NCBI RefSeq assembly: GCF_002572525.1
Contig: NZ_PDBS01000001.1
Coordinates: forward strand, 2,480,001-2,544,000
Source: Natrinema sp. CBA1119
Lineage (GTDB): Archaea; Halobacteriota; Halobacteria; Halobacteriales; Natrialbaceae
Direction of reading: 5' to 3'
DNA length: 64,000 nucleotides
Shown: positions 1-64,000 of the stretch, piece after piece
How positions within the stretch are numbered: position 1 is the first letter of the stretch
How the letters are laid out: every line of letters begins with the position of its first letter
Position numbers and translations under genes: made by a program
Notes under the pieces: model-generated
Told to the model about the DNA's origin: nothing
Databases searched by the model: none
What the model saw: only the letters and a program-made list of their open reading frames with translations

Positions 1-84
1 GAGTTCCGTGATAAACACGACGACCTCCGCGTATTCGGTCGGCACGATATTACGGACGGCGGTGCTTTGCTCCCTGAGTCGCAT
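1..84 (-). CDS. Start of an unidentified gene running off the left edge
   Basis: An open frame on the minus strand begins with ATG at 84 and continues off the edge, giving 28 residues that start MRLREQSTAVRN. It sits divergently from nothing obvious and 97 bp from the end of the Dna2-like gene on the same strand. The fragment is too short to assign to a family; it is listed because no in-frame stop is seen and codon use looks haloarchaeal. Confidence 0.35.
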   Translation of the reverse strand, partial: MRLREQSTAVRNIVPTEYAEVVVFITEL

Positions 85-180
85 GTCATCGGTCGTTACT
101 CTCACCGGGGCATAAATGGAGGGAGTATCGGTCGGTGGCCAAGTCGGTTCCGTGATCGGTCCGCGTCGTGACGTGACGGC

Positions 181-2928
181 TTACCGCCGCGCCCACTCGA
201 GCATCCGCTCGTAGACCGGATCTGATGCGAGCGCACTCGCGTCGCCGACCAGCACCAGCGCGCGCTTCGGCCGGGTAAGGGCGACGTTGATCCGCCGGTA
301 GTCCTCGAAGATCGGTCCCTCGAGCGAGCCGGTCGCGGTAAAGGAGACGATGATGACCTCCTGGCTCGAGCCCTGGAAGCGGTCGACGGTGTCGACGGCC
401 ACGTCGTCGGGGACGTGCTTGGAAATCTCCGAGACCTGCGCCCGGAACGGGGCGATGACGCCGATGTCGGTGCGCTCGAGGCCCGCGGCCTCGTAGGTCT
501 CGATCAGGTCCGCGATCCGTGCGGCCTCCTCGCTGTCGGTGTACTGGCTCCGGTCGCCCTCGACATCGACGAACGAGACCGGATCCCGAAGGTTCTCGGG
601 CAGTCCATTGCGGGAGACGCCCTCGAGGTCGTCCAGGGTCCGGCCCGCGACCTCGGGCGTCGCGGGTCGAAGCCGGCCGTCGTAGAACTCGTTCGAGGCG
701 AAGACCTGAATGCGTTGATTCATCCGGTACTGGTGGGTCAACATGACGCCGGCCTCGGGGTGGAGATCGACGAGCCGCTCGAACAGCGACTCAGTGAGGT
801 CGTTTTCGGCCCGAACGACCGGCGGGAGTTGCTCGTGGTCGCCGACCAGTACGAACCGCTCGGCCAGATTGATCGCCGCGCAGGTTCCGGGTTCGGTGAG
901 CTGTGCGGCCTCGTCGACCAGCGCGACGTCGAAGGCCTGCTCTTTCATGATCCGCGAGCCGCAGGTCGACGTCGTCGCTGCCACCACCTGCGCGTTCTGG
1001 AGTTTCGCGACGCGGTCCTCGGGATTCCCCGAACGCTCGAGGCGGTAGGGCTCCATGTCGTCGCGGATCCCGCTCTCGGAGCCGACGCGAACCACGCGAT
1101 CCTCGTCGATCACGTCCTCGAGTTGCTCGAGCAGGGCCTCGAGCGCGTTATCCACCGCCCGATTCGTGAAGGCAGAGAGCAGGACGCGCTCGCCGCGCTC
1201 GACCATCGCGCGGATGGCGCGGGCGATAGTATACGTCTTCCCGGTGCCCGGCGGCCCGTGGATCAGCGCGCAGTCTTCCGCTCCAACCGCCTTCGTCACG
1301 GCCTCGTTCTGGCGTTCGTTGTTGTCGATGAACGTTTCCTCGATGGTCTCGAATTCGGGATCCACTCTCCCGAACAGGATGTCCTTGCGCTGCTCGTCGC
1401 CTTTGAGGAGCGCGTCGTGCATCGCGACGAGCAGCCGGTCGGTCGTCAGTTCGGAGGGGTAGACGTCGAGCCGCGTCACCTCGACCGGCTCGTCCGCCGT
1501 GAGCACGACCTCGTCGTCTAACCGCTTGACCCACGCTAACTCCGAATCGCCGCGAACCGGATGGCCGTCGCTCGCGAGCACCAGATCGCCCTCGCGGAGC
1601 TTCGAGGTCGCGCCGCCGGTCCGCTCGGCCCGCAGTTCCCAGCGTCCTTCCTCGAGCGGCCGCTTCTCGACGAACTCGAGATTGATCAGCGCGCGGTCGT
1701 CGTCGGCCCGCTCTTCGGCCGTCTGTTCCCAGAGCTTTGCGTACTCGCGGTGGACCTCGCGGCGTTCTTCCTCGATCGCGCGGTAAAATCGGTCGAAGTA
1801 CTCGAGTTCTTCCTCGGGCAGCGACTGGCCGATCTGGCCGGCTTTCGACTCCTGATCGAGGCGGCCAGAGACGACCATGCAGGTGTCCTGTTCGAAGCAG
1901 TACTCGCACTTCGCGTCGGCCTCATAGCCGGTCGGAATATCGCCGGCGGTCTCCTTCGCCGCGATCTCGTTGCGCAGACGAACGACGTACTTCAGGAGAC
2001 CGTCCCCCATCGTGAACTCCTTCGCGGGCGTGAGATCGCCGGTCTCCTCGTTGCGATCCAGCGCCGAGTTCTTCGTGTAAAGTAAGGTTCCGATATCGAC
2101 GTCGCCGCCGTGTTCCTCGAGCAAGAGCGCGTAACAGGCTGCCTGCACCTTGTCCTTGAACCGGGGCTCCTTCTTGAGGTTCTTGCCCGTCTTGAGTTCG
2201 ACCGGGGCACCGCGGCGGACGGCGTCGGCCCGCCCGCGGATACCGAACGTTTCGCTGATGAGCAGTTGCTCCGAGCGCCAGCTGTCGTCGTCTGTCAGCC
2301 GGCCCTGCTCGAGCCAGCCCTCGATCGCTTTCGCGTTCTCTCGGATCTCCTCGGTGACGGCCTCGGGCGTTTCACCGAGCAAGCCGAGCTGGAGCCCCCG
2401 CTCCTCGACGCGGGCGTCGATCGACTCCTCGAGGTCGCGCCCGCGGAGTAGGTCGCCGAAGACCTCGTGGACGAGCGTCCCCTTCACGACGGGGTAGTTC
2501 AGCGGCACCCCGGAGAGCTTGTTCAGGTAATACAGCCGGGGACACTGGACCCAGTTGCGGATCGACGTCACGCTGACGAGGAAGGACGGCTCGACGACGA
2601 CGTAGGAGTCGCCCGTCGTCGCGTACTGCATCTCCCCGTTGTACTCCTCTTCTTTCGCGTTCGTCACGAGCAGTTCCATCCCCGGCTCGAGCAACTCCGC
2701 CGACTCGGTCCACTTGTTCCAGAGCGTGACCGTCGTGGTTTCGCGGCCGTCCGCGACGGTCACCGTCCCGCCGTCGCCTCGAGGGCGTGGCGTCTCGTCA
2801 TCGGTCGCCGCGCCGTTCGACGCGTCCTCGGCCGGCCGGAGCGGCACCTCCGCGAGTTCGCTCTCGCCGTAGCTCGTGGACACCGACCGCACGTCGACCT
2901 CGCCCGCGACGGTTCCGCGTACGTGCAC
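181..2928 (-). CDS. Dna2-like ATP-dependent DNA helicase/nuclease
   Basis: A 915-residue fusion of an N-terminal region (about 1-110, possibly OB-like), a Cas4/RecB-type PD-(D/E)XK nuclease and a superfamily 1 helicase. Visible motifs: CPRLYYLN (Cys129) and a CEYCFEQDTC cluster (341-350), which together form the four-cysteine Fe-S site typical of Dna2/Cas4 nucleases; ELKTG (244-248) as the nuclease E-x-K; Walker A GPPGTGKT (558-565); Walker B DEAAQ; and a C-terminal helicase motif around NVALTRPKRALVLVGD. The start is GTG. By family it processes 5' flaps and DNA ends in replication and repair. No Cas genes or repeat array lie nearby, so a CRISPR role is unlikely. Confidence 0.9.
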   Translation of the reverse strand: MHVRGTVAGEVDVRSVSTSYGESELAEVPLRPAEDASNGAATDDETPRPRGDGGTVTVADGRETTTVTLWNKWTESAELLEPGMELLVTNAKEEEYNGEMQYATTGDSYVVVEPSFLVSVTSIRNWVQCPRLYYLNKLSGVPLNYPVVKGTLVHEVFGDLLRGRDLEESIDARVEERGLQLGLLGETPEAVTEEIRENAKAIEGWLEQGRLTDDDSWRSEQLLISETFGIRGRADAVRRGAPVELKTGKNLKKEPRFKDKVQAACYALLLEEHGGDVDIGTLLYTKNSALDRNEETGDLTPAKEFTMGDGLLKYVVRLRNEIAAKETAGDIPTGYEADAKCEYCFEQDTCMVVSGRLDQESKAGQIGQSLPEEELEYFDRFYRAIEEERREVHREYAKLWEQTAEERADDDRALINLEFVEKRPLEEGRWELRAERTGGATSKLREGDLVLASDGHPVRGDSELAWVKRLDDEVVLTADEPVEVTRLDVYPSELTTDRLLVAMHDALLKGDEQRKDILFGRVDPEFETIEETFIDNNERQNEAVTKAVGAEDCALIHGPPGTGKTYTIARAIRAMVERGERVLLSAFTNRAVDNALEALLEQLEDVIDEDRVVRVGSESGIRDDMEPYRLERSGNPEDRVAKLQNAQVVAATTSTCGSRIMKEQAFDVALVDEAAQLTEPGTCAAINLAERFVLVGDHEQLPPVVRAENDLTESLFERLVDLHPEAGVMLTHQYRMNQRIQVFASNEFYDGRLRPATPEVAGRTLDDLEGVSRNGLPENLRDPVSFVDVEGDRSQYTDSEEAARIADLIETYEAAGLERTDIGVIAPFRAQVSEISKHVPDDVAVDTVDRFQGSSQEVIIVSFTATGSLEGPIFEDYRRINVALTRPKRALVLVGDASALASDPVYERMLEWARR

Positions 2929-3522
2929 AGTGTTCCATCAGGATCGAGCGATCAAAAACGCTATCGGTCGCCGGACCGCACTCGCCCTCCCGCTCCTGAT
3001 CCCACGAACCGTCGATCTCATACGGCGGTAATTCGATGTTACCGGGCAGAACAGGCGTAAAGCCTCGCCGTTTACGGCGGGGATACACGCCGTTGAGGGA
3101 TGAATCGGAATATATAAATCGCAACAAAACTTCTGTTTTAAGCACCTATCAACGTGCTATTATCTTCCCGAGCCGGTCTACTCGCCCACGTAATTGGACA
3201 GTATCGGATTCCCTGTCTCTCAGCGGAAGATACCCTCTTCCGTAGTGAGGCGGGGTGCGACAGTACAAGCCCCGCTGAATCCTCCTCGAGAGGATGGGAG
3301 TAACGGCTGGTTGGCACAGCCAGTAGTTGTCCATGCCGGGCAGCTACAAACCGTAACCATCCCAAACGCGGTCGGGAATCCTCACCCATCAGGTTGGGGA
3401 GGATGTCAACGCCGTTCCCACTGGGACTCGAGTCCGTCTTCGATATCAATGGGATAGTGACGGGAAGGGAACGAGCGGAACGGACGTGCCGTTTTTGCGA
3501 GCGGGACGCGAACCTCGGTTCC
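2929..3522. other. Non-coding region with IS605-like end hairpins and an orphan TATA box
   Basis: No credible gene in about 590 bp. It holds a cluster of hairpins resembling the right ends of haloarchaeal IS605/IS1341 elements: one around 3068-3090 (CCTCGCCGTTTACGGCGGGG), one around 3279-3300 (ATCCTCCTCGAGAGGAT) and one around 3379-3412 ending GGGGAGGATGTCAAC. A TATA-like box (AATATATAAATC, about 3109-3120) has no ORF following it. No tnpA or tnpB coding sequence is visible. Confidence 0.45.
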
Positions 3523-4101
3523 ATGAGTGATCCCAACGGCGACGATCGTCGGACGAACGGGGGGTCCGACACCGAGACCGACGCCGGGGCCGGAACCGGC
3601 GACGGGCCGACCAACCGTGCGGAAGCGGCGTCCGACGACATCGACTCAGGCACCGGTGTCGGTGACGGGGAGCACTCCGCTGGACGGGACCCGCGCGACG
3701 AGTCGACGCAGGTCGCGAACGAGGAACGGCGGCGAAAGACATCGGTACTCAGCCTGCTCGTCGCCGTCCTCGGTGCGTGGGTCGCGCTGTCGGTGCTCGT
3801 CTTCGAGACCGCGGCAGCACCGCTGTGGAACGACGTGCTGGTCGGACTCGTGATCTCCATTGCTGCGGGCTACAACTACTACCGACTGACGAACGACATT
3901 CCGCTCAGCACCGCCATCGCGTCCCTGATCGCCGTCCTTGGGATCTGGCTGATCGTCTCGGCTGCGCTGCTCGAGATGATCGGCGGCCTGTTCTGGAGTA
4001 CGCTCGCCGCCGGACTGGTGATCGCCGGACTGGCGGGGTACAACGTATACGAGGCTCGCGAGGCGCGGTCGGTGACGACCGAGTCCGGGGCTGGGACCTA
4101 A
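3523..4101 (+). CDS. SPW-repeat-type membrane protein
   Basis: 192 residues, starting at the ATG for MSDPNGDDRR; an upstream in-frame ATG at 3394 would add residues of non-haloarchaeal composition. The first ~75 residues are acidic and probably disordered. They are followed by two similar units of two membrane helices each (SLLVAVLGAWVALSVLVFE / WNDVLVGLVISIAAGYNYY, then ASLIAVLGIWLIVSAALL / FWSTLAAGLVIAGLAGYN). The W-N-D...GxxxxxxAGYN pattern matches the SPW repeat family of unknown function. Its stop overlaps the stop of the convergent small gene by four bases. Confidence 0.75.
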   Translation: MSDPNGDDRRTNGGSDTETDAGAGTGDGPTNRAEAASDDIDSGTGVGDGEHSAGRDPRDESTQVANEERRRKTSVLSLLVAVLGAWVALSVLVFETAAAPLWNDVLVGLVISIAAGYNYYRLTNDIPLSTAIASLIAVLGIWLIVSAALLEMIGGLFWSTLAAGLVIAGLAGYNVYEAREARSVTTESGAGT

Positions 4102-4358
4102 AGTTTCGCCCGATCCGGGCCGTACTCGGCCTCGAGCCGGCGGATGCGGTGTTCGGCGGCGTGGTGACCCATCGCGACGACGGCGAAACCGACCATGACG
4201 ACGGCGAAGGTGATCGAGACGGCGGGCGAGACGCCGTTGACGTAACTATTCCATAACTGACCCAGCGCCAGCGCCAGCGGTGCGAAGGTCAACAACGCGC
4301 TCTTCGCCGGCGTCGCGCGAAACAGTTCGACGAACGAGAGTGAGTGGCGGCCGGACAT
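4098..4358 (-). CDS. Small two-helix membrane protein, unknown
   Basis: 86 residues with two predicted membrane helices (about 20-36 and 48-68) and a charged C-terminal tail HHAAEHRIRRLEAEYGPDRAKL. The acidic, haloarchaeal codon pattern and the tight convergent overlap with the SPW gene support a real gene. No function is recognised. Confidence 0.65.
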   Translation of the reverse strand: MSGRHSLSFVELFRATPAKSALLTFAPLALALGQLWNSYVNGVSPAVSITFAVVMVGFAVVAMGHHAAEHRIRRLEAEYGPDRAKL

Positions 4359-4504
4359 AGGGAAAGCGTCTGTTACCGCTATCTTCGGGGACCCACTCGT
4401 ATTCTTTTTGGTTCGGATCGGCCGCTAGCGACCCCGATACTCTCTCTGCGGCGTCTTTCGGTGGAACCGATACGTTCATTCTGCCGGCGACCGACTCGTC
4501 TAGT

Positions 4505-5056
4505 ATGCGGATTCGCGAGTGGCAGGACGTACTCGAGGACGCCACCGAACGGACCGTCGATCCGGAGGACTGGCGCGCCGTCGCCGGTGACCGCGCCGGC
4601 GGCGTCGGCGAGGATATGTACCTCGCACATCCCCGAGCCGGCGTCTTCTTCCTGAAAACGTACGCGAAGAATCCCTTCGAGGTTCGCGGCGTCGGCGCGC
4701 GGGTCGCCCGAAACCTCGACGACGAGATCGGTTCGTTCCTCCCCGAGCGGGATTCGGGCGGCCGGTTCGCAGTGCAATCCCCGCCCGAAGACGAGGAGCA
4801 GGCCGAAACCGTCGGGAAGCGCCTCGAGACCGTCCTCGAGACGCACGCGGACGCGCCGACCAGTCCGCAGGACCTCTTTGACGACGTGATGGAGGCCCTC
4901 GAGAGCCCCGCGTTCGGTCCGATGTCGTACGACCAGTACGATCGGCCCGACGAACTCGAGGACCTCGCGGACCGGTTCGACGAGGCCGACGAGTTGCTGA
5001 GCAGCGAACTCGAGGACCTTATCGAGACTGACGAGGTCGATCGCGGCTTTATGTAA
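4505..5056 (+). CDS. Conserved haloarchaeal hypothetical protein
   Basis: 183 acidic residues with no signal peptide or membrane helix, beginning MRIREWQDVLEDATERTVDPEDWR. A globular N-terminal half (with a YLAHPRAGVFFLKTYAKNPF segment) is followed by a helical, Glu/Asp-rich C-terminal half. It starts with ATG 146 bp after the divergent small membrane gene. I do not recognise a characterised family. Confidence 0.7.
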   Translation: MRIREWQDVLEDATERTVDPEDWRAVAGDRAGGVGEDMYLAHPRAGVFFLKTYAKNPFEVRGVGARVARNLDDEIGSFLPERDSGGRFAVQSPPEDEEQAETVGKRLETVLETHADAPTSPQDLFDDVMEALESPAFGPMSYDQYDRPDELEDLADRFDEADELLSSELEDLIETDEVDRGFM

Positions 5057-5103
5057 AAAGGCCGCCTCCGTGGGGTGTTGCCCCACTCCGGCGGTGTCGT
5101 TCC

Positions 5104-5263
5104 AAAGAGCGCTCAGCGCTCTTTCGTGACTGAGCGAATCTGAGATTCGCGAGGTCCGCGAAGTCTTCGACTTCGCTTGATGCCGAGAGAGCAGCGCTCT
5201 CTCGTCGCAAATCGCTCACTTCGTTCGCGACTGCTTGTGTCGGCCGCTCGTCGCTCGACGAGG
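5104..5263. repeat. Array of five perfect short hairpins
   Basis: Within 160 bp downstream of the 4505 gene there are five perfect inverted repeats with 1-3 nt loops: 5104-5124 (AAAGAGCGCT/AGCGCTCTTT), 5134-5150 (GCGAATC/GATTCGC), 5158-5176 (GCGAAGTC/GACTTCGC), 5185-5203 (GAGAGAGC/GCTCTCTC) and 5248-5263 (CTCGTCG/CGACGAG). The stems differ in sequence, so this is not one repeat unit copied. The array separates GC-rich core DNA from the AT-richer island. Confidence 0.85.
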
Positions 5264-5302
5264 AGGCGCTGTTAGACACAGCTCTTGCCCTCTCATTCCT
5301 CT

Positions 5303-5360
5303 CGAAAAGAAGCCTTGATAAGCCGTCCTGTCACGTTGTTCGTCTCGTAGCTAAAGATGG
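5303..5360 (+). repeat. Left copy of imperfect ~58 bp direct repeat bracketing the island
   Basis: This segment begins CGAAAAGAAGCC and ends AGATGG. It matches 7910-7968 over its whole length with substitutions and single-base indels (shared blocks CGAAAAGA, GATAAGCCGT, CTGTCACG, AGATGG). The two copies lie at the two edges of the AT-richer segment. It overlaps the 3' end of the 5351 gene. Confidence 0.7.
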
Positions 5361-5728
5361 GTGGCGCTTGACGAGTTATACCGCTTGTATAGAAAAATAA
5401 TCCCAACCATCTGTTGGAGAAGTGGGATGAAAAATCCAAAAATACCCCCGAGAGTGTATAGAAGTGGGAGAGGATGCCATTCTGAATCTGTTCCCAGAAC
5501 GCTCTTCGCATCCTTATACACCACGATTGGGAAAATGAATATCAAAGTGATTCCAACAAACCCTAACAGACTAAGAAATAACAGTGCCGTTTCAGTAAGT
5601 AGCCTGATATCACTCTCGATGATGAGTAAACTTCCATAAATAGTTGGCAGAAGAACTATCGGAGCGACTACTACTCCCATAATCATGTACGTCCAAATTG
5701 TTGGTGAAAGGTTCTCTAGCCAACTCAT
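5351..5728 (-). CDS. Multi-helix membrane protein in the AT-rich island, unknown
   Basis: 125 residues, almost entirely hydrophobic, with about four membrane helices (about 10-35, 44-72, 84-101 and 103-115). Base and codon composition is clearly lower in GC than the neighbouring core genes, suggesting acquisition. The last codons fall in the left copy of the direct repeat. It lies 84 bp downstream of the Tat-exported protein on the same strand, so co-transcription is plausible. An immunity or transport role for the neighbour is speculation. Confidence 0.65.
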   Translation of the reverse strand: MSWLENLSPTIWTYMIMGVVVAPIVLLPTIYGSLLIIESDIRLLTETALLFLSLLGFVGITLIFIFPIVVYKDAKSVLGTDSEWHPLPLLYTLGGIFGFFIPLLQQMVGIIFLYKRYNSSSATHL

Positions 5729-5812
5729 GTTTTCACCAAGAATCTTATTGCAGATAAACTTTGCTATACCTATAGGGATCCGTGAACGGCCACTCTCTGT
5801 TAAACAGATCGC

Positions 5813-6430
5813 CTAAACAGGATGGCCGGAGTCCTTGATGTGTGTACACTTCCACCCTGAGAAGGATGGACGACATCCTTCAAGTTCGATTGTGGTGGAA
5901 TTATCACTAAAATTATAGCAGTAGTCGAAATCAACATATGCGACTAGTCCATCGAATTTTCTGCTTGAACAATGGTAATTTCCATCTGCACGATTAAATT
6001 CTTCTTTCATACTCTGGCCTAAAGCACCAACTTCAAACCATCCTACACTTTCCCCAACTGCTAGCTCAAATGTAACTTCAACTCCCATAACTTCCCTCGT
6101 ACCACCCCAAGTCCGGACACCTGGGTCTACGTCGTGGTCCTGAGTTCCAACCTGACCTCCCTGAACTTTGGCCTGTCCCTCTGATTCTTTGACCAGTTCG
6201 GTAAGGTTTGTTTCAATACCTGGTCTAAAGCCTTCCTCTTCATTAGAGGGTTCTTCTATAGAATCAACTTCATCTGAGTCAGGATTTGCGGCAGCTATTC
6301 CAGGTACGACAAGAGAAGTCGCGCCGATGATAGAGCCTGTTCGTAATAGAGACCGGCGTGTTCGTGCACAATCAATAGTTCTACCAATCCCTTCCTTCCT
6401 TTTACTATCATGGCATTTTTTATTTACCAT
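5813..6430 (-). CDS. Tat-exported cysteine-containing protein, unknown
   Basis: 205 residues. A twin-arginine signal (TRRSLLRTGSIIGATSLVV, about 24-42, followed by an AAAN-like cleavage region) is followed by an acidic linker and a small C-terminal domain holding four cysteines (YHCSS, DYCYN, EGCRP, WKCTH). Composition is AT-rich relative to the core. Exported Cys-rich C-terminal domains occur in haloarchaeal halocins, but no halocin family similarity is evident to me, so no function is assigned. The start chosen is the first ATG (MVNKKC). Confidence 0.65.
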   Translation of the reverse strand: MVNKKCHDSKRKEGIGRTIDCARTRRSLLRTGSIIGATSLVVPGIAAANPDSDEVDSIEEPSNEEEGFRPGIETNLTELVKESEGQAKVQGGQVGTQDHDVDPGVRTWGGTREVMGVEVTFELAVGESVGWFEVGALGQSMKEEFNRADGNYHCSSRKFDGLVAYVDFDYCYNFSDNSTTIELEGCRPSFSGWKCTHIKDSGHPV

Positions 6431-6564
6431 GTCTGGATAATAAATCTCTTTTAATATATACTTTTCGTATTATTCTAAAGACATAAATATACTATGTTGA
6501 TAGTATTTTTTAAGGCCCAATACTTGGCTGTGTAGCGGTAGCGAGTCTCTTGGAGTATCGGTCG

Positions 6565-7819
6565 TTATTCGTGTGTCTTCTGAGCGTCGTTGATCAGCTG
6601 TCCCGGCAACGGTGGCGGAGAGTAGCCGAGGTGTTCACCTAGTTTGTGAAGAATTAACTGGGTGTGCGACCGGAAGGTCACCGCTCAGCGCTCTGGTAGA
6701 AACACGAATTTATAGTCTGCCTACTCAGTGACCCGATCCAACAGATCACGGCTGACCAGCAGTGACAGCAACGCCGTGTACGGCAGTATCTCAACGATGT
6801 GCTTCTTGTTCGTGGTAAACTCGTCTAACGAGTATTGCGTCTTGAGTTCGCGGAACAACAACTCAACTTCCCGCCTATAGCGGTAGTTCGTCGCCAGATT
6901 TGCCGGCAAGAGCTCTCTTCGCCGGAAATTCATGATACACAGATATTTGTTGTTAGCGTCCGCAACGAGGCCGCTAACGACGTGGAACGTCTTCGTGTCC
7001 TACGACTGCGTCCCTGCATATTCTCTCCGCTGGAATTTTGCTTCGACCTCAAAATCGATATACTGCCGATAGAGGTTATCGACTACGTCGTCGGTTTTCT
7101 CACCCTCCAAGGGAATGACATCGCCACGCCATTCCGGTAATTCTCCGTCATCTTGGGGTTCACGTTTGATTTGAGCCGACTCACCAAGTAGCCGTCATTC
7201 TCGTCAATCAGTGCGAACCGGCGATACTTGGAGTACGCTTGATCGACAGTACTAACAGGTCTTTGAACCACGGGCCTGTGTCAAACTCCGTGCTGTCGTG
7301 TACTCTTTCGTCAGTGACACTGAACTGGTCAGCCGTCCGATCAGTGCTGTTGTGGAACAGGTGGAGCCGGGCTCCACCCTGCTCCCCTTTCCGTGGGCCA
7401 TGCGTATCAGCGAGAAACGATGTAACCGCAGGATCGTCTTGTCAGCGACCATCACGTCACGGAATCGGTCAAAATCTGTATTAATTGTATCCGGGACAAC
7501 GACCTCGTTGAGTTCGACTTCGACGAGGTCGCGGAGAGACTCCGCGGGCAAGGAGCCAACCGCTGATAGAAGCCGCCGGGAGAGAGCGTCTCATCGGCAG
7601 TAGCGTTGTCGCTACGTCGGAAACCAGCGAGTGTTCGGCTCTCACCTGCGGCGAAGCCGAACACGAACACGCAAACGAAAACGGGATTCGAAGATCACGG
7701 TCACGTTCGACCACGCCGAGTTCTTCGGCGTACTCTTCAAGGAACTCAGGGGAAACAGTGTAGCGAGCCGACTCATACTTCGAGTGAGGAAGTCGATAGT
7801 AACAACTGAAACGATTCAC
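6565..7819 (-). pseudogene. Decayed ISH8-type (IS4 family) transposase
   Basis: Pieces of one transposase lie in order on the minus strand in different frames: an N-terminal piece (RYTVSPEFLEEYAEELGVV near 7750), DLVEVELNEVVVPDTINTDF and DRFRDVMVADKTILRLHRF near 7430-7530, ALIDENDGYLVSRLKSN near 7170-7220, and the YREK-type region (RYRREVELLFRELKTQ) near 6830-6880. The C-terminal end (PPPLPGQLINDAQKTHE) stops at 6565. The reading frame is broken several times and the first catalytic region is damaged, so the copy is inactive. The family assignment rests on these motifs. Confidence 0.85.
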
Positions 7820-7909
7820 ACACCGATCGCACAGCCGTCGTATGACCGGGTGGGAATTGACTTTCAGCGGCTACAATAGTTGTACACGGACTCGACTTCT
7901 TCACTCTTC

Positions 7910-7968
7910 CGAAAAGATGCCTCGATAAGCCGTGGCTGTCACGCGGTTCCTCGACTAACTACAGATGG
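7910..7968 (+). repeat. Right copy of imperfect ~58 bp direct repeat bracketing the island
   Basis: This segment begins CGAAAAGATGCC and ends AGATGG, in the same orientation as 5303-5360. It overlaps the upstream in-frame ATG (7965) of the SnoaL-like gene. Confidence 0.7.
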
Positions 7969-8045
7969 ATGCTCACTCGAGTCCCACGGACGCGCCTGCG
8001 ACTGCGGCCGGTGGGCCTTTGGAACCGGACGTCAACGGATCCTCT

Positions 8046-8447
8046 ATGAGCGACCACGCCGAGGCCGTCGTTCGCGAGTACTACGATGCACTCCGGCACG
8101 GCGATCCCCTCGCCCCCTATTTCGCCGACGACGAGCGGACCGTCAAGTTCGGGATCGGCGAGTCCCTGTTCGGCGGGAGCGAGATCGCCGCGGCCCTCGA
8201 GGAACAGACCGAGACGACCGACGAGTGGACGGTCGAGAGCCACAATCTCCTCGTCACCGAACGGGACGGAGTCGCGACGGTCGCCGACGAGGTGACGATG
8301 GCCTGGACGAAGACGACGACCGGCGAACGGTTCCGGTTCGACAGCCGCTGGAGCGGAGCGCTGGTCGAACGGGATTCGGACGACGGCTCGAGCGCGAGCG
8401 ACTGGCGGTTCGTCGCGATGCACGTCAGCGCACCCCGGGAACTGTGA
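8046..8447 (+). CDS. SnoaL/NTF2-like domain protein
   Basis: 133 residues from the ATG of MSDHAEAVVREYYDALRHGD. An upstream in-frame ATG at 7965 lies in the direct repeat and would add a low-complexity leader. The fold pattern is that of the nuclear-transport-factor-2/SnoaL superfamily: helix AVVREYYDALRHGDPLAPYF, then alternating strands ending WRFVAMHVSAPREL. The family includes small-molecule isomerases, cyclases and non-catalytic binding domains, so no specific reaction is assigned. The stop overlaps the next start (GTGA). Confidence 0.75.
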   Translation: MSDHAEAVVREYYDALRHGDPLAPYFADDERTVKFGIGESLFGGSEIAAALEEQTETTDEWTVESHNLLVTERDGVATVADEVTMAWTKTTTGERFRFDSRWSGALVERDSDDGSSASDWRFVAMHVSAPREL

Positions 8448-8662
8448 GTCGGGGTCCTAGGCGGGGCTCGTCGCGCTCGAGCGACCTGACGAACGGGGGC
8501 GATCAGCTCAAAGCCGTCTTCGTCCTATTGGTCGGGCTCTCCGGCGGGCTGGTCGCCCTCCAGAGCAACGCCCCGTTGCCGGTGATCGGCGCGGCGATAC
8601 TCGGCGGTATCGTCGCCGGCGGCGCGTTGCTCTGGTACTTGATTTGGATAACGACTGACTGA
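8444..8662 (+). CDS. Small two-helix membrane protein, unknown
   Basis: 72 residues from a GTG that overlaps the TGA of the SnoaL-like gene, which implies translational coupling. After a basic N-terminus (SRGPRRGSSRSSDL) there are two membrane helices (KAVFVLLVGLSGGLVAL and PVIGAAILGGIVAGGALLWY). The coupling and clean hydrophobic pattern support a real gene; function is unknown. Confidence 0.6.
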   Translation: MSRGPRRGSSRSSDLTNGGDQLKAVFVLLVGLSGGLVALQSNAPLPVIGAAILGGIVAGGALLWYLIWITTD

Positions 8663-8683
8663 ACCACGATGCCGAATCCGCAG

Positions 8684-8824
8684 GCGGTGGCGCGCGCTGG
8701 ATCACGGTGACCGTGGAGGGAACCGTGATCTGAAGCCGTGCGAGGGATGAGTGAGTGACCAACGGGAACGAACGAATCGGTTGGGGAGGGCGTGGCGATT
8801 CCCTGTTGCCACGATAGCAGGACG
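8684..8824 (+). repeat. Dispersed noncoding repeat, copy 1
   Basis: It opens GCGGTGGCGCGCGCTG, has GTGCGAGGGATGAGTGAG in the middle and closes with ATCGGTTGGGGAGGGCGTGG and CACGATAGCAGGACG. The same three blocks recur in order at 44977-45116 and, inverted, at 60915-61110. The DNA between blocks varies. It has no ORF of its own. Confidence 0.85.
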
Positions 8825-8916
8825 CTTGACTCCGGCAATGCTACGATCTCGTATCACCAGCAGAGTAGCGATTTCTCCCTCGAGCTGAGACACAACACCT
8901 CGAGAAACGATCGATC

Positions 8917-9900
8917 CTAGCGATCGACGCGCTGGATCCACGTCCCCGGCGCGTCGAGCTCGTCGTGGCTGGGCAGGTTCTCGGGCTGCTCCCAGACGAG
9001 ACTCGCCGTCTCGAGGTCGCGGACGGCGAGGACGTGCTCGAAGAAGTTCTTGCCGCGCTCGTACTGGCGTTCCTTCAGTCCGAGGCCGAGCAAACGACGG
9101 AAGAGCTTCTGCAGGGGACCCCGCCCCTGACGCCGTTCGTCCAGCTTGCGCCGCAGGTCCTCGTACTCCTCGTCGAACGCGTGGTCCATCAGGAGTTCGG
9201 CGTAGCCCTCGACGACGGTCATCGCGGCGTCTAGATCGCGGAACGCGTCCCGGTCGAACGATCCCTCCGAGAGCGTCGCGATCCCGTCTTCCATGCGGGC
9301 CTCGAGGTGGTCGGAGAGCCACGGCGCGGCCCCGAACTCGGCGGCGTGGGTCACCTCGTGGAAGGCGATCCAGCGGCGGAACCGGTCGGCGTCGACGTCG
9401 AGTTTCGCGGCGGCGTTGAGGATGTTCGGCCGGACGAAGTACAGTGCGTGGTCGTCCGTGGGGGCGTCGGCGAGCAGGAGGGGGTCGTACTGGCCGAGGA
9501 CGTTCCGTCCGAGGAAGGAGAGCAGGACGGTCATCGTCCCCGTATTGATCGTCCGGGCGACGCCCGGGAACGCGCCGGTGTGGGTCTCGAGCGTCTGCAT
9601 GACCCGCTCGAAGGTGGCGACGTTCGCGTCGATCCAGTGGTGGCGGTTCTGGATCTCGACGGTCTCTGGCACGTCGAACTCGACGCCGGAAACCGACCGC
9701 ACGGCGGCCCGCGCGTCCCGGACGTCGCGAGCGTACGCCTCGCGCTCGCCGGGCTCGAGGTCGAGCGAGCCCGGATCGGTCGCCGCCTTGGCGGCATCGG
9801 CGGCCGACCGCCAGTCGATCGCGTCGTCACCGGACGCCCCGGCGACGGCCCGGGCGCTACGATAGAGATTCACAACTCCGGCTAGGACGAGGACGCGCAA
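8917..9900 (-). CDS. Zinc-dependent metalloprotease-like protein (F420 biosynthesis-associated family)
   Basis: 327 residues with an HEVTH zinc motif (His181, Glu182, His185) in the FHEVTHAAEF context, typical of the DUF2342/'coenzyme F420 biosynthesis associated' family found in actinobacteria and haloarchaea. Downstream residues EARMEDGIATLSEG and a long acidic-basic helical tail fit the family. Family members are named for co-occurrence with F420 and their substrate is unknown. No cofactor genes are adjacent here. Start ATG MRVLVLAGVV; no export signal of Tat type. Confidence 0.85.
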   Translation of the reverse strand: MRVLVLAGVVNLYRSARAVAGASGDDAIDWRSAADAAKAATDPGSLDLEPGEREAYARDVRDARAAVRSVSGVEFDVPETVEIQNRHHWIDANVATFERVMQTLETHTGAFPGVARTINTGTMTVLLSFLGRNVLGQYDPLLLADAPTDDHALYFVRPNILNAAAKLDVDADRFRRWIAFHEVTHAAEFGAAPWLSDHLEARMEDGIATLSEGSFDRDAFRDLDAAMTVVEGYAELLMDHAFDEEYEDLRRKLDERRQGRGPLQKLFRRLLGLGLKERQYERGKNFFEHVLAVRDLETASLVWEQPENLPSHDELDAPGTWIQRVDR

Positions 9901-10038
9901 AAGCGTTCGGCTCGGTTCGCGTCGGTGCGAAAACTCGACGCCGTCGGCCGGAGACGGACAGGTCGGCGATTGCGACTGCCAACCGATCGGCGATCGGCGA
10001 TCACTGATCAGCCGACGGCCCGCTTCGGACGCCGACGA

Positions 10039-10353
10039 TCAGTTGACGATGACGTCGGGTTCCGGTTCGGTCTCGAGGTCCGATTCCTCGTCGCCGCCGC
10101 GGAACTTTCTGGCGGCGACGGCGATGCCGACGAGGACGACGAGCGCGACCAGCGCGCCGGCGGCGCTTTTGCCCTTACCGCCCGACTCGTCTCCCGTGGC
10201 CGCGCCCTCGTCGGTTTCGGTCTCTGTCTCGAGGTCTGTCTCTGCTGTCGATTCGGTGCTGCCGATCGGCAACGCCTCGCCGATCGGTCCGAGTCCGAAC
10301 TGTGCTTCGCCGTCGAAATGCAACTCTACGAAGGTGAATTTCTTGTCTCCCAT
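10039..10353 (-). CDS. Small single-helix membrane-anchored protein, unknown
   Basis: 104 residues from the ATG of MGDKKFTFVELHFDGEAQFG. A folded N-terminal stretch is followed by an acidic Thr/Glu-rich linker, one membrane helix (AAGALVALVVLVGIAVAA, about 71-88) and a short acidic tail. The layout resembles small haloarchaeal proteins with a C-terminal anchor. No function is recognised. Confidence 0.65.
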   Translation of the reverse strand: MGDKKFTFVELHFDGEAQFGLGPIGEALPIGSTESTAETDLETETETDEGAATGDESGGKGKSAAGALVALVVLVGIAVAARKFRGGDEESDLETEPEPDVIVN

Positions 10354-10592
10354 GAGTGGACGGTCCACGAGTGCACACTTAGACGTTTGGTTAGGTATAC
10401 GTTAGTGAGGTGTGTAAGGAGCTGTTACGGTGTTCGCCGTCTTTTACACTCGCCCGTATCGGCCACAAAATCGCCGGATGGAACAGGCGTGCTGTGCCGT
10501 CGGTTCCCGCGACAGACGGTAGCGTCGTTCGTCCGACCGGAATCGGGCTCCGGACCGGTACGATTAAGTGTCCGTCACCAGCGGTGTTGCGT

Positions 10593-10820
10593 ATGAGTGG
10601 ACGACCGCTGGACGTCCTCGAGGCGTCGCTCGGCGAACGCGTGACGGTGCGACTCAAGAGTGGCGACGAACACGTCGGCGAACTCGCCGGCTACGATCAG
10701 CACATGAATCTGGTGCTCGAGGATGTGACGGTTCCCGTCGAGGGCGGAGTCGACGACGAGGCGCCGGTCGAAGACACAACCATTATACGCGGCGACAACG
10801 TCGTTTCGATAACTCCATGA
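10593..10820 (+). CDS. lsm: Archaeal Lsm (Sm-like) RNA-binding protein
   Basis: 75 residues with both Sm motifs: Sm1 ([29 protein letters not shown], seen as consecutive strands) and Sm2 ([10 protein letters not shown]). Members form hexa- or heptameric rings that bind U-rich RNA. Start ATG at [10 protein letters not shown]. The stop overlaps the start of rpl37e (ATGA), the pairing seen throughout haloarchaea. Confidence 0.95.
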
Positions 10821-10993
10821 CTGGTGCAGGAACCCCGAGCCAAGGAAAGAAGAACAAGACGACTCACACCAAATGTCGTCGCTGCGGAGAGAAGTCTTAC
10901 CATACCAAAAAGAAAAAGTGCTCGTCGTGTGGCTTCGGCACGTCCGCCAAACGCCGCAGCTACGAGTGGCAGTCGAAGACCGGCGACAACTGA
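10817..10993 (+). CDS. rpl37e: 50S ribosomal protein L37e
   Basis: 58 residues with the C4 zinc finger [10 protein letters not shown]...CSSCGFG and a basic C-terminal stretch ([15 protein letters not shown]), typical of L37e. It begins at the ATG overlapping the lsm stop, so the two are co-translated. Confidence 0.96.
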
Positions 10994-11207
10994 ACTTTCC
11001 GTTCTCCCCTTCGATTCTGCCGTTTTCTCGAATCACAGCGTAGTCACTGCTATTCTCGACCGCGCCCCGATCCCTTGAGTCCGTCTCTCGCTCTGTCCCT
11101 CGGCCCCACCTCTCGATTTCACTTCTCACCCCCGTCACTCGGTTCCCTCTCGCTGGGACCGAGTCGCCGATGAACAGCCCTTAGTTCGGAGCCGCGAACA
11201 GTCGCGT

Positions 11208-12398
11208 ATGGAGACGACAGACGCCTTTACCGGACTCGAGTGCATCGATTGCGGGGCCGCCGTCGACGCTTCCGAGTCCCACCGCTGCCCGGACTGCGGC
11301 GGCGCGCTCGAGTCGACCTACGACTACGACGCGATCGACCTCGATCGCGAGATGCTCGTCGACCGCCCGTTCGACTCCCAGTGGCGCTACGCGGAACTGC
11401 TCCCGTTCGCTCGCGAGTCGGCGGTGACGACCGCGGAGGGAGCGACGCCGCTGGTCGACTGTCCCGATCTGGCCGACGAACTCGGGGTCGGGCGCGTGCT
11501 GATCAAGGACGATGGACGGAACCCAACCGGCTCGAGCACGGATCGCGGCGCATCGGTGGCCGTCACCGCGGCCGTCCACCACGGCGCGAGCGACGTTGCG
11601 CTCCCCTCGACGGGCAACGGCGGACAGGCTGTCGCGGCCTACGCGGGCCGAGCAGGGCTCGATTCGCACGCGTATCTCCCATCCCGATCCGGCTTTACGA
11701 ACAAGGCGATGGTCAACGTCCACGGCGGCGACATGAACGTCGTCGGCGGCCGGTTCGGCGACGCCGCCGGCGCGTTCGAAGAGGCGCTCGCCGAACACGA
11801 CGACTGGTACTCCCTCCGATCGTTCGACACGCCCTACCGCCACGAGGGCGCGAAGACGCTGTTCTACGAGATTGCAGAACAACTCGAGTGGGACGTTCCC
11901 GACGCGATCTGTTATCCCACGGGAGCCGGCACCGGGCTCGTCGGGCTCGCCAAGGCCGCACGCGAGTTTCGGGAACTGGGTCTGATCGACGATCTGCCCG
12001 CTCTCTACGCCGCCCAGGCGTCGGGCTGTGCGCCGATCGTCGAGGCGTTCGACGACGACCGTGACGAGCACGAGCCGGTCGAACACCCCGACACGATCTG
12101 CGGCGAACTCGAGATTCCCGATCCCGCGGCGAGTCCGCGAGTCCTCGAGGCGCTCAGCGAGAGCGGCGGCGGTGCAGTCGCGACGGAGGACCCGGACATC
12201 CTCGAGGCCGCCGTCCGGGTGGCCCAGACGACGGGACTCGAACTCATCCCGAGCGCGGCGGCGGCCGCAAGCGGCGCGTGGGAGCTCGCGGAGCGCGGCG
12301 CGTTCGACGGCGACGAGACGGTCGTCATCGTCAACACGGGATCCGGGAACAAGGAGGCCGACGTGTTGCGCAGCCACCTGATGAGTCAAGGTGTCTAG
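11208..12398 (+). CDS. Threonine synthase-like PLP-fold protein lacking the PLP lysine
   Basis: 396 residues with an N-terminal zinc ribbon (CIDC at 12-15, CPDC at 27-30) and a fold-type II PLP-enzyme body as in haloarchaeal threonine synthases. The motif that normally reads NPTGSFKDRG reads NPTGSSTDRG here, so the Schiff-base lysine position is Thr111 (coding ACG at about 11538-11540). The phosphate-binding motif appears as STGNGGQA, and a Gly-rich YPTGAGTG segment is present. By family it would convert O-phosphohomoserine to threonine; without the lysine that chemistry is doubtful. It may be a diverged paralog with another role. Confidence 0.85.
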   Translation: METTDAFTGLECIDCGAAVDASESHRCPDCGGALESTYDYDAIDLDREMLVDRPFDSQWRYAELLPFARESAVTTAEGATPLVDCPDLADELGVGRVLIKDDGRNPTGSSTDRGASVAVTAAVHHGASDVALPSTGNGGQAVAAYAGRAGLDSHAYLPSRSGFTNKAMVNVHGGDMNVVGGRFGDAAGAFEEALAEHDDWYSLRSFDTPYRHEGAKTLFYEIAEQLEWDVPDAICYPTGAGTGLVGLAKAAREFRELGLIDDLPALYAAQASGCAPIVEAFDDDRDEHEPVEHPDTICGELEIPDPAASPRVLEALSESGGGAVATEDPDILEAAVRVAQTTGLELIPSAAAAASGAWELAERGAFDGDETVVIVNTGSGNKEADVLRSHLMSQGV

Positions 12399-12737
12399 GT
12401 CGATCCGATCTTGCACTACAATCTGGAGCGCACTCTCCTGCCGTAACCGGGAATGCGATCTCGCACCCCGATCGGGAATGCTCTCTCACACTTCGACTGG
12501 GAACGCTGTCTCGCACTTCGACTGGGAACGCTGTCTCGCACTTCGACTGGGAACGCTGGGCGGTCTCCGCGCTGGGACTCGTCATCGGCTGTCGACCCAC
12601 CCACGACCGTGCAGTAACGAGTGATACCGCCGAGTAGAGTCGATCGAACCGGTAGCGGAAAGCGGCCCGGCCAAGAAAGCCGAACTCTTTCACCGACAAG
12701 GTCTTGCCTGCGAGGGGTGTAGACGAGACGAGTACCA
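12399..12737. other. Intergenic region containing a 25 bp tandem repeat
   Basis: No credible coding frame. The first half holds the tandem repeat listed separately. The rest leads into the 57-residue Cys protein and shows no clear structure. Confidence 0.6.
12449..12558 (+). repeat. 25 bp tandem repeat, four units plus a partial
   Basis: Units start at 12449, 12474, 12499 and 12524, with a partial unit at 12549. The two best units are identical: GGGAACGCTGTCTCGCACTT followed by CGACT. The first two units carry substitutions (GGGAATGC...). Units abut with no spacers, so it is not a CRISPR array. Confidence 0.9.
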
Positions 12738-12911
12738 ATGTGTGAACATTCACCAGAGTGTTCGAACGGGGACACGTGCCAGCTCGTCCTCGAGAACGGA
12801 GAGACCGGTCTCGAGACCGCCGAATATTACTGTAAGGCACACCTCGTACTGCGAATCTGGGAAGTCGAGAACGACAGCTCGATGCGAGCCGTCAGCGCTG
12901 AGAAACTGTAA
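12738..12911 (+). CDS. 57-residue Cys-containing small protein, zinc-finger-like
   Basis: An ORF of 57 codons starting MCEHSPECSNGDTC and ending VSAEKL. Four cysteines (2, 8, 14, 32) and His4 are in the first half, spaced as in small haloarchaeal zinc-binding proteins. The body is acidic with normal haloarchaeal codon use. It has its own intergenic space and no operon partner. Function unknown. Confidence 0.6.
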   Translation: MCEHSPECSNGDTCQLVLENGETGLETAEYYCKAHLVLRIWEVENDSSMRAVSAEKL

Positions 12912-13241
12912 TACGGACTGGTGCCAGTCATTTCGGGCGCAACCGAGAACTCCTGTGGTTGCGCCGATACGTCGGCACACCAGACCGTATGATGCCGGCG
13001 TCATCGCGCCGAGTGCGCCGAGCACTTGCAGCCGCCTCGAGATCGCCGATTCACCGCCGCGTCACGAACCGATCGCCCGGTACCGGAAACCGCCACCGAA
13101 CGCGACCGGCCTCGTCGTGTGGCGCGCGAGCGGACCGACAGGTCGAATCCGGTTTCGACCCCGTCTCGAGGGTCTCACAGTCGAACTCGAGACGGGGGTC
13201 GTTTCGTAGCGCTTTTGCTGGTTGTCGGGAAACGACGCAGT
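12912..13241. other. Intergenic region, no feature recognised
   Basis: About 330 bp upstream of GGGP synthase with no acidic coding frame. It contains repeated CTCGAG motifs near 13165-13195 but no convincing terminator or RNA. Confidence 0.5.
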
Positions 13242-13943
13242 ATGACTACCCCCTGGGACGACTGGAACCATATTCTCAAGCTCGATCCGGACAAGGAGTT
13301 ACCGGCGGGCGTGACCTACGGCGATCTCTGTGCGACCGGGACCGACGCGATCGAAGTCGGCGGCACCATGGGAATCACCGAGGAGAACATGAGCGCGGTC
13401 ATCGAGGCCTGTGCCGAACACGACGTCGCGCTCTACCAGGAGCCGTCGAACCCCGAGGTCGTCCTCGAGGACGACGCGCTGGACGGCTACCTCATCCCGA
13501 CCGTCTTCAACGCCGGGTCGCCGTTCTGGATCACCGAAGCTCACAAGGAGTGGGTCCGACTCGAGGGGGAACTCGACTGGGACCGGACGACGACGGAGGC
13601 CTACGTCGTGATGAACCCCGAGGCCGATGTCGCGGAGCTGACGGAGGCCAATTGCGATCTCGGCGCCGACGACGTTGCCGCCTACGCGACGGTCGCGGAA
13701 CACATGTTCGGCCAGGAAATCGTCTACGTCGAGTACTCCGGTAAGCTTGGCGACGAAAGCGTCGTCGAAGCCGCCGCCGAGGCCACCGACGAGTCGACGC
13801 TGTTCTACGGCGGTGGCATCCACGACTACGACTCCGCGTACTCGATGGCCCAGTACGCCGACGTGATCGTCGTCGGCGACCTCGCACACGACGAGGGAAT
13901 CGAGGCGGTTCGGGAAACCGTCGCGGCGGCGAACGACACGTAA
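13242..13943 (+). CDS. Geranylgeranylglyceryl phosphate synthase
   Basis: 233 residues of the PcrB/GGGPS TIM-barrel family. It transfers geranylgeranyl to sn-glycerol-1-phosphate, the first ether-bond step in archaeal membrane lipids. Visible motifs: [13 protein letters not shown] near 37-49, YVEYSG near 165-170 and [12 protein letters not shown] near 189-200, for phosphate binding. Start [21 protein letters not shown] matches family N-termini; longer upstream in-frame starts are Arg-rich and unlikely. Confidence 0.95.
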
Positions 13944-14008
13944 CTGTCCCCCTTTCCCCCGTCAAAGTAGCCTCAACTGTTTTGTCTCTCCGTATCAGAC
14001 GACCCTGC

Positions 14009-14662
14009 ATGAGTCTCCTCGCCGCGTTCGAGGCGTCGTCGTCGGGGCTCCTCCTCGGGCCGACACTCGAGGCCCTGCCGTCGATCGACGTGGAACTCGA
14101 GCGCCAGTACGCCCTCGATCCTGACCGCCCCATCGCGTTCTGTCGGGTTCGCTGTCGCGATCGCGACGGACTCGACCGAGCGCTCGCGGCCGACGGGACG
14201 ATCGCCGAGTTCGAGCGGATCAGCGGTGCCGACGGCGAGAGCCGATACCGGTTGCAACGGAGCGAGACGGATGTCATCGGTGCGTATCGTGCCTGGGTCG
14301 ACGCCGGCGGCGAATTACTCGACTGTCGGGGGTCGGACGGGCGCTGGGAGGTCGAAATGCGCTTTCCCGATCGAGACTCGTTCGGTCGCTATCACGAGTT
14401 CCTCGCGAACGAGGGCGTCTCCCTCGAGTTACAGCGACTCGCCGACGACGACCGTCAGCACCGGGGTCGCGACCGCGGAGCCACGCTGACCGACGCCCAG
14501 CGGGAGGCACTCGCGCTGGCCTACGAATACGGGTTCTTTGAGGTTCCCCGCGAGACGGGGCTGTCCGAGATCGCCGCCCAGCTCGGCATCTCGAATCAGG
14601 CCGTCAGCGAACGGCTCCGCCGCGGGCAGGCGCAGTTGATCGCGGACCGGGTCGTCGAGTGA
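14009..14662 (+). CDS. HTH regulator, bacterio-opsin activator type
   Basis: 217 residues. The C-terminal ~55 residues (LTDAQREALALAYEYGFFEVPRE..., then SEIAAQLGISNQAVSERLRRGQ) are the HTH_10 domain of bacterio-opsin-activator proteins. The N-terminal ~150 residues form the associated sensor-like domain common in haloarchaeal regulators of this size. It is expected to bind DNA in the cytoplasm. Neighbours do not identify its target. Start ATG at MSLLAAFEASS. Confidence 0.88.
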   Translation: MSLLAAFEASSSGLLLGPTLEALPSIDVELERQYALDPDRPIAFCRVRCRDRDGLDRALAADGTIAEFERISGADGESRYRLQRSETDVIGAYRAWVDAGGELLDCRGSDGRWEVEMRFPDRDSFGRYHEFLANEGVSLELQRLADDDRQHRGRDRGATLTDAQREALALAYEYGFFEVPRETGLSEIAAQLGISNQAVSERLRRGQAQLIADRVVE

Positions 14663-14683
14663 GCCGCTGGGTCTTGGGGAGTC

Positions 14684-15457
14684 TCAGCCGACGAGTTCTT
14701 GGAGCCGAGGAAGCGTATCCGTCACGTTCTCGCGATAGACTTCGTCCGCGATGTCGTCACAGGGCGTCGACTCGAGGTTGACGATCCCAACCGTCGCACC
14801 GGTCGAGGCGGCCGTTCGGGGGAGCGAGGCGGCGGGTTCGACGACCAGCGAGGAGCCGATCGCGAGGAAGACGTCGCTCTCGCGAGCGAGCGACCGCGCT
14901 CGCTGGATGACCGCGCCCGGGAGCTGCTCGCCGAAGAGGACGACGTCGGGTTTAAACACGCCGCCGCAGTCACAGGTCGGCGGTAGTTCGCCATTCGTGG
15001 CGCGCTCGAAGATTGGATCGCCGTCCCTGCGTTTCCCACAGTCCGTACAGCGGACCCGCTGTGAGTTGCCGTGTAACTCGAGGACGGTCGGTTCGCCAAT
15101 TTCCGCGCCGTCGTCGATCGCCGCGGCCGCGTCGCCGTGGAGCCCGTCCGTGTTCTGGGTGAGGATCGCCTCGAGGTCGCCGTCTCGCCCCATCTCGGCC
15201 AGCGCCTCGTGGGCCGCGTTCGGCTCGTACTCCTCGTCGAACATCACTCGCTGGAGTTCGACGCGGTCCTGCCAGAACCCCTTGGGATCGCGCTGAAACC
15301 GACCGTAGGCGAACTGTCCCTCGTCGAACCGGTCCCAGACGCCGTCGTTACCCCGGAACGTCGGTACGCCGGAGGGGGCCGAGATCCCCGCGCCGGTGAA
15401 GGCGACGACCGTGTCTGCACTTCGGACGTCGGCGGCGAGTCGCTCGAGGTCGTTCAT
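14684..15457 (-). CDS. Sir2-family NAD-dependent protein deacylase
   Basis: 257 residues with the sirtuin signature: [15 protein letters not shown] near 23-37, TQNTDGLH near 106-113, LHGN catalytic His, a CTDC...CDC zinc module, and [12 protein letters not shown] near the C-terminus. It removes acyl groups from lysines using NAD. The start is [18 protein letters not shown]; an upstream in-frame ATG adds an atypical HDDR-containing leader. It is convergent with the HTH gene. Confidence 0.94.
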
Positions 15458-15543
15458 ACATCGGTCGTCGTGCCGACCCGCCAAAACGATTCACCTCGGT
15501 GCGAACGACTGCGCTTAAGTTCCGCCTGCGTGAATCAGGTGAT

Positions 15544-16848
15544 ATGCAGGACAGAACCTACACTGCCGACGCCGAGCCGGGCGACGACGCGACGGTCGCC
15601 GGCTGGGTCCACGAGATCCGTGATCTCGGGGGCATCGCATTCCTGATCCTTCGAGATACGACGGGCAAGATCCAGATCAAGTTCGAGAAAGACGAGATGG
15701 ACGAGGACCTCGTCGAGACGGGACTGGGCGTCTCCCGCGAGAGCGTCGTCGAAGTCTCCGGTGCGGTCGAGGAGGAACCGCGCGCGCCGACGGGCGTCGA
15801 GATCACGCCCGAGTCCGTCGAGGTCGTCGCGCCTGCCGATCCGGAACTGCCGCTCGATCCCTCCGGCAAGGTCGACGCTGATCTCTCGACACGACTTGAC
15901 AACCGCACCCTCGACCTGCGAAAGGACGAGGTGCAGGCCGTCTTCGAGATCCGCTCGGAGATCCTGCGCGCGGTCCGCGAGCAGTTCCGCGAGTTCCGCT
16001 GTACGGAGATCAACACGCCGAAGATCGTCGCGACCGGCACCGAGGGCGGCACCGAACTCTTCCCGATCACGTACTTCGGCGAGGAGGCGTTCATGAACCA
16101 GTCGCCACAGCTGTTCAAGCAGCTCATCGCCGGCTCGAACGTCGAGCGCGTCTTCGAGATCGGCCCGATCTTCCGCGCCGAGGAACACAACACGCCGCGA
16201 CACCTCAACGAGGCCACTTCGATCGACTTCGAGGGCGCCTTTTGCGATCAGAACGACGCGATGGACGTCGTCGAGGGCGTCGTCCGCGCCGCGTACGAAG
16301 CCGTCGAAGAAAACTGCGCCGACGAACTCGAGGCGCTCGATCTCACCGAGGAGTTCGGCGCACCCGACGAGGCGTTCCCGCGTATCAGCTACGAGGACGC
16401 CCTCGAGCGCATCAACGCGACCGGCGAACTCGACGAGCAGCTCGTCTGGGGCGACGACCTCTCGACGGAGGCCGAGAAGGCCCTCGGTGACGACGTCGGC
16501 GGCCACTACTTCATCACCGATTGGCCCAGCGAGATCAAGCCGTTCTACATCAAGGATCACGACGACGATCCGCAGCTGTCGACCGGCTTCGACCTGATGC
16601 ACCCGCGGATGGAACTGGTGTCGGGCGGCCAGCGCGAACACCGCCACGAGAAGCTCATCGAGGGCTTCGAACAGCAGGGACTCGACCCCGATCAGTTCGA
16701 GTACTACACCAAGATGTTCAAGTACGGCATGCCGCCCCACGCCGGCTTCGGGCTCGGCGGCGAGCGGCTCGTCATGACGCTTCTCGGATTGGATAACATT
16801 CGGGAGGCCGTGTTGTTCCCGAGAGATCGGCAGCGACTCTCGCCATAG
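15544..16848 (+). CDS. aspS: Aspartyl-tRNA synthetase, archaeal type
   Basis: 434 residues of the class IIb AspRS: N-terminal OB anticodon-binding domain (about 1-105), motif 2 around [19 protein letters not shown] and motif 3 around [15 protein letters not shown] near the C-terminus. The OB fold carries His23 ([10 protein letters not shown]) and Pro82 (RAPTG). These residues mark non-discriminating archaeal AspRS that also charge tRNA-Asn, whereas discriminating enzymes have Trp and Lys there. Start is [16 protein letters not shown]. The stop codon lies inside a strong hairpin. Confidence 0.95.
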
Positions 16849-16927
16849 GCGAAGTCGCTGTTCGCCGATCGGGAGCTCGTTGGACGACCGGAGGGAGTCC
16901 ACCTGTGTTCCCGAGAGATCGGCAGCG
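16814..16927 (+). repeat. 22 bp direct repeat at the 3' end of aspS
   Basis: The sequence TGTTCCCGAGAGATCGGCAG followed by CG occurs at 16814-16835, within the last codons of aspS, and again exactly at 16906-16927, 92 bp downstream. Each copy is directly followed by a hairpin. Confidence 0.9.
16831..16860 (+). terminator. Hairpin enclosing the aspS stop codon
   Basis: CAGCGACT pairs with AGTCGCTG, and TCGCC pairs with GGCGA inside it, around an ATA loop with one bulged base. The TAG stop (16846-16848) sits in the apex. A role in termination or mRNA stability is inferred from position. Confidence 0.55.
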
Positions 16928-16985
16928 TTTGTCGCCGGAGGCGACAAATCTGAGAGCCGGCGAGACTCACTTCGTTCGTCTCGCC
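16928..16985 (+). terminator. Two hairpins downstream of aspS
   Basis: 16928-16948 is a perfect 9 bp stem (TTTGTCGCC/GGCGACAAA) with a 3 nt loop. 16959-16985 is an 8 bp stem (GGCGAGAC/GTCTCGCC). No long T tract follows, so a transcription-termination role is uncertain. Confidence 0.45.
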
Positions 16986-17175
16986 CGATCGCCAGCGGCC
17001 CAGCACGTCGGATTCTCGAGGTGACTGTAACCACTCGCGAGGAACCCGAAGTGACTGTAACCGCTCGAGGTGATGTCGATGTCGCTGAACAACTGTACAG
17101 ACACCGAGCCGGCACCGCCGAGAGGGGGTTCCGCCGTCGCGGCGCACAGCGGTTCGACCCCGATCGCGGGGGTGA
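16986..17175. other. Short intergenic stretch with repeated GACTGTAACC
   Basis: GTGACTGTAACC occurs twice, near 17023 and 17052, within a segment between aspS and the convergent hydrolase gene. Nothing coding is seen. Confidence 0.4.
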
Positions 17176-18051
17176 CTAGCTGAACCAGCCCAGACCGCTG
17201 TCCTGGTCCTCGATTGCCTCGGCGAGGTCGGAACCGACTTCGTCGTCTCCGAGGTAGCCCAGGTGACTGAGGACGCTAAAGGTGACATCGACGTCGGTGT
17301 AATTGTCTGGGGTGTCGAATGGGCAGCCCGCACCGTCGTTACCGAGCGCGGCACCGAAGAGACCGCCGTAGGCCGATCCGACGGTCGTGTCGTTCTCGGA
17401 GTGGTAGTTACGGACTTCCTCGGCGTTGTCCTCGATACCGTCGTACCACTCACCACCACCGATTCCACCACTACAGACCATGTCTCCGTCTGCAGCAGCA
17501 CCGATGGGTGCGACGGTCTCGACCGTATAGCCGGGACCGATCTCGTTTATCGTCTCGAGGACGACGCGACCGCCCAGCGAGTGTCCGATGAGACGGACGT
17601 TGCCGCCGCCGTAGTCGTAGAAACCTTCGAGCATTTCGGCGAGTTCCTCGCCGACGTCTTCCGTCTCGGCGGTCGCACCCGCGAAATTAATTGTCGTGGC
17701 GTCCCATTCGATCGCGACGTAGGTGTCCGCTTCGTAGCCGGCGTCGATCATCGACTCGGCGACGTCCTCGGCTTGGCTTTCGACGGTCGTATCGCCGAAC
17801 CAGCCGTGGACGAAGATGAACAGTTCGTCTTCGACGGGAAGGGACTGAAAGGCGCCCGAACCGAATATGCTACTTCCGACGTCGATCACTTCGATGTCGG
17901 GACCGAGCAACTGTGCCGACGCCGACCCCGTCGTCGCTGCCAGTCCCGTCGCACCGACGATCGTCGTTCCGGTCGCCTTCAATAGCGCTCGTCGCGTTGA
18001 CGTGGTCAAACCGTCCGATTCCGACGTTCTATTACTATCGGTATCTGCCAT
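17176..18051 (-). CDS. Tat-exported alpha/beta hydrolase (lipase-like), paralog 1
   Basis: 291 residues. Tat signal TRRALLKATG followed by a hydrophobic stretch and an SASAQ cleavage region (about 19-47). The mature part is an alpha/beta hydrolase with oxyanion-side HGWFGD (82-87), nucleophile elbow GHSLGG (Ser158), a probable acid in SEND (Asp221) and a probable catalytic His in SHLGYLG (His263). Esterase or lipase activity on an extracellular substrate is expected; the substrate is unknown. First of five same-strand paralogs; it has no lectin domain. The upstream region is AT-rich. Confidence 0.88.
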   Translation of the reverse strand: MADTDSNRTSESDGLTTSTRRALLKATGTTIVGATGLAATTGSASAQLLGPDIEVIDVGSSIFGSGAFQSLPVEDELFIFVHGWFGDTTVESQAEDVAESMIDAGYEADTYVAIEWDATTINFAGATAETEDVGEELAEMLEGFYDYGGGNVRLIGHSLGGRVVLETINEIGPGYTVETVAPIGAAADGDMVCSGGIGGGEWYDGIEDNAEEVRNYHSENDTTVGSAYGGLFGAALGNDGAGCPFDTPDNYTDVDVTFSVLSHLGYLGDDEVGSDLAEAIEDQDSGLGWFS

Positions 18052-18437
18052 GATGCGGTGAATACGACCCCGCCTGCGAAGATATTATTTTCCACTATAA
18101 TATGAATGTATTAATATGGGGCCAAGATGTGAATCGACCGACCTTTCGACGGCAGTCGCCCGTCCGCATCAATCGACGGCCGATCCCGGCCGTTAGCAAT
18201 GCGCGCCGACGCCTGACAGTGGTCGCTTCTGCGATATCCAGTCGTTCGAACATCCGATAGATCGTTCATAGAGCGCGTACGATACGTCGATGGATCGACG
18301 AGCCTGACGAAAGGAGGCTGCCGACGGATACGCAAGTCCGGCCGGCTGGATTCGCCGACGGACCGCGGTGGATCATCCGACTACCTCCAGCCACCGTCCG
18401 AACTATCCGCGTCCGTGCAGCGTGGTCGGGTTCCGGA
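18052..18437. other. Intergenic, AT-rich promoter region upstream of hydrolase 1
   Basis: The ~70 bp next to 18051 is strongly AT-rich (around 18080-18120, with ATAATATGAATGTATTAATA) and probably holds the promoter of the minus-strand hydrolase. The rest has no credible gene. Confidence 0.5.
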
Positions 18438-19670
18438 TCAGACCTGCTCGAGGGTCCAGCGCTGCCACGCACCGCCGTTCGAGGACCACTGGTTCACGTT
18501 GGCACCGTCCGCCGTGCTCCCCTCGTAGACCTCGGCGACCTTGCCGCTGTTGGCGTTCTCCAGGGTGTAGGTCCCATCGCCGTTATCGAGGACGATCCAG
18601 TCCTGAGTCGGGTGGCCGGTATCGCCCCACTGCTGGACGTTCGCGCCGTCGGTCGTCTCCGCGTTCGCGACTTCCAGCAGCTTCCCGCTGTTGTCGTTCG
18701 TGAACGTGTACGTGCCGTCGCCGTTGTCGCTGACGACCCACTGCTGGCATGGGTGGCCGGTGTCGGCGTACTGCTGGACGTTCGCGCCGTCGCTCGTGTT
18801 CGCGTTCGCGACCTCGAGGAATTTCCCGCTGTTGGCGTTGGTGAGTCGGTAGGTCCCCTCAGCGATCTGTGCGGACGTTCCGCCGGCGAAACTGGCCGCC
18901 AGATCGTCCATAACGACGGTGGAATCGAGGTAGCTGAGGTGGTCGCTGACGTCGTTGGTCACGTCGATGCGCGTGAGATTGGCCGGCGGTGAACTGCCGG
19001 CACAGTCCGGATACAGGGCATTCATCGACTGGACGGCGGAGTCGTTCTCGGAGACGTACGCCCGGAACGCCGCGGCGCTGGCGGCGATCCCGTCGTGGTA
19101 GACACCGCCCTCGCAGACGGTGGAATCCGGCGTCCCCGTCCCAAACGACGCGGCCGTCTCGACCGCGGACCCGTCCTCGAGGGCGTTGAGCGTCTGCATC
19201 GTGACGATGCCGCCCAGTGAGTAGCCGACGATCCGGATGGTTCCGCCCGTTGAATCGTCGTAGTCCTCGATGAGGTCGGCCAGATTCTCGGACGCCTCGG
19301 AGCTCTCCTCGCCGATACCGACCGCATCCGTACTGAAGACGCCCGCGATGACGGTCGTGTCGTAGCCGGCGTCGGCGAGGCCGTCCTGGAGACTTTGGCC
19401 CTGATCGCCGGCGCTATCGCTGACGCCGCCGCCGTGCAGGTAAATCACCAGCTCGGATTCGTCGCTGTTGGGAAGTTCATCCGCGGCCCCGACGCCGTCG
19501 AGATCGAACTCGTCGACGCCGCTCGAGGACCACTGGGCGCTCGCCGCCCCGCTCGTCGCCGCGAGTCCGGTCGCGCTGGCAGCGGCCGCGCCGCTGAGGC
19601 GCAGCATCGTCCGTCGGTTTGTCTCGATCGATTCGCCAGTCGAGCCGACTCGGTCGTTGTCGTGACTCAT
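18438..19670 (-). CDS. Tat-exported alpha/beta hydrolase with C-terminal ricin-type lectin domain, paralog 2
   Basis: 410 residues. Tat signal NRRTMLRLSG and an SAQ cleavage region near residue 46. Hydrolase domain (about 50-260) with GYSLGG (Ser151), SEND (Asp210) and DHLSYLD (His244). Residues ~270-410 form a ricin/beta-trefoil lectin of three repeats, each with the pattern NSGK-LEVANA-TSDGANVQQ and DTGHP-Q-W. The lectin suggests the enzyme is directed to a polysaccharide or glycoconjugate. The first repeat of the pattern has HPCQQW, with an unusual Cys. Confidence 0.9.
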   Translation of the reverse strand: MSHDNDRVGSTGESIETNRRTMLRLSGAAAASATGLAATSGAASAQWSSSGVDEFDLDGVGAADELPNSDESELVIYLHGGGVSDSAGDQGQSLQDGLADAGYDTTVIAGVFSTDAVGIGEESSEASENLADLIEDYDDSTGGTIRIVGYSLGGIVTMQTLNALEDGSAVETAASFGTGTPDSTVCEGGVYHDGIAASAAAFRAYVSENDSAVQSMNALYPDCAGSSPPANLTRIDVTNDVSDHLSYLDSTVVMDDLAASFAGGTSAQIAEGTYRLTNANSGKFLEVANANTSDGANVQQYADTGHPCQQWVVSDNGDGTYTFTNDNSGKLLEVANAETTDGANVQQWGDTGHPTQDWIVLDNGDGTYTLENANSGKVAEVYEGSTADGANVNQWSSNGGAWQRWTLEQV

Positions 19671-20240
19671 CTTCGAGTAATCCGCTATCGTCTTCGGTAT
19701 TTTTCCTTATCATTCAATATTGAATTTATTTATAACTATCCGGTTCGTCCGTTGACTCGATTGGATTCGCGAATCGAGGAGCGGTACGGATCGGTGTCGA
19801 AGATTGCAGTCGTGATCGCCGTGGCCCGCACAACTCGAGTGACCGTTCACGGCGAACAGCGTCAACCGCGGTGCTGCCGGCGGTAGGGGCGTAATACGTT
19901 CATGCCGTTATACCGTTCTGTAGAACGAAGAACGCGTCCGTCGGGTGCTGGGAGGCGGGCCCGCTACCGGGACAGAACGGGGCACTCGCCGAGAGACGCT
20001 CGAGTGCATTCACTCCCGGACGATGCGATCGGAACCGGAACACGGTCGGGACGGCCGGATGCCGAACGGGAGAACCAGTTCGAGCCATCGTCCGGATACC
20101 CGAAGCGGCTCCTGATTTCGGACACGAGAGTGGATACCGTAACGGGGTTCCGAAGAGACGCGTTGGCGAAGAAAAACGATTCGGACGACTCTCACTGGTT
20201 TCGGATCGCTACCGGGACGGGTGGATGGGATCGGCCGCGA
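19671..20240. other. Intergenic region between hydrolases 2 and 3
   Basis: About 570 bp with no haloarchaeal-type coding frame. The end adjoining 19670 contains the promoter and palindrome of hydrolase 2, listed separately. The remainder shows no clear structure. Confidence 0.5.
19712..19725. promoter_or_regulatory. 14 bp perfect palindrome in the hydrolase 2 promoter
   Basis: ATTCAATATTGAAT is a perfect palindrome 42-55 bp upstream of the ATG at 19670. On the minus strand it lies just downstream of a TATA-like TTATAAATAA (about 19728-19737), the position expected for a repressor operator. The binding protein is unknown. Confidence 0.5.
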
Positions 20241-21125
20241 TTACAAGCTCCACCAGCTACCGTCGTCGTCCCCGTCGTCGCCACCGCTGCCGCTGGTACA
20301 GGAGCCGCTGTTGATGGCCGCGGCGAGGTCCGAACCGACGGTAGTGTCACCCAGATACGCGAGGTGGCTCCCGACGCTGTAGGTCACGTCGACGTCAGTG
20401 TAGTTCGCCCCGGGGGTACAGCCCGCGCCCTCCGTCCCGAGGGCGGTGTCGCCGAAGCCGCCGTACGCGCCGCCGACGGTCGAGTCGTTCTCGGAGTGAT
20501 AGTTCCGGACCTCGCAGGCGTTGCTGAGACCGGGGTTCCACGGGTCGTCACAGATCTCGGAACCGTCGGCGGCCGCGCCGAGTCCCGCGACGGTCTCGAT
20601 CTCGTAGCCGCTACTGAGCTTTGTCGCGGTCCAGTAAACGCAGCGGCCACCGAGCGAGTGACCGACGAGGCGGATGTTCCCGCCGCCGGCATCGTAGAAC
20701 TCCTCGATGAGACCGGCGACGACCTCGCCGACGTCCTCGGTGTCGGCCTCGGCACCGACGAAGTTGAGCGTAGTCCCGGGCCACTCGATCGCGACGGTCT
20801 CGTCGGGCGTATAGCCGCCGGACTCGAGGGAGTCTTGCACGTCGGTGGTCTGGCTCTCGACGGTGCTATCGCCAAACCAGCCGTGAATGAACACGAGCAC
20901 TTCGTCCGCGACGGGGATGCTGCCGTCGGCGCTCCAGCCGAGGAGCCCGTCGTCGACTCCGATCACGGTGGGGCCGCCGAACTGTGCGGATGCAGAGCCG
21001 GACGTGGCGGCCAGCCCCGCTCCGCCAACGATGGTCGTTCCAGTGGCCTTTAGGAGCGTTCGCCGGTCGGTCATTTGCGATTCGTCGGTCGTTTTCTCCT
21101 CGGCAGGACGGTCGGTGTCTGTCAT
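20241..21125 (-). CDS. Tat-exported alpha/beta hydrolase, paralog 3
   Basis: 294 residues. Tat signal DRRTLLKATG, SASAQ cleavage region near 48. Hydrolase with HGWFGD, GHSLGG (Ser157), SEND (Asp214) and SHLAYLG (His254). The C-terminus is a Gly/Asp/Ser tail. Two further cysteine-containing segments (EICDDPWNPG, SNACEVRNYH) could form disulfides. Almost identical over most of its length to paralog 5, so the two arose by recent duplication or gene conversion. No lectin domain. Confidence 0.9.
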   Translation of the reverse strand: MTDTDRPAEEKTTDESQMTDRRTLLKATGTTIVGGAGLAATSGSASAQFGGPTVIGVDDGLLGWSADGSIPVADEVLVFIHGWFGDSTVESQTTDVQDSLESGGYTPDETVAIEWPGTTLNFVGAEADTEDVGEVVAGLIEEFYDAGGGNIRLVGHSLGGRCVYWTATKLSSGYEIETVAGLGAAADGSEICDDPWNPGLSNACEVRNYHSENDSTVGGAYGGFGDTALGTEGAGCTPGANYTDVDVTYSVGSHLAYLGDTTVGSDLAAAINSGSCTSGSGGDDGDDDGSWWSL

Positions 21126-21547
21126 ACGACACCCACTCGTTTGGATGCGCGATGGTTGGGTTTAATTCTTCTATACGAAGTGTGTTTAATACATGGGCGA
21201 TATAGCAATTAGATACTATTAATTGGAAAAACAACTATTTTTGCTACGATTATTCACACTGGAGCGGCCGTTCGAACGGTTCTGATCGGCCGGAACGGCG
21301 ACTCGAGCACGGCTGTCACCGAATCGCTACCGATGGATCTCCTGTTTCGGATGGAGTATTGGTGCCGTTCAGAGCATCGGAATATGGGACCGAGGGATGC
21401 GACCGAGTCGAGAATTGTGAACTGTCCGGGTGGTGACGATACCCCCTCTCGGTGCTCGACGGGGAGTCGCTCGGTGGCGCTGGCGACTCCCGCGTGTTCG
21501 ACTATCCGATCGATGGATCAGAGAGCGCGTCCGTTACGGTCGATGGA
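21126..21547. other. Intergenic region between hydrolases 3 and 4
   Basis: About 420 bp without a credible gene. The 21126-21240 part is AT-rich and carries the promoter of hydrolase 3. Confidence 0.5.
21166..21191 (-). promoter_or_regulatory. Promoter motif shared by hydrolases 3 and 5 (copy upstream of 3)
   Basis: The minus strand reads TATTAAACACACTTCGTATA followed by GAAGAA, 41-66 bp upstream of the start at 21125. The matching motif occurs at the same distance upstream of hydrolase 5. The TATTAAAC/TTTTAAAC part is TATA-like. Confidence 0.55.
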
Positions 21548-22807
21548 TCAGATCTGCTCGAGGGTCCAGCGCTGCTGTGGACCGCCGTTCGAGGACCACT
21601 GGACCACGTTGGCACCGTCGGCCGTGCTTGACTCGAAGACATCGGCTACCTTGCCGCTGTTGGCGTTCTCTATGGTGTACGTCCCGTCGCCGTTGTCGAG
21701 AACGATCCAGTCCTGAGTCGGGTGGCCGGTGTCGACGTACTGCTGGACGTTCGCGCCGTCGCTCGTTTCCGCGTTCGCGACCTCGAGGAACTTCCCGCTG
21801 TTGGCGTTTTCGAACGTGTAGGTGCCGTCGCCGTTGTCGCTCACCACCCACTCCTGGGTCGGGTGGCCGGTGTCGGCGTACTGCTGGACGTTCGCGCCGT
21901 CGCTCGTCTCCGCGTTCGCGACTTCCAGCAGCTTTCCGCTGTTGACGTTCGTGAGCCGGTAGGTCCCCTCGGAGATTTCCGCGCCCGACCCGCCACCGCC
22001 GCCACTGCCGCCGCGGTCGACGGCGGGTGCGAAGTTACTGAGGTACGCCTGCCCGAAGCCGGTACTCGCCTTGTAGGTGGTGTGGCTGCCGACGGAGCCA
22101 CTGACGTCGACGTCCGCGTAGTTCGAGGGCAGCGAGCCGCCGCCCCAGCCACAGTCGGCCGGCCCGCTACCGAGTCGTGCAATGGAGTCGTTCGTCGAGT
22201 AGTAGTTCCCGGAGAAGTTCGCCACGTTCTCGATCGCCGTGTGGAACGCGGACCCTTCGCAGGGCGCGTCGGTGACCTCGTAGGAGCCGATCGTGTCGGC
22301 GTTTGCCACCCGGAAGCGACCCTCGGCTGCGGCCAGGAACTCGAACGTGACGATCCCGCCCATCGAGTGGCCGAGGATCCGGATCGTCGTGCCGGGGTTC
22401 GCCTGGATGTACCCCTCCATCCAGTCGGCGAAGTCCGCGCCCTGCTGGCGGGCGCTGGACTCGGCCGAACTGGGGAGCCCGCTGTCGTCCCAGGTGACCG
22501 CGGTCACCGTCTCGGTGTTGCCCAGTTGGCGGAGCGTGTCCTGAAGCGTCTGCGACTGGCTGACGCTGGCCGACGACCCGGTGTAGCCGTGGACGTTGAA
22601 GATCACCTCGTCCTCGCCCTGCGGTGCCGCCGACACCGGCGGGATTCCGCCCCGCAGGTCGACCTCCATGATGTTGTCGGTGTCCGCGGCGGCCGACCCC
22701 GCTGTGGTGCCGACCCCTACGGCCGCGATGGCGGTCGTTGCGGTGGACTTGAGGAGCGTTCGTCGATCGATCGAATGCGATTCGTCGGGGGTGTGCTTGT
22801 CTGACAT
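21548..22807 (-). CDS. Tat-exported alpha/beta hydrolase with C-terminal ricin-type lectin domain, paralog 4
   Basis: 419 residues from the ATG of MSDKHTPDES; an upstream in-frame ATG adds a basic leader that would displace the Tat signal (DRRTLLKSTA, about 14-42). Hydrolase domain with VHGYTG, GHSMGG (Ser148), STND (Asp207) and SHTTYK (His242). A Gly/Ser linker (265-276) leads to a three-repeat ricin-type lectin (about 279-419), nearly identical to that of paralog 2. The hydrolase part is more diverged than the lectin. Confidence 0.9.
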   Translation of the reverse strand: MSDKHTPDESHSIDRRTLLKSTATTAIAAVGVGTTAGSAAADTDNIMEVDLRGGIPPVSAAPQGEDEVIFNVHGYTGSSASVSQSQTLQDTLRQLGNTETVTAVTWDDSGLPSSAESSARQQGADFADWMEGYIQANPGTTIRILGHSMGGIVTFEFLAAAEGRFRVANADTIGSYEVTDAPCEGSAFHTAIENVANFSGNYYSTNDSIARLGSGPADCGWGGGSLPSNYADVDVSGSVGSHTTYKASTGFGQAYLSNFAPAVDRGGSGGGGGSGAEISEGTYRLTNVNSGKLLEVANAETSDGANVQQYADTGHPTQEWVVSDNGDGTYTFENANSGKFLEVANAETSDGANVQQYVDTGHPTQDWIVLDNGDGTYTIENANSGKVADVFESSTADGANVVQWSSNGGPQQRWTLEQI

Positions 22808-23089
22808 GCGACGCTTTCTCATTTCGGTACGAGCCGATTGGTTCTTCCCCCGCTCTTCTGAGCACATTCAAGGCCCATATGATGAAATATTAGGGATTGG
22901 TCCCCCTCTATCAACACCTCCGATTACCAGTTGCCGGTCGAGCAGGAGCGACGGGTGAGCATCGCTGCTGGTCGGCGTACCTGAATGACCGAAACTGACG
23001 GCTGCTCGCCGTCGGCTACCGGAAAAACGAGTGTGTCAAGTTCAAGCAGTTGGTCGGTACGCCCTGAAATCAGTGCAGTCTACCGGGAG

Positions 23090-23971
23090 TTAGAAGTCGA
23101 ACCAGCCGCCGTCATCGCCGCCGTCGCCACCGCCGCTGCTGGAACAGGAACCGGCGTTGATCGCATCGGCGAGGTCCGAACCGACGGCATCGTCACCCAG
23201 ATACGCGAGGTGGCTGCCGACGCTATAGGTTACGTCGATGTCGCTGTAGTTCGCCCCAGGATTGCAGCCCGCACCCTCGGTCCCGAGAGCGGTATCGCCC
23301 CAGCCGCCGTAGGCGGAGCCGACGGTCGAGTCGCTCTGGGAGTGGTAGTTGCGAACCTCGCAGGCGTTGCTGAGCCCCGGGTTCCACGGGTCGCCACAGA
23401 TCTCGGAGCCGTCGGCGGCCGCGCCGAGTCCCGCGACGGTCTCGATTTCGTAGCCGCTACTGAGCTTTGTCGCGGTCCAGTAGACACAGCGCCCACCCAG
23501 CGAGTGACCGACGAGGCGGATGTTCCCGCCGCCGGCGTCGTAGAACTCCTCGACGAGGCCGGCGACGACCTCGCCGACGTCCTCGGTATCGGCCTCGGCA
23601 CCGATGAAGTTGAGCGTGGTCCCGGGCCACTCGATGGCCACGGTCTCGTCCGGTGAATAGCCGCCGGACTCGAGGGAGTCTTGCACGTCGGTGGTCTGGC
23701 TCTCGACGGTGCTATCGCCAAACCAGCCGTGAATGAACACGAGCACTTCGTCCGCGACGGGGATGCTGCCGTCGGCGCTCCAGCCGAAGAGGCCGTCGTC
23801 GACTTCGATCACTTCGGGGCCGCCAAGGAACTGTGCGGACGCAGAGCCGGACGCCGCGGCGAGACCCGCGCCGCCGACGATGGTCGTTCCGGTGGCCTTC
23901 AGGAGGGTTCGTCGGTCGGTCGTCGATTCGTCGGTTGCCGGCTGTTCGCCGAGGTTGTCGTTGTCTGTCAT
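23090..23971 (-). CDS. Tat-exported alpha/beta hydrolase, paralog 5
   Basis: 293 residues from the ATG of MTDNDNLGEQ. Tat signal DRRTLLKATG and an SASAQ cleavage region. HGWFGD, GHSLGG (Ser157), Asp of SQSD (214) and SHLAYLG (His254). Near-identical to paralog 3, with scattered substitutions (for example SEND to SQSD, with the Asp kept). Ends in a Gly/Asp tail, no lectin. Confidence 0.9.
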   Translation of the reverse strand: MTDNDNLGEQPATDESTTDRRTLLKATGTTIVGGAGLAAASGSASAQFLGGPEVIEVDDGLFGWSADGSIPVADEVLVFIHGWFGDSTVESQTTDVQDSLESGGYSPDETVAIEWPGTTLNFIGAEADTEDVGEVVAGLVEEFYDAGGGNIRLVGHSLGGRCVYWTATKLSSGYEIETVAGLGAAADGSEICGDPWNPGLSNACEVRNYHSQSDSTVGSAYGGWGDTALGTEGAGCNPGANYSDIDVTYSVGSHLAYLGDDAVGSDLADAINAGSCSSSGGGDGGDDGGWFDF

Positions 23972-24012
23972 GCGACGTGCAGTGGTATCACATGATAGAT
24001 GATGCAATTTTC

Positions 24013-24037
24013 TCTTCTATATGGAGCGTGTTTAAAA
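24013..24037 (-). promoter_or_regulatory. Promoter motif shared by hydrolases 3 and 5 (copy upstream of 5)
   Basis: The minus strand reads TTTTAAACACGCTCCATATA followed by GAAGA, 42-66 bp upstream of the start at 23971, mirroring the motif at 21166-21191. Confidence 0.55.
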
Positions 24038-24306
24038 CAATACCGAGAGCGGTCTATGGCTGGAATGGTACCGTTCAGGCGAACGCGTTTCGGAACGATC
24101 CGATCCCGACCGCTCTCGGCGGAACGCGTCGCGTCGAAATGTGTCGCGTTTCCGGTGCGCGCTTTCGCACCTACCCGCGTGGTACGCGCGACCGGCTATC
24201 GATCGGCTTGCTGCGGATCGGGACATCGAACCGACTCGCACCGCGAGTCCGTCGGCGATCACGGAATCTTCAACGTTATATCGTTCCGGCCGAAAGCGGA
24301 GGCGTA

Positions 24307-25134
24307 ATGCGCGAGGAGGCGACGGCGTTCGTCCCCGGCCACGTCACGGGCTTTTTCAGTGCCCATCCAGACGACGATCCGACGAAAGCCGGCTCACGAG
24401 GCGCGGGACTGACGCTGACGGACGGTGTCGACGTAACGCTCGAGCCAGCGACGGAGACGACCGTCGTACTCGACGGGACAGAAATCGATGTCGACCCGGT
24501 AGCGACCGTCCTCGAGACGCTCGACGCGACCGCTCGAGTCGAGGCGAACTCCCAACTCCCGCTCGGAGCGGGGTTCGGTGTCTCGGGAGCGATGGCACTC
24601 GGGACGGCGCTCGCGGCCAACCGCGTCTTCGATCGCAAGCTCTCGATGAACGAACTCGTCACGATCGCCCACGGTGCCGAGGTCCAGGCCGGGACGGGAC
24701 TCGGAGACGTGGTTGCCCAGGCCCACGGTGGCGTCCCGATCCGCCTCGAGCCCGGCGGACCCCATCACAACGAACTCGATGCGATTCCCGCCCGCGCACG
24801 GGTCGAATATATCTCGTTCGGCGAACGCTCGACGGCCGACGTGCTCTCCGGCGATACGGAGGCGCTGACCGCCGCCGGGAAGGCAGCGCTCGCGCGGGTC
24901 GTCGAAGAGCCGACGTTGCTCTCCTTCCTGTACGCCTCGAGGCTGTTCGCGCGCGATGCAGGGCTGCTGACAACACAGGTCTCGGAGGCGATCACCGATG
25001 TCTCGACGGCCGGCGGACAGGCGTCGATGGCCATGCTCGGCGAAACCGTCTTCGCGCTCGGGACGGGGCTATCCGATGCGGGCTACGAGCCCTCGGTCTG
25101 TGCCACGCATCCAGCCGGTGCAGTGCTCAAGTAG
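24307..25134 (+). CDS. Pantoate kinase (archaeal CoA biosynthesis)
   Basis: 275 residues of the GHMP kinase superfamily with the Gly-rich ATP loop LPLGAGFGVSGAMALGTAL (about 80-98) and the family N-terminus AFVPGHVTGFF. It phosphorylates pantoate to 4-phosphopantoate, the archaeal route that replaces bacterial PanC/CoaA chemistry. The next enzyme of the pathway is encoded 3.2 kb downstream on the same strand. Start ATG MREEATAFVPG. Confidence 0.92.
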   Translation: MREEATAFVPGHVTGFFSAHPDDDPTKAGSRGAGLTLTDGVDVTLEPATETTVVLDGTEIDVDPVATVLETLDATARVEANSQLPLGAGFGVSGAMALGTALAANRVFDRKLSMNELVTIAHGAEVQAGTGLGDVVAQAHGGVPIRLEPGGPHHNELDAIPARARVEYISFGERSTADVLSGDTEALTAAGKAALARVVEEPTLLSFLYASRLFARDAGLLTTQVSEAITDVSTAGGQASMAMLGETVFALGTGLSDAGYEPSVCATHPAGAVLK

Positions 25135-25347
25135 GGACCTGCTCCGCTCTGTCGCTATCCCCTCGTCGTCCGGTGACCGTTTTCGGTCCCGGTTTCGGTG
25201 ACCGAACGTATCCGATATCGGGAATAGTGGTCGTTTTCGCTACGATAGAGTGCGTAACTCGATCGCGACGAATCGGCACAGATCGGTGGCCGGTGCGACT
25301 CGAGGGACCCCGTCTTCTCATGACAGATTTTGTATTGGTAGCCAGAA

Positions 25348-25355
25348 CTTTATTA
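25348..25355 (+). promoter_or_regulatory. TATA-like box before the DUF1508-repeat gene
   Basis: CTTTATTA lies 34-41 bp upstream of the ATG at 25389, a spacing that gives a short leader or leaderless transcript. Confidence 0.45.
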
Positions 25356-25388
25356 TGGTTCGTTCAAGTTATCCGGTCAAGTTTGACA

Positions 25389-28295
25389 ATGGCTTCACGA
25401 ACTGACTTTCACCAAAGCTTATTTCAGCTGTACGAACACTACGTCGGTGAGCCCGACTCGAGCAAGGACGTCTACGGCTACTGGCTGTTCATCGTCGGGT
25501 ATATCATCGGTGCCGCTGGCGTTGCGACCTTCGTGGTCGGCTACGCGGGCGAAGGGAACCCCTACACGCTCATCCGCATCTCCGGAGTGACGGCGGCGAC
25601 GGGGCTCGCGTTCTGCCTGCTCGGAATCGTCCTGATGTTGCCGGTCCGTCGACGGGGGATTCAGGTCAGTTTCGTTGGACTGTTGATTTCACTGGGGGGT
25701 GTCGGCTTTTTCGCGTGGGCGTATCCGTACAACTGGCGACAACTCGGGACCGATTACAGCGTCGAGGTCATTTCGGTCTACACGCTCGGTATCGGAATCA
25801 TCGCGGGCGTGACCGCGCTCGTTCCCGTGCTCACGGGACAGAAGGGGATGTTCGTCGAGGAGGAAGGGAAGACCGACGATCCGCCGATTCTCACCGGGGA
25901 CGCGATGGAAAGCGCGCAGTTCGCTGTCTTCCGCGACGAGAACGGCGACTGGAAGTGGCACGTCCTCCACCTCGAGGCGCTGGCCCAGAGCAACGAGAGC
26001 GCCGTGACGCGGCCGGACGCCACGGAGGGCATCGAGCGCGTCAAGTCCCAGATCAGCTCCGCGGGGCTGATGGAGCTGACGACCTCGGCGTTCCGGCTTT
26101 ACGAGGACCGCGATGGCACGTGGCAATGGACGCTCGCGCGGGACGACGGTTCCATCGTCGGCTCCTGTGCCGGCGAATTCGATCAGCGCGACGGTGCCGA
26201 GCAGTCGGTGAGCTTCCTGAAGGATCGAGGCCCCGACGCCGACGTGATCGAGATCGAGGGTGCCGCCTTCACCTACGAGGAGCGACGCGACCAGTGGTAC
26301 TGGCAACTGGTCGACGACGAACGCGCGCCGCTGGCCTCGAGCGAAACGGGGCACTCGACGCAGGAACGAGCCGAAGAGGCCGCCCAGACGTTCGCCGAAC
26401 GGTTCGACCAGGCGCGGGTGCTCGACGTCGAGCACATCGGCGTGGAACTCTGCGAGCGAGCCGACGGTTGGACCTGGCGGTTCGTCGACGCCGACGACGA
26501 GGTCGTCGCCAACAGCACAGACGAGTTCGACTCCCGGCGCGACGCCGAGAAGGCGGCCGAAGCGTTGCTCTCGGCACTCGAGTCGGCGTCGGTCACCGTC
26601 GCCGGCGAACCGACCTACGAGCTCTACGAGTCCGGCGAGGAGTGGCGCTACCGGCTGGTCGACGAGAGCGAGCACGTCGTCGCGCGCGGTCCCGAAGGGA
26701 CCCCCGAACACGACGGCTCGGCGGAGTGGGCCGACCAGTTCGGCGAGAACGCCCGCGACGCTGATGTCGTCGAGATCGAAGACGCGGAGTACGAGGTGTA
26801 TCCGGCAGCGGGAGCCAGCGCCGGTGGCAGTGCCGCGTCCACACCGGACGACGACCTCCCCGCGACGGTCGAAGAGCCCGAACCCGCGGCCGACGGCGGA
26901 ACGACCGTCGATGCGCCCGACGCGGACGAGACCGGTCCGTGGCACTGGCGGCTCGTCACCGACGACCGGGACGTCGTCGCCGCGAGCACGGAACCACACG
27001 CCGACGCCGAGACGGCGACGACGGCGATCGAGCGGGTTCGACAGCAGGCCAGCGAAGCGGAGCTTATCGAGTTCGAGAACGCCGCCTTCCAGGTCTACGA
27101 AGCCGATTCCGGCGAGTGGCGCTGGCGGCTCATCGACGAGGACGGGAACGTCCTCGCGGACAGCGGCGAGGAACACACCTCCCGCGGCGAGGCCGCCGAA
27201 GCGATGATGACGCTGAAAGAGCAGGCACCGAACGCGGAACTCCTCGAGATCGAGACCGCAGCGTTCGAGCTGTTCGTCGACGAGGACGACGAGTGGGGCT
27301 GGCGGCTCATCGACGAGTCCGGGAAGCTCGTCGCCGAAGACCCGGCGACTCATCCCACCCGCGGGGCCGCGCGCCAGGCGATGAATCGGCTGCTCGAGTA
27401 TCTCGACTCCGACGTGCGGACGATGGATCGGGCGATCTTCCAGACGTACGCGACGGAGGACTGGCACTGGCGGTTCGTCATGCCGTCCGGTGACACCGTC
27501 GCCGTCGACGGCGAGGACCATCCGACTCGCGACGAACTGGTCGATGGTCTCGACGACGTGCGCGACGCCGCCGCAACGGCTCGTCGCTCCACGATCGGCG
27601 ACGTGTCCGTGCAGCTGTACGGCAACGGCGAGTGGCACTTCCGGCTGCTCGACCGCGACCGAGCGGAGATTGCCGACTCGACCGTCTCCTACCCCGATCG
27701 CGAGGCGGCGACCGACGGCGTCGACGCCCTCACGGCCCACGCGCCCGACGCGCCGATCTTCGCGATCGAAGATGCCGTGATTCGCCTCGACAGCGACGAC
27801 GGCTGGTCGTGGGAACTCGTCGACCGCGATCGCGAGGTGCTCGCCGAGGCGGTCGACTCCACTGCGAGCAAGGACAAACTGCTGGACGCGATCGAAGCAG
27901 TTCGTCGGCTCGCGCCGATGGCCGGCCGCGTCGACTTCGACGTCGCCTCGTTCGAACTCGTCGCCGACGACGACGAGCGCTGGCGCTGGCGGCTCATCGA
28001 CGAGGACGGCCGCACCGTCGCGTCCGGCTCCGAAACGCACGAGACGGTCGACGCCGCACGCGATGCCCTCGAGAACGTTCGCGACCTGATCGAGTCCGCG
28101 AGCATCCTCGAGATCGACAGCGTTTCGTTCGAGTTGCACACCGCCGACGACGGCTGGGTCTGGCAGCTGATCGACGAGTACGGGACGACGATGGCGGAGA
28201 GCACGCAGACCTACGCGAACCGCACGGACGCCCGCGAGGCGATGAACGATGTGAAGGCGCAGGCGCCCGACGGCTGGATCACGTTTACGGAGTAG
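25389..28295 (+). CDS. Membrane protein with about 13 YegP/DUF1508-like repeats
   Basis: 968 residues from the ATG of MASRTDFHQSL. Residues ~30-155 contain about five membrane helices. After residue ~175 the protein is a series of about 13 similar units of roughly 55-60 residues, each with the core pattern (A/S)F-(L/V)(Y/F)-(D/E)-(W)-W-(W)RL(I/V)D-(D/E)-G...(A/E)A...(A)...A-(L/I)(I/L)E. One unit (about 470-530) is split by an acidic Ala/Pro linker. The pattern matches YegP-like DUF1508 domains, usually found as one or two copies in small proteins. It probably presents a cytoplasmic or surface repeat array; function unknown. Confidence 0.85.
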   Translation: MASRTDFHQSLFQLYEHYVGEPDSSKDVYGYWLFIVGYIIGAAGVATFVVGYAGEGNPYTLIRISGVTAATGLAFCLLGIVLMLPVRRRGIQVSFVGLLISLGGVGFFAWAYPYNWRQLGTDYSVEVISVYTLGIGIIAGVTALVPVLTGQKGMFVEEEGKTDDPPILTGDAMESAQFAVFRDENGDWKWHVLHLEALAQSNESAVTRPDATEGIERVKSQISSAGLMELTTSAFRLYEDRDGTWQWTLARDDGSIVGSCAGEFDQRDGAEQSVSFLKDRGPDADVIEIEGAAFTYEERRDQWYWQLVDDERAPLASSETGHSTQERAEEAAQTFAERFDQARVLDVEHIGVELCERADGWTWRFVDADDEVVANSTDEFDSRRDAEKAAEALLSALESASVTVAGEPTYELYESGEEWRYRLVDESEHVVARGPEGTPEHDGSAEWADQFGENARDADVVEIEDAEYEVYPAAGASAGGSAASTPDDDLPATVEEPEPAADGGTTVDAPDADETGPWHWRLVTDDRDVVAASTEPHADAETATTAIERVRQQASEAELIEFENAAFQVYEADSGEWRWRLIDEDGNVLADSGEEHTSRGEAAEAMMTLKEQAPNAELLEIETAAFELFVDEDDEWGWRLIDESGKLVAEDPATHPTRGAARQAMNRLLEYLDSDVRTMDRAIFQTYATEDWHWRFVMPSGDTVAVDGEDHPTRDELVDGLDDVRDAAATARRSTIGDVSVQLYGNGEWHFRLLDRDRAEIADSTVSYPDREAATDGVDALTAHAPDAPIFAIEDAVIRLDSDDGWSWELVDRDREVLAEAVDSTASKDKLLDAIEAVRRLAPMAGRVDFDVASFELVADDDERWRWRLIDEDGRTVASGSETHETVDAARDALENVRDLIESASILEIDSVSFELHTADDGWVWQLIDEYGTTMAESTQTYANRTDAREAMNDVKAQAPDGWITFTE

Positions 28296-28349
28296 CCGAG
28301 CGACGTCGGTATCAGTCGACTTTTTATCGAACGGCTCGAGTCACCACTC

Positions 28350-29129
28350 GTGAGCGACTACGACAGCGTCTCCGCCGACGTCGAGCACGAGGAGGAGATC
28401 CCGGAGGACCACCCCAGATACCAGGACCTGCTTACTCGCCACCGGATCGAGCGGGGCGTCGAGAAGGGGATCACCCACCTCCAGGGGATGCACGCCGAGG
28501 GACGGGGCAGCGCGTTCGACTATCTGCTGGGCGAGGAGACGATTCCGAGCGCCGACGACGCGGAGCGGGCCGCCGCGGCACACCTCCTGCTCGCCGACCG
28601 TCCCGTGCTCTCGATCAACGGCAACGTCGCCGCGCTGGTCCCCGGCGAGATGGCCGCCCTCGCCGACGCCGTGGACGCCGACCTCGAGGTCAACCTCTTC
28701 AATCGAACGCCCGAGCGAATCGAGGCCATCGCCGCTCACCTGCGCGAGCACGGCGCGGACGCGGTCAAGGGGCTCGAAGCCGACGCGCACATTCCGAACC
28801 TCGACCACGAGCGCTCGAAGGTCGACGCCGACGGCATCTACGAGGCCGACGTCGTGCTCGTCCCCCTCGAGGACGGCGACCGCGCCGAGGCGTTAGACGA
28901 GATGGGTAAGACCGAGATCGTGATCGATCTCAACCCGCTGTCACGCTCGCCGCAGGTAGCCGACGTGCCGATCGTCGACAACATCATCCGCGCAGTGCCG
29001 AACATCACCGAGCACGCGCGGGAGCTGGCGGCGGCCGACGAGGCCGAACTCCAAGCGGTTATCGAGGGTTTCGACCGGGATCGGGCGCTCGAGGCGGCGG
29101 AGGAACGGATCCGTTCGGGCGATCTGTAA
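28350..29129 (+). CDS. 4-phosphopantoate-beta-alanine ligase (phosphopantothenate synthetase)
   Basis: 259 residues of the archaeal DUF137 family. It joins 4-phosphopantoate and beta-alanine using ATP, the step after pantoate kinase. Family features include EDHPRYQDLLTRHRIERGVEKGIT near the start, LINGNVAAL-type SINGNVAALVPGEM, EVNLFNRTPER and VIDLNPLSRSPQ. The start is GTG at 28350, 55 bp after the repeat protein's stop. With the gene at 24307 it covers both steps from pantoate to 4'-phosphopantothenate. Confidence 0.93.
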   Translation: MSDYDSVSADVEHEEEIPEDHPRYQDLLTRHRIERGVEKGITHLQGMHAEGRGSAFDYLLGEETIPSADDAERAAAAHLLLADRPVLSINGNVAALVPGEMAALADAVDADLEVNLFNRTPERIEAIAAHLREHGADAVKGLEADAHIPNLDHERSKVDADGIYEADVVLVPLEDGDRAEALDEMGKTEIVIDLNPLSRSPQVADVPIVDNIIRAVPNITEHARELAAADEAELQAVIEGFDRDRALEAAEERIRSGDL

Positions 29130-29430
29130 ACTGCCGTTTCGCTCTCTCTTTCTCGGAGTGTTCCCCGTGATAGCCGGTGGAACGGAGCCTCGATCGTCGT
29201 CGCGTTCCGCGATCGGGGCCCGCTTGGTCGGATTGACGAACATCTCTGCAGTGATGGTGGATCCACGAACGTGTCTGCAGGGATGGCGGATCCACGAACG
29301 TGTCTGCAGGGATGGCGGATCCACGAACCAGCGAAACGTGACCCGCCGCAGGCCACGCGGGCCGTGTAGCCGGGCAGGCAGTAGCCGGTGCAATAGTTAC
29401 CAGTCGGGAACACTGACAGTCACGATACCG
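29130..29430. other. Intergenic region with a 29 bp tandem repeat
   Basis: No gene is visible between the CoA gene and the HalOD1-type gene. The middle is the tandem repeat listed separately. Confidence 0.6.
29236..29322 (+). repeat. 29 bp tandem repeat, three units
   Basis: Units begin at 29236, 29265 and 29294, with the start of a fourth at 29323. Units 2 and 3 are identical (ACGAACGTGTCTGCAGGGAT then GGCGGATCC); unit 1 differs at a few bases. Each carries a PstI-like CTGCAG and a BamHI-like GGATCC. There are no spacers. Confidence 0.9.
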
Positions 29431-29718
29431 ATGACTGAACTGACCGACGCTACCGCTGACGGCGGCGTGATTCGACGACAGCTCGACACCGACCGGGAGG
29501 ATCCCGCGGCCCGACTCGTCGAAGTCATCGCTGACATCGACGACGTCGAACCGATGGAGCTCGCTCCGATATACTACCGTATCGATGGCCTCATCGCCGG
29601 TCTCTTCTCGTCACCGTCACCCCTCGAGGCGAACGCGCACGTCGCGTTTTCGTACGAGGGGTACCGTATCCGCGTCCACCAGGACGGTACGATGACGGTC
29701 CGTGAACTGACAGCCTGA
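29431..29718 (+). CDS. HalOD1 output-domain protein
   Basis: 95 residues from the ATG of MTELTDATADGG. The conserved part (LVEVIADIDDVEPMELAPIYYRID and HVAFSYEGYRIRVHQDGTMTV) is the stand-alone HalOD1 domain, which in haloarchaea is also found at the end of signalling proteins. Function is unknown beyond signal output. Single-gene unit. Confidence 0.8.
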   Translation: MTELTDATADGGVIRRQLDTDREDPAARLVEVIADIDDVEPMELAPIYYRIDGLIAGLFSSPSPLEANAHVAFSYEGYRIRVHQDGTMTVRELTA

Positions 29719-29810
29719 CGCGTTCCGGAACCGCACGCGGCCGCGTCGAGCCGGTTCCGGAACCGTCCCCTCTTCCCGCCCTCGACGGCCGCTCGAGTCG
29801 GGATTCAGGA

Positions 29811-29818
29811 GGTATAAA
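29811..29818 (+). promoter_or_regulatory. TATA box of tyrS
   Basis: GGTATAAA lies 26-33 bp upstream of the tyrS ATG (29844), the spacing of a leaderless haloarchaeal transcript. Confidence 0.6.
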
Positions 29819-29843
29819 TTCCTCCTCCGGTTTCAGTCCACAC

Positions 29844-30824
29844 ATGGACGCCTACGAGTTACTGACGCGAAACGTCGAGGAGGCCGTCACCGACGAGGAG
29901 GTCCGCGACCTCGCGGCCGAGCCCGAGGGCAAGCGGGCCTACGTCGGCTACGAGCCCTCCGGCGTGCTCCACCTCGGTCATCTCCTGACCGCGAACAAGC
30001 TCATCGACCTCCAGGAAGCGGGGATGGAGGTCGTCGTCTTGCTGGCGGACGTCCACGCCTACCTCAACGAGAAGGGGAGCTTCGAGGAGATCCGAGCCAC
30101 CGCCGAGCAGATGAAAGCCCAGTTCCTCGCCTACGGCCTCGAGGAGGCCCAGACCGAGTTCGTCTACGGCTCCGAGTTCCAGCTCGAGGAGGAGTACACC
30201 CTCGACCTGCACCACCTCGAGCGCGAGACGACGATGAACCGCGCCCAGCGCGCGATGGCCGAGATTCAGGGCGACGAGACGGCGAAGGTGAGCCATCTGG
30301 TCTACCCGCTGATGCAGACCCTGGACATCGAATATCTCGATCTCGATCTCGCGGTCGGCGGGCTCGACCAGCGCAAGGTCCACATGCTCGCGCGGGAGAA
30401 GCTGCCCGAACTCGAGTACGACGTTCGGCCCGCGATCCACACCCCCATCGTCGCCGACCTCACGAGCGGCGAGGGGAAGATGTCCTCGAGCGGGGGGATC
30501 ACCATCTCGATGGAGGACTCGACCGCGGACCTCGAGGAGAAGGTCAACTCGGCGTTCTGCCCGCCGACCCGGGACCCCGAAGGCGACCTCGAGAACCCCG
30601 TCCTCGAACTGTTCGAGTACCACATCTTCCCGCGGTTCGACGAAGTCGTCGTCGAGCGACCCGAGAAGTACGGCGGCGATCTCACCTACGAGTCGTACGA
30701 GGAGCTCGCTGCGGACCTCGAGTCGGGCGAACTCCACCCCGCCGACGCGAAGGGGACGCTCGCGGCCTCCCTCGACGAACTGATCGCGCCCGGCCGCGAG
30801 AAGCTGCGCGAACTGCGCTCCTGA
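29844..30824 (+). CDS. tyrS: Tyrosyl-tRNA synthetase, archaeal type
   Basis: 326 residues of the class I archaeal/eukaryal TyrRS. The HIGH-like motif appears as GVLHLGHLL (about 40-48) and the KMSKS equivalent as GKMSSSGG (about 211-218). It charges tRNA-Tyr. N-terminus MDAYELLTRNVEEAVTDEEV fits the family. No S4 domain is present, as expected for archaea. Confidence 0.96.
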   Translation: MDAYELLTRNVEEAVTDEEVRDLAAEPEGKRAYVGYEPSGVLHLGHLLTANKLIDLQEAGMEVVVLLADVHAYLNEKGSFEEIRATAEQMKAQFLAYGLEEAQTEFVYGSEFQLEEEYTLDLHHLERETTMNRAQRAMAEIQGDETAKVSHLVYPLMQTLDIEYLDLDLAVGGLDQRKVHMLAREKLPELEYDVRPAIHTPIVADLTSGEGKMSSSGGITISMEDSTADLEEKVNSAFCPPTRDPEGDLENPVLELFEYHIFPRFDEVVVERPEKYGGDLTYESYEELAADLESGELHPADAKGTLAASLDELIAPGREKLRELRS

Positions 30825-30927
30825 GACCGACGGATCTCTCGGTCGGAACCCGCTCGCTATTCTGCCGCCCCTCGCCGCCGGGAGACGATCCAGCCGATTG
30901 AAGTGCCGGCGGCCCCCTTGCGAGGCT

Positions 30928-31866
30928 ATGAACGAGACGCGACGAGCGGTTCTCGAGGCGCTCGCGGACGGGCCGGCATCGGGGCCGGAGCTGGCGGACT
31001 CGCTCGATATCTCACGGGCGGCCGTCTGGAAGCAGATCGAGGCGTTGCGCGAGGCGAACTTCGAGATCGAGAGCGGCCCGAACGGGTACGAACTCGCGGC
31101 CGTCGAGGCGTACAATGCGCCGGCAGTCGAGTTCGGACTCGAGGCCCCGTTCTCCATCGAGTACCACGACTCCGTGGGCAGTACGAACGATCGAGCGCGC
31201 GAACTGGCCGCCGACGGCGCGGCGGACGTGGCGGTCCTCGCGGACGAACAGACCGGCGGCCGCGGCCGCCTCGAGCGCGAGTGGGCCGCGCCGTCGGGCG
31301 GCGTCTGGGTGAGCGTCGTGACGCGCCCCGATATCACGCCCGCGCAGGCACCGCTGTACACGCTCGCGGCGTCGGTCGCCGCGGCGACGGCGGCTCGAGA
31401 GGCGGGCGTCGACGCGCGGATCAAGTGGCCCAACGACGTGGTCGTCCCGGTCAGCGACGACGGCGACTATCGGAAACTCGCGGGGATCCTCACGGAGATG
31501 GAGGGACAGACGGATCGGGTCGACTGGCTCGTCGTCGGGATCGGGCTCAACGCGAACCTCGACGCCGACGCGCTCCCCGAGGGCGCGACCAGCGTGCGTG
31601 ACGAGGCCGGCGACGTCGATCGCCGACGATTCGTCCAGCGCCTGCTCGAGGAGTTCGACCGCTACCGGACCGATCTCGAGGCCGTCGTTCCGGCGTGGCG
31701 GGACCTCGCACTGACGCTCGGCCAGCGCGTGCGTGTCGATCGGGCGTCGGGCGAAGTCATCGGTGAGGCGGTCGACGTGACCGAGTCGGGGGCGCTCGTG
31801 GTCGAGACCGACGACGGCCGAGTGACGGTCGCTGCGGGAGACTGTGAACACTTGCGACCCGTCTGA
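30928..31866 (+). CDS. birA: Biotin-[acetyl-CoA carboxylase] ligase with HTH domain
   Basis: 312 residues. The N-terminal winged helix (ALADGPASGPELADSLDISR-AAVWKQIEALRE) is followed by a biotin ligase domain with the Gly-rich loop GGRGRLEREWAAPSGGVW (about 110-127) and a KWPNDVVV catalytic/ligand segment (about 168-175). The C-terminal domain has SH3-like strands. It attaches biotin to carboxylase subunits, and the HTH allows it to act as a repressor as in E. coli. The bioYMN transporter lies 7 kb downstream. Start ATG MNETRRAVLE. Confidence 0.93.
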   Translation: MNETRRAVLEALADGPASGPELADSLDISRAAVWKQIEALREANFEIESGPNGYELAAVEAYNAPAVEFGLEAPFSIEYHDSVGSTNDRARELAADGAADVAVLADEQTGGRGRLEREWAAPSGGVWVSVVTRPDITPAQAPLYTLAASVAAATAAREAGVDARIKWPNDVVVPVSDDGDYRKLAGILTEMEGQTDRVDWLVVGIGLNANLDADALPEGATSVRDEAGDVDRRRFVQRLLEEFDRYRTDLEAVVPAWRDLALTLGQRVRVDRASGEVIGEAVDVTESGALVVETDDGRVTVAAGDCEHLRPV

Positions 31867-31952
31867 TCGAAACCGATTCAGTCTCGAGCGTTCGAATTAC
31901 GTGGAAAAGAGGGAGACGACTGTCCTCGTCACAGCTCATCTGCGTCCGACTC

Positions 31953-32429
31953 TCACTCGACTGCGAGCTGTCGCTCGTCCGAGCGTTCGCTCGCCTCGTC
32001 GGGATCGACCTGCACCGTCAGCACCGGGACCGAGGCGCGCCGGACGACCCGTTCGGTGACGCTGCCGAGCAGGAGGCGGTCGATCCCGCCGCGGCCGTGG
32101 GTTCCCATCACCACCAGATCGCACTCCGCGGGATCTGCCTCGTCGACGATGACCTGACTCGGTGCCCCCTCGCGAACCTCGGTCTCGACGGTGATGTCCT
32201 CCGGTGCGAGTGCTTCGGCCCGCTCGACCGCCGCTTGCCCCTCGCCGCGGAGCGCGTCGCTGACGCCGTCGAGGGCAGTTTCCATCGGCAGCCCGCCATA
32301 CCCGGCCGCGTTGACGACGTACAGTGTGCGGATCGCTGCGTCGTGCGCGCGAGCGAGTTCGAACGCGTACTCGAGTGCGTGTTCGACCTCTCGAGAGCCG
32401 TCGGTCGGGACGAGGATGGAGTCGTACAT
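31953..32429 (-). CDS. Universal stress protein family
   Basis: 158 residues from the ATG of MYDSILVPTDGSREVE; an upstream in-frame ATG is less likely. The Usp ATP-binding pattern GTHGRGGIDRLLLGSVTERVVRRASVPVLTV is seen as G-2x-G-9x-G(S) near 127-147. A single-domain Usp, probably a homodimer in the cytoplasm. It is convergent with birA. Confidence 0.9.
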   Translation of the reverse strand: MYDSILVPTDGSREVEHALEYAFELARAHDAAIRTLYVVNAAGYGGLPMETALDGVSDALRGEGQAAVERAEALAPEDITVETEVREGAPSQVIVDEADPAECDLVVMGTHGRGGIDRLLLGSVTERVVRRASVPVLTVQVDPDEASERSDERQLAVE

Positions 32430-32599
32430 AGTGATATATGATACCATACAACGGGAATCTACATTAACATTATCCTGACACGTGAGAGGGTCAGGTTGAG
32501 TGACGTTTTTCGAGCGAGTTGCGGATCGCTCCGTGCTGTCGACGGATCGGAAATCGGGGAGGGGAAACGCTGATACAGCCGCCGCCCAAATCGGGGGGC

Positions 32600-33067
32600 A
32601 TGAGTGACAACCCGTGGACGGATCGGATCGTCGGCGAGCGGATGGCCGTCGATCAGGAGTTCTCCGAGCGGATCCAGCAGTCGCGCTTCTCCAACCAGCA
32701 GTGGAGCCTGATCATGACCGCCACGGAGTTCGAAATCGAACAGCCAGACGATCCCGATCGGGCGCGGATCGTCGCCAACACGGACAAACTCGACGGGGTC
32801 ATCCCCGAACTCGAGAACGTCCAGGCCGGGATGGGCGCGATGGGGGGCGCGGGAGCCGGGAACGCCGGTCAGAATTCCTCAAGCGGCGGGGTGTTCGACT
32901 CGATCATGGGCGCACTCGGGATGGGAGGCGACGGTGGCTCCTCGGAGAAAAAACAGCGGAAGGCAGCGGAACGGCTCACACAGGAGTACGCCGACGAACT
33001 CCAGTCACACCTCGAATCGAAGGGGAAATGGGAAACGGCTCGTCACGCTGCCGCGGACGGCCAGTAG
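32600..33067 (+). CDS. Conserved haloarchaeal protein, probably DUF5799
   Basis: 155 residues with start MSDNPWTDRIVGERMAVDQ. A folded N-terminal domain (FSNQQWSLIMTATEFEIEQPDDPDRARIV) is followed by a Gly/Met-rich linker (GMGAMGGAGAGNAGQN, IMGALGMGGDGGSS) and a charged C-terminal helix. This matches the layout of the DUF5799 haloarchaeal family from memory. No function known. Confidence 0.7.
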   Translation: MSDNPWTDRIVGERMAVDQEFSERIQQSRFSNQQWSLIMTATEFEIEQPDDPDRARIVANTDKLDGVIPELENVQAGMGAMGGAGAGNAGQNSSSGGVFDSIMGALGMGGDGGSSEKKQRKAAERLTQEYADELQSHLESKGKWETARHAAADGQ

Positions 33068-33184
33068 CGGCGGACGGTCGAGTTTCGGCCGCCGCTATCA
33101 CCGGCGCAGATCATCGCCGATCACAGATCACTGTCGCGAATCGTCGCCGATCGCCACACACCGCGGATCACCGATCACTACTGC

Positions 33185-33328
33185 TCAGTCCCCGGCGTGA
33201 AACATCGTGTACTCGCTCGCTTCGTAGATGTTGATGAGTTCGGTGACGAGTTCGTCGTGGGACTCGTCCTCGACGCGCAGTGCCTCTAACCGCTCGATCG
33301 TCTCCTCGTCGAGTTCGACGGATGGCAT
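33185..33328 (-). CDS. 47-residue ribbon-helix-helix-like protein
   Basis: A 47-codon ORF: MPSVELDEETIERLEALR, then DESHDELVTELINIYEA and a short tail ending FHAGD. The strand-helix-helix pattern (one strand, then helices EETIERLEAL and DELVTELINIYEA) is typical of the MetJ/Arc/CopG family, which bind DNA as dimers. Similar haloarchaeal proteins exist as stand-alone small genes. No toxin partner is adjacent. Confidence 0.65.
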   Translation of the reverse strand: MPSVELDEETIERLEALRVEDESHDELVTELINIYEASEYTMFHAGD

Positions 33329-33445
33329 ACCCGAAATTCGGTCGGCGAGTGGCAAAAACGCCACGGGGGCCTCGACGGGTCGGCGTCGCGCACGGGTCCG
33401 GCGCGAGTCACAGCACCTTTAGGCACGCTTCCCGACCGTCAGTGT

Positions 33446-33736
33446 ATGAGCGACGAAGTCCAGACGACGACCTTCTCGATCAGTTCCGAAGACGGCGCGA
33501 CCGACGAAATCACGATTCCGTCCGGTCTCGTCGACCTGGTCGCCGAGGGCGACCAGACCGACGCCGAGACGATCGGCGACGTCATGCTGCTGTCTTTCGC
33601 CAGCCGCGCCCACCACATCGTCCACCACGGCGAGGACGCCGACGAGGAACTCGAGGCGCAGGAAGCGGAAGTCATGGACCTCTTCGAGGAGCGCTTCGGC
33701 GTCACGTTCGGCGAAGCGACCGGTCATCAGCACTGA
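33446..33736 (+). CDS. Small acidic conserved haloarchaeal protein
   Basis: 96 residues, strongly acidic, beginning MSDEVQTTTFSISSEDG and containing SFASRAHHIVHHGEDADEELEAQEAEVMDLFEERFG. No membrane or export signal. It belongs to a small haloarchaea-restricted family of unknown function (assignment by appearance). Confidence 0.7.
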   Translation: MSDEVQTTTFSISSEDGATDEITIPSGLVDLVAEGDQTDAETIGDVMLLSFASRAHHIVHHGEDADEELEAQEAEVMDLFEERFGVTFGEATGHQH

Positions 33737-33822
33737 GCGTCCGAGAGCCGAATCACAGCCGCGATTTCTTCGTAGCAGTTCCCCTCGAGCACAATCGCTA
33801 GCGATCGGACAGTGAGCGACCG

Positions 33823-36800
33823 CTATCCGGCTCCGGCGGTTTCGTCTTCGGCTCCAGCAGTTCCGTCTTCGGTGGCTTCAGGCGCTCCGCCGTCGGTCGC
33901 GTCGGTTGTTCCGCCGTCGGTCGTTTCGGTTGTTCCGTTGTTGGCCGTCTCAGCCGTCCCTCCGTCGGTCGTCTCAGCCGTTTCATCGTCGGCCGTCTCA
34001 GCCGCTCCGCCATCGGTCGTCTCGGCGGGTCTCGTATTCGTTTCCGGCTCCGGTGGTGATTCGTTCGCGGGTTCGTTCCCGTCAGTGACCGGCTCGGAGT
34101 CGGCGTCTGGACCGGGTTCGTTCGGCTGCTCGGGTGCCGGCTGTTCTGGTTGCTCCGGCTGTTCGGGCTCCGGCTCCTCGGGTGGCACCGGCTGTTCGGG
34201 TTCGGTCGGCTGTTCCGGCTCGGGTGGCGTCTCGGCTTCACCGTCTGGCCCCGTCTCACCGTTTCCGTCCGCTTGCGCGCCGGCCTCCGGGACCGCATCG
34301 ACGGCCACCGTTGTCTCAGCCGTCTGATTCTCGGTCGACACTGAGAGGATATATTCGCCGGGCTCGAGGTCCGCCGTCCCGTAATTCAGCGTGACCGTCT
34401 GCGTCTCACCGGACTCGAGCGTAACGGGAATCGGGTCACTGGGAACGCCGTCGACGGCAACCTCGAGAGCTTGTGTCCCCGCTCGATCGCCGACGTTTTC
34501 GATCACCGTCTCGACCGCGATGGGCTCACCCTGCTCGACCGGACTGTTGGTCCCCGCGATTGAGACGCCGAACGCCGCGGGTGCGGGGGGTTCCTCGACG
34601 GTCACCGTCGTCTCCGCAGTCTCGTTCGCGGTCGACACCGTGAGCGGGTACTCGCCGGGCTCGATACCGTCCGTTTCGGCCGTAAACGACACAGTCTCCG
34701 TCTCGCCGGACTCGAGCGAGACCGACGTGGCGTCGATGGTGGTGTCGCCAATCGCGAGCGAGACGGTCTGCGTTCCGTCCTCGCCGCCGACGTTCTCGAG
34801 GTCGGCCTCGACCTCGAGCGACTCTCCCCGTTCGACCGGGCTGTTCGTGCCCGCGATCGAGACGCCGAACGCAGCGGGGTCGGACGGCTCGATCTCGCCG
34901 GCGGTCGGCGTCTCGGCGGTGATCGGCTCCTCGTAGCCGAAGTTCGAGAAGTCGGCCTCCCAGACGAGCCGTTCGTCGTCGCTCTCGGGCGTCCACTCGA
35001 CGGTGAACGTCTGCTGGCCCGGTTCGAATCCGGACGGCGGCTGATCGGTCGTGTTCCCCTCGACGAACCGGCTGTTCGCGCCCATCGAGGCGTCGTTGGG
35101 GTTCTCATAACTGAACGTCACGTCGATACCGTCCTCGGTGGGGGTCGTCTCCTCGAGCGCGATCGACGGCAGTTCGGGGCGCACTTCCTCATTGCACGCC
35201 TCGGACGGGTTCGGATAGTCGATACCGCCAACGGGGGCGGCCTCGGGCGAACTGATTCCCGAGATGTACGTGCCGAAGGTGCCGTAGTCCGGCACCTCGA
35301 CGATCACCTGCTCGCCGTCCGTGGTGACGTCGCGCTCGGTGCCGATTTCGAAGACGATCGTCCCGTTATAGGGGGCCGGGATCTCGTCACCGGCAGTGAC
35401 GAGGTCCTCCGCGATCGTGTCCCCGACGCCGCCGGACGTGTAGAACCACGTGCTCGCGGCGACCCGATCGCCCTCCTCGAGCGATGCGGTGACGACCGCT
35501 CGCTGGCAGTTCACGAACTCCACGTCGAATCCCGCGGGCGCGCCGTCGACCGTGTAGTCGACATCCGCCGTCTCGATGGGCGTTCCGTCGTCGGCCGCGA
35601 CGACCGCCACCTCGAGCGTCGTATTCTCCGCGAGGGGTGGCTCGAGGTCGAACTCCTCGGGGCCGATCGTCTCGTTCGCGCCGAACGTCTCGCTCGTCGC
35701 GAGCTGCGTTCCGTTCCCGTCGGCAACGGTGATCGCGTACTCGACGGACGCGTTGGCCTGCGTGACGGTGAGCGTCTCGCCGTCACCGGTCTGGTCGGCC
35801 ACCGAGAGGTTCGCCGTCGGCTCGTCGGGATCCGGTTCCTCGACCGCGTACTCGATGGATTCGTTCGCCAGCACCGCGTCGTCGGCCGCGGCGCGAACGG
35901 ACACGTCGACCGTGGCGTTCTCCTCGAGCGGCGGCTCGAGGTCGAGGACCTCGTCCGAAACCGTCGCGTTCGCTTCGATTTCGTCGCTTTCGACTCGCTC
36001 ACCGTCGTACTCGGCCGCGAGGACGTACGGCACCGACGCGCTCGCCGCGTCGACCGTGAGGGTCCCGCCGTCGCCCGTCTGGTTGTCCACCGAGAGGGAC
36101 GCCTCGGGGTCAGTCTCGTTCTCCCCGGTGTCGTTCGCCACCGTGTACTCGAGAGAGTCGTTCGCGAGCGCCGTTCCATTCTCATCGACGACCGAGACAT
36201 TGACCGTCGCGTTCGCCTCGAGCGGCGGCTCGAGCTCGAGCGAGAGGTTCGATACCGCCTCGCCGGCCGCGAACCTGTCGCTCTCCGTCGTCTCGCCGTC
36301 GTATGACGCGGTGACTGCGTAGGGAACGGAGGCGTTCGCTTCGTCGACGGTGAGCGTTTCGCCGTCACCCCGCTGATCGGCGACCGACAGCGTCGCGGTC
36401 GCCTCGTCCGGTTCATCCGGCTCGTCCGTGACCGTCACGAACGCGCCGTCGATCACCGGCGCGCCAGCGCCGCTGACGTACGGCACGTCTTCGTCGCCGT
36501 CGGACTCGGCGTACCGGAACGTTCCGTCGTCGTTCGTGTCGTGATGGGTGACCGCCACGATCGACCCGTTCTCCTCGAGGGGCTCGTCGAGTTCGATCGT
36601 GACGTTTTCGTGGTCGCCGGCCTCGAGGTACTCCGAGACGCCGATGATGGCGTCCGGATCGGCGTCGACGGCGAGTCCCTCGTAGACCGCGACGAAGCCG
36701 CCCTCGGAGAGCGACGCGTCTTCGATAGTGACCCGCTCCCCGTCGGACTCCTGATCGGGGACATCGATCGAGGCCGTCCCCTCGATCCGGTCGATCGTCT

Positions 36801-38484
36801 CGAGTCGCTGGGTGACCGTGATATCGACGTGCTGCGTGATCTGAGTCACGTCGTCGGTCTCTTCTCCCACCGCGTAGGCGGTCGCCTCGGACGCGCTTTC
36901 CTGGGTCAGGCGCTGCAGTTGCGTAATGCTGATCCGCTGGGACTGGACGGCGTGGGCCGTCTCCTGACAGGCGGATCGCGCCGCGATCTGGATCTGCGCG
37001 ACCGTGGCCGACTGCGCCTGGACGAGAGCGCCGCTTGCACCCCCGTGTGCGAGTCGTTGGACTTGCGTGACCTCGACGAGTTGCGTCTGCGTCACCGCGC
37101 CCTCACCGGCACCGAACGCGGCCGCTTGGATCTGCTCGATCGTCACTTCCTGCCGCTGGATCGCGGACGTGACCGCCCCCTCGGCGGCACCGACCGCGGC
37201 GTACTGGATCTGCGTGATGGAGATCGACTGGCGCTGGACGAGCACGCCGCCCGCGCTCCCGTCGGCGGCTGCCTGGATCTGTTCGACGGTCGCCGACTGG
37301 CTCTGCGAAATAGCACCTTTCGCCGCGCCGAAGGTGGCCTCCTGGACCTGCGTGATCGAAATCCGCTGGCGCTGCTCGAGGCGGGTCGATTGGGACTGCT
37401 CGAGGCGGACGGACTGAACCTGCTTCAACGAGCCCCGGCTGGCTCCGCGGGCGGCCGCCTGCGTCTGCTCGACCGACACCGACTGCTTCTGGACGAGTGC
37501 CCCCTTCGACGCGCCGGCCGCGGCCTTCTGAATCTGCTTGATCGTCACCCGCTGGCGCTGCTCGACATCGACGCGCTGTTCCTGTCGCGCGTCGACTCGT
37601 TGCTCTCCCTCGAGCGCCGCAGGCGAACTCCCCGCGAGCGACCCGGCCGCACCGCCGGCGGCGGCGTGCTGGACGTGCTCGAGCGTCACCCGCTGGCGCT
37701 GTTCGACCGTGATCGACCGATACTGCGTCAGGACGCCGTAGGCCGAGCCCTGGGCGGCCTCCTGGACGTGCGGCGCTTTGCCGACGTCGCTCGCGCCAGC
37801 TTCCTTCGTGGCACCCGCGGCCGCGCCTCTGGTTGCGGCCTGAATCTGCTCGACGCTGACGTTCTGACTCTGTGCGAGAGCGCCGTGCGTCGCGCCCCAG
37901 GTCGCGCTCTGTAGCTGGGTCACATTGGCCGACTGGGACTGAGAGAGTCCGCCGTCGGTCGCCCCACCCACTGCGTACTGAATCTGGGTGGCGTTCACCG
38001 ACTGGGACTGGATCAGCGAGCCGTGGACCGCACCCTTCGTCGCCGCCTGCACCTGCTCGGCCTCGACGGACTGGTGCTGTGCGACCGACGACCGCGCCCC
38101 CTCGAGCGCCGCCGCTCGCTGTTCCTGCGTCACCTCGATCCCCTGTGACTGGACGAGTTCGACCCCTTCCTCGACGCCGCTCTCGACGGCGGCTTCGGAA
38201 TCTCCCTGGATTGCCGCCTGCGCGTTCGTCCCGTCGTCATCCGTCGCGTCGGCCTCCTCGAAGGCCACTAGTTCCGAACTAGCGTTCTGTGTCTGGGCAG
38301 CGCCCGCCTCCAGCGCGGCCTGTGACTCACCCGCGGCTGCCGGATCGTTTGCCGTCTCGGTGGTCGCACCGTCGGTCACGTCGAGCGGGTCCGAGCCACC
38401 GCTCAACGCGGGCAGCGCCACGACGCTTCCGACCATCGCGGCCGCGACCAGCGCGACGACAACGGTCGTTCGGCCGCGTCTCAT
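33823..38484 (-). CDS. Giant secreted protein with Gln-rich repeats, DUF7282-like and CARDB-like domains
   Basis: 1553 residues. Sec-type signal at the N-terminus (VVVALVAAAMVGSVVALPAL). Residues ~110-535 are Gln-rich repeats built on a ~23-residue unit (GAL-QSQSVSVEQIQAAARGA), some with 8-residue insertions (QRVDVEQR). Residues ~568-980 hold four units starting SVADQ-GDGETLTV and ending PPLEEN-T-VSV, as in DUF7282. Residues ~985-1090 form a fourth-type domain with two Cys. Residues ~1200-1395 are two CARDB-like domains (FGVSIAGTNSPVE). The tail is Pro/Glu/Gln-rich and then TTDGG-rich to 1553. No C-terminal membrane anchor or PGF signal is visible. Confidence 0.85.
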   Translation of the reverse strand: MRRGRTTVVVALVAAAMVGSVVALPALSGGSDPLDVTDGATTETANDPAAAGESQAALEAGAAQTQNASSELVAFEEADATDDDGTNAQAAIQGDSEAAVESGVEEGVELVQSQGIEVTQEQRAAALEGARSSVAQHQSVEAEQVQAATKGAVHGSLIQSQSVNATQIQYAVGGATDGGLSQSQSANVTQLQSATWGATHGALAQSQNVSVEQIQAATRGAAAGATKEAGASDVGKAPHVQEAAQGSAYGVLTQYRSITVEQRQRVTLEHVQHAAAGGAAGSLAGSSPAALEGEQRVDARQEQRVDVEQRQRVTIKQIQKAAAGASKGALVQKQSVSVEQTQAAARGASRGSLKQVQSVRLEQSQSTRLEQRQRISITQVQEATFGAAKGAISQSQSATVEQIQAAADGSAGGVLVQRQSISITQIQYAAVGAAEGAVTSAIQRQEVTIEQIQAAAFGAGEGAVTQTQLVEVTQVQRLAHGGASGALVQAQSATVAQIQIAARSACQETAHAVQSQRISITQLQRLTQESASEATAYAVGEETDDVTQITQHVDITVTQRLETIDRIEGTASIDVPDQESDGERVTIEDASLSEGGFVAVYEGLAVDADPDAIIGVSEYLEAGDHENVTIELDEPLEENGSIVAVTHHDTNDDGTFRYAESDGDEDVPYVSGAGAPVIDGAFVTVTDEPDEPDEATATLSVADQRGDGETLTVDEANASVPYAVTASYDGETTESDRFAAGEAVSNLSLELEPPLEANATVNVSVVDENGTALANDSLEYTVANDTGENETDPEASLSVDNQTGDGGTLTVDAASASVPYVLAAEYDGERVESDEIEANATVSDEVLDLEPPLEENATVDVSVRAAADDAVLANESIEYAVEEPDPDEPTANLSVADQTGDGETLTVTQANASVEYAITVADGNGTQLATSETFGANETIGPEEFDLEPPLAENTTLEVAVVAADDGTPIETADVDYTVDGAPAGFDVEFVNCQRAVVTASLEEGDRVAASTWFYTSGGVGDTIAEDLVTAGDEIPAPYNGTIVFEIGTERDVTTDGEQVIVEVPDYGTFGTYISGISSPEAAPVGGIDYPNPSEACNEEVRPELPSIALEETTPTEDGIDVTFSYENPNDASMGANSRFVEGNTTDQPPSGFEPGQQTFTVEWTPESDDERLVWEADFSNFGYEEPITAETPTAGEIEPSDPAAFGVSIAGTNSPVERGESLEVEADLENVGGEDGTQTVSLAIGDTTIDATSVSLESGETETVSFTAETDGIEPGEYPLTVSTANETAETTVTVEEPPAPAAFGVSIAGTNSPVEQGEPIAVETVIENVGDRAGTQALEVAVDGVPSDPIPVTLESGETQTVTLNYGTADLEPGEYILSVSTENQTAETTVAVDAVPEAGAQADGNGETGPDGEAETPPEPEQPTEPEQPVPPEEPEPEQPEQPEQPAPEQPNEPGPDADSEPVTDGNEPANESPPEPETNTRPAETTDGGAAETADDETAETTDGGTAETANNGTTETTDGGTTDATDGGAPEATEDGTAGAEDETAGAG

Positions 38485-39012
38485 CGCGCGATCACTCCGC
38501 GAGCGGGACGGTCGGTTCCGCCCGCCGGTTTCGATTCCGCCTTCGGCGATCCGGATTCAGCACGCCACCACTCCGACTCGCCCCCGTCCTCACCCCGCTT
38601 CCGTTCGTCCCCAGCTGCTTCCCGTCGAACCCCCGAATCGGCCGCGTCGGGACTCGCCGCGTAGTGCCCTCGATTGCCAGCCGCAGCACAACCAATTCGC
38701 ATTTTCCCACCACGGGCCGAATTACAGCATAAGACCGCCGGTCGTTTCGGTTAGCGAGACGAGACAATCAGCTATTACCCGGTTCTCTCGAGGAGAAACG
38801 ACGGACCGACGCCCGAACACCGCGACCACCGGCGAGCCCACAGGGGGCTCCCACCGTCACCGAAACTGAGAGGAAGCGCGCTGTTTCGATCGCTCTTCGA
38901 CCCACCCTCGAGCCGATACCGGACCGATATCGACTCGAGAAGATACGTCAATAAGACGCCATCTGCCTTCGGAAACCGAAGTTTTGATCCCGGTTTACGA
39001 GAGAACGAGTGT
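38485..39012. other. Divergent intergenic region between the giant protein and bioY
   Basis: About 530 bp, no acidic coding frame. It carries the start regions of two divergent units and the inverted repeat upstream of bioY listed separately. Confidence 0.5.
38967..38981. promoter_or_regulatory. Inverted repeat upstream of bioY, possible operator
   Basis: CTTCGG-AAA-CCGAAG, a perfect 6 bp inverted repeat with a 3 bp centre, lies 32 bp upstream of the bioY ATG. A binding site for the HTH-bearing BirA is possible but not shown. Confidence 0.35.
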
Positions 39013-39600
39013 ATGGCAACGGAACGGAATTCGGTCGATCTCGTGGACGACACCGTCGTCCGGCAGTTCGCTCGAGCGGCGGTGCTCGCGGCGCTGATCG
39101 GTGTGACAGCGCTGGTTGGGATCCCGTATCCCCTCTCGCCGGCTCCGGTCACGCTTCAGGTACTGTTCGTCTTTCTCGCCGGACTCGTTCTGGGTCCGGT
39201 CTGGGGGGCGTTTTCGCTCCTGCTGTATCTCACGGCAGGTGCCGCTGGGGTTCCCGTGTTCTCGAACATGACCGCCGGTATCGGTGTCCTGTTGGGAAAC
39301 ACGGGCGGCTATCTGTGGTCGTATCCGATCGCCGCAGCCCTGATCGGCGTCATCGTCCATCGCGGGACGGCGCTCCGCGATCTGCGCAACGTGTCGCTCA
39401 CGGTCGTCGTGGGTGCGCTCGTCGCGGCGACGATCGTCATCTACGCGATGGGATCGGTGTATATGTCCTGGGTGGCCGAAATAACGCTCTGGGAAGCCGT
39501 TACGGTCGCCGCGATCCCGTTCATTCCGGCTGAGATCGTCAAGATGACCGCCGCAGTCGCTATCGTCAGATCCGGCCGGATCACGCCGGTTCGATCGTGA
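39013..39600 (+). CDS. bioY: BioY, biotin-binding S component
   Basis: 195 residues, about six membrane helices, with the BioY features PLSPAPVTLQVLFVFLAGLVLGP (about 41-63) and YLTAGAAGVPVF (about 75-86). As the S component of an ECF transporter it binds biotin in the membrane and passes it in with the energising module encoded by the next two genes. Start ATG MATERNSVDLVDD. It is 10 bp from the bioM start. Confidence 0.94.
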   Translation: MATERNSVDLVDDTVVRQFARAAVLAALIGVTALVGIPYPLSPAPVTLQVLFVFLAGLVLGPVWGAFSLLLYLTAGAAGVPVFSNMTAGIGVLLGNTGGYLWSYPIAAALIGVIVHRGTALRDLRNVSLTVVVGALVAATIVIYAMGSVYMSWVAEITLWEAVTVAAIPFIPAEIVKMTAAVAIVRSGRITPVRS

Positions 39601-39610
39601 CGAGGCAACG

Positions 39611-40315
39611 ATGATCGAGTTCGAGTCGGTCTCCTACGCGTTCGAGGACGTTCCCGTTCTCGAGGCGGTCACGCTCTCGATCGACGACGGCGAATTCGTC
39701 ATCCTGGCGGGGGGCAACGGCAGCGGGAAGACGACGCTGTTGCGCCACTGCAACGGCCTCCTCGAGCCCGATTCCGGCGACGTTCTCGTCGACGGGACGC
39801 CCGTCGCAGAGGATCTGATCGCCGCGCGCTCGAGCGTGGGCATGGTCTTCCAGCACCCTCGCGATCAGTTCGTCGCCGCGACCGTCGGCGCGGACGTCGC
39901 CTTTGGCCCCGAGAACCTCGGGCTTGAGCGACGGGAGATCGACCGCCGGGTGACCGCCGCGCTCGAGGCGGTGAACATGGCCGGTCGGGAGGACGATCGA
40001 ATCGACGCACTCTCGGGCGGCGAACAGTCCCGCGTCGCGATCGCTGGCGCGCTCGCGATGGAACCGACCCACCTCGTCCTCGACGAACCCTTCACCGGGC
40101 TCGACGAGCCCGCCCGCCGATCCGTGCTCGAGCGCCTCGAGTCGCTGTCGGCCGACGGCACCGGCGTCCTGCTCGCGACCCACGACCTCCGGGACGTCTG
40201 CGGACTCGCGGATCGCATCATCGCCATGCAGGACGGCCGCGTCGCCGTTGACGGACCGCCTGTGGCGGCGCTGGCGGAATTCCAGGGCCTCGAGATCCGG
40301 GTTCCGGGTCGGTGA
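39611..40315 (+). CDS. bioM: BioM, ATPase of the ECF biotin transporter
   Basis: 234 residues, ABC ATPase. Walker A GGNGSGKTT (about 34-42), Q-loop VFQHPRDQF, signature LSGGEQSRVA, Walker B HLVLDEPFTGLD and H-loop ATHDL are all present. It energises BioY with BioN. Encoded between bioY and bioN in the order Y-M-N. Confidence 0.94.
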   Translation: MIEFESVSYAFEDVPVLEAVTLSIDDGEFVILAGGNGSGKTTLLRHCNGLLEPDSGDVLVDGTPVAEDLIAARSSVGMVFQHPRDQFVAATVGADVAFGPENLGLERREIDRRVTAALEAVNMAGREDDRIDALSGGEQSRVAIAGALAMEPTHLVLDEPFTGLDEPARRSVLERLESLSADGTGVLLATHDLRDVCGLADRIIAMQDGRVAVDGPPVAALAEFQGLEIRVPGR

Positions 40316-40373
40316 TCGCGATGACAGACCCGAGACGACCGCCACTGTCCGCGACGGACATCGGAGGAAAGCG

Positions 40374-41078
40374 GTGCTGACCTACGAACCCGACGCAACG
40401 CTCGCACACCGACTCGATCCCCGGACGAAGCTGGCGGTCCAGATCGGGTTCGCAGCGACTGCGCTGGCACACACGACGCCGCGAGCGCTGGCCGTCCTCT
40501 CCGCAGTGACGGCGATCGTCCTGTTTAGCGCGCACGTTTCGATCCGACGGACGCTCGTCGACTACCGATTCGCGCTGCTCATCCTCGCGCTCGCCCCGCT
40601 GATCGCGGGCGTAACCCTAGGTGCTCCCTGGTTCGACACCGCCGACGCCACCGCGTCGGGGCTGGCGAGTTACCGCGTCCTGCTCATCCTGCTCGTCAGC
40701 GCGGCTTACGTCCGCTCGACGCCGGTTCGGGACTCTCGAGCGGCGATTCAGCTGACGATTCCCGGGAAACCTGGTCAGCTCCTCGGCATCGGTGTCGCGC
40801 TCGTCTTTCGGTTTCTGCCCGTCTTGCAGGGCGATCTCCGGACGATCCGCGAGGCGATGGCCGCCCGACTCGGGACCGAACGGAGCGCGGTCGACCGCGC
40901 CAGCACGATCGGGATCCTCGGCCTGACGCGGGCGTTCGACCGAGCGGACCGACTCTCGCTTGCACTACAGGCGCGGTGTTTCGCGTGGAATCCCACGCTC
41001 CCGCCGCTCTCCTTTTCGTATATTGACTATCCCGTCCTCGTGATCGCCGTCGCTCTCGCGTTCTCGGCGTTCGTCTAG
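40374..41078 (+). CDS. bioN: BioN, transmembrane T component of the ECF biotin transporter
   Basis: 234 residues from a GTG preceded by GGAGG a few bases upstream, the clearest ribosome binding site here. This start (VLTYEPDATLAHRLDPRTKLAVQ) gives the normal family length; longer in-frame leaders are Arg-rich. About five membrane helices and the coupling motif with AARLGTERSAVDRAST, the Ala-Arg-Gly-like element that contacts the ATPase. Confidence 0.9.
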   Translation: MLTYEPDATLAHRLDPRTKLAVQIGFAATALAHTTPRALAVLSAVTAIVLFSAHVSIRRTLVDYRFALLILALAPLIAGVTLGAPWFDTADATASGLASYRVLLILLVSAAYVRSTPVRDSRAAIQLTIPGKPGQLLGIGVALVFRFLPVLQGDLRTIREAMAARLGTERSAVDRASTIGILGLTRAFDRADRLSLALQARCFAWNPTLPPLSFSYIDYPVLVIAVALAFSAFV

Positions 41079-41153
41079 CTCGGTCGGTTTCGAACGATAC
41101 GTCCAACAGAGACGCCGGATACGGCGCGTGCGGTGAGAACGGGACGATCTTCG

Positions 41154-41440
41154 CTACCTGGAATCGAGAACTCGAGCGAGAACGCTTCCTCGTCGTCGAC
41201 GGCGTTCCGCCGCGGCTCGTCGCGATGATATCTCGTAGTTGGCCGACCGTGGCGGCATGTCCGAGAGGACCAGCTCGACGAACTCCTCTTCATCCATGGT
41301 AATCACTTGTCGTGACGAGTCACTGACCGGCGCGGTGGACGTGCCGTCAGGTAGGTGGTCATGCCCGTCGTATGGCCGGGCGTGGAGACGGTCTCGATGG
41401 TCGTGTCCCCGACCTCGGTGGTCTACCGGCGCGCCGCCGC
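41154..41440 (-). pseudogene. Remnant of an MBL-fold metallohydrolase
   Basis: Two pieces of one protein are visible in different frames on the minus strand: EVGDTTIETVSTPGHTTGMT (about 41346-41430), the C-terminal His motif region of MBL hydrolases, with an in-frame stop just upstream, and EEEFVELVLSDMPPRSANYE (about 41230-41296), the usual C-terminal end of haloarchaeal MBL/rhodanese-linked enzymes. The N-terminal metal-binding half is missing. A decayed copy is the simplest reading. Confidence 0.65.
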
Positions 41441-41940
41441 CGGACCGACTGTGTCGCCCGATCGAGGGATACACCAACGAATGAACGAGGCGGCACGGGG
41501 TCCGCGACCGTCCACGACCACCTCGAGACGCTCGAGCACGCGGTAGAACCGTCACTCGAGATTTCGCCGCACTCCTCCGTCGATAGCCGCTTGATCACGG
41601 GAACACTCTATTTGATATCGCAACATGCGATTTACCACGGGCGCTGGCTGGCGATTAGCCCCGGTTGAGTCGGCCGGATCGCGGCAGTAGCTCGAGCCTC
41701 GAGTCGCTCACAGCTTCATCGGACGCTCATGCCACCGTTGGCTGCCGGACAGTGATCTCGGCGGAACCCAGCCCGAATGAGGCGTCAACCCGAAGACAAC
41801 AAGATCCTCGTTGAAATCGATTGCTGGACGTAGCGAACCAGCGTCCCGAGTTACTCCCCCTGGATCCGCTTCTCACGTTGTCCACTGAACAGTAAGCCGC
41901 TTCGAGTCGTCACTCTGTTCGTGATGTGCGTCGCCAAAAG
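41441..41940. other. Gap between the MBL remnant and tRNA-Thr
   Basis: 500 bp with no credible gene; may include further decayed sequence of the hydrolase. No repeat or RNA is apparent. Confidence 0.45.
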
Positions 41941-42014
41941 AGCCGGTGAAGGGATTTGAACCCTTGACCTAATCCTTACGAAGGATTCGCTCTGCCAGTC
42001 TGAGCTACACCGGC
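41941..42014 (-). tRNA. tRNA-Thr (anticodon CGU)
   Basis: The minus strand folds as a cloverleaf: acceptor GCCGGTG/CACCGGC with discriminator U, D-arm GCTC...GAGC, anticodon stem AATCC/GGATT around loop TTCGTAA (anticodon CGT, reading ACG) and T-arm AAGGG-TTCAAAT-CCCTT. 74 nt, no intron, no encoded CCA. Confidence 0.96.
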
Positions 42015-42174
42015 ACACTCTCTTTGCTCGTGTCCCGTGCATCGGCGACGACCGTCGCCTCAACACCGGCGCGAGTGCATTCATTTGTAGGACCGATACC
42101 AGCCATAAGGATTGCGAATCGGTGCGCTCGTGTGATGGGAGTACGTGTCAGATTGCTGGCTTCGTCCCTCCCGA

Positions 42175-43212
42175 TTACCGCTCGAGGCGGACGTCCAGAC
42201 AGACGTTCAGCTCGTGGGGAGCGTAGGACCGGACGGTGTGGCGAGTTTCGACCGTGACCGCGTACTCGGGTTCGGCGGCCGCGCGAATCGCGCGTTCGCC
42301 CGGCCCGAACGGGTCGTCCTCGTGTTGGATGTCGTAGTAGTGGAGGGTACAGTCGTCGCCGGCCAGAGTGACGGCCGACTCGAGGAAGTCGTCGGCGCTG
42401 TGGGGGAGGTTCATCACGAGCCGGTCGGCCCAGTTTTCGTATTCGGCGGCCACCTCGCGCACATCGTCGTTAATGGCGGTCACGCGGTCCGCGACCCCGT
42501 TTCGGCGGGCGTTCTCGCGCAGGTAGTCGATCGCCTCGGCGTTGATGTCCACGCCGACGCACGTCGCGCCGCGTTTCGCGAACGGGATCACGAAGGGGCC
42601 GACGCCGGCGAACATATCGAACGCGTGCTCGCCGTCGGCTCGCGGGCCCTGCCCGCTCGCACTTTCCGAGGCCCGTTGGGCCTCGCTGACCTGCTCGGCC
42701 ACGCGGTGGCGCTCGGTCGCGAGCCGCGGCGAGAAGTAGACCGTCGCGAGATCCAGTGCGAACTCGCAGCCGTACTCGCGGTGGACGACCTCCGTGTTCT
42801 CGCCGGCGAGCAATTCCCAGTCGCGCACGCGCGTCTCGCCTTTGACTTTCGAAGCCTTGTTCAGTACCGTTTCCGCGGGGAGATCCGACTCGAGGATCGC
42901 ATCGGCGATCTCGCGTGCGCGTTCGGGATCGTCCTCGTCGATGAGCGCGGCCTCGCCGAGTCGCTCGTAGGTGGGGTCGAACGCAAGGAGATCCGCGGGC
43001 GTCGTCTGCTGCTCGCGCTCCGTGACTGTCCGGGGAACGATCTCGCACTCCTCGAGCACCGCTGACGCAGCGTCGGGGTCGGTGATCGGAATGTAGAGTT
43101 GGCCGTCTTCGACGCTGATCTCGTAGGTGTCGTCGATCAGGTCCGCATCGGCGAGCGACGAGCGCGTCGCTTCCCCGGCTTCGCGCGCGACGCGGACGCA
43201 CGGCACTTCCAT
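42175..43212 (-). CDS. trm5: tRNA (guanine37-N1)-methyltransferase Trm5
   Basis: 345 residues from the ATG of MEVPCVRVAREAGEA. SAM-binding motif FDMFAGVGPFVIPFAKRG, motif VGVDINAEAIDYLREN and the catalytic NLPHSADDFLESA are present, as is the N-terminal D1 domain. It forms m1G37 in tRNAs and is the first step of wyosine synthesis in archaea. Confidence 0.94.
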   Translation of the reverse strand: MEVPCVRVAREAGEATRSSLADADLIDDTYEISVEDGQLYIPITDPDAASAVLEECEIVPRTVTEREQQTTPADLLAFDPTYERLGEAALIDEDDPERAREIADAILESDLPAETVLNKASKVKGETRVRDWELLAGENTEVVHREYGCEFALDLATVYFSPRLATERHRVAEQVSEAQRASESASGQGPRADGEHAFDMFAGVGPFVIPFAKRGATCVGVDINAEAIDYLRENARRNGVADRVTAINDDVREVAAEYENWADRLVMNLPHSADDFLESAVTLAGDDCTLHYYDIQHEDDPFGPGERAIRAAAEPEYAVTVETRHTVRSYAPHELNVCLDVRLER

Positions 43213-43425
43213 ACGCGAACTGGCCGGCGCGCCGCCGTAACGCTGACGTTTCGGTGTCGATCGGCATTCGTCCCGATAAACCAAAAGGCGCTATAGCAAT
43301 TCCTCGCTGCTGGGCACGGGAGCCAAGAAAATTGACTACGTAGGTGAATGGAAGCGCGTGCCACCGAACGTCAGTCGGTCAGTCCAAGCGATCCATGGTT
43401 TTTCGATATCGATCGGCATCTCATT

Positions 43426-44055
43426 TCACGATTCTCGAGCGAGGTACTCGAGCGCTTCTTCGTCGCTCACCTGCCCGAAGGTCCGGTAGTACTGGCCGAC
43501 GGCACGGAAATCCGCGGGCGTCTGGAGGGCGATCACCGCGTCGGCCTCGCGCTCGAGGTCATCGATGGCCCGCGGGGAGCCGACGGGAACGGCGAGGCCG
43601 ACCCACTCAGCACCGGTCTCTCGCACCTGTCGGAGACAGGCCGTCGCGGTCGCCCCGGTCGCGACGCCGTCGTCGACGATCAGGACTCGCTTCCCCTGCA
43701 GGTCGGGTAGCCCGTCCGTATCGCGGTAGCGATCGGCCTTTTCGCGCGCGTTTTCGGCTTCCTCGGCCCGGATCTCCTCGAGGTACTCCTCGGAAACGTC
43801 GAGTCGATCGATCAGGCCGTCGTTCTCCCAGACGCTGCCGTCGCTGGCGACCGCGCCGAGCGCCACTTCGGGGTTCTGCGGCGCGCCCATCTTGCGCGCG
43901 ACGACCACATCGAGGTCGGCCTCGAGAGCGTCGGCGACCGGTCGCGCGACCGGCAGGGCACCGCGAGGAATCCCGAGGACGACGTCGACCGCGAGGTCGC
44001 GGCGCTCGAGTTCCGCTGCGAGGCGTTCGCCGGCGTCAGTTCTGTCGTCGAACAT
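43426..44055 (-). CDS. Phosphoribosyltransferase family protein
   Basis: 209 residues with the PRPP-binding loop VLIVDDGVATGATATAC (about 122-138). N-terminal VVLGIPRGALPVARPVADAL and RKMGAPQNPEVALGA match the uncharacterised bacterial/archaeal PRTases of this length. It is related to purine PRTases but the base is unknown. Confidence 0.87.
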   Translation of the reverse strand: MFDDRTDAGERLAAELERRDLAVDVVLGIPRGALPVARPVADALEADLDVVVARKMGAPQNPEVALGAVASDGSVWENDGLIDRLDVSEEYLEEIRAEEAENAREKADRYRDTDGLPDLQGKRVLIVDDGVATGATATACLRQVRETGAEWVGLAVPVGSPRAIDDLEREADAVIALQTPADFRAVGQYYRTFGQVSDEEALEYLARES

Positions 44056-44159
44056 GGTTCTGGCCGGCAGTACGGTATCAATGCACTACGCGTTTGCGCC
44101 GCACACGCCGACGCGATCCGATAGCCGTTCCAGAGCCGATTTCGCCGAGCGATCGAGCG

Positions 44160-44822
44160 TTACGGGTCACGTCGCCGTTGAAGCCGGCCGCGAACGATCG
44201 GCGTCACCGGGAACACCCCGACGCTGACTCGCTCGATCTCGAGGACGTCGAACGCGTCGCATCCGACGAAGCGCTCGACCGTCTCGCGGTTCAACTGACA
44301 GCCGCCCGCGGCGCGTTCCCACAGCGGCGTGAGGGCGTCCTGCGCTCGAGCCCGCCAGCCGTCGTTACGGACGTGCTCGAGAAAGCGCAGTTCGCCGCCC
44401 GGTCGCAGGACGCGCGCGACCTCCTCGAGCGCCGTCTCGGGGTCGGCGATGGTACAGAAGACCAGACTCGAGAGGACGACGTCGAAGCTGTCGTCGGCGT
44501 ACGGTAGTGACTCGGCGCGGTCTCCGCGGAGGTGAACCTCCAGGCCGGTTCCCCGCGCCTCGCGGGCGGCGCGGCGTCGCATGTTCGGATCAGGTTCGAT
44601 CGCGTGGTACTCGAGGTCGTCACCGGCAGCAGCTACGTACGGAATCATCACGCCGTTTCCCGCGCCGAGATCGAGAACGCGACCGGAGAGGTCGGCCGCG
44701 AGGTACTCGCGGTGGGGGCCGATCAGAAACCGATCCGGCATAAATCGATCGTACAGCGCGGCGAACGCGGGGTGTGAGATCGTCCGATCGCCCGCGGCGC
44801 ACCGTGGAGTACTGTCTGTCAT
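44160..44822 (-). CDS. Class I SAM-dependent methyltransferase
   Basis: 220 residues with motif I VLDLGAGNGVMIPYV (about 49-63), post-motif Asp/Glu EPD near 75, motif III-like SFDVVLSSLVFCTI and RPGGELRFLEHVR. It resembles Methyltransf_11 enzymes such as UbiE/COQ5-like or phospholipid methyltransferases. The substrate cannot be inferred. Confidence 0.9.
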   Translation of the reverse strand: MTDSTPRCAAGDRTISHPAFAALYDRFMPDRFLIGPHREYLAADLSGRVLDLGAGNGVMIPYVAAAGDDLEYHAIEPDPNMRRRAAREARGTGLEVHLRGDRAESLPYADDSFDVVLSSLVFCTIADPETALEEVARVLRPGGELRFLEHVRNDGWRARAQDALTPLWERAAGGCQLNRETVERFVGCDAFDVLEIERVSVGVFPVTPIVRGRLQRRRDP

Positions 44823-45194
44823 CGTGCCACTCGGCCTAACGGACGGTGACCTGACTAAAACTCGTTTTCCCGTCGGTGCTCGAACTCGTCGCGATCGGTT
44901 TCGGGACGATATCGATCGGTGTCCTGATCGGCAGAGAGGATAGTGAGTACGTTTCAGCTCAATCGATCAACCGACGGCGGTGGCGCGCGCTGGGCTGCGG
45001 TGAGCGACTAGCGAACCGCAATCCAAAATCGTGCGAGGGATGAGTGAGCGAGCCTGCGAGCGAACGAATCGGCTGGGGAGGGCGTGGCGATCCCCTGTTG
45101 TCACGATAGCAGGACGACTCTTCTCACTCTCAGCCGGTTGGAGTAACCGTGACAAGGAAACGGAAATCAATCGGGGTTCGATCCATCTGCTCAC
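44823..45194. other. Intergenic region with dispersed repeat copy 2
   Basis: About 370 bp between the methyltransferase and glutamate dehydrogenase. It holds copy 2 of the dispersed repeat and no gene. Confidence 0.6.
44977..45116 (+). repeat. Dispersed noncoding repeat, copy 2
   Basis: The same conserved blocks as 8684-8824: GCGGTGGCGCGCGCTG, GTGCGAGGGATGAGTGAG and GGGGAGGGCGTGGCGAT...CACGATAGCAGGACG. It has a few substitutions and differs in the stretch after the first block. Confidence 0.85.
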
Positions 45195-46520
45195 TTACGG
45201 CCAGAGACCGCGCATCTCGTGGGCCTCGGAAACCCGGTCGAGCGCGACGGCGTACGCGGCGTCGCGCCAGGAAACGTCCCGCCGTTCGACCTCGGCTTTG
45301 AGCGTCGTCCAGGCCGTCACCATCTCGGACTCGAGTTCCTCGTTGACCCGCTCGAGTGACCACGCGCGACGGTTGATGTCCTGGAGCCACTCGAAGTAGC
45401 TGACCGTGACGCCGCCGGCGTTCGCGAGGATGTCTGGAATCACGCGAATTCCGCGGTCCTCGAGGATGGCGTCGGCGGCGAACGTCGTCGGGCCGTTCGC
45501 CCCTTCGACGACGATGTCGGCCGCGATGGCGTCGGCGTTGTCGGCGGTGATGACGTTGCCGACGGCCGCGGGAATCAGCACGTCGACGTCCAACTCGAGG
45601 AGTTCGGCGTTCGAGATCCGGCGCGGTCCGTCGGGTCCCCCTTCGAGGGTGGCCGCGAACTGCGTGACGGCCTCCGGCTCCTCGTCGTGGGACGGGATCG
45701 CGTCGACGTCGACTCCGTCGGGATCGTAGACCGCGCCGTTGACGTCGCTGACGGCGACTATCGTCGCGCCCCACGCCTCGAGCAGGCGCGCGGCGTTCGC
45801 GCCGACGCTGCCGAAGCCCTGGACGGCGACGGTCGTCTCGGCGAGCGGGTAGTCGTAGTACTCGCAGGTCTCCCGCGTGACGATGGCGACGCTCCGGCCG
45901 GGCGCTTCCTCGCGGCCGAAACTCCCGCCGATGACGGGCGGTTTGCCGGTGACGACGCCGGGGATGGTCTCGCCCTCCTGCATGCTGTAGGCGTCCATCA
46001 GCCAGGCCATCGTCTGCGGGTCGGTGCCCATGTCCGGCGCCGGGATGTCCGTGTTCGGCCCGATCACGTCGCGGACCTCCTGTGCGAAGCGACGCGTGAG
46101 CCGTTCCCTCTCGTCGTCGCTGAGCGACTTCGGGTCGACGACGATACCGCCTTTCGCGCCGCCGAAGGGGAGATTCATCACCGCGCATTTCCAGGTCATC
46201 CACATCGACAGCCCGACGCACTCGTCGCGGGTCACGCCGGGGTGGTAGCGCAGGCCGCCCTTGTAGGGGCCGCGGACGCTGTCGTGGTGGGCCCTGTAGC
46301 CGGTGAAAACCTCGAGCGAGCCGTCGTCGCGTTCGAGGGGGATCGTCACCTCGTGGACCGCCGTGGGGTGGGAGAGACGTTCGATGACGGCGTCGTCGAT
46401 ATCTAGCTGTGCGGCGACGCGATCCAGCTGTCGGCGCGCGGTCTCGAGTGCGGTTTCGGCGTCGGTCGATTCAGCCGTCGCTTCTCGGGTCGGCGGCGAA
46501 GAACGGTCCTGAGAGGCCAT
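45195..46520 (-). CDS. gdhB: Glutamate dehydrogenase (NAD(P)-dependent)
   Basis: 441 residues from the ATG of [11 protein letters not shown]. The catalytic segment [18 protein letters not shown] (Lys of PFGGAKGG region) and the Rossmann motif [13 protein letters not shown] place it with haloarchaeal glutamate dehydrogenases. It interconverts glutamate and 2-oxoglutarate plus ammonium. A small rubrerythrin-like zinc-ribbon gene is immediately upstream. Confidence 0.94.
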
Positions 46521-46522
46521 AC

Positions 46523-46669
46523 TTATTCGATCGGTGTCCCTCGATTGCGCATTTCGGCACCGCATTCGGGACAGGCGTCCGGTGCGCTCGCACGAACGAC
46601 GGTTCCACAGTCGAAGCATTCGTAGGTCGATTCCGCCTGCGGGTCGACTTCAGCGTCTTTGTGGTTCAT
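46523..46669 (-). CDS. Small rubrerythrin-like zinc-ribbon protein
   Basis: 48 residues from the ATG of [22 protein letters not shown]. Two CxxC pairs (CFDCG, CPECG) make a rubredoxin-like zinc ribbon. It ends 3 bp before the start of gdhB on the same strand, so it is probably co-transcribed with it. A longer in-frame start adds nothing recognisable. Confidence 0.7.
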
Positions 46670-46779
46670 GGGAGAGACGACTGACGAGGTGACAGGGCAC
46701 TCGTCCACCAAGGAATACAAGGTATATTAGGATGAGTATATCCGTCAGATAACTAGCGTCGACAAACGAGAGGGGTTCA

Positions 46780-49700
46780 CTATTCAACCCCTTTCGATCG
46801 AGGTTCCGGCAGTCCGTTTTCGTCGAACACGACTTCGAAGAGCGTTCGCTGCACGTGCCGGACGTGCCGGTAGAACGCTGCCGGCGAAATTTCGAGGGCG
46901 TCGGCGACGTCTTCGCCCGAATTCTCGCGCGGCGATTCGAAGTAACCGCCGTAGTACGCGAGCGTGACGACCTCGAGCTGGCGATCGGTAAGCCGATCGT
47001 GCAGCTCCGAGCGAAGGTCCCGCGGCGTCGTACGTTCGACGGTCCGTTTCGATCTGAGCTCGACGTCCGAGAACGCCGTCGAGACGATGTCGGCGCTTTC
47101 CCTCGCGTCGGCCGATCGGGGAACGTCGATCACGACCCGGGCGCTCGAGGGGGTCGCTTCGACGCCCCGTAACACCGCCCCGTGATCCGCGAGCCGATCC
47201 GCGAGCACCGGACGGGAGAGATGCAAGAGGACGCCACCGCCGACGCCATCGTCGGTGTCGATGGTCTCAGTGTCGGTGGTCTCGGCGTCACTAGCATCGG
47301 CATCGGCAGTCGGCTCGCTGTCGCCGTCTCCGCCGCCGTATTCGTCCGTGTGAATGACCTGTGCGCGCTCGACGCCGACCAGCTCCGCGGCCGCAGTCGC
47401 GACGGCGGCCGGCGGCGCGCCGTCGACGGTCGCGACCACCGACGCGCCCCGTTCGTGCTGGCGAACGACGCCGTCAGAGGAGAGCACGCAGTCGGCCAGT
47501 CGAGCGAGTCGTGCGAAGACGAACGTCTCGTCGGCCACCTCGAACTCGAGTCGCGTGTTCTCGTCCGAGACCAGCGCACGCTTGCGTTCGACCGCGGCGA
47601 TCGCGGACGCGATCGTCTCGCCGAGTTCCGCGAGCACGGCGCGGATCATGTCGTCGAACGCGTCGGGGCGGTCGGCGTAGACCGTCAGGACGCCGTACGT
47701 GAACTCGTCGTACGACAGCGGGACGCTCGCGGCCGACTGATACTCGCGGGCGAGCGCTTCGGAGCGCCACGGTTCCTCGCGGAGTCCGTCGGCGACGTTC
47801 GAGACGACGGTCGCCTCGCGATCGGCCGCCGTCCCGACCGCGGGTTCGTTCGCGTCCGCGAGCGAGAGCGAGACGCTATCGAGATACTCGCGGCCGTTGC
47901 GTGCGCCACCGTGAGCGCGCGGCTCGAGGCGATCGCCGTCGGCATCGAGCTGCCCGATCCAGGCGAACGAGAACCGGTCGGCGGCCGTGAGCCGATCGCA
48001 GACCGCCCGTTCGATCTCGGCGCGGGTTTCCGCCTCGACCAGTGCCTGATCGAGTTCCCTGATAATCTCGTTAATCCGGTTGAGTCGGGTGAGCTGCCGA
48101 TTTCGGCGCTTGAGTTCGCGATCTCGCTCGCGTAGCGTTCGCTCTCGTTCGACCCGGTCGAGCGCCGCTTCCGCGGTCGCCGCCAGCAGGTCGGTCACCT
48201 CCCGGGAGACGTCGTCGAACGCACCCGACGCAGTCGACCCGACGACGAACACGCCGTGGTCGCCGAGCGGGACGTACGCGGCGCTTCGCAGGTCGGTCTC
48301 CGGATTCGAGAGCGACGCGGCGTCGTGAACGTCCGCGAAGAACTGGCTCTCGCCGTCGATGAAGACGCGACCCGGAATGCTGTCGTCCGTCGCCCGGTGG
48401 TCGTGGATCGGTCCGTGTAACCGTTCCATGCCCGACGAGGACGCGACCGGTCGTAACACGTTCACGTCCGTATCGAACAGGTACGCGGCGCTCGCCTCGA
48501 GGTCGAGGACGTCCGTTGCGTCGTCGACGATGATGTCGGCGATCTCGCGATCGGTTTCGGCGTAGAGGAGTTCGCGAGCGGTCCGATGGAGCGCCGTCAG
48601 CGCCTCCTCGCGGCGCTTTCGCTTCGTGATGTCTCGGCAGCTGTAGAGGGTCGTCCCGCCCTGAATCGAGACTTCGCGGACGTTGACCAGCAAGGTGTGC
48701 TCGCGGCCCGCGCGGTCGGTCGCCGTACACTCGATGTTGGTCAACGCGCTCGCCGACTCGAGTTCGTCGCGATCGAAGAGGTCCGGCTCGAGCAGCTCGT
48801 CGATCGTCCCCATCTCGTGAATCTCGTCGTCGGAGTAGCCGAAGATGAAGTGGACGTTCGGACAGACGTAGGTGAACTCACCGTCGTCGTCGGTGATGAG
48901 GACGGTATCGGTCATGTTGTTGAGCGTCACCCGGTGGAGTTCCTCCGACGCTCGCAGCTCCCGCTCGAGTCGGGCCCGCTCGGTGACGTCGCTCGCCCGT
49001 GCGAGCAGCGAGACGACGTCACCGGACGCGTCCCGGACCGGCCGGATGGTCACCTCGAAGGTGGAACCGTCGGTCGGGTCGGTGGGCTCGCTCGCGGAGC
49101 CGCCCTCGTCACGTCCGGTCGCACCGTCATCTGTACCCGTGCCATCGGTGCGGATCTGCGTCAGCTCTCGGTGTGCGATCTCTCCGCTCCGCGCTCGGTC
49201 GATCGCTTCCCGGAGCGCTGTTCTTCCGTCTGCGGTACACTGCCACCAGGGAAGCGCCGCGAACGGCCGGCCGCGGACGTCGCTCGCGGTCGCGCCGATT
49301 GCCTCGAGCGCGGGTTCGTTGGCCCGTCGGACGGTTCCGTCCGGTTCGAGCACCCACGAGTGCGTTTCCGCCCCCTCGAAGATCGCGTCGAACTGGCGCG
49401 CGCGCTCTCGTTGCTGCCGTCTTTCGCGCCCCTCCGAGAGCGCCCGTTCGATCGCCGCTTGGCAGTCGTCGCTCGAGCCGTCGCCGGTCCGATCGCACGG
49501 CACGTACGCCGTGACCCCCATCGCAATCGCCTCGCTGGCCAGTTCTTCGTCGCCCTCGGCCGGCGCGAGCACAACCGGAAGATCGGGGTCGCGCTCCCGA
49601 ACCGCCTCGAGGAGGTCCAGTCCGGACGTCTCCGCGTCTGAAAGGGACTGTGCGGTTAGGAGGCAGTCGATGTGGTCCGTCTCGAGTCGCTCGAGCGCCG

Positions 49701-49830
49701 CGGTCGCGGTCGGCACTGCGACCACCTCGAGCGCGTCGTCCCCGAGGGCGGCCGAGAGGACACCGGCTCTCGGTTCGGGCGACTCTACGACGAGGAGTCG
49801 GGCCTCGTCGAGCGTCCGTGTAGAATCCAT
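46780..49830 (-). CDS. Multi-domain sensor/regulator with bacterio-opsin-activator HTH
   Basis: 1016 residues. Residues ~8-130 form a receiver-like domain in which the usual phospho-acceptor Asp is Ala60 (DCLLTAQSL). Two PAS domains follow (about 146-285, 300-415), then two GAF domains (about 420-560 and 600-745) with a coiled-coil linker (ERERTLRERDRELKRR). The bacterio-opsin activator N-terminal-associated region comes next, and a C-terminal HTH_10 (LTDRQLEVVTLAYYGGYFES, about 945-1005). A soluble cytoplasmic regulator sensing small ligands or redox/light cues is likely; there is no kinase domain. Confidence 0.9.
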   Translation of the reverse strand: MDSTRTLDEARLLVVESPEPRAGVLSAALGDDALEVVAVPTATAALERLETDHIDCLLTAQSLSDAETSGLDLLEAVRERDPDLPVVLAPAEGDEELASEAIAMGVTAYVPCDRTGDGSSDDCQAAIERALSEGRERRQQRERARQFDAIFEGAETHSWVLEPDGTVRRANEPALEAIGATASDVRGRPFAALPWWQCTADGRTALREAIDRARSGEIAHRELTQIRTDGTGTDDGATGRDEGGSASEPTDPTDGSTFEVTIRPVRDASGDVVSLLARASDVTERARLERELRASEELHRVTLNNMTDTVLITDDDGEFTYVCPNVHFIFGYSDDEIHEMGTIDELLEPDLFDRDELESASALTNIECTATDRAGREHTLLVNVREVSIQGGTTLYSCRDITKRKRREEALTALHRTARELLYAETDREIADIIVDDATDVLDLEASAAYLFDTDVNVLRPVASSSGMERLHGPIHDHRATDDSIPGRVFIDGESQFFADVHDAASLSNPETDLRSAAYVPLGDHGVFVVGSTASGAFDDVSREVTDLLAATAEAALDRVERERTLRERDRELKRRNRQLTRLNRINEIIRELDQALVEAETRAEIERAVCDRLTAADRFSFAWIGQLDADGDRLEPRAHGGARNGREYLDSVSLSLADANEPAVGTAADREATVVSNVADGLREEPWRSEALAREYQSAASVPLSYDEFTYGVLTVYADRPDAFDDMIRAVLAELGETIASAIAAVERKRALVSDENTRLEFEVADETFVFARLARLADCVLSSDGVVRQHERGASVVATVDGAPPAAVATAAAELVGVERAQVIHTDEYGGGDGDSEPTADADASDAETTDTETIDTDDGVGGGVLLHLSRPVLADRLADHGAVLRGVEATPSSARVVIDVPRSADARESADIVSTAFSDVELRSKRTVERTTPRDLRSELHDRLTDRQLEVVTLAYYGGYFESPRENSGEDVADALEISPAAFYRHVRHVQRTLFEVVFDENGLPEPRSKGVE

Positions 49831-50020
49831 TCGTTTCCCATATGAGCCCCTGAAGATAGAACCTATCGCTCCGTTGGGCGGTCGGCGACGACCGATACTC
49901 GGTCACCGCTTGAGGACGCGCGACGAATGGCGTGGCTTTTCACGACAACGGAATCGACTGCCGGGCGCGATTTATCGCTCGAAAAAGTCTCCCGTTCGAA
50001 AGCGTTACAGCCGAAGCGGC

Positions 50021-50194
50021 CTACCGACTCTCGTCCAGGGAGACGGCCTCGTCCTCGGACACGGCGAGCCAGGCCTCGTCTCGAGCGATATCGGCGATGA
50101 CGAGGTGCGATCGACCGTCGATCTCGTCGATAGCCGCCATCACATCGCTCGACCCGTCCACCTGCCGTCCGACCGGCGTCGCTTCGGGTGCCAT
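50021..50194 (-). CDS. 57-residue conserved haloarchaeal protein
   Basis: Starts MAPEATPVGRQVDGSSDVMAAIDEIDGRSHLVIADI and ends LDESR. The compact acidic strand-helix pattern matches a small haloarchaea-specific family. Function unknown. Confidence 0.6.
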   Translation of the reverse strand: MAPEATPVGRQVDGSSDVMAAIDEIDGRSHLVIADIARDEAWLAVSEDEAVSLDESR

Positions 50195-50341
50195 GTTCGA
50201 GTATCTTCTCACAGACACCATGAATGTTTCGGAAGTCGTCCGATTGCTGGTTGAATTTCGGAAATAATGCGCCTATTTCTGTTACGCTCTATTCAAATCT
50301 GGAACGCTGATCGAATACCGGAACTCGAACCGGGCGGGGTG

Positions 50342-50548
50342 TTACTCGTCGAGGGCGACCGACTGAACGTGACCGACCACGCCGCTTTTCAATTTCACGT
50401 GTGGGCCTTCGGGTTCGTCACCGTAGACCGTTCCGATCTCGCCGATGATCGGCTCCGTGTCCTCGGATTGTGGGTCCGCATCGTCCTGGACGATTTCGAC
50501 AGCCATCCCCTGTCGCAGTTCCTCGGCGGTCGGTCGTTCGTTGGACAT
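50342..50548 (-). CDS. YwbE-like DUF2196 protein
   Basis: 68 residues from the ATG of MSNERPTAEELRQGM. The pattern VEIVQDDADPQSEDTEPIIGEIGTVYGDEPEGPHVKLKSGVVGHV is that of the YwbE/DUF2196 family, small conserved proteins of unknown role. It is followed on the same strand by a short gap to MsrB's stop. Confidence 0.85.
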   Translation of the reverse strand: MSNERPTAEELRQGMAVEIVQDDADPQSEDTEPIIGEIGTVYGDEPEGPHVKLKSGVVGHVQSVALDE

Positions 50549-50705
50549 GGTCGGAGGTGAGCCGAGTATTTGGAAAAGGACACTGCCTGCAGTCGCCGCC
50601 GTCCGAGACCGTTGCGGTGATCGTCGAACGCAATCCGGAACCCGAAACGCGAACCACGATCTGACAGTCGGACCGCGATCAGGCATACGAATCGCTATCC
50701 GTTCG

Positions 50706-51107
50706 TCACTCCTCGTCGAACTCGAGGGCGGCGGAGTTGATGCAGTAGCGCTTGCCGGTCGGATCGGGGCCGTCGTCGAAGATGTGGCCGAGGTGGCCGC
50801 CGCAGTCGGCACAGAGGACCTCGGTGCGGCGCATGCCGTGGCTGGTATCGGTTCGGGTCTCGATCCGGTCGTCGTCGGTGTCGTAGAAGCTGGGCCAGCC
50901 ACACCCCGACTCGAACTTGGTCTCGGAGTCGAACAGTTCGGCCCCGCAGCCGGCACAGGCGTACGTGCCGTCGTCCTTGTGATCGACGTACTCGCCGCTG
51001 AACGGCGATTCGGTTCCCGCCTCACGGAGGACGTGATACTCCTCCTCGCTCAGTTCCTCGCGCCACTCGTCGTCGGTTTTCGACCGGTGGTCTGCCTCGT
51101 TGCTCAT
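50706..51107 (-). CDS. msrB: Peptide-methionine (R)-S-oxide reductase MsrB
   Basis: 133 residues from the ATG of [15 protein letters not shown]. It has the zinc CxxC pairs (CAGCG, CADCG), the [12 protein letters not shown] segment and the catalytic RYCINSAAL Cys near 126. It reduces methionine-R-sulfoxide in proteins using thioredoxin-type donors. An antioxidant role beside DUF2196 is not implied. Confidence 0.95.
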
Positions 51108-51210
51108 GGCGAACGCTAGGGGAGAGACACTCAAGAGTCTGTCTGCGAACTCGGTCTCGGATCGCGACGGAGTACCGCCCTACTGGGCTCGCCGGCTCGA
51201 TGATCGGTCG

Positions 51211-51372
51211 TCACCGGCTGGTGATGACGTCCGTGCTCTCGCAGTCGGGACACTGCGTCATTCGGCCCAGTTTTGGGACCTCGATTCGCTGCCACTCGTC
51301 GTCCCCGCCGGGCGCTTCGAAGCCGCAGTTGCGACACCGTGACCGTTCGTGTGTGACTACGTTACTGGCCAT
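51211..51372 (-). CDS. 53-residue zinc-ribbon protein
   Basis: A 53-codon ORF: MASNVVTHERSRCRNCG...CPDCESTDVITSR. Two CxxC motifs (CRNC and CPDC) frame a small domain. Located 103 bp upstream of msrB on the same strand. It is one of several tiny Cys-rich proteins in the window; function unknown. Confidence 0.65.
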   Translation of the reverse strand: MASNVVTHERSRCRNCGFEAPGGDDEWQRIEVPKLGRMTQCPDCESTDVITSR

Positions 51373-52195
51373 GTCTCAATCTATGCTAGTTGCACCCATA
51401 GATGTTTGTTCAGTCAACAGTGACTGTCGAACGCGCTGAAACGGAATCCGCGTCGATTGCACGTCCGTCGAGTGAGACCGATGTCGTATCCCGATCGTTC
51501 GGCGGGGAGCAACCGCTGGAGGCGGAAACGTTTCACTGTTGTCGCTTCACGTAGCGACTCCGTCGTCGGTACCAACGGGTCGCCCGACCGACCGTCGGCA
51601 GACGGCCGGCCGTGCAGACGACCGCGAATGACAGGGGTGAGCGTGGACGGCGCTACTGGGGTGGGCCGGGCGGACGACGGCGTCCGTCGTCGGACCGACC
51701 CGTCCGTTCGCGTGGATCGAATCGGAGATCGCCTCGTCAGTTCGGCCACCGTCTCCGAGCGCCCGTACTCGAGCGACCGTCGTCGCCAACTGCTCGCTCG
51801 TTTCCAGCGCTCTGTTCGTCGTTTGAGGGATCTGTATCCCAGCGCGCCCGATCTCCGTGGAAGTCGTCCACGAACGACTACAAAAACGTTATCAAACATG
51901 TTTAATAGGTGATGGTATTGGGCGGACGACCGTCCGTCACCGATAGCCGGTTCACCTCGCGTCGGCGGTTGGAACGTTTCGAACCGCTGGTTCACGGCCC
52001 GGTCCGCGGACCAGTTCGGGTACGACTCCGGCTGAATCGCGACCCGATGCTCTCCGGGTACGAACTCACCGAAGTATCGACTGTCCGACCGGCCGCGGTC
52101 AGCGGTCGGTAAGCATAGTGAGGGTGTGCTACTTTATATGCAACTGTCGTAAGATCAACATCCGATCGCATCTGGTGGGATCAACGAGTCAAAGA
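51373..52195. other. 823 bp without a supported gene
   Basis: Arg-rich frames cover much of it (51414-51995 minus, 51457-51912 plus) but they lack the acidic composition of neighbours and look like shadow reading. An AT-rich stretch at about 51880-51910 has a TTTAATAGG. The last part holds the crtB promoter. Confidence 0.5.
52131..52139 (+). promoter_or_regulatory. TATA-like box of crtB
   Basis: ACTTTATAT lies 57-65 bp upstream of the crtB ATG at 52196, indicating a leader of about 30 nt. Confidence 0.5.
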
Positions 52196-53146
52196 ATGAA
52201 ACAGGAACATATCGATGCAGGAAAGGCGATACAGAAACGAACCGGGAAGACCTTCTATCTCGCGACGCGGTTCCTCCCCGAGCGGGTTCGACACGCCACG
52301 CACGTCCTCTACGCGTTCTTCCGGATCGCCGACGAAGTCGTCGACGACGCCGACGGGGTCCCGCCGGAAACGCAGCGCGCTCGGCTCGAGGAACTTCGTG
52401 CACAGGCCCTCGGCGAACGAGAGCCCGACGATCCCGTGCTCGAGGCCTTCCAGGAACTCCGAACGGAGTACGGCATCGCCGACGACGAGATCGACGCCTT
52501 TGTCGACGCGATGGCGACCGACATCGAGACGGAGCGCTACGAGACCTACGACGACCTCGAGTCCTACATGCGGGGCTCGGCCGCGGCGGTCGGCGTGATG
52601 ATGACCGCGATCATGGAGTCCGAGGACGAAGCGGTCGCGCTCCCCCACGCGATCAAACTCGGCGAAGCCTTTCAGTTGACGAACTTCCTCCGCGACGTCC
52701 GCGAGGACGTCCTCGAACGGGATCGGATCTACGTTCCACAGGAGACGCTCCGGGAACACGGCGTCGACGCCGCCCAGATCGAGCGCCTCGAGTTCTCCGA
52801 CTCGTTCGCGGCGGCGATGGCCGCCGAACTCCAGCGGACGGAGGAGCTTTACCGCGAAGGCGTCGCCGGCATTCGATATCTTCCCGAGGACTGTCAGCTT
52901 CCGGTGTTGCTGGCGGCGGTCCTCTACGCGGAACACCACGCCGTCATCCGAGCCCAGGGATACGACGTGCTCTCGCAGGAGCCGTCGCTGTCCACGACTC
53001 GAAAGCTGTGGTGTCTCGCGAAGACGCGGTGGCACTGGCACTGGAACCGCGATCCTGAGGCGGTGTTCCAGCGCGTGTCGGCGGTGCCGTCGGGCGAACC
53101 GGACCACCGCGCCTCCGAACGCGGGGATACCGTCCCGATGCGCTGA
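52196..53146 (+). CDS. crtB: Phytoene synthase (squalene/phytoene synthase family)
   Basis: 316 residues from the ATG of MKQEHIDAGKAIQKRTGKTFYLA. Aspartate-rich motifs AFFRIADEVVDDAD (about 38-51) and QLTNFLRDVREDV (about 158-170) are those of head-to-head prenyl synthases. It condenses two geranylgeranyl diphosphates into phytoene, the entry to bacterioruberin. It is divergent from the other carotenoid genes. Confidence 0.93.
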   Translation: MKQEHIDAGKAIQKRTGKTFYLATRFLPERVRHATHVLYAFFRIADEVVDDADGVPPETQRARLEELRAQALGEREPDDPVLEAFQELRTEYGIADDEIDAFVDAMATDIETERYETYDDLESYMRGSAAAVGVMMTAIMESEDEAVALPHAIKLGEAFQLTNFLRDVREDVLERDRIYVPQETLREHGVDAAQIERLEFSDSFAAAMAAELQRTEELYREGVAGIRYLPEDCQLPVLLAAVLYAEHHAVIRAQGYDVLSQEPSLSTTRKLWCLAKTRWHWHWNRDPEAVFQRVSAVPSGEPDHRASERGDTVPMR

Positions 53147-53409
53147 GTGCTATCGTAGTCACTGCACACCTGATCGCATGCTAGCGATACGATCAGCGTG
53201 TAAATCGTTTCAGTGACTACTCTATTTCGAACCGCCCCGATATGGGGTCGCTCGGTTCGGGTACCGGATGTCCTTCGTTCGCGTTCGGCCGTCGACCGGT
53301 GCTCGCCAGCCATCGACGCGGGCCGACGCACAGCCCGAACGACCATGATTGCACTCGGCACCCGTTTCGCTCGCGAGGGCCGCGTTCGACTCGCGAGACG
53401 ACCGCGGCG

Positions 53410-53571
53410 CTACTCGGCCGCGTCGCCGTTTGCCAGTACGGCCGTTTCGGCCACGATGAACTTCGCTAGCTTTCGTTTCGAGTGTTCCGTGAAGAGGTGG
53501 TCCTCGAGCTGTTGGCTCGCGTCGGGCGGTTCGCGACAGACCGGACATTCGACCGGCTCCTTCGTCGCCAT
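53410..53571 (-). CDS. 53-residue C2H2-like zinc-finger protein
   Basis: A 53-codon ORF: MATKEPVECPVCREPPDASQ, then QLEDHLFTEHSKRKLAKF and a short acidic tail ending GDAAE. The CxxC...HxxxxH spacing (C9, C12, H27, H32 approximately) fits a single C2H2 finger. It lies between crtB and cruF, on the cruF strand. Function unknown; DNA or protein binding is possible. Confidence 0.6.
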   Translation of the reverse strand: MATKEPVECPVCREPPDASQQLEDHLFTEHSKRKLAKFIVAETAVLANGDAAE

Positions 53572-53664
53572 GCCGGTGATACTCCTCCCGAGCGCAAAAG
53601 GTACCGGCCGGAATTTCCCGCCGTCGGTATCGATCCGCTCACCGCTCGCGATCGATGCACGGCA

Positions 53665-54660
53665 CTACCGTCGGTCTCGAACGCCCGGGAGCGCCGCTCG
53701 AACCGTCTCCAGGTCGTAGCGATCGGTCCGGAGGAGCACGAGACAGAACAGGCCGGCGACGCCGACGGGCAGCCACTGGCCGTAGAGCGCGTTGATCGTT
53801 CCCCACAGCACGAGGAAACTCACCAGATCGTCCAGCGCGAATTCGCAGGCACGGACGCGCTCGAGCACGGCCGTGCGATCGAACGCGAGATCGACGAGGA
53901 CGACGGCGACGGCCCCCGAGAGGAGCCAGCCGCGGTAGTTCGAGCCCGGAACGCCGTAGTAGTCCCCCGGCGGGACGTACGTCCAGAACCCGATGGCGAC
54001 GGCCGCGGGATCGAGCACCAGATCGACGGCGAGGACCGCCGCGATCGCCGCGAACACGCGCGGGACGACCCGCGCGGCCCGCTCGCCGAGCGCCAGTAGC
54101 GCGAGCAGGAAGGCGTTCAGCACCAGCGGGACGAAAAACAGCGGCAGCGCGAGCGGAACCTCGCCGCCTACCATCGGCCCGAGCCGAATCCCGTACTCGA
54201 AGGTCCCGTACGGCCAGCCCGTGCGTACCCCGACGAGTTCGATCGCGTACGTGTACGCCGTCAGGACGCCGAGGAGGGCGAGCGCTCGGCGGTCGATTTC
54301 GGGGAGCAGGGCTACGACCAGCGGCGAGCGCATGACGAGCGTTCCGAACAGGATCAGGAGGGGGTTATAGGACAGGAGCGGCGGGAGGAGCCCCTCGGCG
54401 CTCGCGACGAGCGTCACCGCACCGACGACCGGGAAGACGACCGCGATGGTGAACCGATTCTCGCGGACGAGGGCCTCGAGCCGCCGCTGGACGGACGCTC
54501 GCGTCATCCCGTCGGTGTCGGCACTGTCGGGGGAACGCGGCCTCGAGTTGGGATTGGCGCTCGGCTCCGGACCCGAACTCCGCTCCGGCCCCGAACCCCC
54601 TTCTGGTCCGGAACTCGACTGTGAGTTCGACGGCGAGCGGTTCGGGTCCTCGCTACCCAT
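53665..54660 (-). CDS. cruF: Bisanhydrobacterioruberin hydratase-type protein CruF
   Basis: 331 residues. A disordered acidic N-terminal ~50 residues precede about seven to eight membrane helices. The segments TGWPYGTFEYGIRLGPMVGGEVPL and PGSNYRGWLLSG are typical of the DUF422/CruF family. It hydrates the end groups of the C50 carotenoid in the last step to bacterioruberin. It overlaps the start of lyeJ by 8 bp, so the two are translationally coupled. Confidence 0.9.
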   Translation of the reverse strand: MGSEDPNRSPSNSQSSSGPEGGSGPERSSGPEPSANPNSRPRSPDSADTDGMTRASVQRRLEALVRENRFTIAVVFPVVGAVTLVASAEGLLPPLLSYNPLLILFGTLVMRSPLVVALLPEIDRRALALLGVLTAYTYAIELVGVRTGWPYGTFEYGIRLGPMVGGEVPLALPLFFVPLVLNAFLLALLALGERAARVVPRVFAAIAAVLAVDLVLDPAAVAIGFWTYVPPGDYYGVPGSNYRGWLLSGAVAVVLVDLAFDRTAVLERVRACEFALDDLVSFLVLWGTINALYGQWLPVGVAGLFCLVLLRTDRYDLETVRAALPGVRDRR

Positions 54661-55525
54661 ACAGTAGCCTCCAGAGGCCCCCCATCGTCAGAAGCGCGCC
54701 GACGACGGTGTTGATCGCCGGGAACCACCAGTAGGCGCGCTCGACGGCGACGCTCGCGGTCGCGATCGCGACGACGAGCGCGGGATAGACGAGCATGAGC
54801 GCGCCCAGCCGCACGTCGAGCGCGCCGAAGGCTGCCGCGCTCGCAACCCAGCACGCGCCGCAGTACGCGTAGGTACGGCGCTCGCCGAGCACCGTCGCGG
54901 TCGTTCGGATCCCCGTCTCGCGATCGGGCTCGATGTCGGGGATCGCCGAGAACGTGTGCATCCCCATCGCCCACAGCCAGCCGCCGGCGATCGCGAGGAG
55001 GGGCGGTTGCGCGCCGGCGACGGCGGCGTAGGCGGCGGCCCCCGGTGTGACGTAGAGCCCGTTCGAGACCGAATCGAGCGGCGGGGTCGTCTTCAGCCTG
55101 AGCGGCGGGGCGCTGTAGGCCGCGCCGAGAACGAGAAAGGCGATCAGCCACGGCAGCGCGGCCGTCCCGACCAGCGGTACGAACAGCACGGGAAGGGCCG
55201 CACAGAGCCCGACGGCGAGGGGAACGTACCCCTGTCCCCGATAGCGTGCCTCTCGGTCCTCCTTTTTCGGGTTGGCCGCGTCGATCTCCCGGTCATAGAC
55301 GTCGTTGATCCCGTAGAGGAAGACGTTTGCCGGCAGGAGGAAGTAGGCGAACAGCACGATCGCCGCGGGCGCAAACAGTTCGCCGACGGCGTCTGTGGCG
55401 TAGGCTATCCCCACGAGCACCGGGCCCGCCAGATACAGCCAGAACCGCGGCCGCGAGAGCGTCAGCAGGTACGACAGCCGGTCGCTCGCGTTCCGCTCGC
55501 CCGCGGCCGTCGGTTCCGGACTCAT
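54653..55525 (-). CDS. lyeJ: Lycopene elongase/hydratase, UbiA-family prenyltransferase
   Basis: 290 residues, about eight to nine membrane helices. The two Asp-rich motifs of UbiA enzymes are seen: INDVYDREIDAANPKKEDREAR (about 93-114) and AIPDIEPDRETG (about 193-204). It adds dimethylallyl units to lycopene to make C50 carotenoids. Order crtD-lyeJ-cruF on the same strand is the haloarchaeal bacterioruberin operon. Confidence 0.9.
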   Translation of the reverse strand: MSPEPTAAGERNASDRLSYLLTLSRPRFWLYLAGPVLVGIAYATDAVGELFAPAAIVLFAYFLLPANVFLYGINDVYDREIDAANPKKEDREARYRGQGYVPLAVGLCAALPVLFVPLVGTAALPWLIAFLVLGAAYSAPPLRLKTTPPLDSVSNGLYVTPGAAAYAAVAGAQPPLLAIAGGWLWAMGMHTFSAIPDIEPDRETGIRTTATVLGERRTYAYCGACWVASAAAFGALDVRLGALMLVYPALVVAIATASVAVERAYWWFPAINTVVGALLTMGGLWRLLYG

Positions 55526-55565
55526 CGGTGGCGTCTCGAGGGTTTGTCGCGCTCGGTCATCGCCG

Positions 55566-57047
55566 TCATCCGTGATCCTCGAGCACTTTCTCGGCGGTCA
55601 GTTCGCCGCTGATGAGACACATCGGCACGCCGATTCCGGGCGTGGTGTCGCCGCCCACGAAGTAGAGGCCGTCGACCTCTTTGGAGCGGTGTGGCGGCCG
55701 AAAGAGGGAGGTCTGGCGGAGCGTGTGGGCCAGCCCCAGCGCCGTCCCCTCGTAGCTGTTGTACCGGCTCGCGAAGTCGTCGATCGCGAACCGTTCCTCG
55801 AGGACGATCCGGTCGCGCAGGTCGGTTCCCGTGTTCGAAGCGATGTCGGCGAGGACCGTGTCGCGATACCGGTCGCGGATTCCGGGCGTGTCCTCGAGGC
55901 CGGGCGCGATCGGGACGAGGACGAACAGGGCGCTGTGGCCCTCGGGCGCGACGTCGTCGTCGGTCTCCGATGGAACGCAGCAATAGTAGGCGGGGTCGTC
56001 GGGCCACTGCGGATCGTCGAAGATCTGATCGAAGTGGTCCTCCCAGTCGGTCGGGAGCACGAGCGTGTGATGGGCGAGTTGGTCGACGTCACCTTCGACG
56101 CCGAGATAGAGCAAGAACGCGGACGGGGCGTACGTCCGTTCGTCCCAGTAGTCCGCGTCGTAGCCGCGGCGCTCGGGTGTGAGCAACTCCTGTTCCGTGT
56201 GGGCGTAGTCGGCGTTGCTCACGACCAGATCCGCCTGTACCGGTCCCGCTTGGGTTTCGACCTCGAACCCGCCCGTGCGGCCCTTGATCTCCGTGGCGGG
56301 GCGGTCGGTATCGTACTCGACGCCGAGTTCGGCACCCAGTTCCGCGACGCCGTCGATGACCGCGCCGATCCCGCCATCGGGGTACCAGACGCCGAGGTTG
56401 AAATCGACGTGGCTCATCAGGTTGTACAGCGCGGGCGTATTGGTCGGCGAACCGCCCAGAAACACCAGCGTGTACTGCATGATCTGCTGAAGTTTCGGAT
56501 GATCGAAGTAGTCCTCAACGTGGCCCTGCATCGACCCCAAAAGCGAGAGGCCGCGAGCCTGCCGAGCCACGTTGGGATCGATGTAGTCCCGTAGTCGCTC
56601 GCGGTCCTCGTAGACGAAGTGTTCCATCCCCACCTCGTAGTTCTCTTTGGACTTCTCGAGGTATCGCTCTAGGGTCTCGCCCGCGCCCGCCTCGTACTCC
56701 TCGAAGACGGCCTTCGTTCGCTCGAGGTCCGGCGTGACGTCCACCCGATCGCCATCCTTGAAGAAGATTCGGTAATGTGGGTCGAGATGCGAGAGGTCGT
56801 AATAGTCGCTGGGCGTCCGGCCGAACTCGGCGAAAAAACGCTCGAAGACGTCCGGCATCAGATACCACGAGGGCCCCATATCGAATCGGAAGCCATCTTT
56901 CTCGAGTCGGCTCGCGCGGCCGCCGAGCTGTTCGTTCTTCTCGATGACGCGCACGTCGGCACCCGCGTCGGCGAGGTAACAGGCCGTCGAGAGCCCACCG
57001 ATGCCGCCCCCGATCACGACGATCGACTCACCGGCCAGCGATTCCAT
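55566..57047 (-). CDS. crtD: Carotenoid 3,4-desaturase CrtD (phytoene desaturase family)
   Basis: 493 residues from the ATG of MESLAGESIVVIGGGIGG. It has the FAD dinucleotide-binding GGGIGGLSTACYLADAG at the N-terminus, NEQLGGRASRLEKDGFRFDMGPSWY, and the C-terminal VGGDTTPGIGVPMCLISG. By neighbourhood (lyeJ, cruF downstream) it is the CrtD that desaturates the C50 intermediates; phytoene desaturation itself (CrtI) is an alternative. Confidence 0.9.
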   Translation of the reverse strand: MESLAGESIVVIGGGIGGLSTACYLADAGADVRVIEKNEQLGGRASRLEKDGFRFDMGPSWYLMPDVFERFFAEFGRTPSDYYDLSHLDPHYRIFFKDGDRVDVTPDLERTKAVFEEYEAGAGETLERYLEKSKENYEVGMEHFVYEDRERLRDYIDPNVARQARGLSLLGSMQGHVEDYFDHPKLQQIMQYTLVFLGGSPTNTPALYNLMSHVDFNLGVWYPDGGIGAVIDGVAELGAELGVEYDTDRPATEIKGRTGGFEVETQAGPVQADLVVSNADYAHTEQELLTPERRGYDADYWDERTYAPSAFLLYLGVEGDVDQLAHHTLVLPTDWEDHFDQIFDDPQWPDDPAYYCCVPSETDDDVAPEGHSALFVLVPIAPGLEDTPGIRDRYRDTVLADIASNTGTDLRDRIVLEERFAIDDFASRYNSYEGTALGLAHTLRQTSLFRPPHRSKEVDGLYFVGGDTTPGIGVPMCLISGELTAEKVLEDHG

Positions 57048-57197
57048 ATCCGGACGTGAGTATGGGGCCGATGTTAAACGTATATCATACCTATGTAGGG
57101 AATCGGGACCGTTCGCTCGAGGCGGAATTCCGGTTACGGTGAAAACACGTCGCCGTCTCATAGACTGTCGGCTAACCGAATTGCGACTCGAGCGGCC

Positions 57198-57491
57198 CTA
57201 TAGGGGGTACGCGAACAGCGGGAAGACGAAGATGAGGAAGGGGACGAACAGTGTGGAGCCACTGATCCCGACGGTGTTGACGATGGTCGCACCGATGACG
57301 AACGGGATACAGAGCCACCAGTACTCCAGCCAGTAGCTAGTCCCGCCACTACCGGACGTTGGTGCGAAGAAGTACACCCTGAGGACGAACGGCAGTGGTG
57401 CGATGAAGACGATGTCACTGAACCGTGAGCGCTGCGTTTGGAAGTGAAGAATAAGAGTATTCCGTCTATCGCCATCCTGTGAACCGTTCAT
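57198..57491 (-). pseudogene. Truncated remnant of a TauE/SafE-type transporter
   Basis: An open frame of 97 residues whose C-terminal part (GATIVNTVGISGSTLFVPFL) is the conserved N-terminal core of the sulfite exporter TauE/SafE family, normally about 250-350 residues long. The frame stops at 57198 after FAYPL and the rest of the family domain is absent. Confidence 0.6.
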
Positions 57492-57601
57492 GTGGGTGAG
57501 GCGCGCAATGGCGGTGACTGAGGGGGTGATCCTCGCCTGTCATCCGACCGGTCGAAACGTCCTCAATATTTATCACACCACCCGTGGTACGTGCTAACAC
57601 A

Positions 57602-57793
57602 ATGGGTTTTTCAGAGGGGCCCCACGAACCGGGTGTGCAGTCCGCGGGAGAGGACAGCGGCGACGCGACCGACCCCACCCCGACGGAGAAACTCGTCGCG
57701 ACTGCACTCGAGTCACTCCGGATACACTGCCAGAGTTGGCCGGATCGCTACGTCGAGATGCGCGTCGACGCGCGGACCGACCGTCGAGAGTAG
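57602..57793 (+). CDS. Small acidic protein, unknown
   Basis: 63 residues from the ATG of MGFSEGPHEPGVQSAGED, with TPTEKLVATALESLRIHCQSWPDRYVEMRVDAR. It is acidic and follows an AT-rich CAATATTTATC near 57570, a possible promoter. No family recognised. Confidence 0.5.
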   Translation: MGFSEGPHEPGVQSAGEDSGDATDPTPTEKLVATALESLRIHCQSWPDRYVEMRVDARTDRRE

Positions 57794-57989
57794 CGATCGC
57801 TCACAGAGCGTTCCGGTCGGCCCGATAGCGTCACGTTTCCGGCGACAGGACAGCGCTGACGCGGGCGAGAGTGAATACTGTCGGGATCGGCGTCTCACGC
57901 CTCCGAGGTTCTCGGTACGAGAGTGCAACCGCTACGGACGAACTGTCGGTGCGGAGAAATCTAGTTGAAAGCGGAACCGATACCGGGGT

Positions 57990-58274
57990 TCAATCGATGT
58001 GGCCTTCGCGACGCAGTTGATCTGCGTCCTGACCAGTGTAGCGCCACTCGATCGTGGCCTTCTCGTCTTGCCAGTCCCATGGCTCGGCGACGACGATGTC
58101 GTCTGGCTCGATCCAGGTACGGTATTTCATGCGCCCGGGAATGCGGCCGAGACGCTCTTCGCCGTCCTCACAGCGGAGGCGAACGTGATTGCCACCGAGG
58201 TGTTCGGTTACGACGGCGAATACTTCATCGCTGTTGGGCATACGGAGGTTCCGTCGCCCGGAGTCTTCTGACAC
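57990..58274 (-). CDS. eif1A: Translation initiation factor aIF1A
   Basis: 94 residues with an S1/OB fold: [63 protein letters not shown] is seen in order. It places the initiator tRNA in the P site with aIF1/aIF2. The start is GTG ([18 protein letters not shown]), giving the usual N-terminal tail; the inner ATG would truncate it. Confidence 0.95.
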
Positions 58275-58416
58275 AGGTTGACTACGTGCGGCAGACTTTT
58301 AAACACTTGGAGAGGCATGGTAGCGAATCTCGTGTGAATAGATGGCAATATATTCGTATTCGAGCCAGAAGAATGGGCGAATTCAGCCGCTCGAGCGGTC
58401 CCGGTCTGCGCTCCGG

Positions 58417-58929
58417 CTAGAGCTCGCGGTCCGAATCCGGATTCTCGAGATCCCACAGCACTTCCGGTAAGAAGGCCTCGAGGTTGTCGATAACACTCCG
58501 GTCGCTGACGTTCAACCCCTCGCAGTGTTCGTGGGCCGAATCCCGGATATCGACGTGGAGGTCGCCATCCTCGAGCCAGACGCCCAGCGGGAAGACCGAA
58601 CACCGAGTGGGTTTCCAGTCTTCCTCGAGGTGTAGCGAGCAGAGGCCGTCCTCCCGCAGAAAGGCGCAGGCGTGGCCGTCCTCGGCGACGTGATCGTCGC
58701 GGTCTTTCGCCTCGCGCGTGACGAACTTCTCGCCGCGAAACTCCGTCGTGGTCTCGGCGAGGTTCGCCCGCTGGGCTAACTCGAGGAGGTCCCGATCGTA
58801 GAGGAGCACGCCGTGGTGGCAACACCACGTGCAGTCGTCGACGCACTCGAACGTGAGGGCGGGATCGAACTCGACGACGACCTCGCGGTCGGGATACACC
58901 TCGACGCGTCGCGTAGCGTCAGCGCTCAC
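58417..58929 (-). CDS. YkgJ-type cysteine-cluster protein
   Basis: 170 residues. Cys are arranged CVDDCTWCCHHG (28-36), CAFL, CSLH and CSVF as in the YkgJ (UPF0153) family, which probably binds zinc or an iron-sulfur cluster. N-terminal SADATRRVEVYPDREVVVEFD. Function unknown. Confidence 0.88.
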   Translation of the reverse strand: MSADATRRVEVYPDREVVVEFDPALTFECVDDCTWCCHHGVLLYDRDLLELAQRANLAETTTEFRGEKFVTREAKDRDDHVAEDGHACAFLREDGLCSLHLEEDWKPTRCSVFPLGVWLEDGDLHVDIRDSAHEHCEGLNVSDRSVIDNLEAFLPEVLWDLENPDSDREL

Positions 58930-59089
58930 GTGTCGGTGGTGGGCGGTCGCCGTGAAGTGCCTTTCTACCGATCGGCTCCCGGACGCGGGAACCGGGATTC
59001 ACCGCGCCGACGCTGAACGGCCCGTCCGATAGCCGTTCGGTCGGAGTGTCGTCGCACGTCCACATTCGGTTCGACGCGCGAATCGTCGC

Positions 59090-59833
59090 CTACTCGAGCG
59101 GCAGCGTTTCCCGCTCGCTCGAGTCGGCGACCGTGTTCCGGAGCGTGCCGACGCCGTCGTAGGTAATCTCGACGGTATCGCCGGGTTCGACGAGGCCAGG
59201 ATTCGCGGGGCTGCCGAACGAAATCACGTCACCGGGACGGAGGGTGAACCGCCGCGAGAGGAAGGCAATAATCTCGTACGGATCGAACAGCATCCGTTCC
59301 GTGTTGGCTTCCTGTCGACGCTCGCCAGCCACGTCGGTGTGCATGTCGATGTCTGTCGGGTCGACGGCGGTTTCGATCCACGGACCGAGCGGACCGGAGG
59401 CGTCGAACGCTTTCCGGGCCGGTAGGTTCTCCTGGTCGAGCGCGTCCATATCGTTCAGGATCGTGTAGCCGCGGACGACCTCGGGGACCTCGTCTTCCGA
59501 GAGGTTCCGACAGGGGTCGTCGATGACGGCCGCGAGCTCGCCGGCGTAGGTCACTTCGTCGCTGAAACCGGGATAGGGTATCGGATCCTCGTGGCCGACG
59601 AGCGACGCGGGCGGCTTGATGAAGAAGGTGGGTTCGTCGGGCCGCTCGTACGCCATCTGATCGAGGGTCGCCGCGTAGTTCCGGCCGACGCAGTATAGTG
59701 CCGAGGGTTCGCAGGGCGGCAGGAAGGCCGCTTCCGTGTCGACCTCGTAGACGCCGTCGTCGGTGTGAACGACGCCGTCCTCGTATCGTCCGGCAACCGG
59801 TCCGTCGTCGGTTGCGATCCGCGCGTATTTCAT
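59090..59833 (-). CDS. Fumarylacetoacetate hydrolase family protein
   Basis: 247 residues from the ATG of MKYARIATDDGPVAG. It contains the FAH metal-site and active-site segments YCVGRNYAATLDQM, FIKPPASLVGHEDPIPYP, E-rich YAGELAAVI and LRPGDVISFGSPANPG. Enzymes of this family cleave or decarboxylate 2-oxo acids in catabolism of aromatics. The substrate is not defined here. Confidence 0.9.
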   Translation of the reverse strand: MKYARIATDDGPVAGRYEDGVVHTDDGVYEVDTEAAFLPPCEPSALYCVGRNYAATLDQMAYERPDEPTFFIKPPASLVGHEDPIPYPGFSDEVTYAGELAAVIDDPCRNLSEDEVPEVVRGYTILNDMDALDQENLPARKAFDASGPLGPWIETAVDPTDIDMHTDVAGERRQEANTERMLFDPYEIIAFLSRRFTLRPGDVISFGSPANPGLVEPGDTVEITYDGVGTLRNTVADSSERETLPLE

Positions 59834-59956
59834 GCCCGGCGCTCTCGGGCCAGAGAGATTAGTGCTACCGGTTCGACCTGACAGGGCCGAGTCAGCCGGA
59901 TCGATCGAGGTCGACACTGACCGTCGACCGTCGGTAGCATCTCGAGCGCCAGTCGC

Positions 59957-60193
59957 TCACTCCTCGAGTCGCAGGTACGTTCGGCTCCCACGGTGCTCGA
60001 GCGAGACGTCGTCGGTCTCGACGTTCGTGCGGACGTACTCGTCGATCCCTGCGGCGTGCAGGTCGGTGACGTCGATCCGTTGGTGCTGTTGAGTCGCTCG
60101 GTTCGTGTGGTCGACGGTCGAGCGACGGTCGCGTCGTTCACTCCCTTCGTCGGAATCGATCCGTTCGTCGGCTCCTTCAATGATCAGTGACAT
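59957..60193 (-). CDS. Small haloarchaeal protein, unknown
   Basis: 78 residues from the ATG of MSLIIEGADERIDSDEG, ending RGSRTYLRLEE. Acidic with an internal stretch TQQHQRIDVTDLHAAGIDEYVRTNVETDDVSL. No family recognised. Confidence 0.5.
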   Translation of the reverse strand: MSLIIEGADERIDSDEGSERRDRRSTVDHTNRATQQHQRIDVTDLHAAGIDEYVRTNVETDDVSLEHRGSRTYLRLEE

Positions 60194-60335
60194 ACGTTTC
60201 AGTTGGAGTGATAGTACGTCAAACCGATCCGTCCGGAGTGAAAGTGAAAGTACGGGACGGAGTCCCGGTCGGTGAAACGGGACTGTGATGGAGGTCACAG
60301 CAGCAGTCACTGCTGACTTGCCGGTCGAGCGCTCG

Positions 60336-60812
60336 CTATCCGAGCGTCTTGAGTTCGACGCGGTGTGAGCAGTCGTCGGTCTCGAGCGTGACCGTCTCGA
60401 CGATCGCCTCGCGGGCCCGTGCCTGCCACGCCTCGACGGCCTCGGCGTGGCGCTCGCGAATCCGGTCGACTTCCGTCGAGTCAGTCCCCTCGTCCGAGTC
60501 GGTTGGCTCCTCGTCCGGGTCGGCGGCGTCGCGCGTCGACTCGAGGGCCGGATACTCGGCGACGACGTCCTCGGCGATGACGTCGGCGGGCGAGAGGTGG
60601 ACCGCGCCGGTCAGTTCGGTGTCGTCGACGCGGTAGACGTGGATTCGGGCCCGCATTCGGCCGTGAAACGGCGGCGTTACGCGGAGGACTGCCTCGCCCG
60701 GATTCTCCCGGCTGTAGGCGTAGGCGTCGACGGCGTCGTCCGGCGAGAGCGCGATCGAACGGATCGCTGACGGGTCGTCGTCTTCGACTGACGGATCGCC
60801 CTCGTCGACCAT
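60336..60812 (-). CDS. Conserved haloarchaeal protein, unknown
   Basis: 158 residues from the ATG of MVDEGDPSVEDDDPSAIRS. The N-terminal part (SPDDAVDAYAYSRENPGEAVLRVTPPFHGRMRARIHVY) is compact, then an acidic linker and a helical C-terminus. It is a lone gene of a haloarchaea-restricted family. Confidence 0.7.
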   Translation of the reverse strand: MVDEGDPSVEDDDPSAIRSIALSPDDAVDAYAYSRENPGEAVLRVTPPFHGRMRARIHVYRVDDTELTGAVHLSPADVIAEDVVAEYPALESTRDAADPDEEPTDSDEGTDSTEVDRIRERHAEAVEAWQARAREAIVETVTLETDDCSHRVELKTLG

Positions 60813-61236
60813 TGACAACGGATTGCACTCGCGGCCGGTTAACTGCCGGGATTCGAACTGTGTGACGTCCGTGAACGGAATGGTGGGTTACTGATGTGAT
60901 TGTCGGAGACGAGGCGTCCTGCTATCGTGGCAACAGGGAATCGCCACGTCCTCCCCAACCGATTCGCTCGTTGCACTCGCTCATCCCTCGCGCAGTGTCA
61001 TCGACCGACCTCACTTTCGTTCGGCCGGTCTGCTCACGGATCACTTCGTTCTCCGTTCGCTTTCGAGGCGCTCCCTGCGGTCACGCCTCGCCGACAGCGC
61101 GCGCCACCGCACGCCGGTTGGCTGGTTTGGAGTGAAACGTGGTTACCCGCTATCGATCACTGGATCTCGAGCAGCCGTGGTAACCCGTAGAACCCGTTCG
61201 ATAGAAGCCGTCGGGTGAGGCGGTCCGAGCCTCGAG
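60813..61236. other. Intergenic region holding dispersed repeat copy 3
   Basis: About 420 bp without a gene; the inverted copy of the dispersed repeat takes up the middle. Confidence 0.6.
60915..61110 (-). repeat. Dispersed noncoding repeat, copy 3 (inverted, longer)
   Basis: On the minus strand the blocks GCGGTGGCGCGCGCTG, GCGCGAGGGATGAGCGAGTG and GGGGAGGACGTGGCGATTCC...CACGATAGCAGGACG appear in the same order as copies 1 and 2. It is about 55 bp longer through extra sequence between the first two blocks. Confidence 0.85.
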
Positions 61237-62058
61237 TCACTCCGTTGCACCGCGATCGTCGTCGACTCCCGGCTCGAGCCCCGGTCGAAAGACCTCGGCG
61301 CGATCGTCCGTCGAAACGCCGTACGCCGCGTCCGCGACCGATTCCGGGAGAGAGACATCGCTGTCCGTGTAGTGAACGCGTAGCGACGCCCGAATCGCGT
61401 CTCGAACGCACGCACGCGTGGCCGCGCCGACCTCGGTGCCACTGCCCGAAAACGCCGCCGCCGATCCCGACGGATCGTGGCCGACGATGACCGCGTCCGT
61501 CGTCGTGCCCGGAAAGCCTGTTTCGGCGAGCAGCGTCGCGGCCTTTGCTTCCGCGGCGACCGCGATCAGATTCGCCAGCGCACCCGGTGCGAGGGCCCGC
61601 GTCGTCCCGACGATGACGTTGACGGTTCCTCGTCCCTGCTCGAGCGCCGATTCGTCCGTCGCTGCCCCGTCGAGATCGGTCGCGCCGACGGGATCGGGAT
61701 CCATCGGCAACGCGGCCGGATTCGAAATTCCGGCGGTCGCATAGGCCGTCACCGGACCCCGGCGAGCGCCGCGAGCGTCCGCGATGTCGACGCCGGTCAG
61801 CAGGGCCGGGCCGACCGCGTCTCCGGCGGTTGCTGCGTCTGCGGCGGTCGGCTCGAATCCCGCGCGCTCGAGGCGCTCGTCGACGTACGTCCCGAGGTCG
61901 GTCCGCTCCCAACCCTCCGGAACCGAGACGTTGTACGCGCAGTCCGCCGTGTGGCGGCCCCCGTTCCAGCCGGTCGAGAGCCACTCGGTCCCCGATCTGG
62001 CGACCCGGAGGACGCCGTCTCGTCGGATCGTGTCGTAGTCCGTGTCCGTCGCAGTCAT
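61237..62058 (-). CDS. cbiZ: Adenosylcobinamide amidohydrolase CbiZ
   Basis: 273 residues with the CbiZ features STGWNGGRHTADCAYNVSVPEGW near 28-50, ALLTGVDIADARGARR, and VNVIVGTTRALAPGALANLI. It removes the aminopropanol side chain from cobinamide so that salvaged corrinoids can re-enter the archaeal pathway. Its ATG overlaps the cobD stop (ATGA). Confidence 0.93.
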   Translation of the reverse strand: MTATDTDYDTIRRDGVLRVARSGTEWLSTGWNGGRHTADCAYNVSVPEGWERTDLGTYVDERLERAGFEPTAADAATAGDAVGPALLTGVDIADARGARRGPVTAYATAGISNPAALPMDPDPVGATDLDGAATDESALEQGRGTVNVIVGTTRALAPGALANLIAVAAEAKAATLLAETGFPGTTTDAVIVGHDPSGSAAAFSGSGTEVGAATRACVRDAIRASLRVHYTDSDVSLPESVADAAYGVSTDDRAEVFRPGLEPGVDDDRGATE

Positions 62059-63113
62059 CGATCGGTTTCGCGGTCGTCGTCTTTGTAATCGCGAACGCCG
62101 AGCGCCGCGAGCAGTCGGTCGTTCGCCGCGCAGTCTTTGACCGCGACCCGGACGTGGGAGTCGAGCGCGCGGAATGTCGTCGCGTCGCGGATCGTCACGC
62201 CGGCCGCTCGCGCGTCGTCGACCACGGTCGATACGTCGCGATCTCCCACGTCACAGAGGAGGTACGGGGCAACCGATTCGTGGACCTCGAACCGTTGCTC
62301 GAGCGCCTCCCGCATCCGCTCGCGCTCGCCGGCGACGCGTTCGCGCGTGTCGCGAACGAACTCGTTTCGCCGCAGGCAGTGCGCCCCGACTCGAGCGGCC
62401 GGCGTCCCGAGCGACCACGTGCGACGGGCGGTCGCGAGCGCGTCCCGCTGCTCGCCGCTCGCGACGGCGAAACCGGCTCGCAGCCCCGGCAGGCCGAACA
62501 GTTTGGTGAGCGAGCGGGCGACAATGACGTTCTCCCGCTCGAGTTCGGCCGCCGACCGCCGGTCGGTGAAGCCGAGGAACGCCTCGTCGACCAGGAGCGT
62601 CGTGTCGGCGTCCGCACAGCGGGCCGCGAACGCCTCGAGCGCGTCCGAATCGATCGCGTCCCCGGTGGGGTTGTTCGGGGTGCAGAGCACCGCGAGCGCA
62701 GACGCCTCGAGTACGGTCGGCCCGATCTCGCACAGCTCATCGTAGCGAACGAACCGCGGTGTCGCTCCCTGTAACTCGACTTCGCGGGCGTACTCGCCGA
62801 AGCTCGGATAGGGAACCAGCGCCTCGTCGCCCGGCTCGAGCGTGGCTTCCATCGCCAGCCGGATCGCGGCGAGTCCGCCCGGAGTGGGGATCACCCGGTC
62901 CAGATCGCAGCCGATGAACGCCGCCGCGGCGGCCCGGAACTCCGGGTAGCCGTCGTCCGGATAGCGACGAGACTCCTCGAGCGCGCCAGCGTACACGTCC
63001 GCGACGCCGTCGGGAGTACACGGGTTCGTATTGGCCGAGAAATCCAGCAGGTCGCGATCGGTCTCGCCGCCGTGAGGGACTCGCTCCCCCGTTCGGATCG
63101 AATTAGGGTCCAT
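62055..63113 (-). CDS. cobD: Threonine-phosphate decarboxylase CobD
   Basis: 352 residues from the ATG of MDPNSIRTGERVPHGG. A fold-type I PLP enzyme with LDFSANTNP, VLCTPNNPTGD, LLVDEAFLGF and the PLP-lysine segment RSLTKLFGLPGLRAGF (about 207-222). It makes (R)-1-amino-2-propanol O-phosphate for cobamide assembly. Translational overlaps join it to cobT upstream and cbiZ downstream. Confidence 0.93.
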   Translation of the reverse strand: MDPNSIRTGERVPHGGETDRDLLDFSANTNPCTPDGVADVYAGALEESRRYPDDGYPEFRAAAAAFIGCDLDRVIPTPGGLAAIRLAMEATLEPGDEALVPYPSFGEYAREVELQGATPRFVRYDELCEIGPTVLEASALAVLCTPNNPTGDAIDSDALEAFAARCADADTTLLVDEAFLGFTDRRSAAELERENVIVARSLTKLFGLPGLRAGFAVASGEQRDALATARRTWSLGTPAARVGAHCLRRNEFVRDTRERVAGERERMREALEQRFEVHESVAPYLLCDVGDRDVSTVVDDARAAGVTIRDATTFRALDSHVRVAVKDCAANDRLLAALGVRDYKDDDRETDR

Positions 63114-64000
63114 GGGTACCCTCTTCGGCTCCGTCACTGCCTTCGTCGTTTTCGACACCCGATTCACCGCCCTCGCTCTCGATACCCAGTCGAGCACAGA
63201 CCGCCTCGAGCCGGTCCCTGACCTCGCCCATCCGGCCCTCGGGGATGAGCGAGAGCGCGCCGCCCATCGCGACGCCCTCCTTGGCCTCGCCGGCGCAGTA
63301 GCGCGCCATCGCGACGTGATCGCGCTCGTCGAAGCCGGGATCGGTGACGGTCACCTCGCAGGCGAAGCGCTCGCAGGCGTCCGTCAGTCGGTCCCCCTGT
63401 TCGTCGGCCACGAACGAGGTGGTCGCGATCGATAGCGGCGCGTCGATCCCGGCGTGACGCAACAGGGCTGCGACGGCGACCATCTGGGTCCCGCCGGCCA
63501 GCGTCACGTCGGTGCCGGCCTCGAGCGCGCCGGCTGCGATTCCGGTCACCGTCGGTTGGACGGGATCCCCCACGGCTTCGATCGCCTCGAGGGGCGCACC
63601 GTCGCAGTCGCCCGGCTCGAGGTCGCTCGCGGCCAGCGCCTCGTCGACGACTCGACGCTTGCGCTCGATCGGATTCTCGGGCAGCGAGGAGGAGACGCCG
63701 GCGGGTTCGCCGAGCGCGGTGAGAACCCCGAGCGCGGTCGTCGTCCCGCCGGGGACCGTCTCGCCGATTACGAGCCGGTCGTCCGGCAGGCTCGCGCCGT
63801 AGTTGGACGCGCGATCGAAGGTCGCTCTCGCGTCCGGCACGGCCACCGATTCGCGGATATCGTCGCCGGGGCCCACGTCGAGGTCGATCGTCGGCGCGGC
63901 CGTCGACTGCGTGAGTCCCGCGTCGATCACCGACACGTCGAAGCCGATCACTTCCCGAACTGCCCGGGTCACGGCGGCGGGCGTCGGACAGCCGTTCGGA
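63103..64000 (-). CDS. CobT-type nicotinate-nucleotide phosphoribosyltransferase (partial)
   Basis: Open to the right edge of the window, so the N-terminus is missing. Visible: IGETVPGGTTTALGVLTALGE, GDPVQPTVTGIAAGALEAGTDVTLAGGTQM and GFDERDHVAMARYCAGEAKEGVAMGGALSLI, as in the archaeal TIGR00303/CobT family. The acidic C-terminal tail ends EEGTHGP. It overlaps the cobD start by 11 bp. It activates lower-ligand bases for cobamide synthesis. Confidence 0.88.
   Translation of the reverse strand, partial: PNGCPTPAAVTRAVREVIGFDVSVIDAGLTQSTAAPTIDLDVGPGDDIRESVAVPDARATFDRASNYGASLPDDRLVIGETVPGGTTTALGVLTALGEPAGVSSSLPENPIERKRRVVDEALAASDLEPGDCDGAPLEAIEAVGDPVQPTVTGIAAGALEAGTDVTLAGGTQMVAVAALLRHAGIDAPLSIATTSFVADEQGDRLTDACERFACEVTVTDPGFDERDHVAMARYCAGEAKEGVAMGGALSLIPEGRMGEVRDRLEAVCARLGIESEGGESGVENDEGSDGAEEGTHGP

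Follow-up and report, generated by a model that had tools for sequence, protein, structure and literature searches.

On the forward strand of the 64,000-nucleotide stretch of Natrinema sp. CBA1119 DNA analyzed here (herein the window) lies a gene for a threonine-synthase-like protein that has no PLP lysine. Its reading frame is intact; the gene, the features of its product, and the upstream genes are listed in Table 1. A preliminary description of the locus had proposed that the PLP lysine is replaced by Thr111, and this is borne out both by the codons and by alignment with solved threonine synthases. The motif was also read correctly there, although its position is about 6 nt upstream of the approximate range then given (11526-11552). 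Just 3′ of the gene there is a tandem array with a 25-bp unit (window 12446-12558; 4.5 copies, 87% matches, consensus ACCGGGAACGCTGTCTCGCACTTCG), and the genes downstream (window 13290-15484) encode a protein of the PcrB/GGGP synthase family, a regulator with HTH_10/BAT domains, and a Sir2 family protein.

Table 1. Features of the threonine-synthase-like gene and its upstream flank (window coordinates)
Feature	Position	Strand	Basis
Threonine-synthase-like (PALP, NF006050) protein without PLP lysine, 396 aa	11208..12398	+	ORF, profiles, fold
N-terminal zinc-ribbon cysteines C12, C15, C27, C30	11241..11297	+	Read in translation
Motif NPTGSSTDRG, residues 105-114	11520..11549	+	Codons; alignment to solved threonine synthases
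Thr111 (ACG) at Schiff-base lysine position	11538-11540	+	Alignment to solved threonine synthases
Signature block 1, residues 158-186: P158, R160, F163, K166, M168, N170, V171, H172, V178, G181, R182, A186	11679..11765	+	
Former PLP-phosphate loop, residues 236-244, YPTGAGTGL	11913..11939	+	
Signature block 2, residues 293-302: P294, D295, T296, G299, E302	12084..12113	+	
Signature block 3, C-terminal helix and tail, residues 385-396: D385, R388, S389, L391, M392, G395	12360..12395	+	
Upstream LSm-like and L37e genes, locus marker of Natrialbaceae orthologues	10410..10993	+	Synteny table

The rest of the fold and the zinc ribbon had been described as intact, and both descriptions hold. The AlphaFold2 model of the window protein has a pLDDT of 97 and a pTM of 0.94, and its best solved structural match is Arabidopsis threonine synthase (PDB 2c2b, Z 50.2). 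All four zinc-ribbon cysteines are present; among the relatives aligned below, each is retained in 79 to 86 of 91 lysine-less and in 72 to 73 of 73 lysine-bearing proteins. Structure searches with the window protein returned the known fold only, with no hint of a partner. With 220.6 bits against the PF00291 (PALP) profile (cut-off 35), the protein belongs to fold-type II by profile as well as by fold, and it passes the curated cut-off of the NF006050 (PRK08197) “threonine synthase” model (343 bits; cut-off 303). Members of the NF006050 family are taken to be PLP enzymes, and lysine-less relatives fall off this model as the pocket decays (L176, 242 bits; L187, no score).

The window protein shares with ThrC (TIGR00260; PDB 2zsj, 1v7c, 2c2b) the whole-length fold, the N-terminal zinc ribbon found in archaeal ThrC, and the NPTG..DRG frame. 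It differs in scoring only 151 bits against the TIGR00260 thrC model (cut-off 167.1), in having Thr111 where the SFKDRG motif of fold-type II enzymes supplies the Schiff-base lysine, and in having YPTGAGTGL where the outgroups have the PLP-phosphate loop PVGNAGN. The genome also has a separate ThrC. A search for a second copy with SFKDRG had been suggested, and such a copy exists (L002, 38% identical); it passes TIGR00260 with 286 bits as an intact ThrC, and threonine synthesis therefore need not depend on the window gene. Two more SFKDRG paralogues (L003 and L004) are present in the same genome.

A sequencing error in the motif was considered and rejected because the two closest relatives of the window gene, L087 (95% identity) and L007 from Natrinema zhouii (93%), carry the identical codons TCG AGC ACG. 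Pairwise dN/dS between the window gene and these two relatives is 0.145 to 0.16 (NG86), and a value of about 0.15 indicates that the gene is no pseudogene.

Strong matches to the window protein (E <= 1e-60) occur in 389 of 391 Halobacteria genomes, a count in which a few matches could be ThrC paralogues. A divergent lysine-less copy (L187) is present in G002, below this threshold; in the draft genome G162 the gene is apparently absent, and only ThrC-like and more distant paralogues are found. In one-per-genus samples outside Natrialbaceae, all 62 genomes have a member of the subfamily, divergent in a few. The alignment of the subfamily comprises 164 sequences, 73 lysine-bearing and 91 lysine-less, and 12 residues (T, A, L, R, V, D, Y, H, N, G, Q, and I) replace the lysine in the latter. 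A description of these proteins was not found in the literature searched, which covers few subscription journals.

Two sets of residues were scored across this alignment: 12 pocket sites (F110, K111, S134, N137, A138, Y236, T238, G240, G243, H288, T377, and K382) and 23 signature sites (including R160, F163, K166, N170, R182, P294, D295, G299, E302, D385, R388, S389, M392, and G395). In the AlphaFold2 model the signature maps to the small domain (helix 163-171 and onward to residue 186), to the 293-302 loop, and to the helix at the C terminus. In the lysine-less proteins the pocket sites drift, to between 0 and 8 of 12, and the former PLP-phosphate loop is degraded in most of them. Signature sites are nearly invariant there (P294, D295, G299, and E302 in 91/91), a perfect score that is partly circular, the signature having first been chosen by its conservation in lysine-less proteins. 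The window protein keeps 8 of 12 pocket sites and its loss is therefore recent. R211, in the PyRxEG segment conserved in threonine synthases, is retained in 87 of 91 lysine-less proteins.

Lysine-bearing proteins that are the only copy in their genome have both sets (22.7/23 signature and 11.8/12 pocket sites), and block 1 is nearly invariant in them as it is in the lysine-less proteins. Of 391 genomes, 345 contain an exact DNA pattern for the segment from K166 to G174 (K-A-M-x-N-V-H-G-G), and all but one of these contain it a single time; the reversed control of the pattern gave no match in the 391 genomes. Most sites that distinguish the copies (see below) are not found in ThrC outgroups from the same phylum; these sites are therefore a haloarchaeal innovation. 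These comparisons indicate that the haloarchaeal ancestor of the subfamily carried a PLP pocket together with the lineage-specific signature.

Twelve genomes of the sample have two members of the subfamily, and in each of them an intact lysine-bearing pocket is found in one copy and the full signature in the other. On average, signature copies keep 23/23 signature and 4.2/12 pocket sites, and all are without the lysine except that of G156 (L181, motif TVKDRG, pocket 8/12). The extra lysine-bearing copies average 11.9/12 pocket and 13.2/23 signature sites; block 1 is altered in them and block 2 sites are lost. The comparison between the two kinds of lysine-bearing copies is the only one free of the circularity that comes with selecting the signature. 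The ancestral neighbors are absent at 10 of 10 extra lysine-bearing copies examined and many signature copies still have them; the signature copy is therefore the resident gene, and the lysine-bearing gene an extra that was moved or imported.

In a less circular test, sites were picked only by conservation of at least 95% in single-copy lysine-bearing proteins (177 sites). For the 12 of these that are lost in the extra copies, retention in lysine-less proteins is 0.945, versus 0.78 for the remainder (p = 6e-4); in eight lysine-less groups, thirteen signature sites reach 1.00. The reverse comparison is weaker (p = 0.055), a Fisher test for disjoint sets of lost sites was not significant, and the extra lysine-bearing copies stem from two clades only, so that independent splits are few.

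From these distributions we consider it probable that the window protein descends from a PLP-dependent threonine-synthase-like enzyme and is now a pseudoenzyme, that the ancestor was bifunctional, combining PLP catalysis with a second, non-PLP function, and that the signature-bearing copy performs this second function. The PLP reaction would have become dispensable, and the non-PLP function would have been kept by nearly all haloarchaea. It might consist of docking a partner through the small domain and the edge of the cleft (blocks 158-186, 293-302, and 385-396), for scaffolding or allosteric regulation. The same residues admit another use: R160, K166, N170, R182, D295, E302, D385, and R388 could, instead of a docking surface, form a new active site that needs no PLP or a site that senses ligands. 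Charged residues are frequent in the signature, its blocks 1 and 2 correspond in alignments to segments close to the substrate cleft in threonine synthase and TrpB, and the retention of R211 fits as well, but much of the cleft, namely the PLP cup, is degraded, and we regard this alternative as unlikely.

When the PLP-pocket columns are included, most lysine-less rows fall together in the trees, as expected for a trait with a single origin that was then passed on by horizontal transfer or gene conversion. A second tree, from which 86 columns conserved in lysine-bearing but relaxed in lysine-less proteins were left out, follows taxonomy instead: the lysine-less rows join their taxonomic and syntenic neighbors, and lysine loss falls in about six places, some of the joins being weakly supported. 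These places are the Natrinema/Natronorubrum/Natrarchaeobius group, Natronoglomus with Halovivax KZCA124, Halospeciosus, L052, L123/L152, and a large group of families f3 and f4 with Halarchaeum; the fewest changes of lysine state on this tree is 8. The clustering in the all-column trees is probably attraction by parallel pocket decay. Lysine is found within the otherwise lysine-less Natrinema group in the close relatives L008, L089, and L014 (TSKDRG; AGC AAG/AAA), whose other pocket residues are altered; it may have been either kept or regained, in these three as in L181.

The lysine-less genes also lie at the typical locus of their own family, with the same neighbors as their lysine-bearing relatives, which further weakens the case for a single origin; we judge it improbable. 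Natrialbaceae loci of both kinds have the LSm and L37e genes upstream (synteny table). Outside Natrialbaceae, lysine-bearing (e.g., L049, L054, L057, and L073) and lysine-less loci (e.g., L052, L064, L079, and L176 through L178) share combinations of metallophosphoesterase, amine-oxidase, DtxR, GDT1, LysE, HD, and AlaX genes. The shared neighbors of lysine-bearing and lysine-less genes indicate that the lysine was lost in place. Neighboring genes were rejected as a guide to function: LSm and L37e mark only the Natrialbaceae locus, with no functional link claimed, and the LysE, DtxR, GDT1, HD, AlaX, and amine-oxidase genes adjoin both kinds of copy alike and therefore mark position rather than a proven pathway.

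Sequence and synteny together indicate that the pocket was lost repeatedly in place and the signature almost never, the two features residing on different copies where a genome has two. We lean toward the broader view that a nearly universal, ancestrally bifunctional protein discarded its enzyme half in place about six times, and that the functions were partitioned between copies in two-copy genomes.

That the lysine-less proteins are still PLP enzymes, holding PLP without a Schiff base or using K100, K166, or K216 in place of the lost lysine, is very improbable. These three lysines are nearly invariant in lysine-less proteins, the pocket of the window protein is only partly degraded, and the title of PDB 2tys describes a TrpB K87T mutant with ligands in its active sites. 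However, K100, K166, and K216 are equally invariant in lysine-bearing proteins, so that none of them is a replacement, and the PLP-phosphate loop and other pocket residues drift. A lysine at a shifted position, which the preliminary description had named as grounds for doubt along with a sequencing error, was rejected on the same comparison: no lysine column is gained among the lysine-less proteins, and the conservation of K100, K166, K216, K249, and K382 in lysine-bearing proteins is at least that in lysine-less ones.

It is scarcely credible that the gene is a drifting remnant, redundant with ThrC since the lysine was lost, for although pocket residues drift after each loss, an intact ThrC is present in the same genome, and a one-base insertion scrambles the C terminus of one orthologue (L023), all other fetched orthologues have open, full-length frames, dN/dS is 0.10 to 0.23 across the lysine-less pairs tried versus 0.02 to 0.22 across lysine-bearing pairs (NG86), the signature is essentially invariant in the eight lysine-less groups, and the gene is retained almost throughout Halobacteria. 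The interpretation first suggested for the window protein, namely a pseudoenzyme or a conserved function in scaffolding or otherwise independent of PLP, is supported. The free lysine position, the pocket decay, the purifying selection, and the want of a replacement lysine all fit a conserved pseudoenzyme; the protein has kept its fold, lost its catalytic residue, and is under purifying selection.

In the related tryptophan synthase beta subunit (TrpB), the counterpart of the signature-bearing small domain communicates with TrpA. A model for the pseudoenzyme is provided by TSB-like of plants, a paralogue of TrpB that is catalytically dead and activates TSA (PMC12727527). The Asp of the TrpB SAGLD motif forms a salt bridge stabilizing the active TrpB conformation, and TSB-like has Glu there (PMC12727527). 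E302 aligns with this Asp in three MAFFT modes, a positional parallel only; the placement of K166 on TrpB Arg141, the Arg of the salt bridge, depends on the alignment. Both TSB-like and the window protein would be fold-type-II proteins in which catalysis was lost and a partner-related function kept, and the D-to-E change of TSB-like lies at the position aligned with E302. TSB-like differs in that its loss came about by E190A rather than at the PLP lysine, that it arose by duplication in one plant clade, and that its partner, TSA, is known. By this analogy we tentatively suggest that the window protein works as a dead fold-type-II subunit docking a partner via its small domain.

Among the candidate partners is true ThrC, on the sole ground that a ThrC-like paralogue persists in genomes with the smallest family set; apart from L145, these paralogues were recognized by score. 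For such a partnership, a report on trypanosomatid deoxyhypusine synthase (PMC3663545), which is not a PLP enzyme, offers a model: its catalytically dead paralogue activates the active enzyme by hetero-oligomerization. In the genome of the window gene, threonine synthesis would rest on the intact ThrC, L002. In Haloferax volcanii, a transposon mutant in thrC3/HVO_2969 is an auxotroph rescued by the combination of glycine, serine, and threonine (PMC4300041), and HVO_2969 is probably a true ThrC.

PLP-fold pseudoenzymes are already known, with TSB-like as an example of how such a protein of this fold can function; what is new is that a nearly universal gene has lost its lysine repeatedly in place and that two residue sets have been divided between copies. 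Most accounts of pseudoenzymes trace them to a single duplication. Here it is often the sole copy of the subfamily that loses the catalytic lysine, in parallel lineages, and another residue set is kept more strictly than the catalytic site. If our reading is right, these proteins form a natural, replicated series of transitions from enzyme to non-enzyme, in which the residues serving the hidden function can be read off and three versions of the protein (single-copy lysine-bearing, extra lysine-bearing, and lysine-less) can be swapped in one host. Many haloarchaeal “threonine synthase” annotations would then be wrong, the name being unreliable for the window protein, and a nearly universal function in Halobacteria would be uncharacterized.

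Compared with strain CDM_6 (L012), L023 from Natrinema hispanicum DSM 18328 (5001-6192) has its one-base insertion near codon 372; the insertion is either a real frameshift or an assembly error and affects the conserved C terminus. L144, L190, and L191 (G021, G218, and G286; families f5 and f11) are shorter lysine-less orthologues of 301 to 357 aa whose match starts only at about residue 57 to 73, and their zinc ribbon may be missing. L192 (G031) and L200 (G482) are further divergent PALP paralogues that keep the lysine, in the altered motifs NPTGCFKDRA and PTGTFKARG, respectively.
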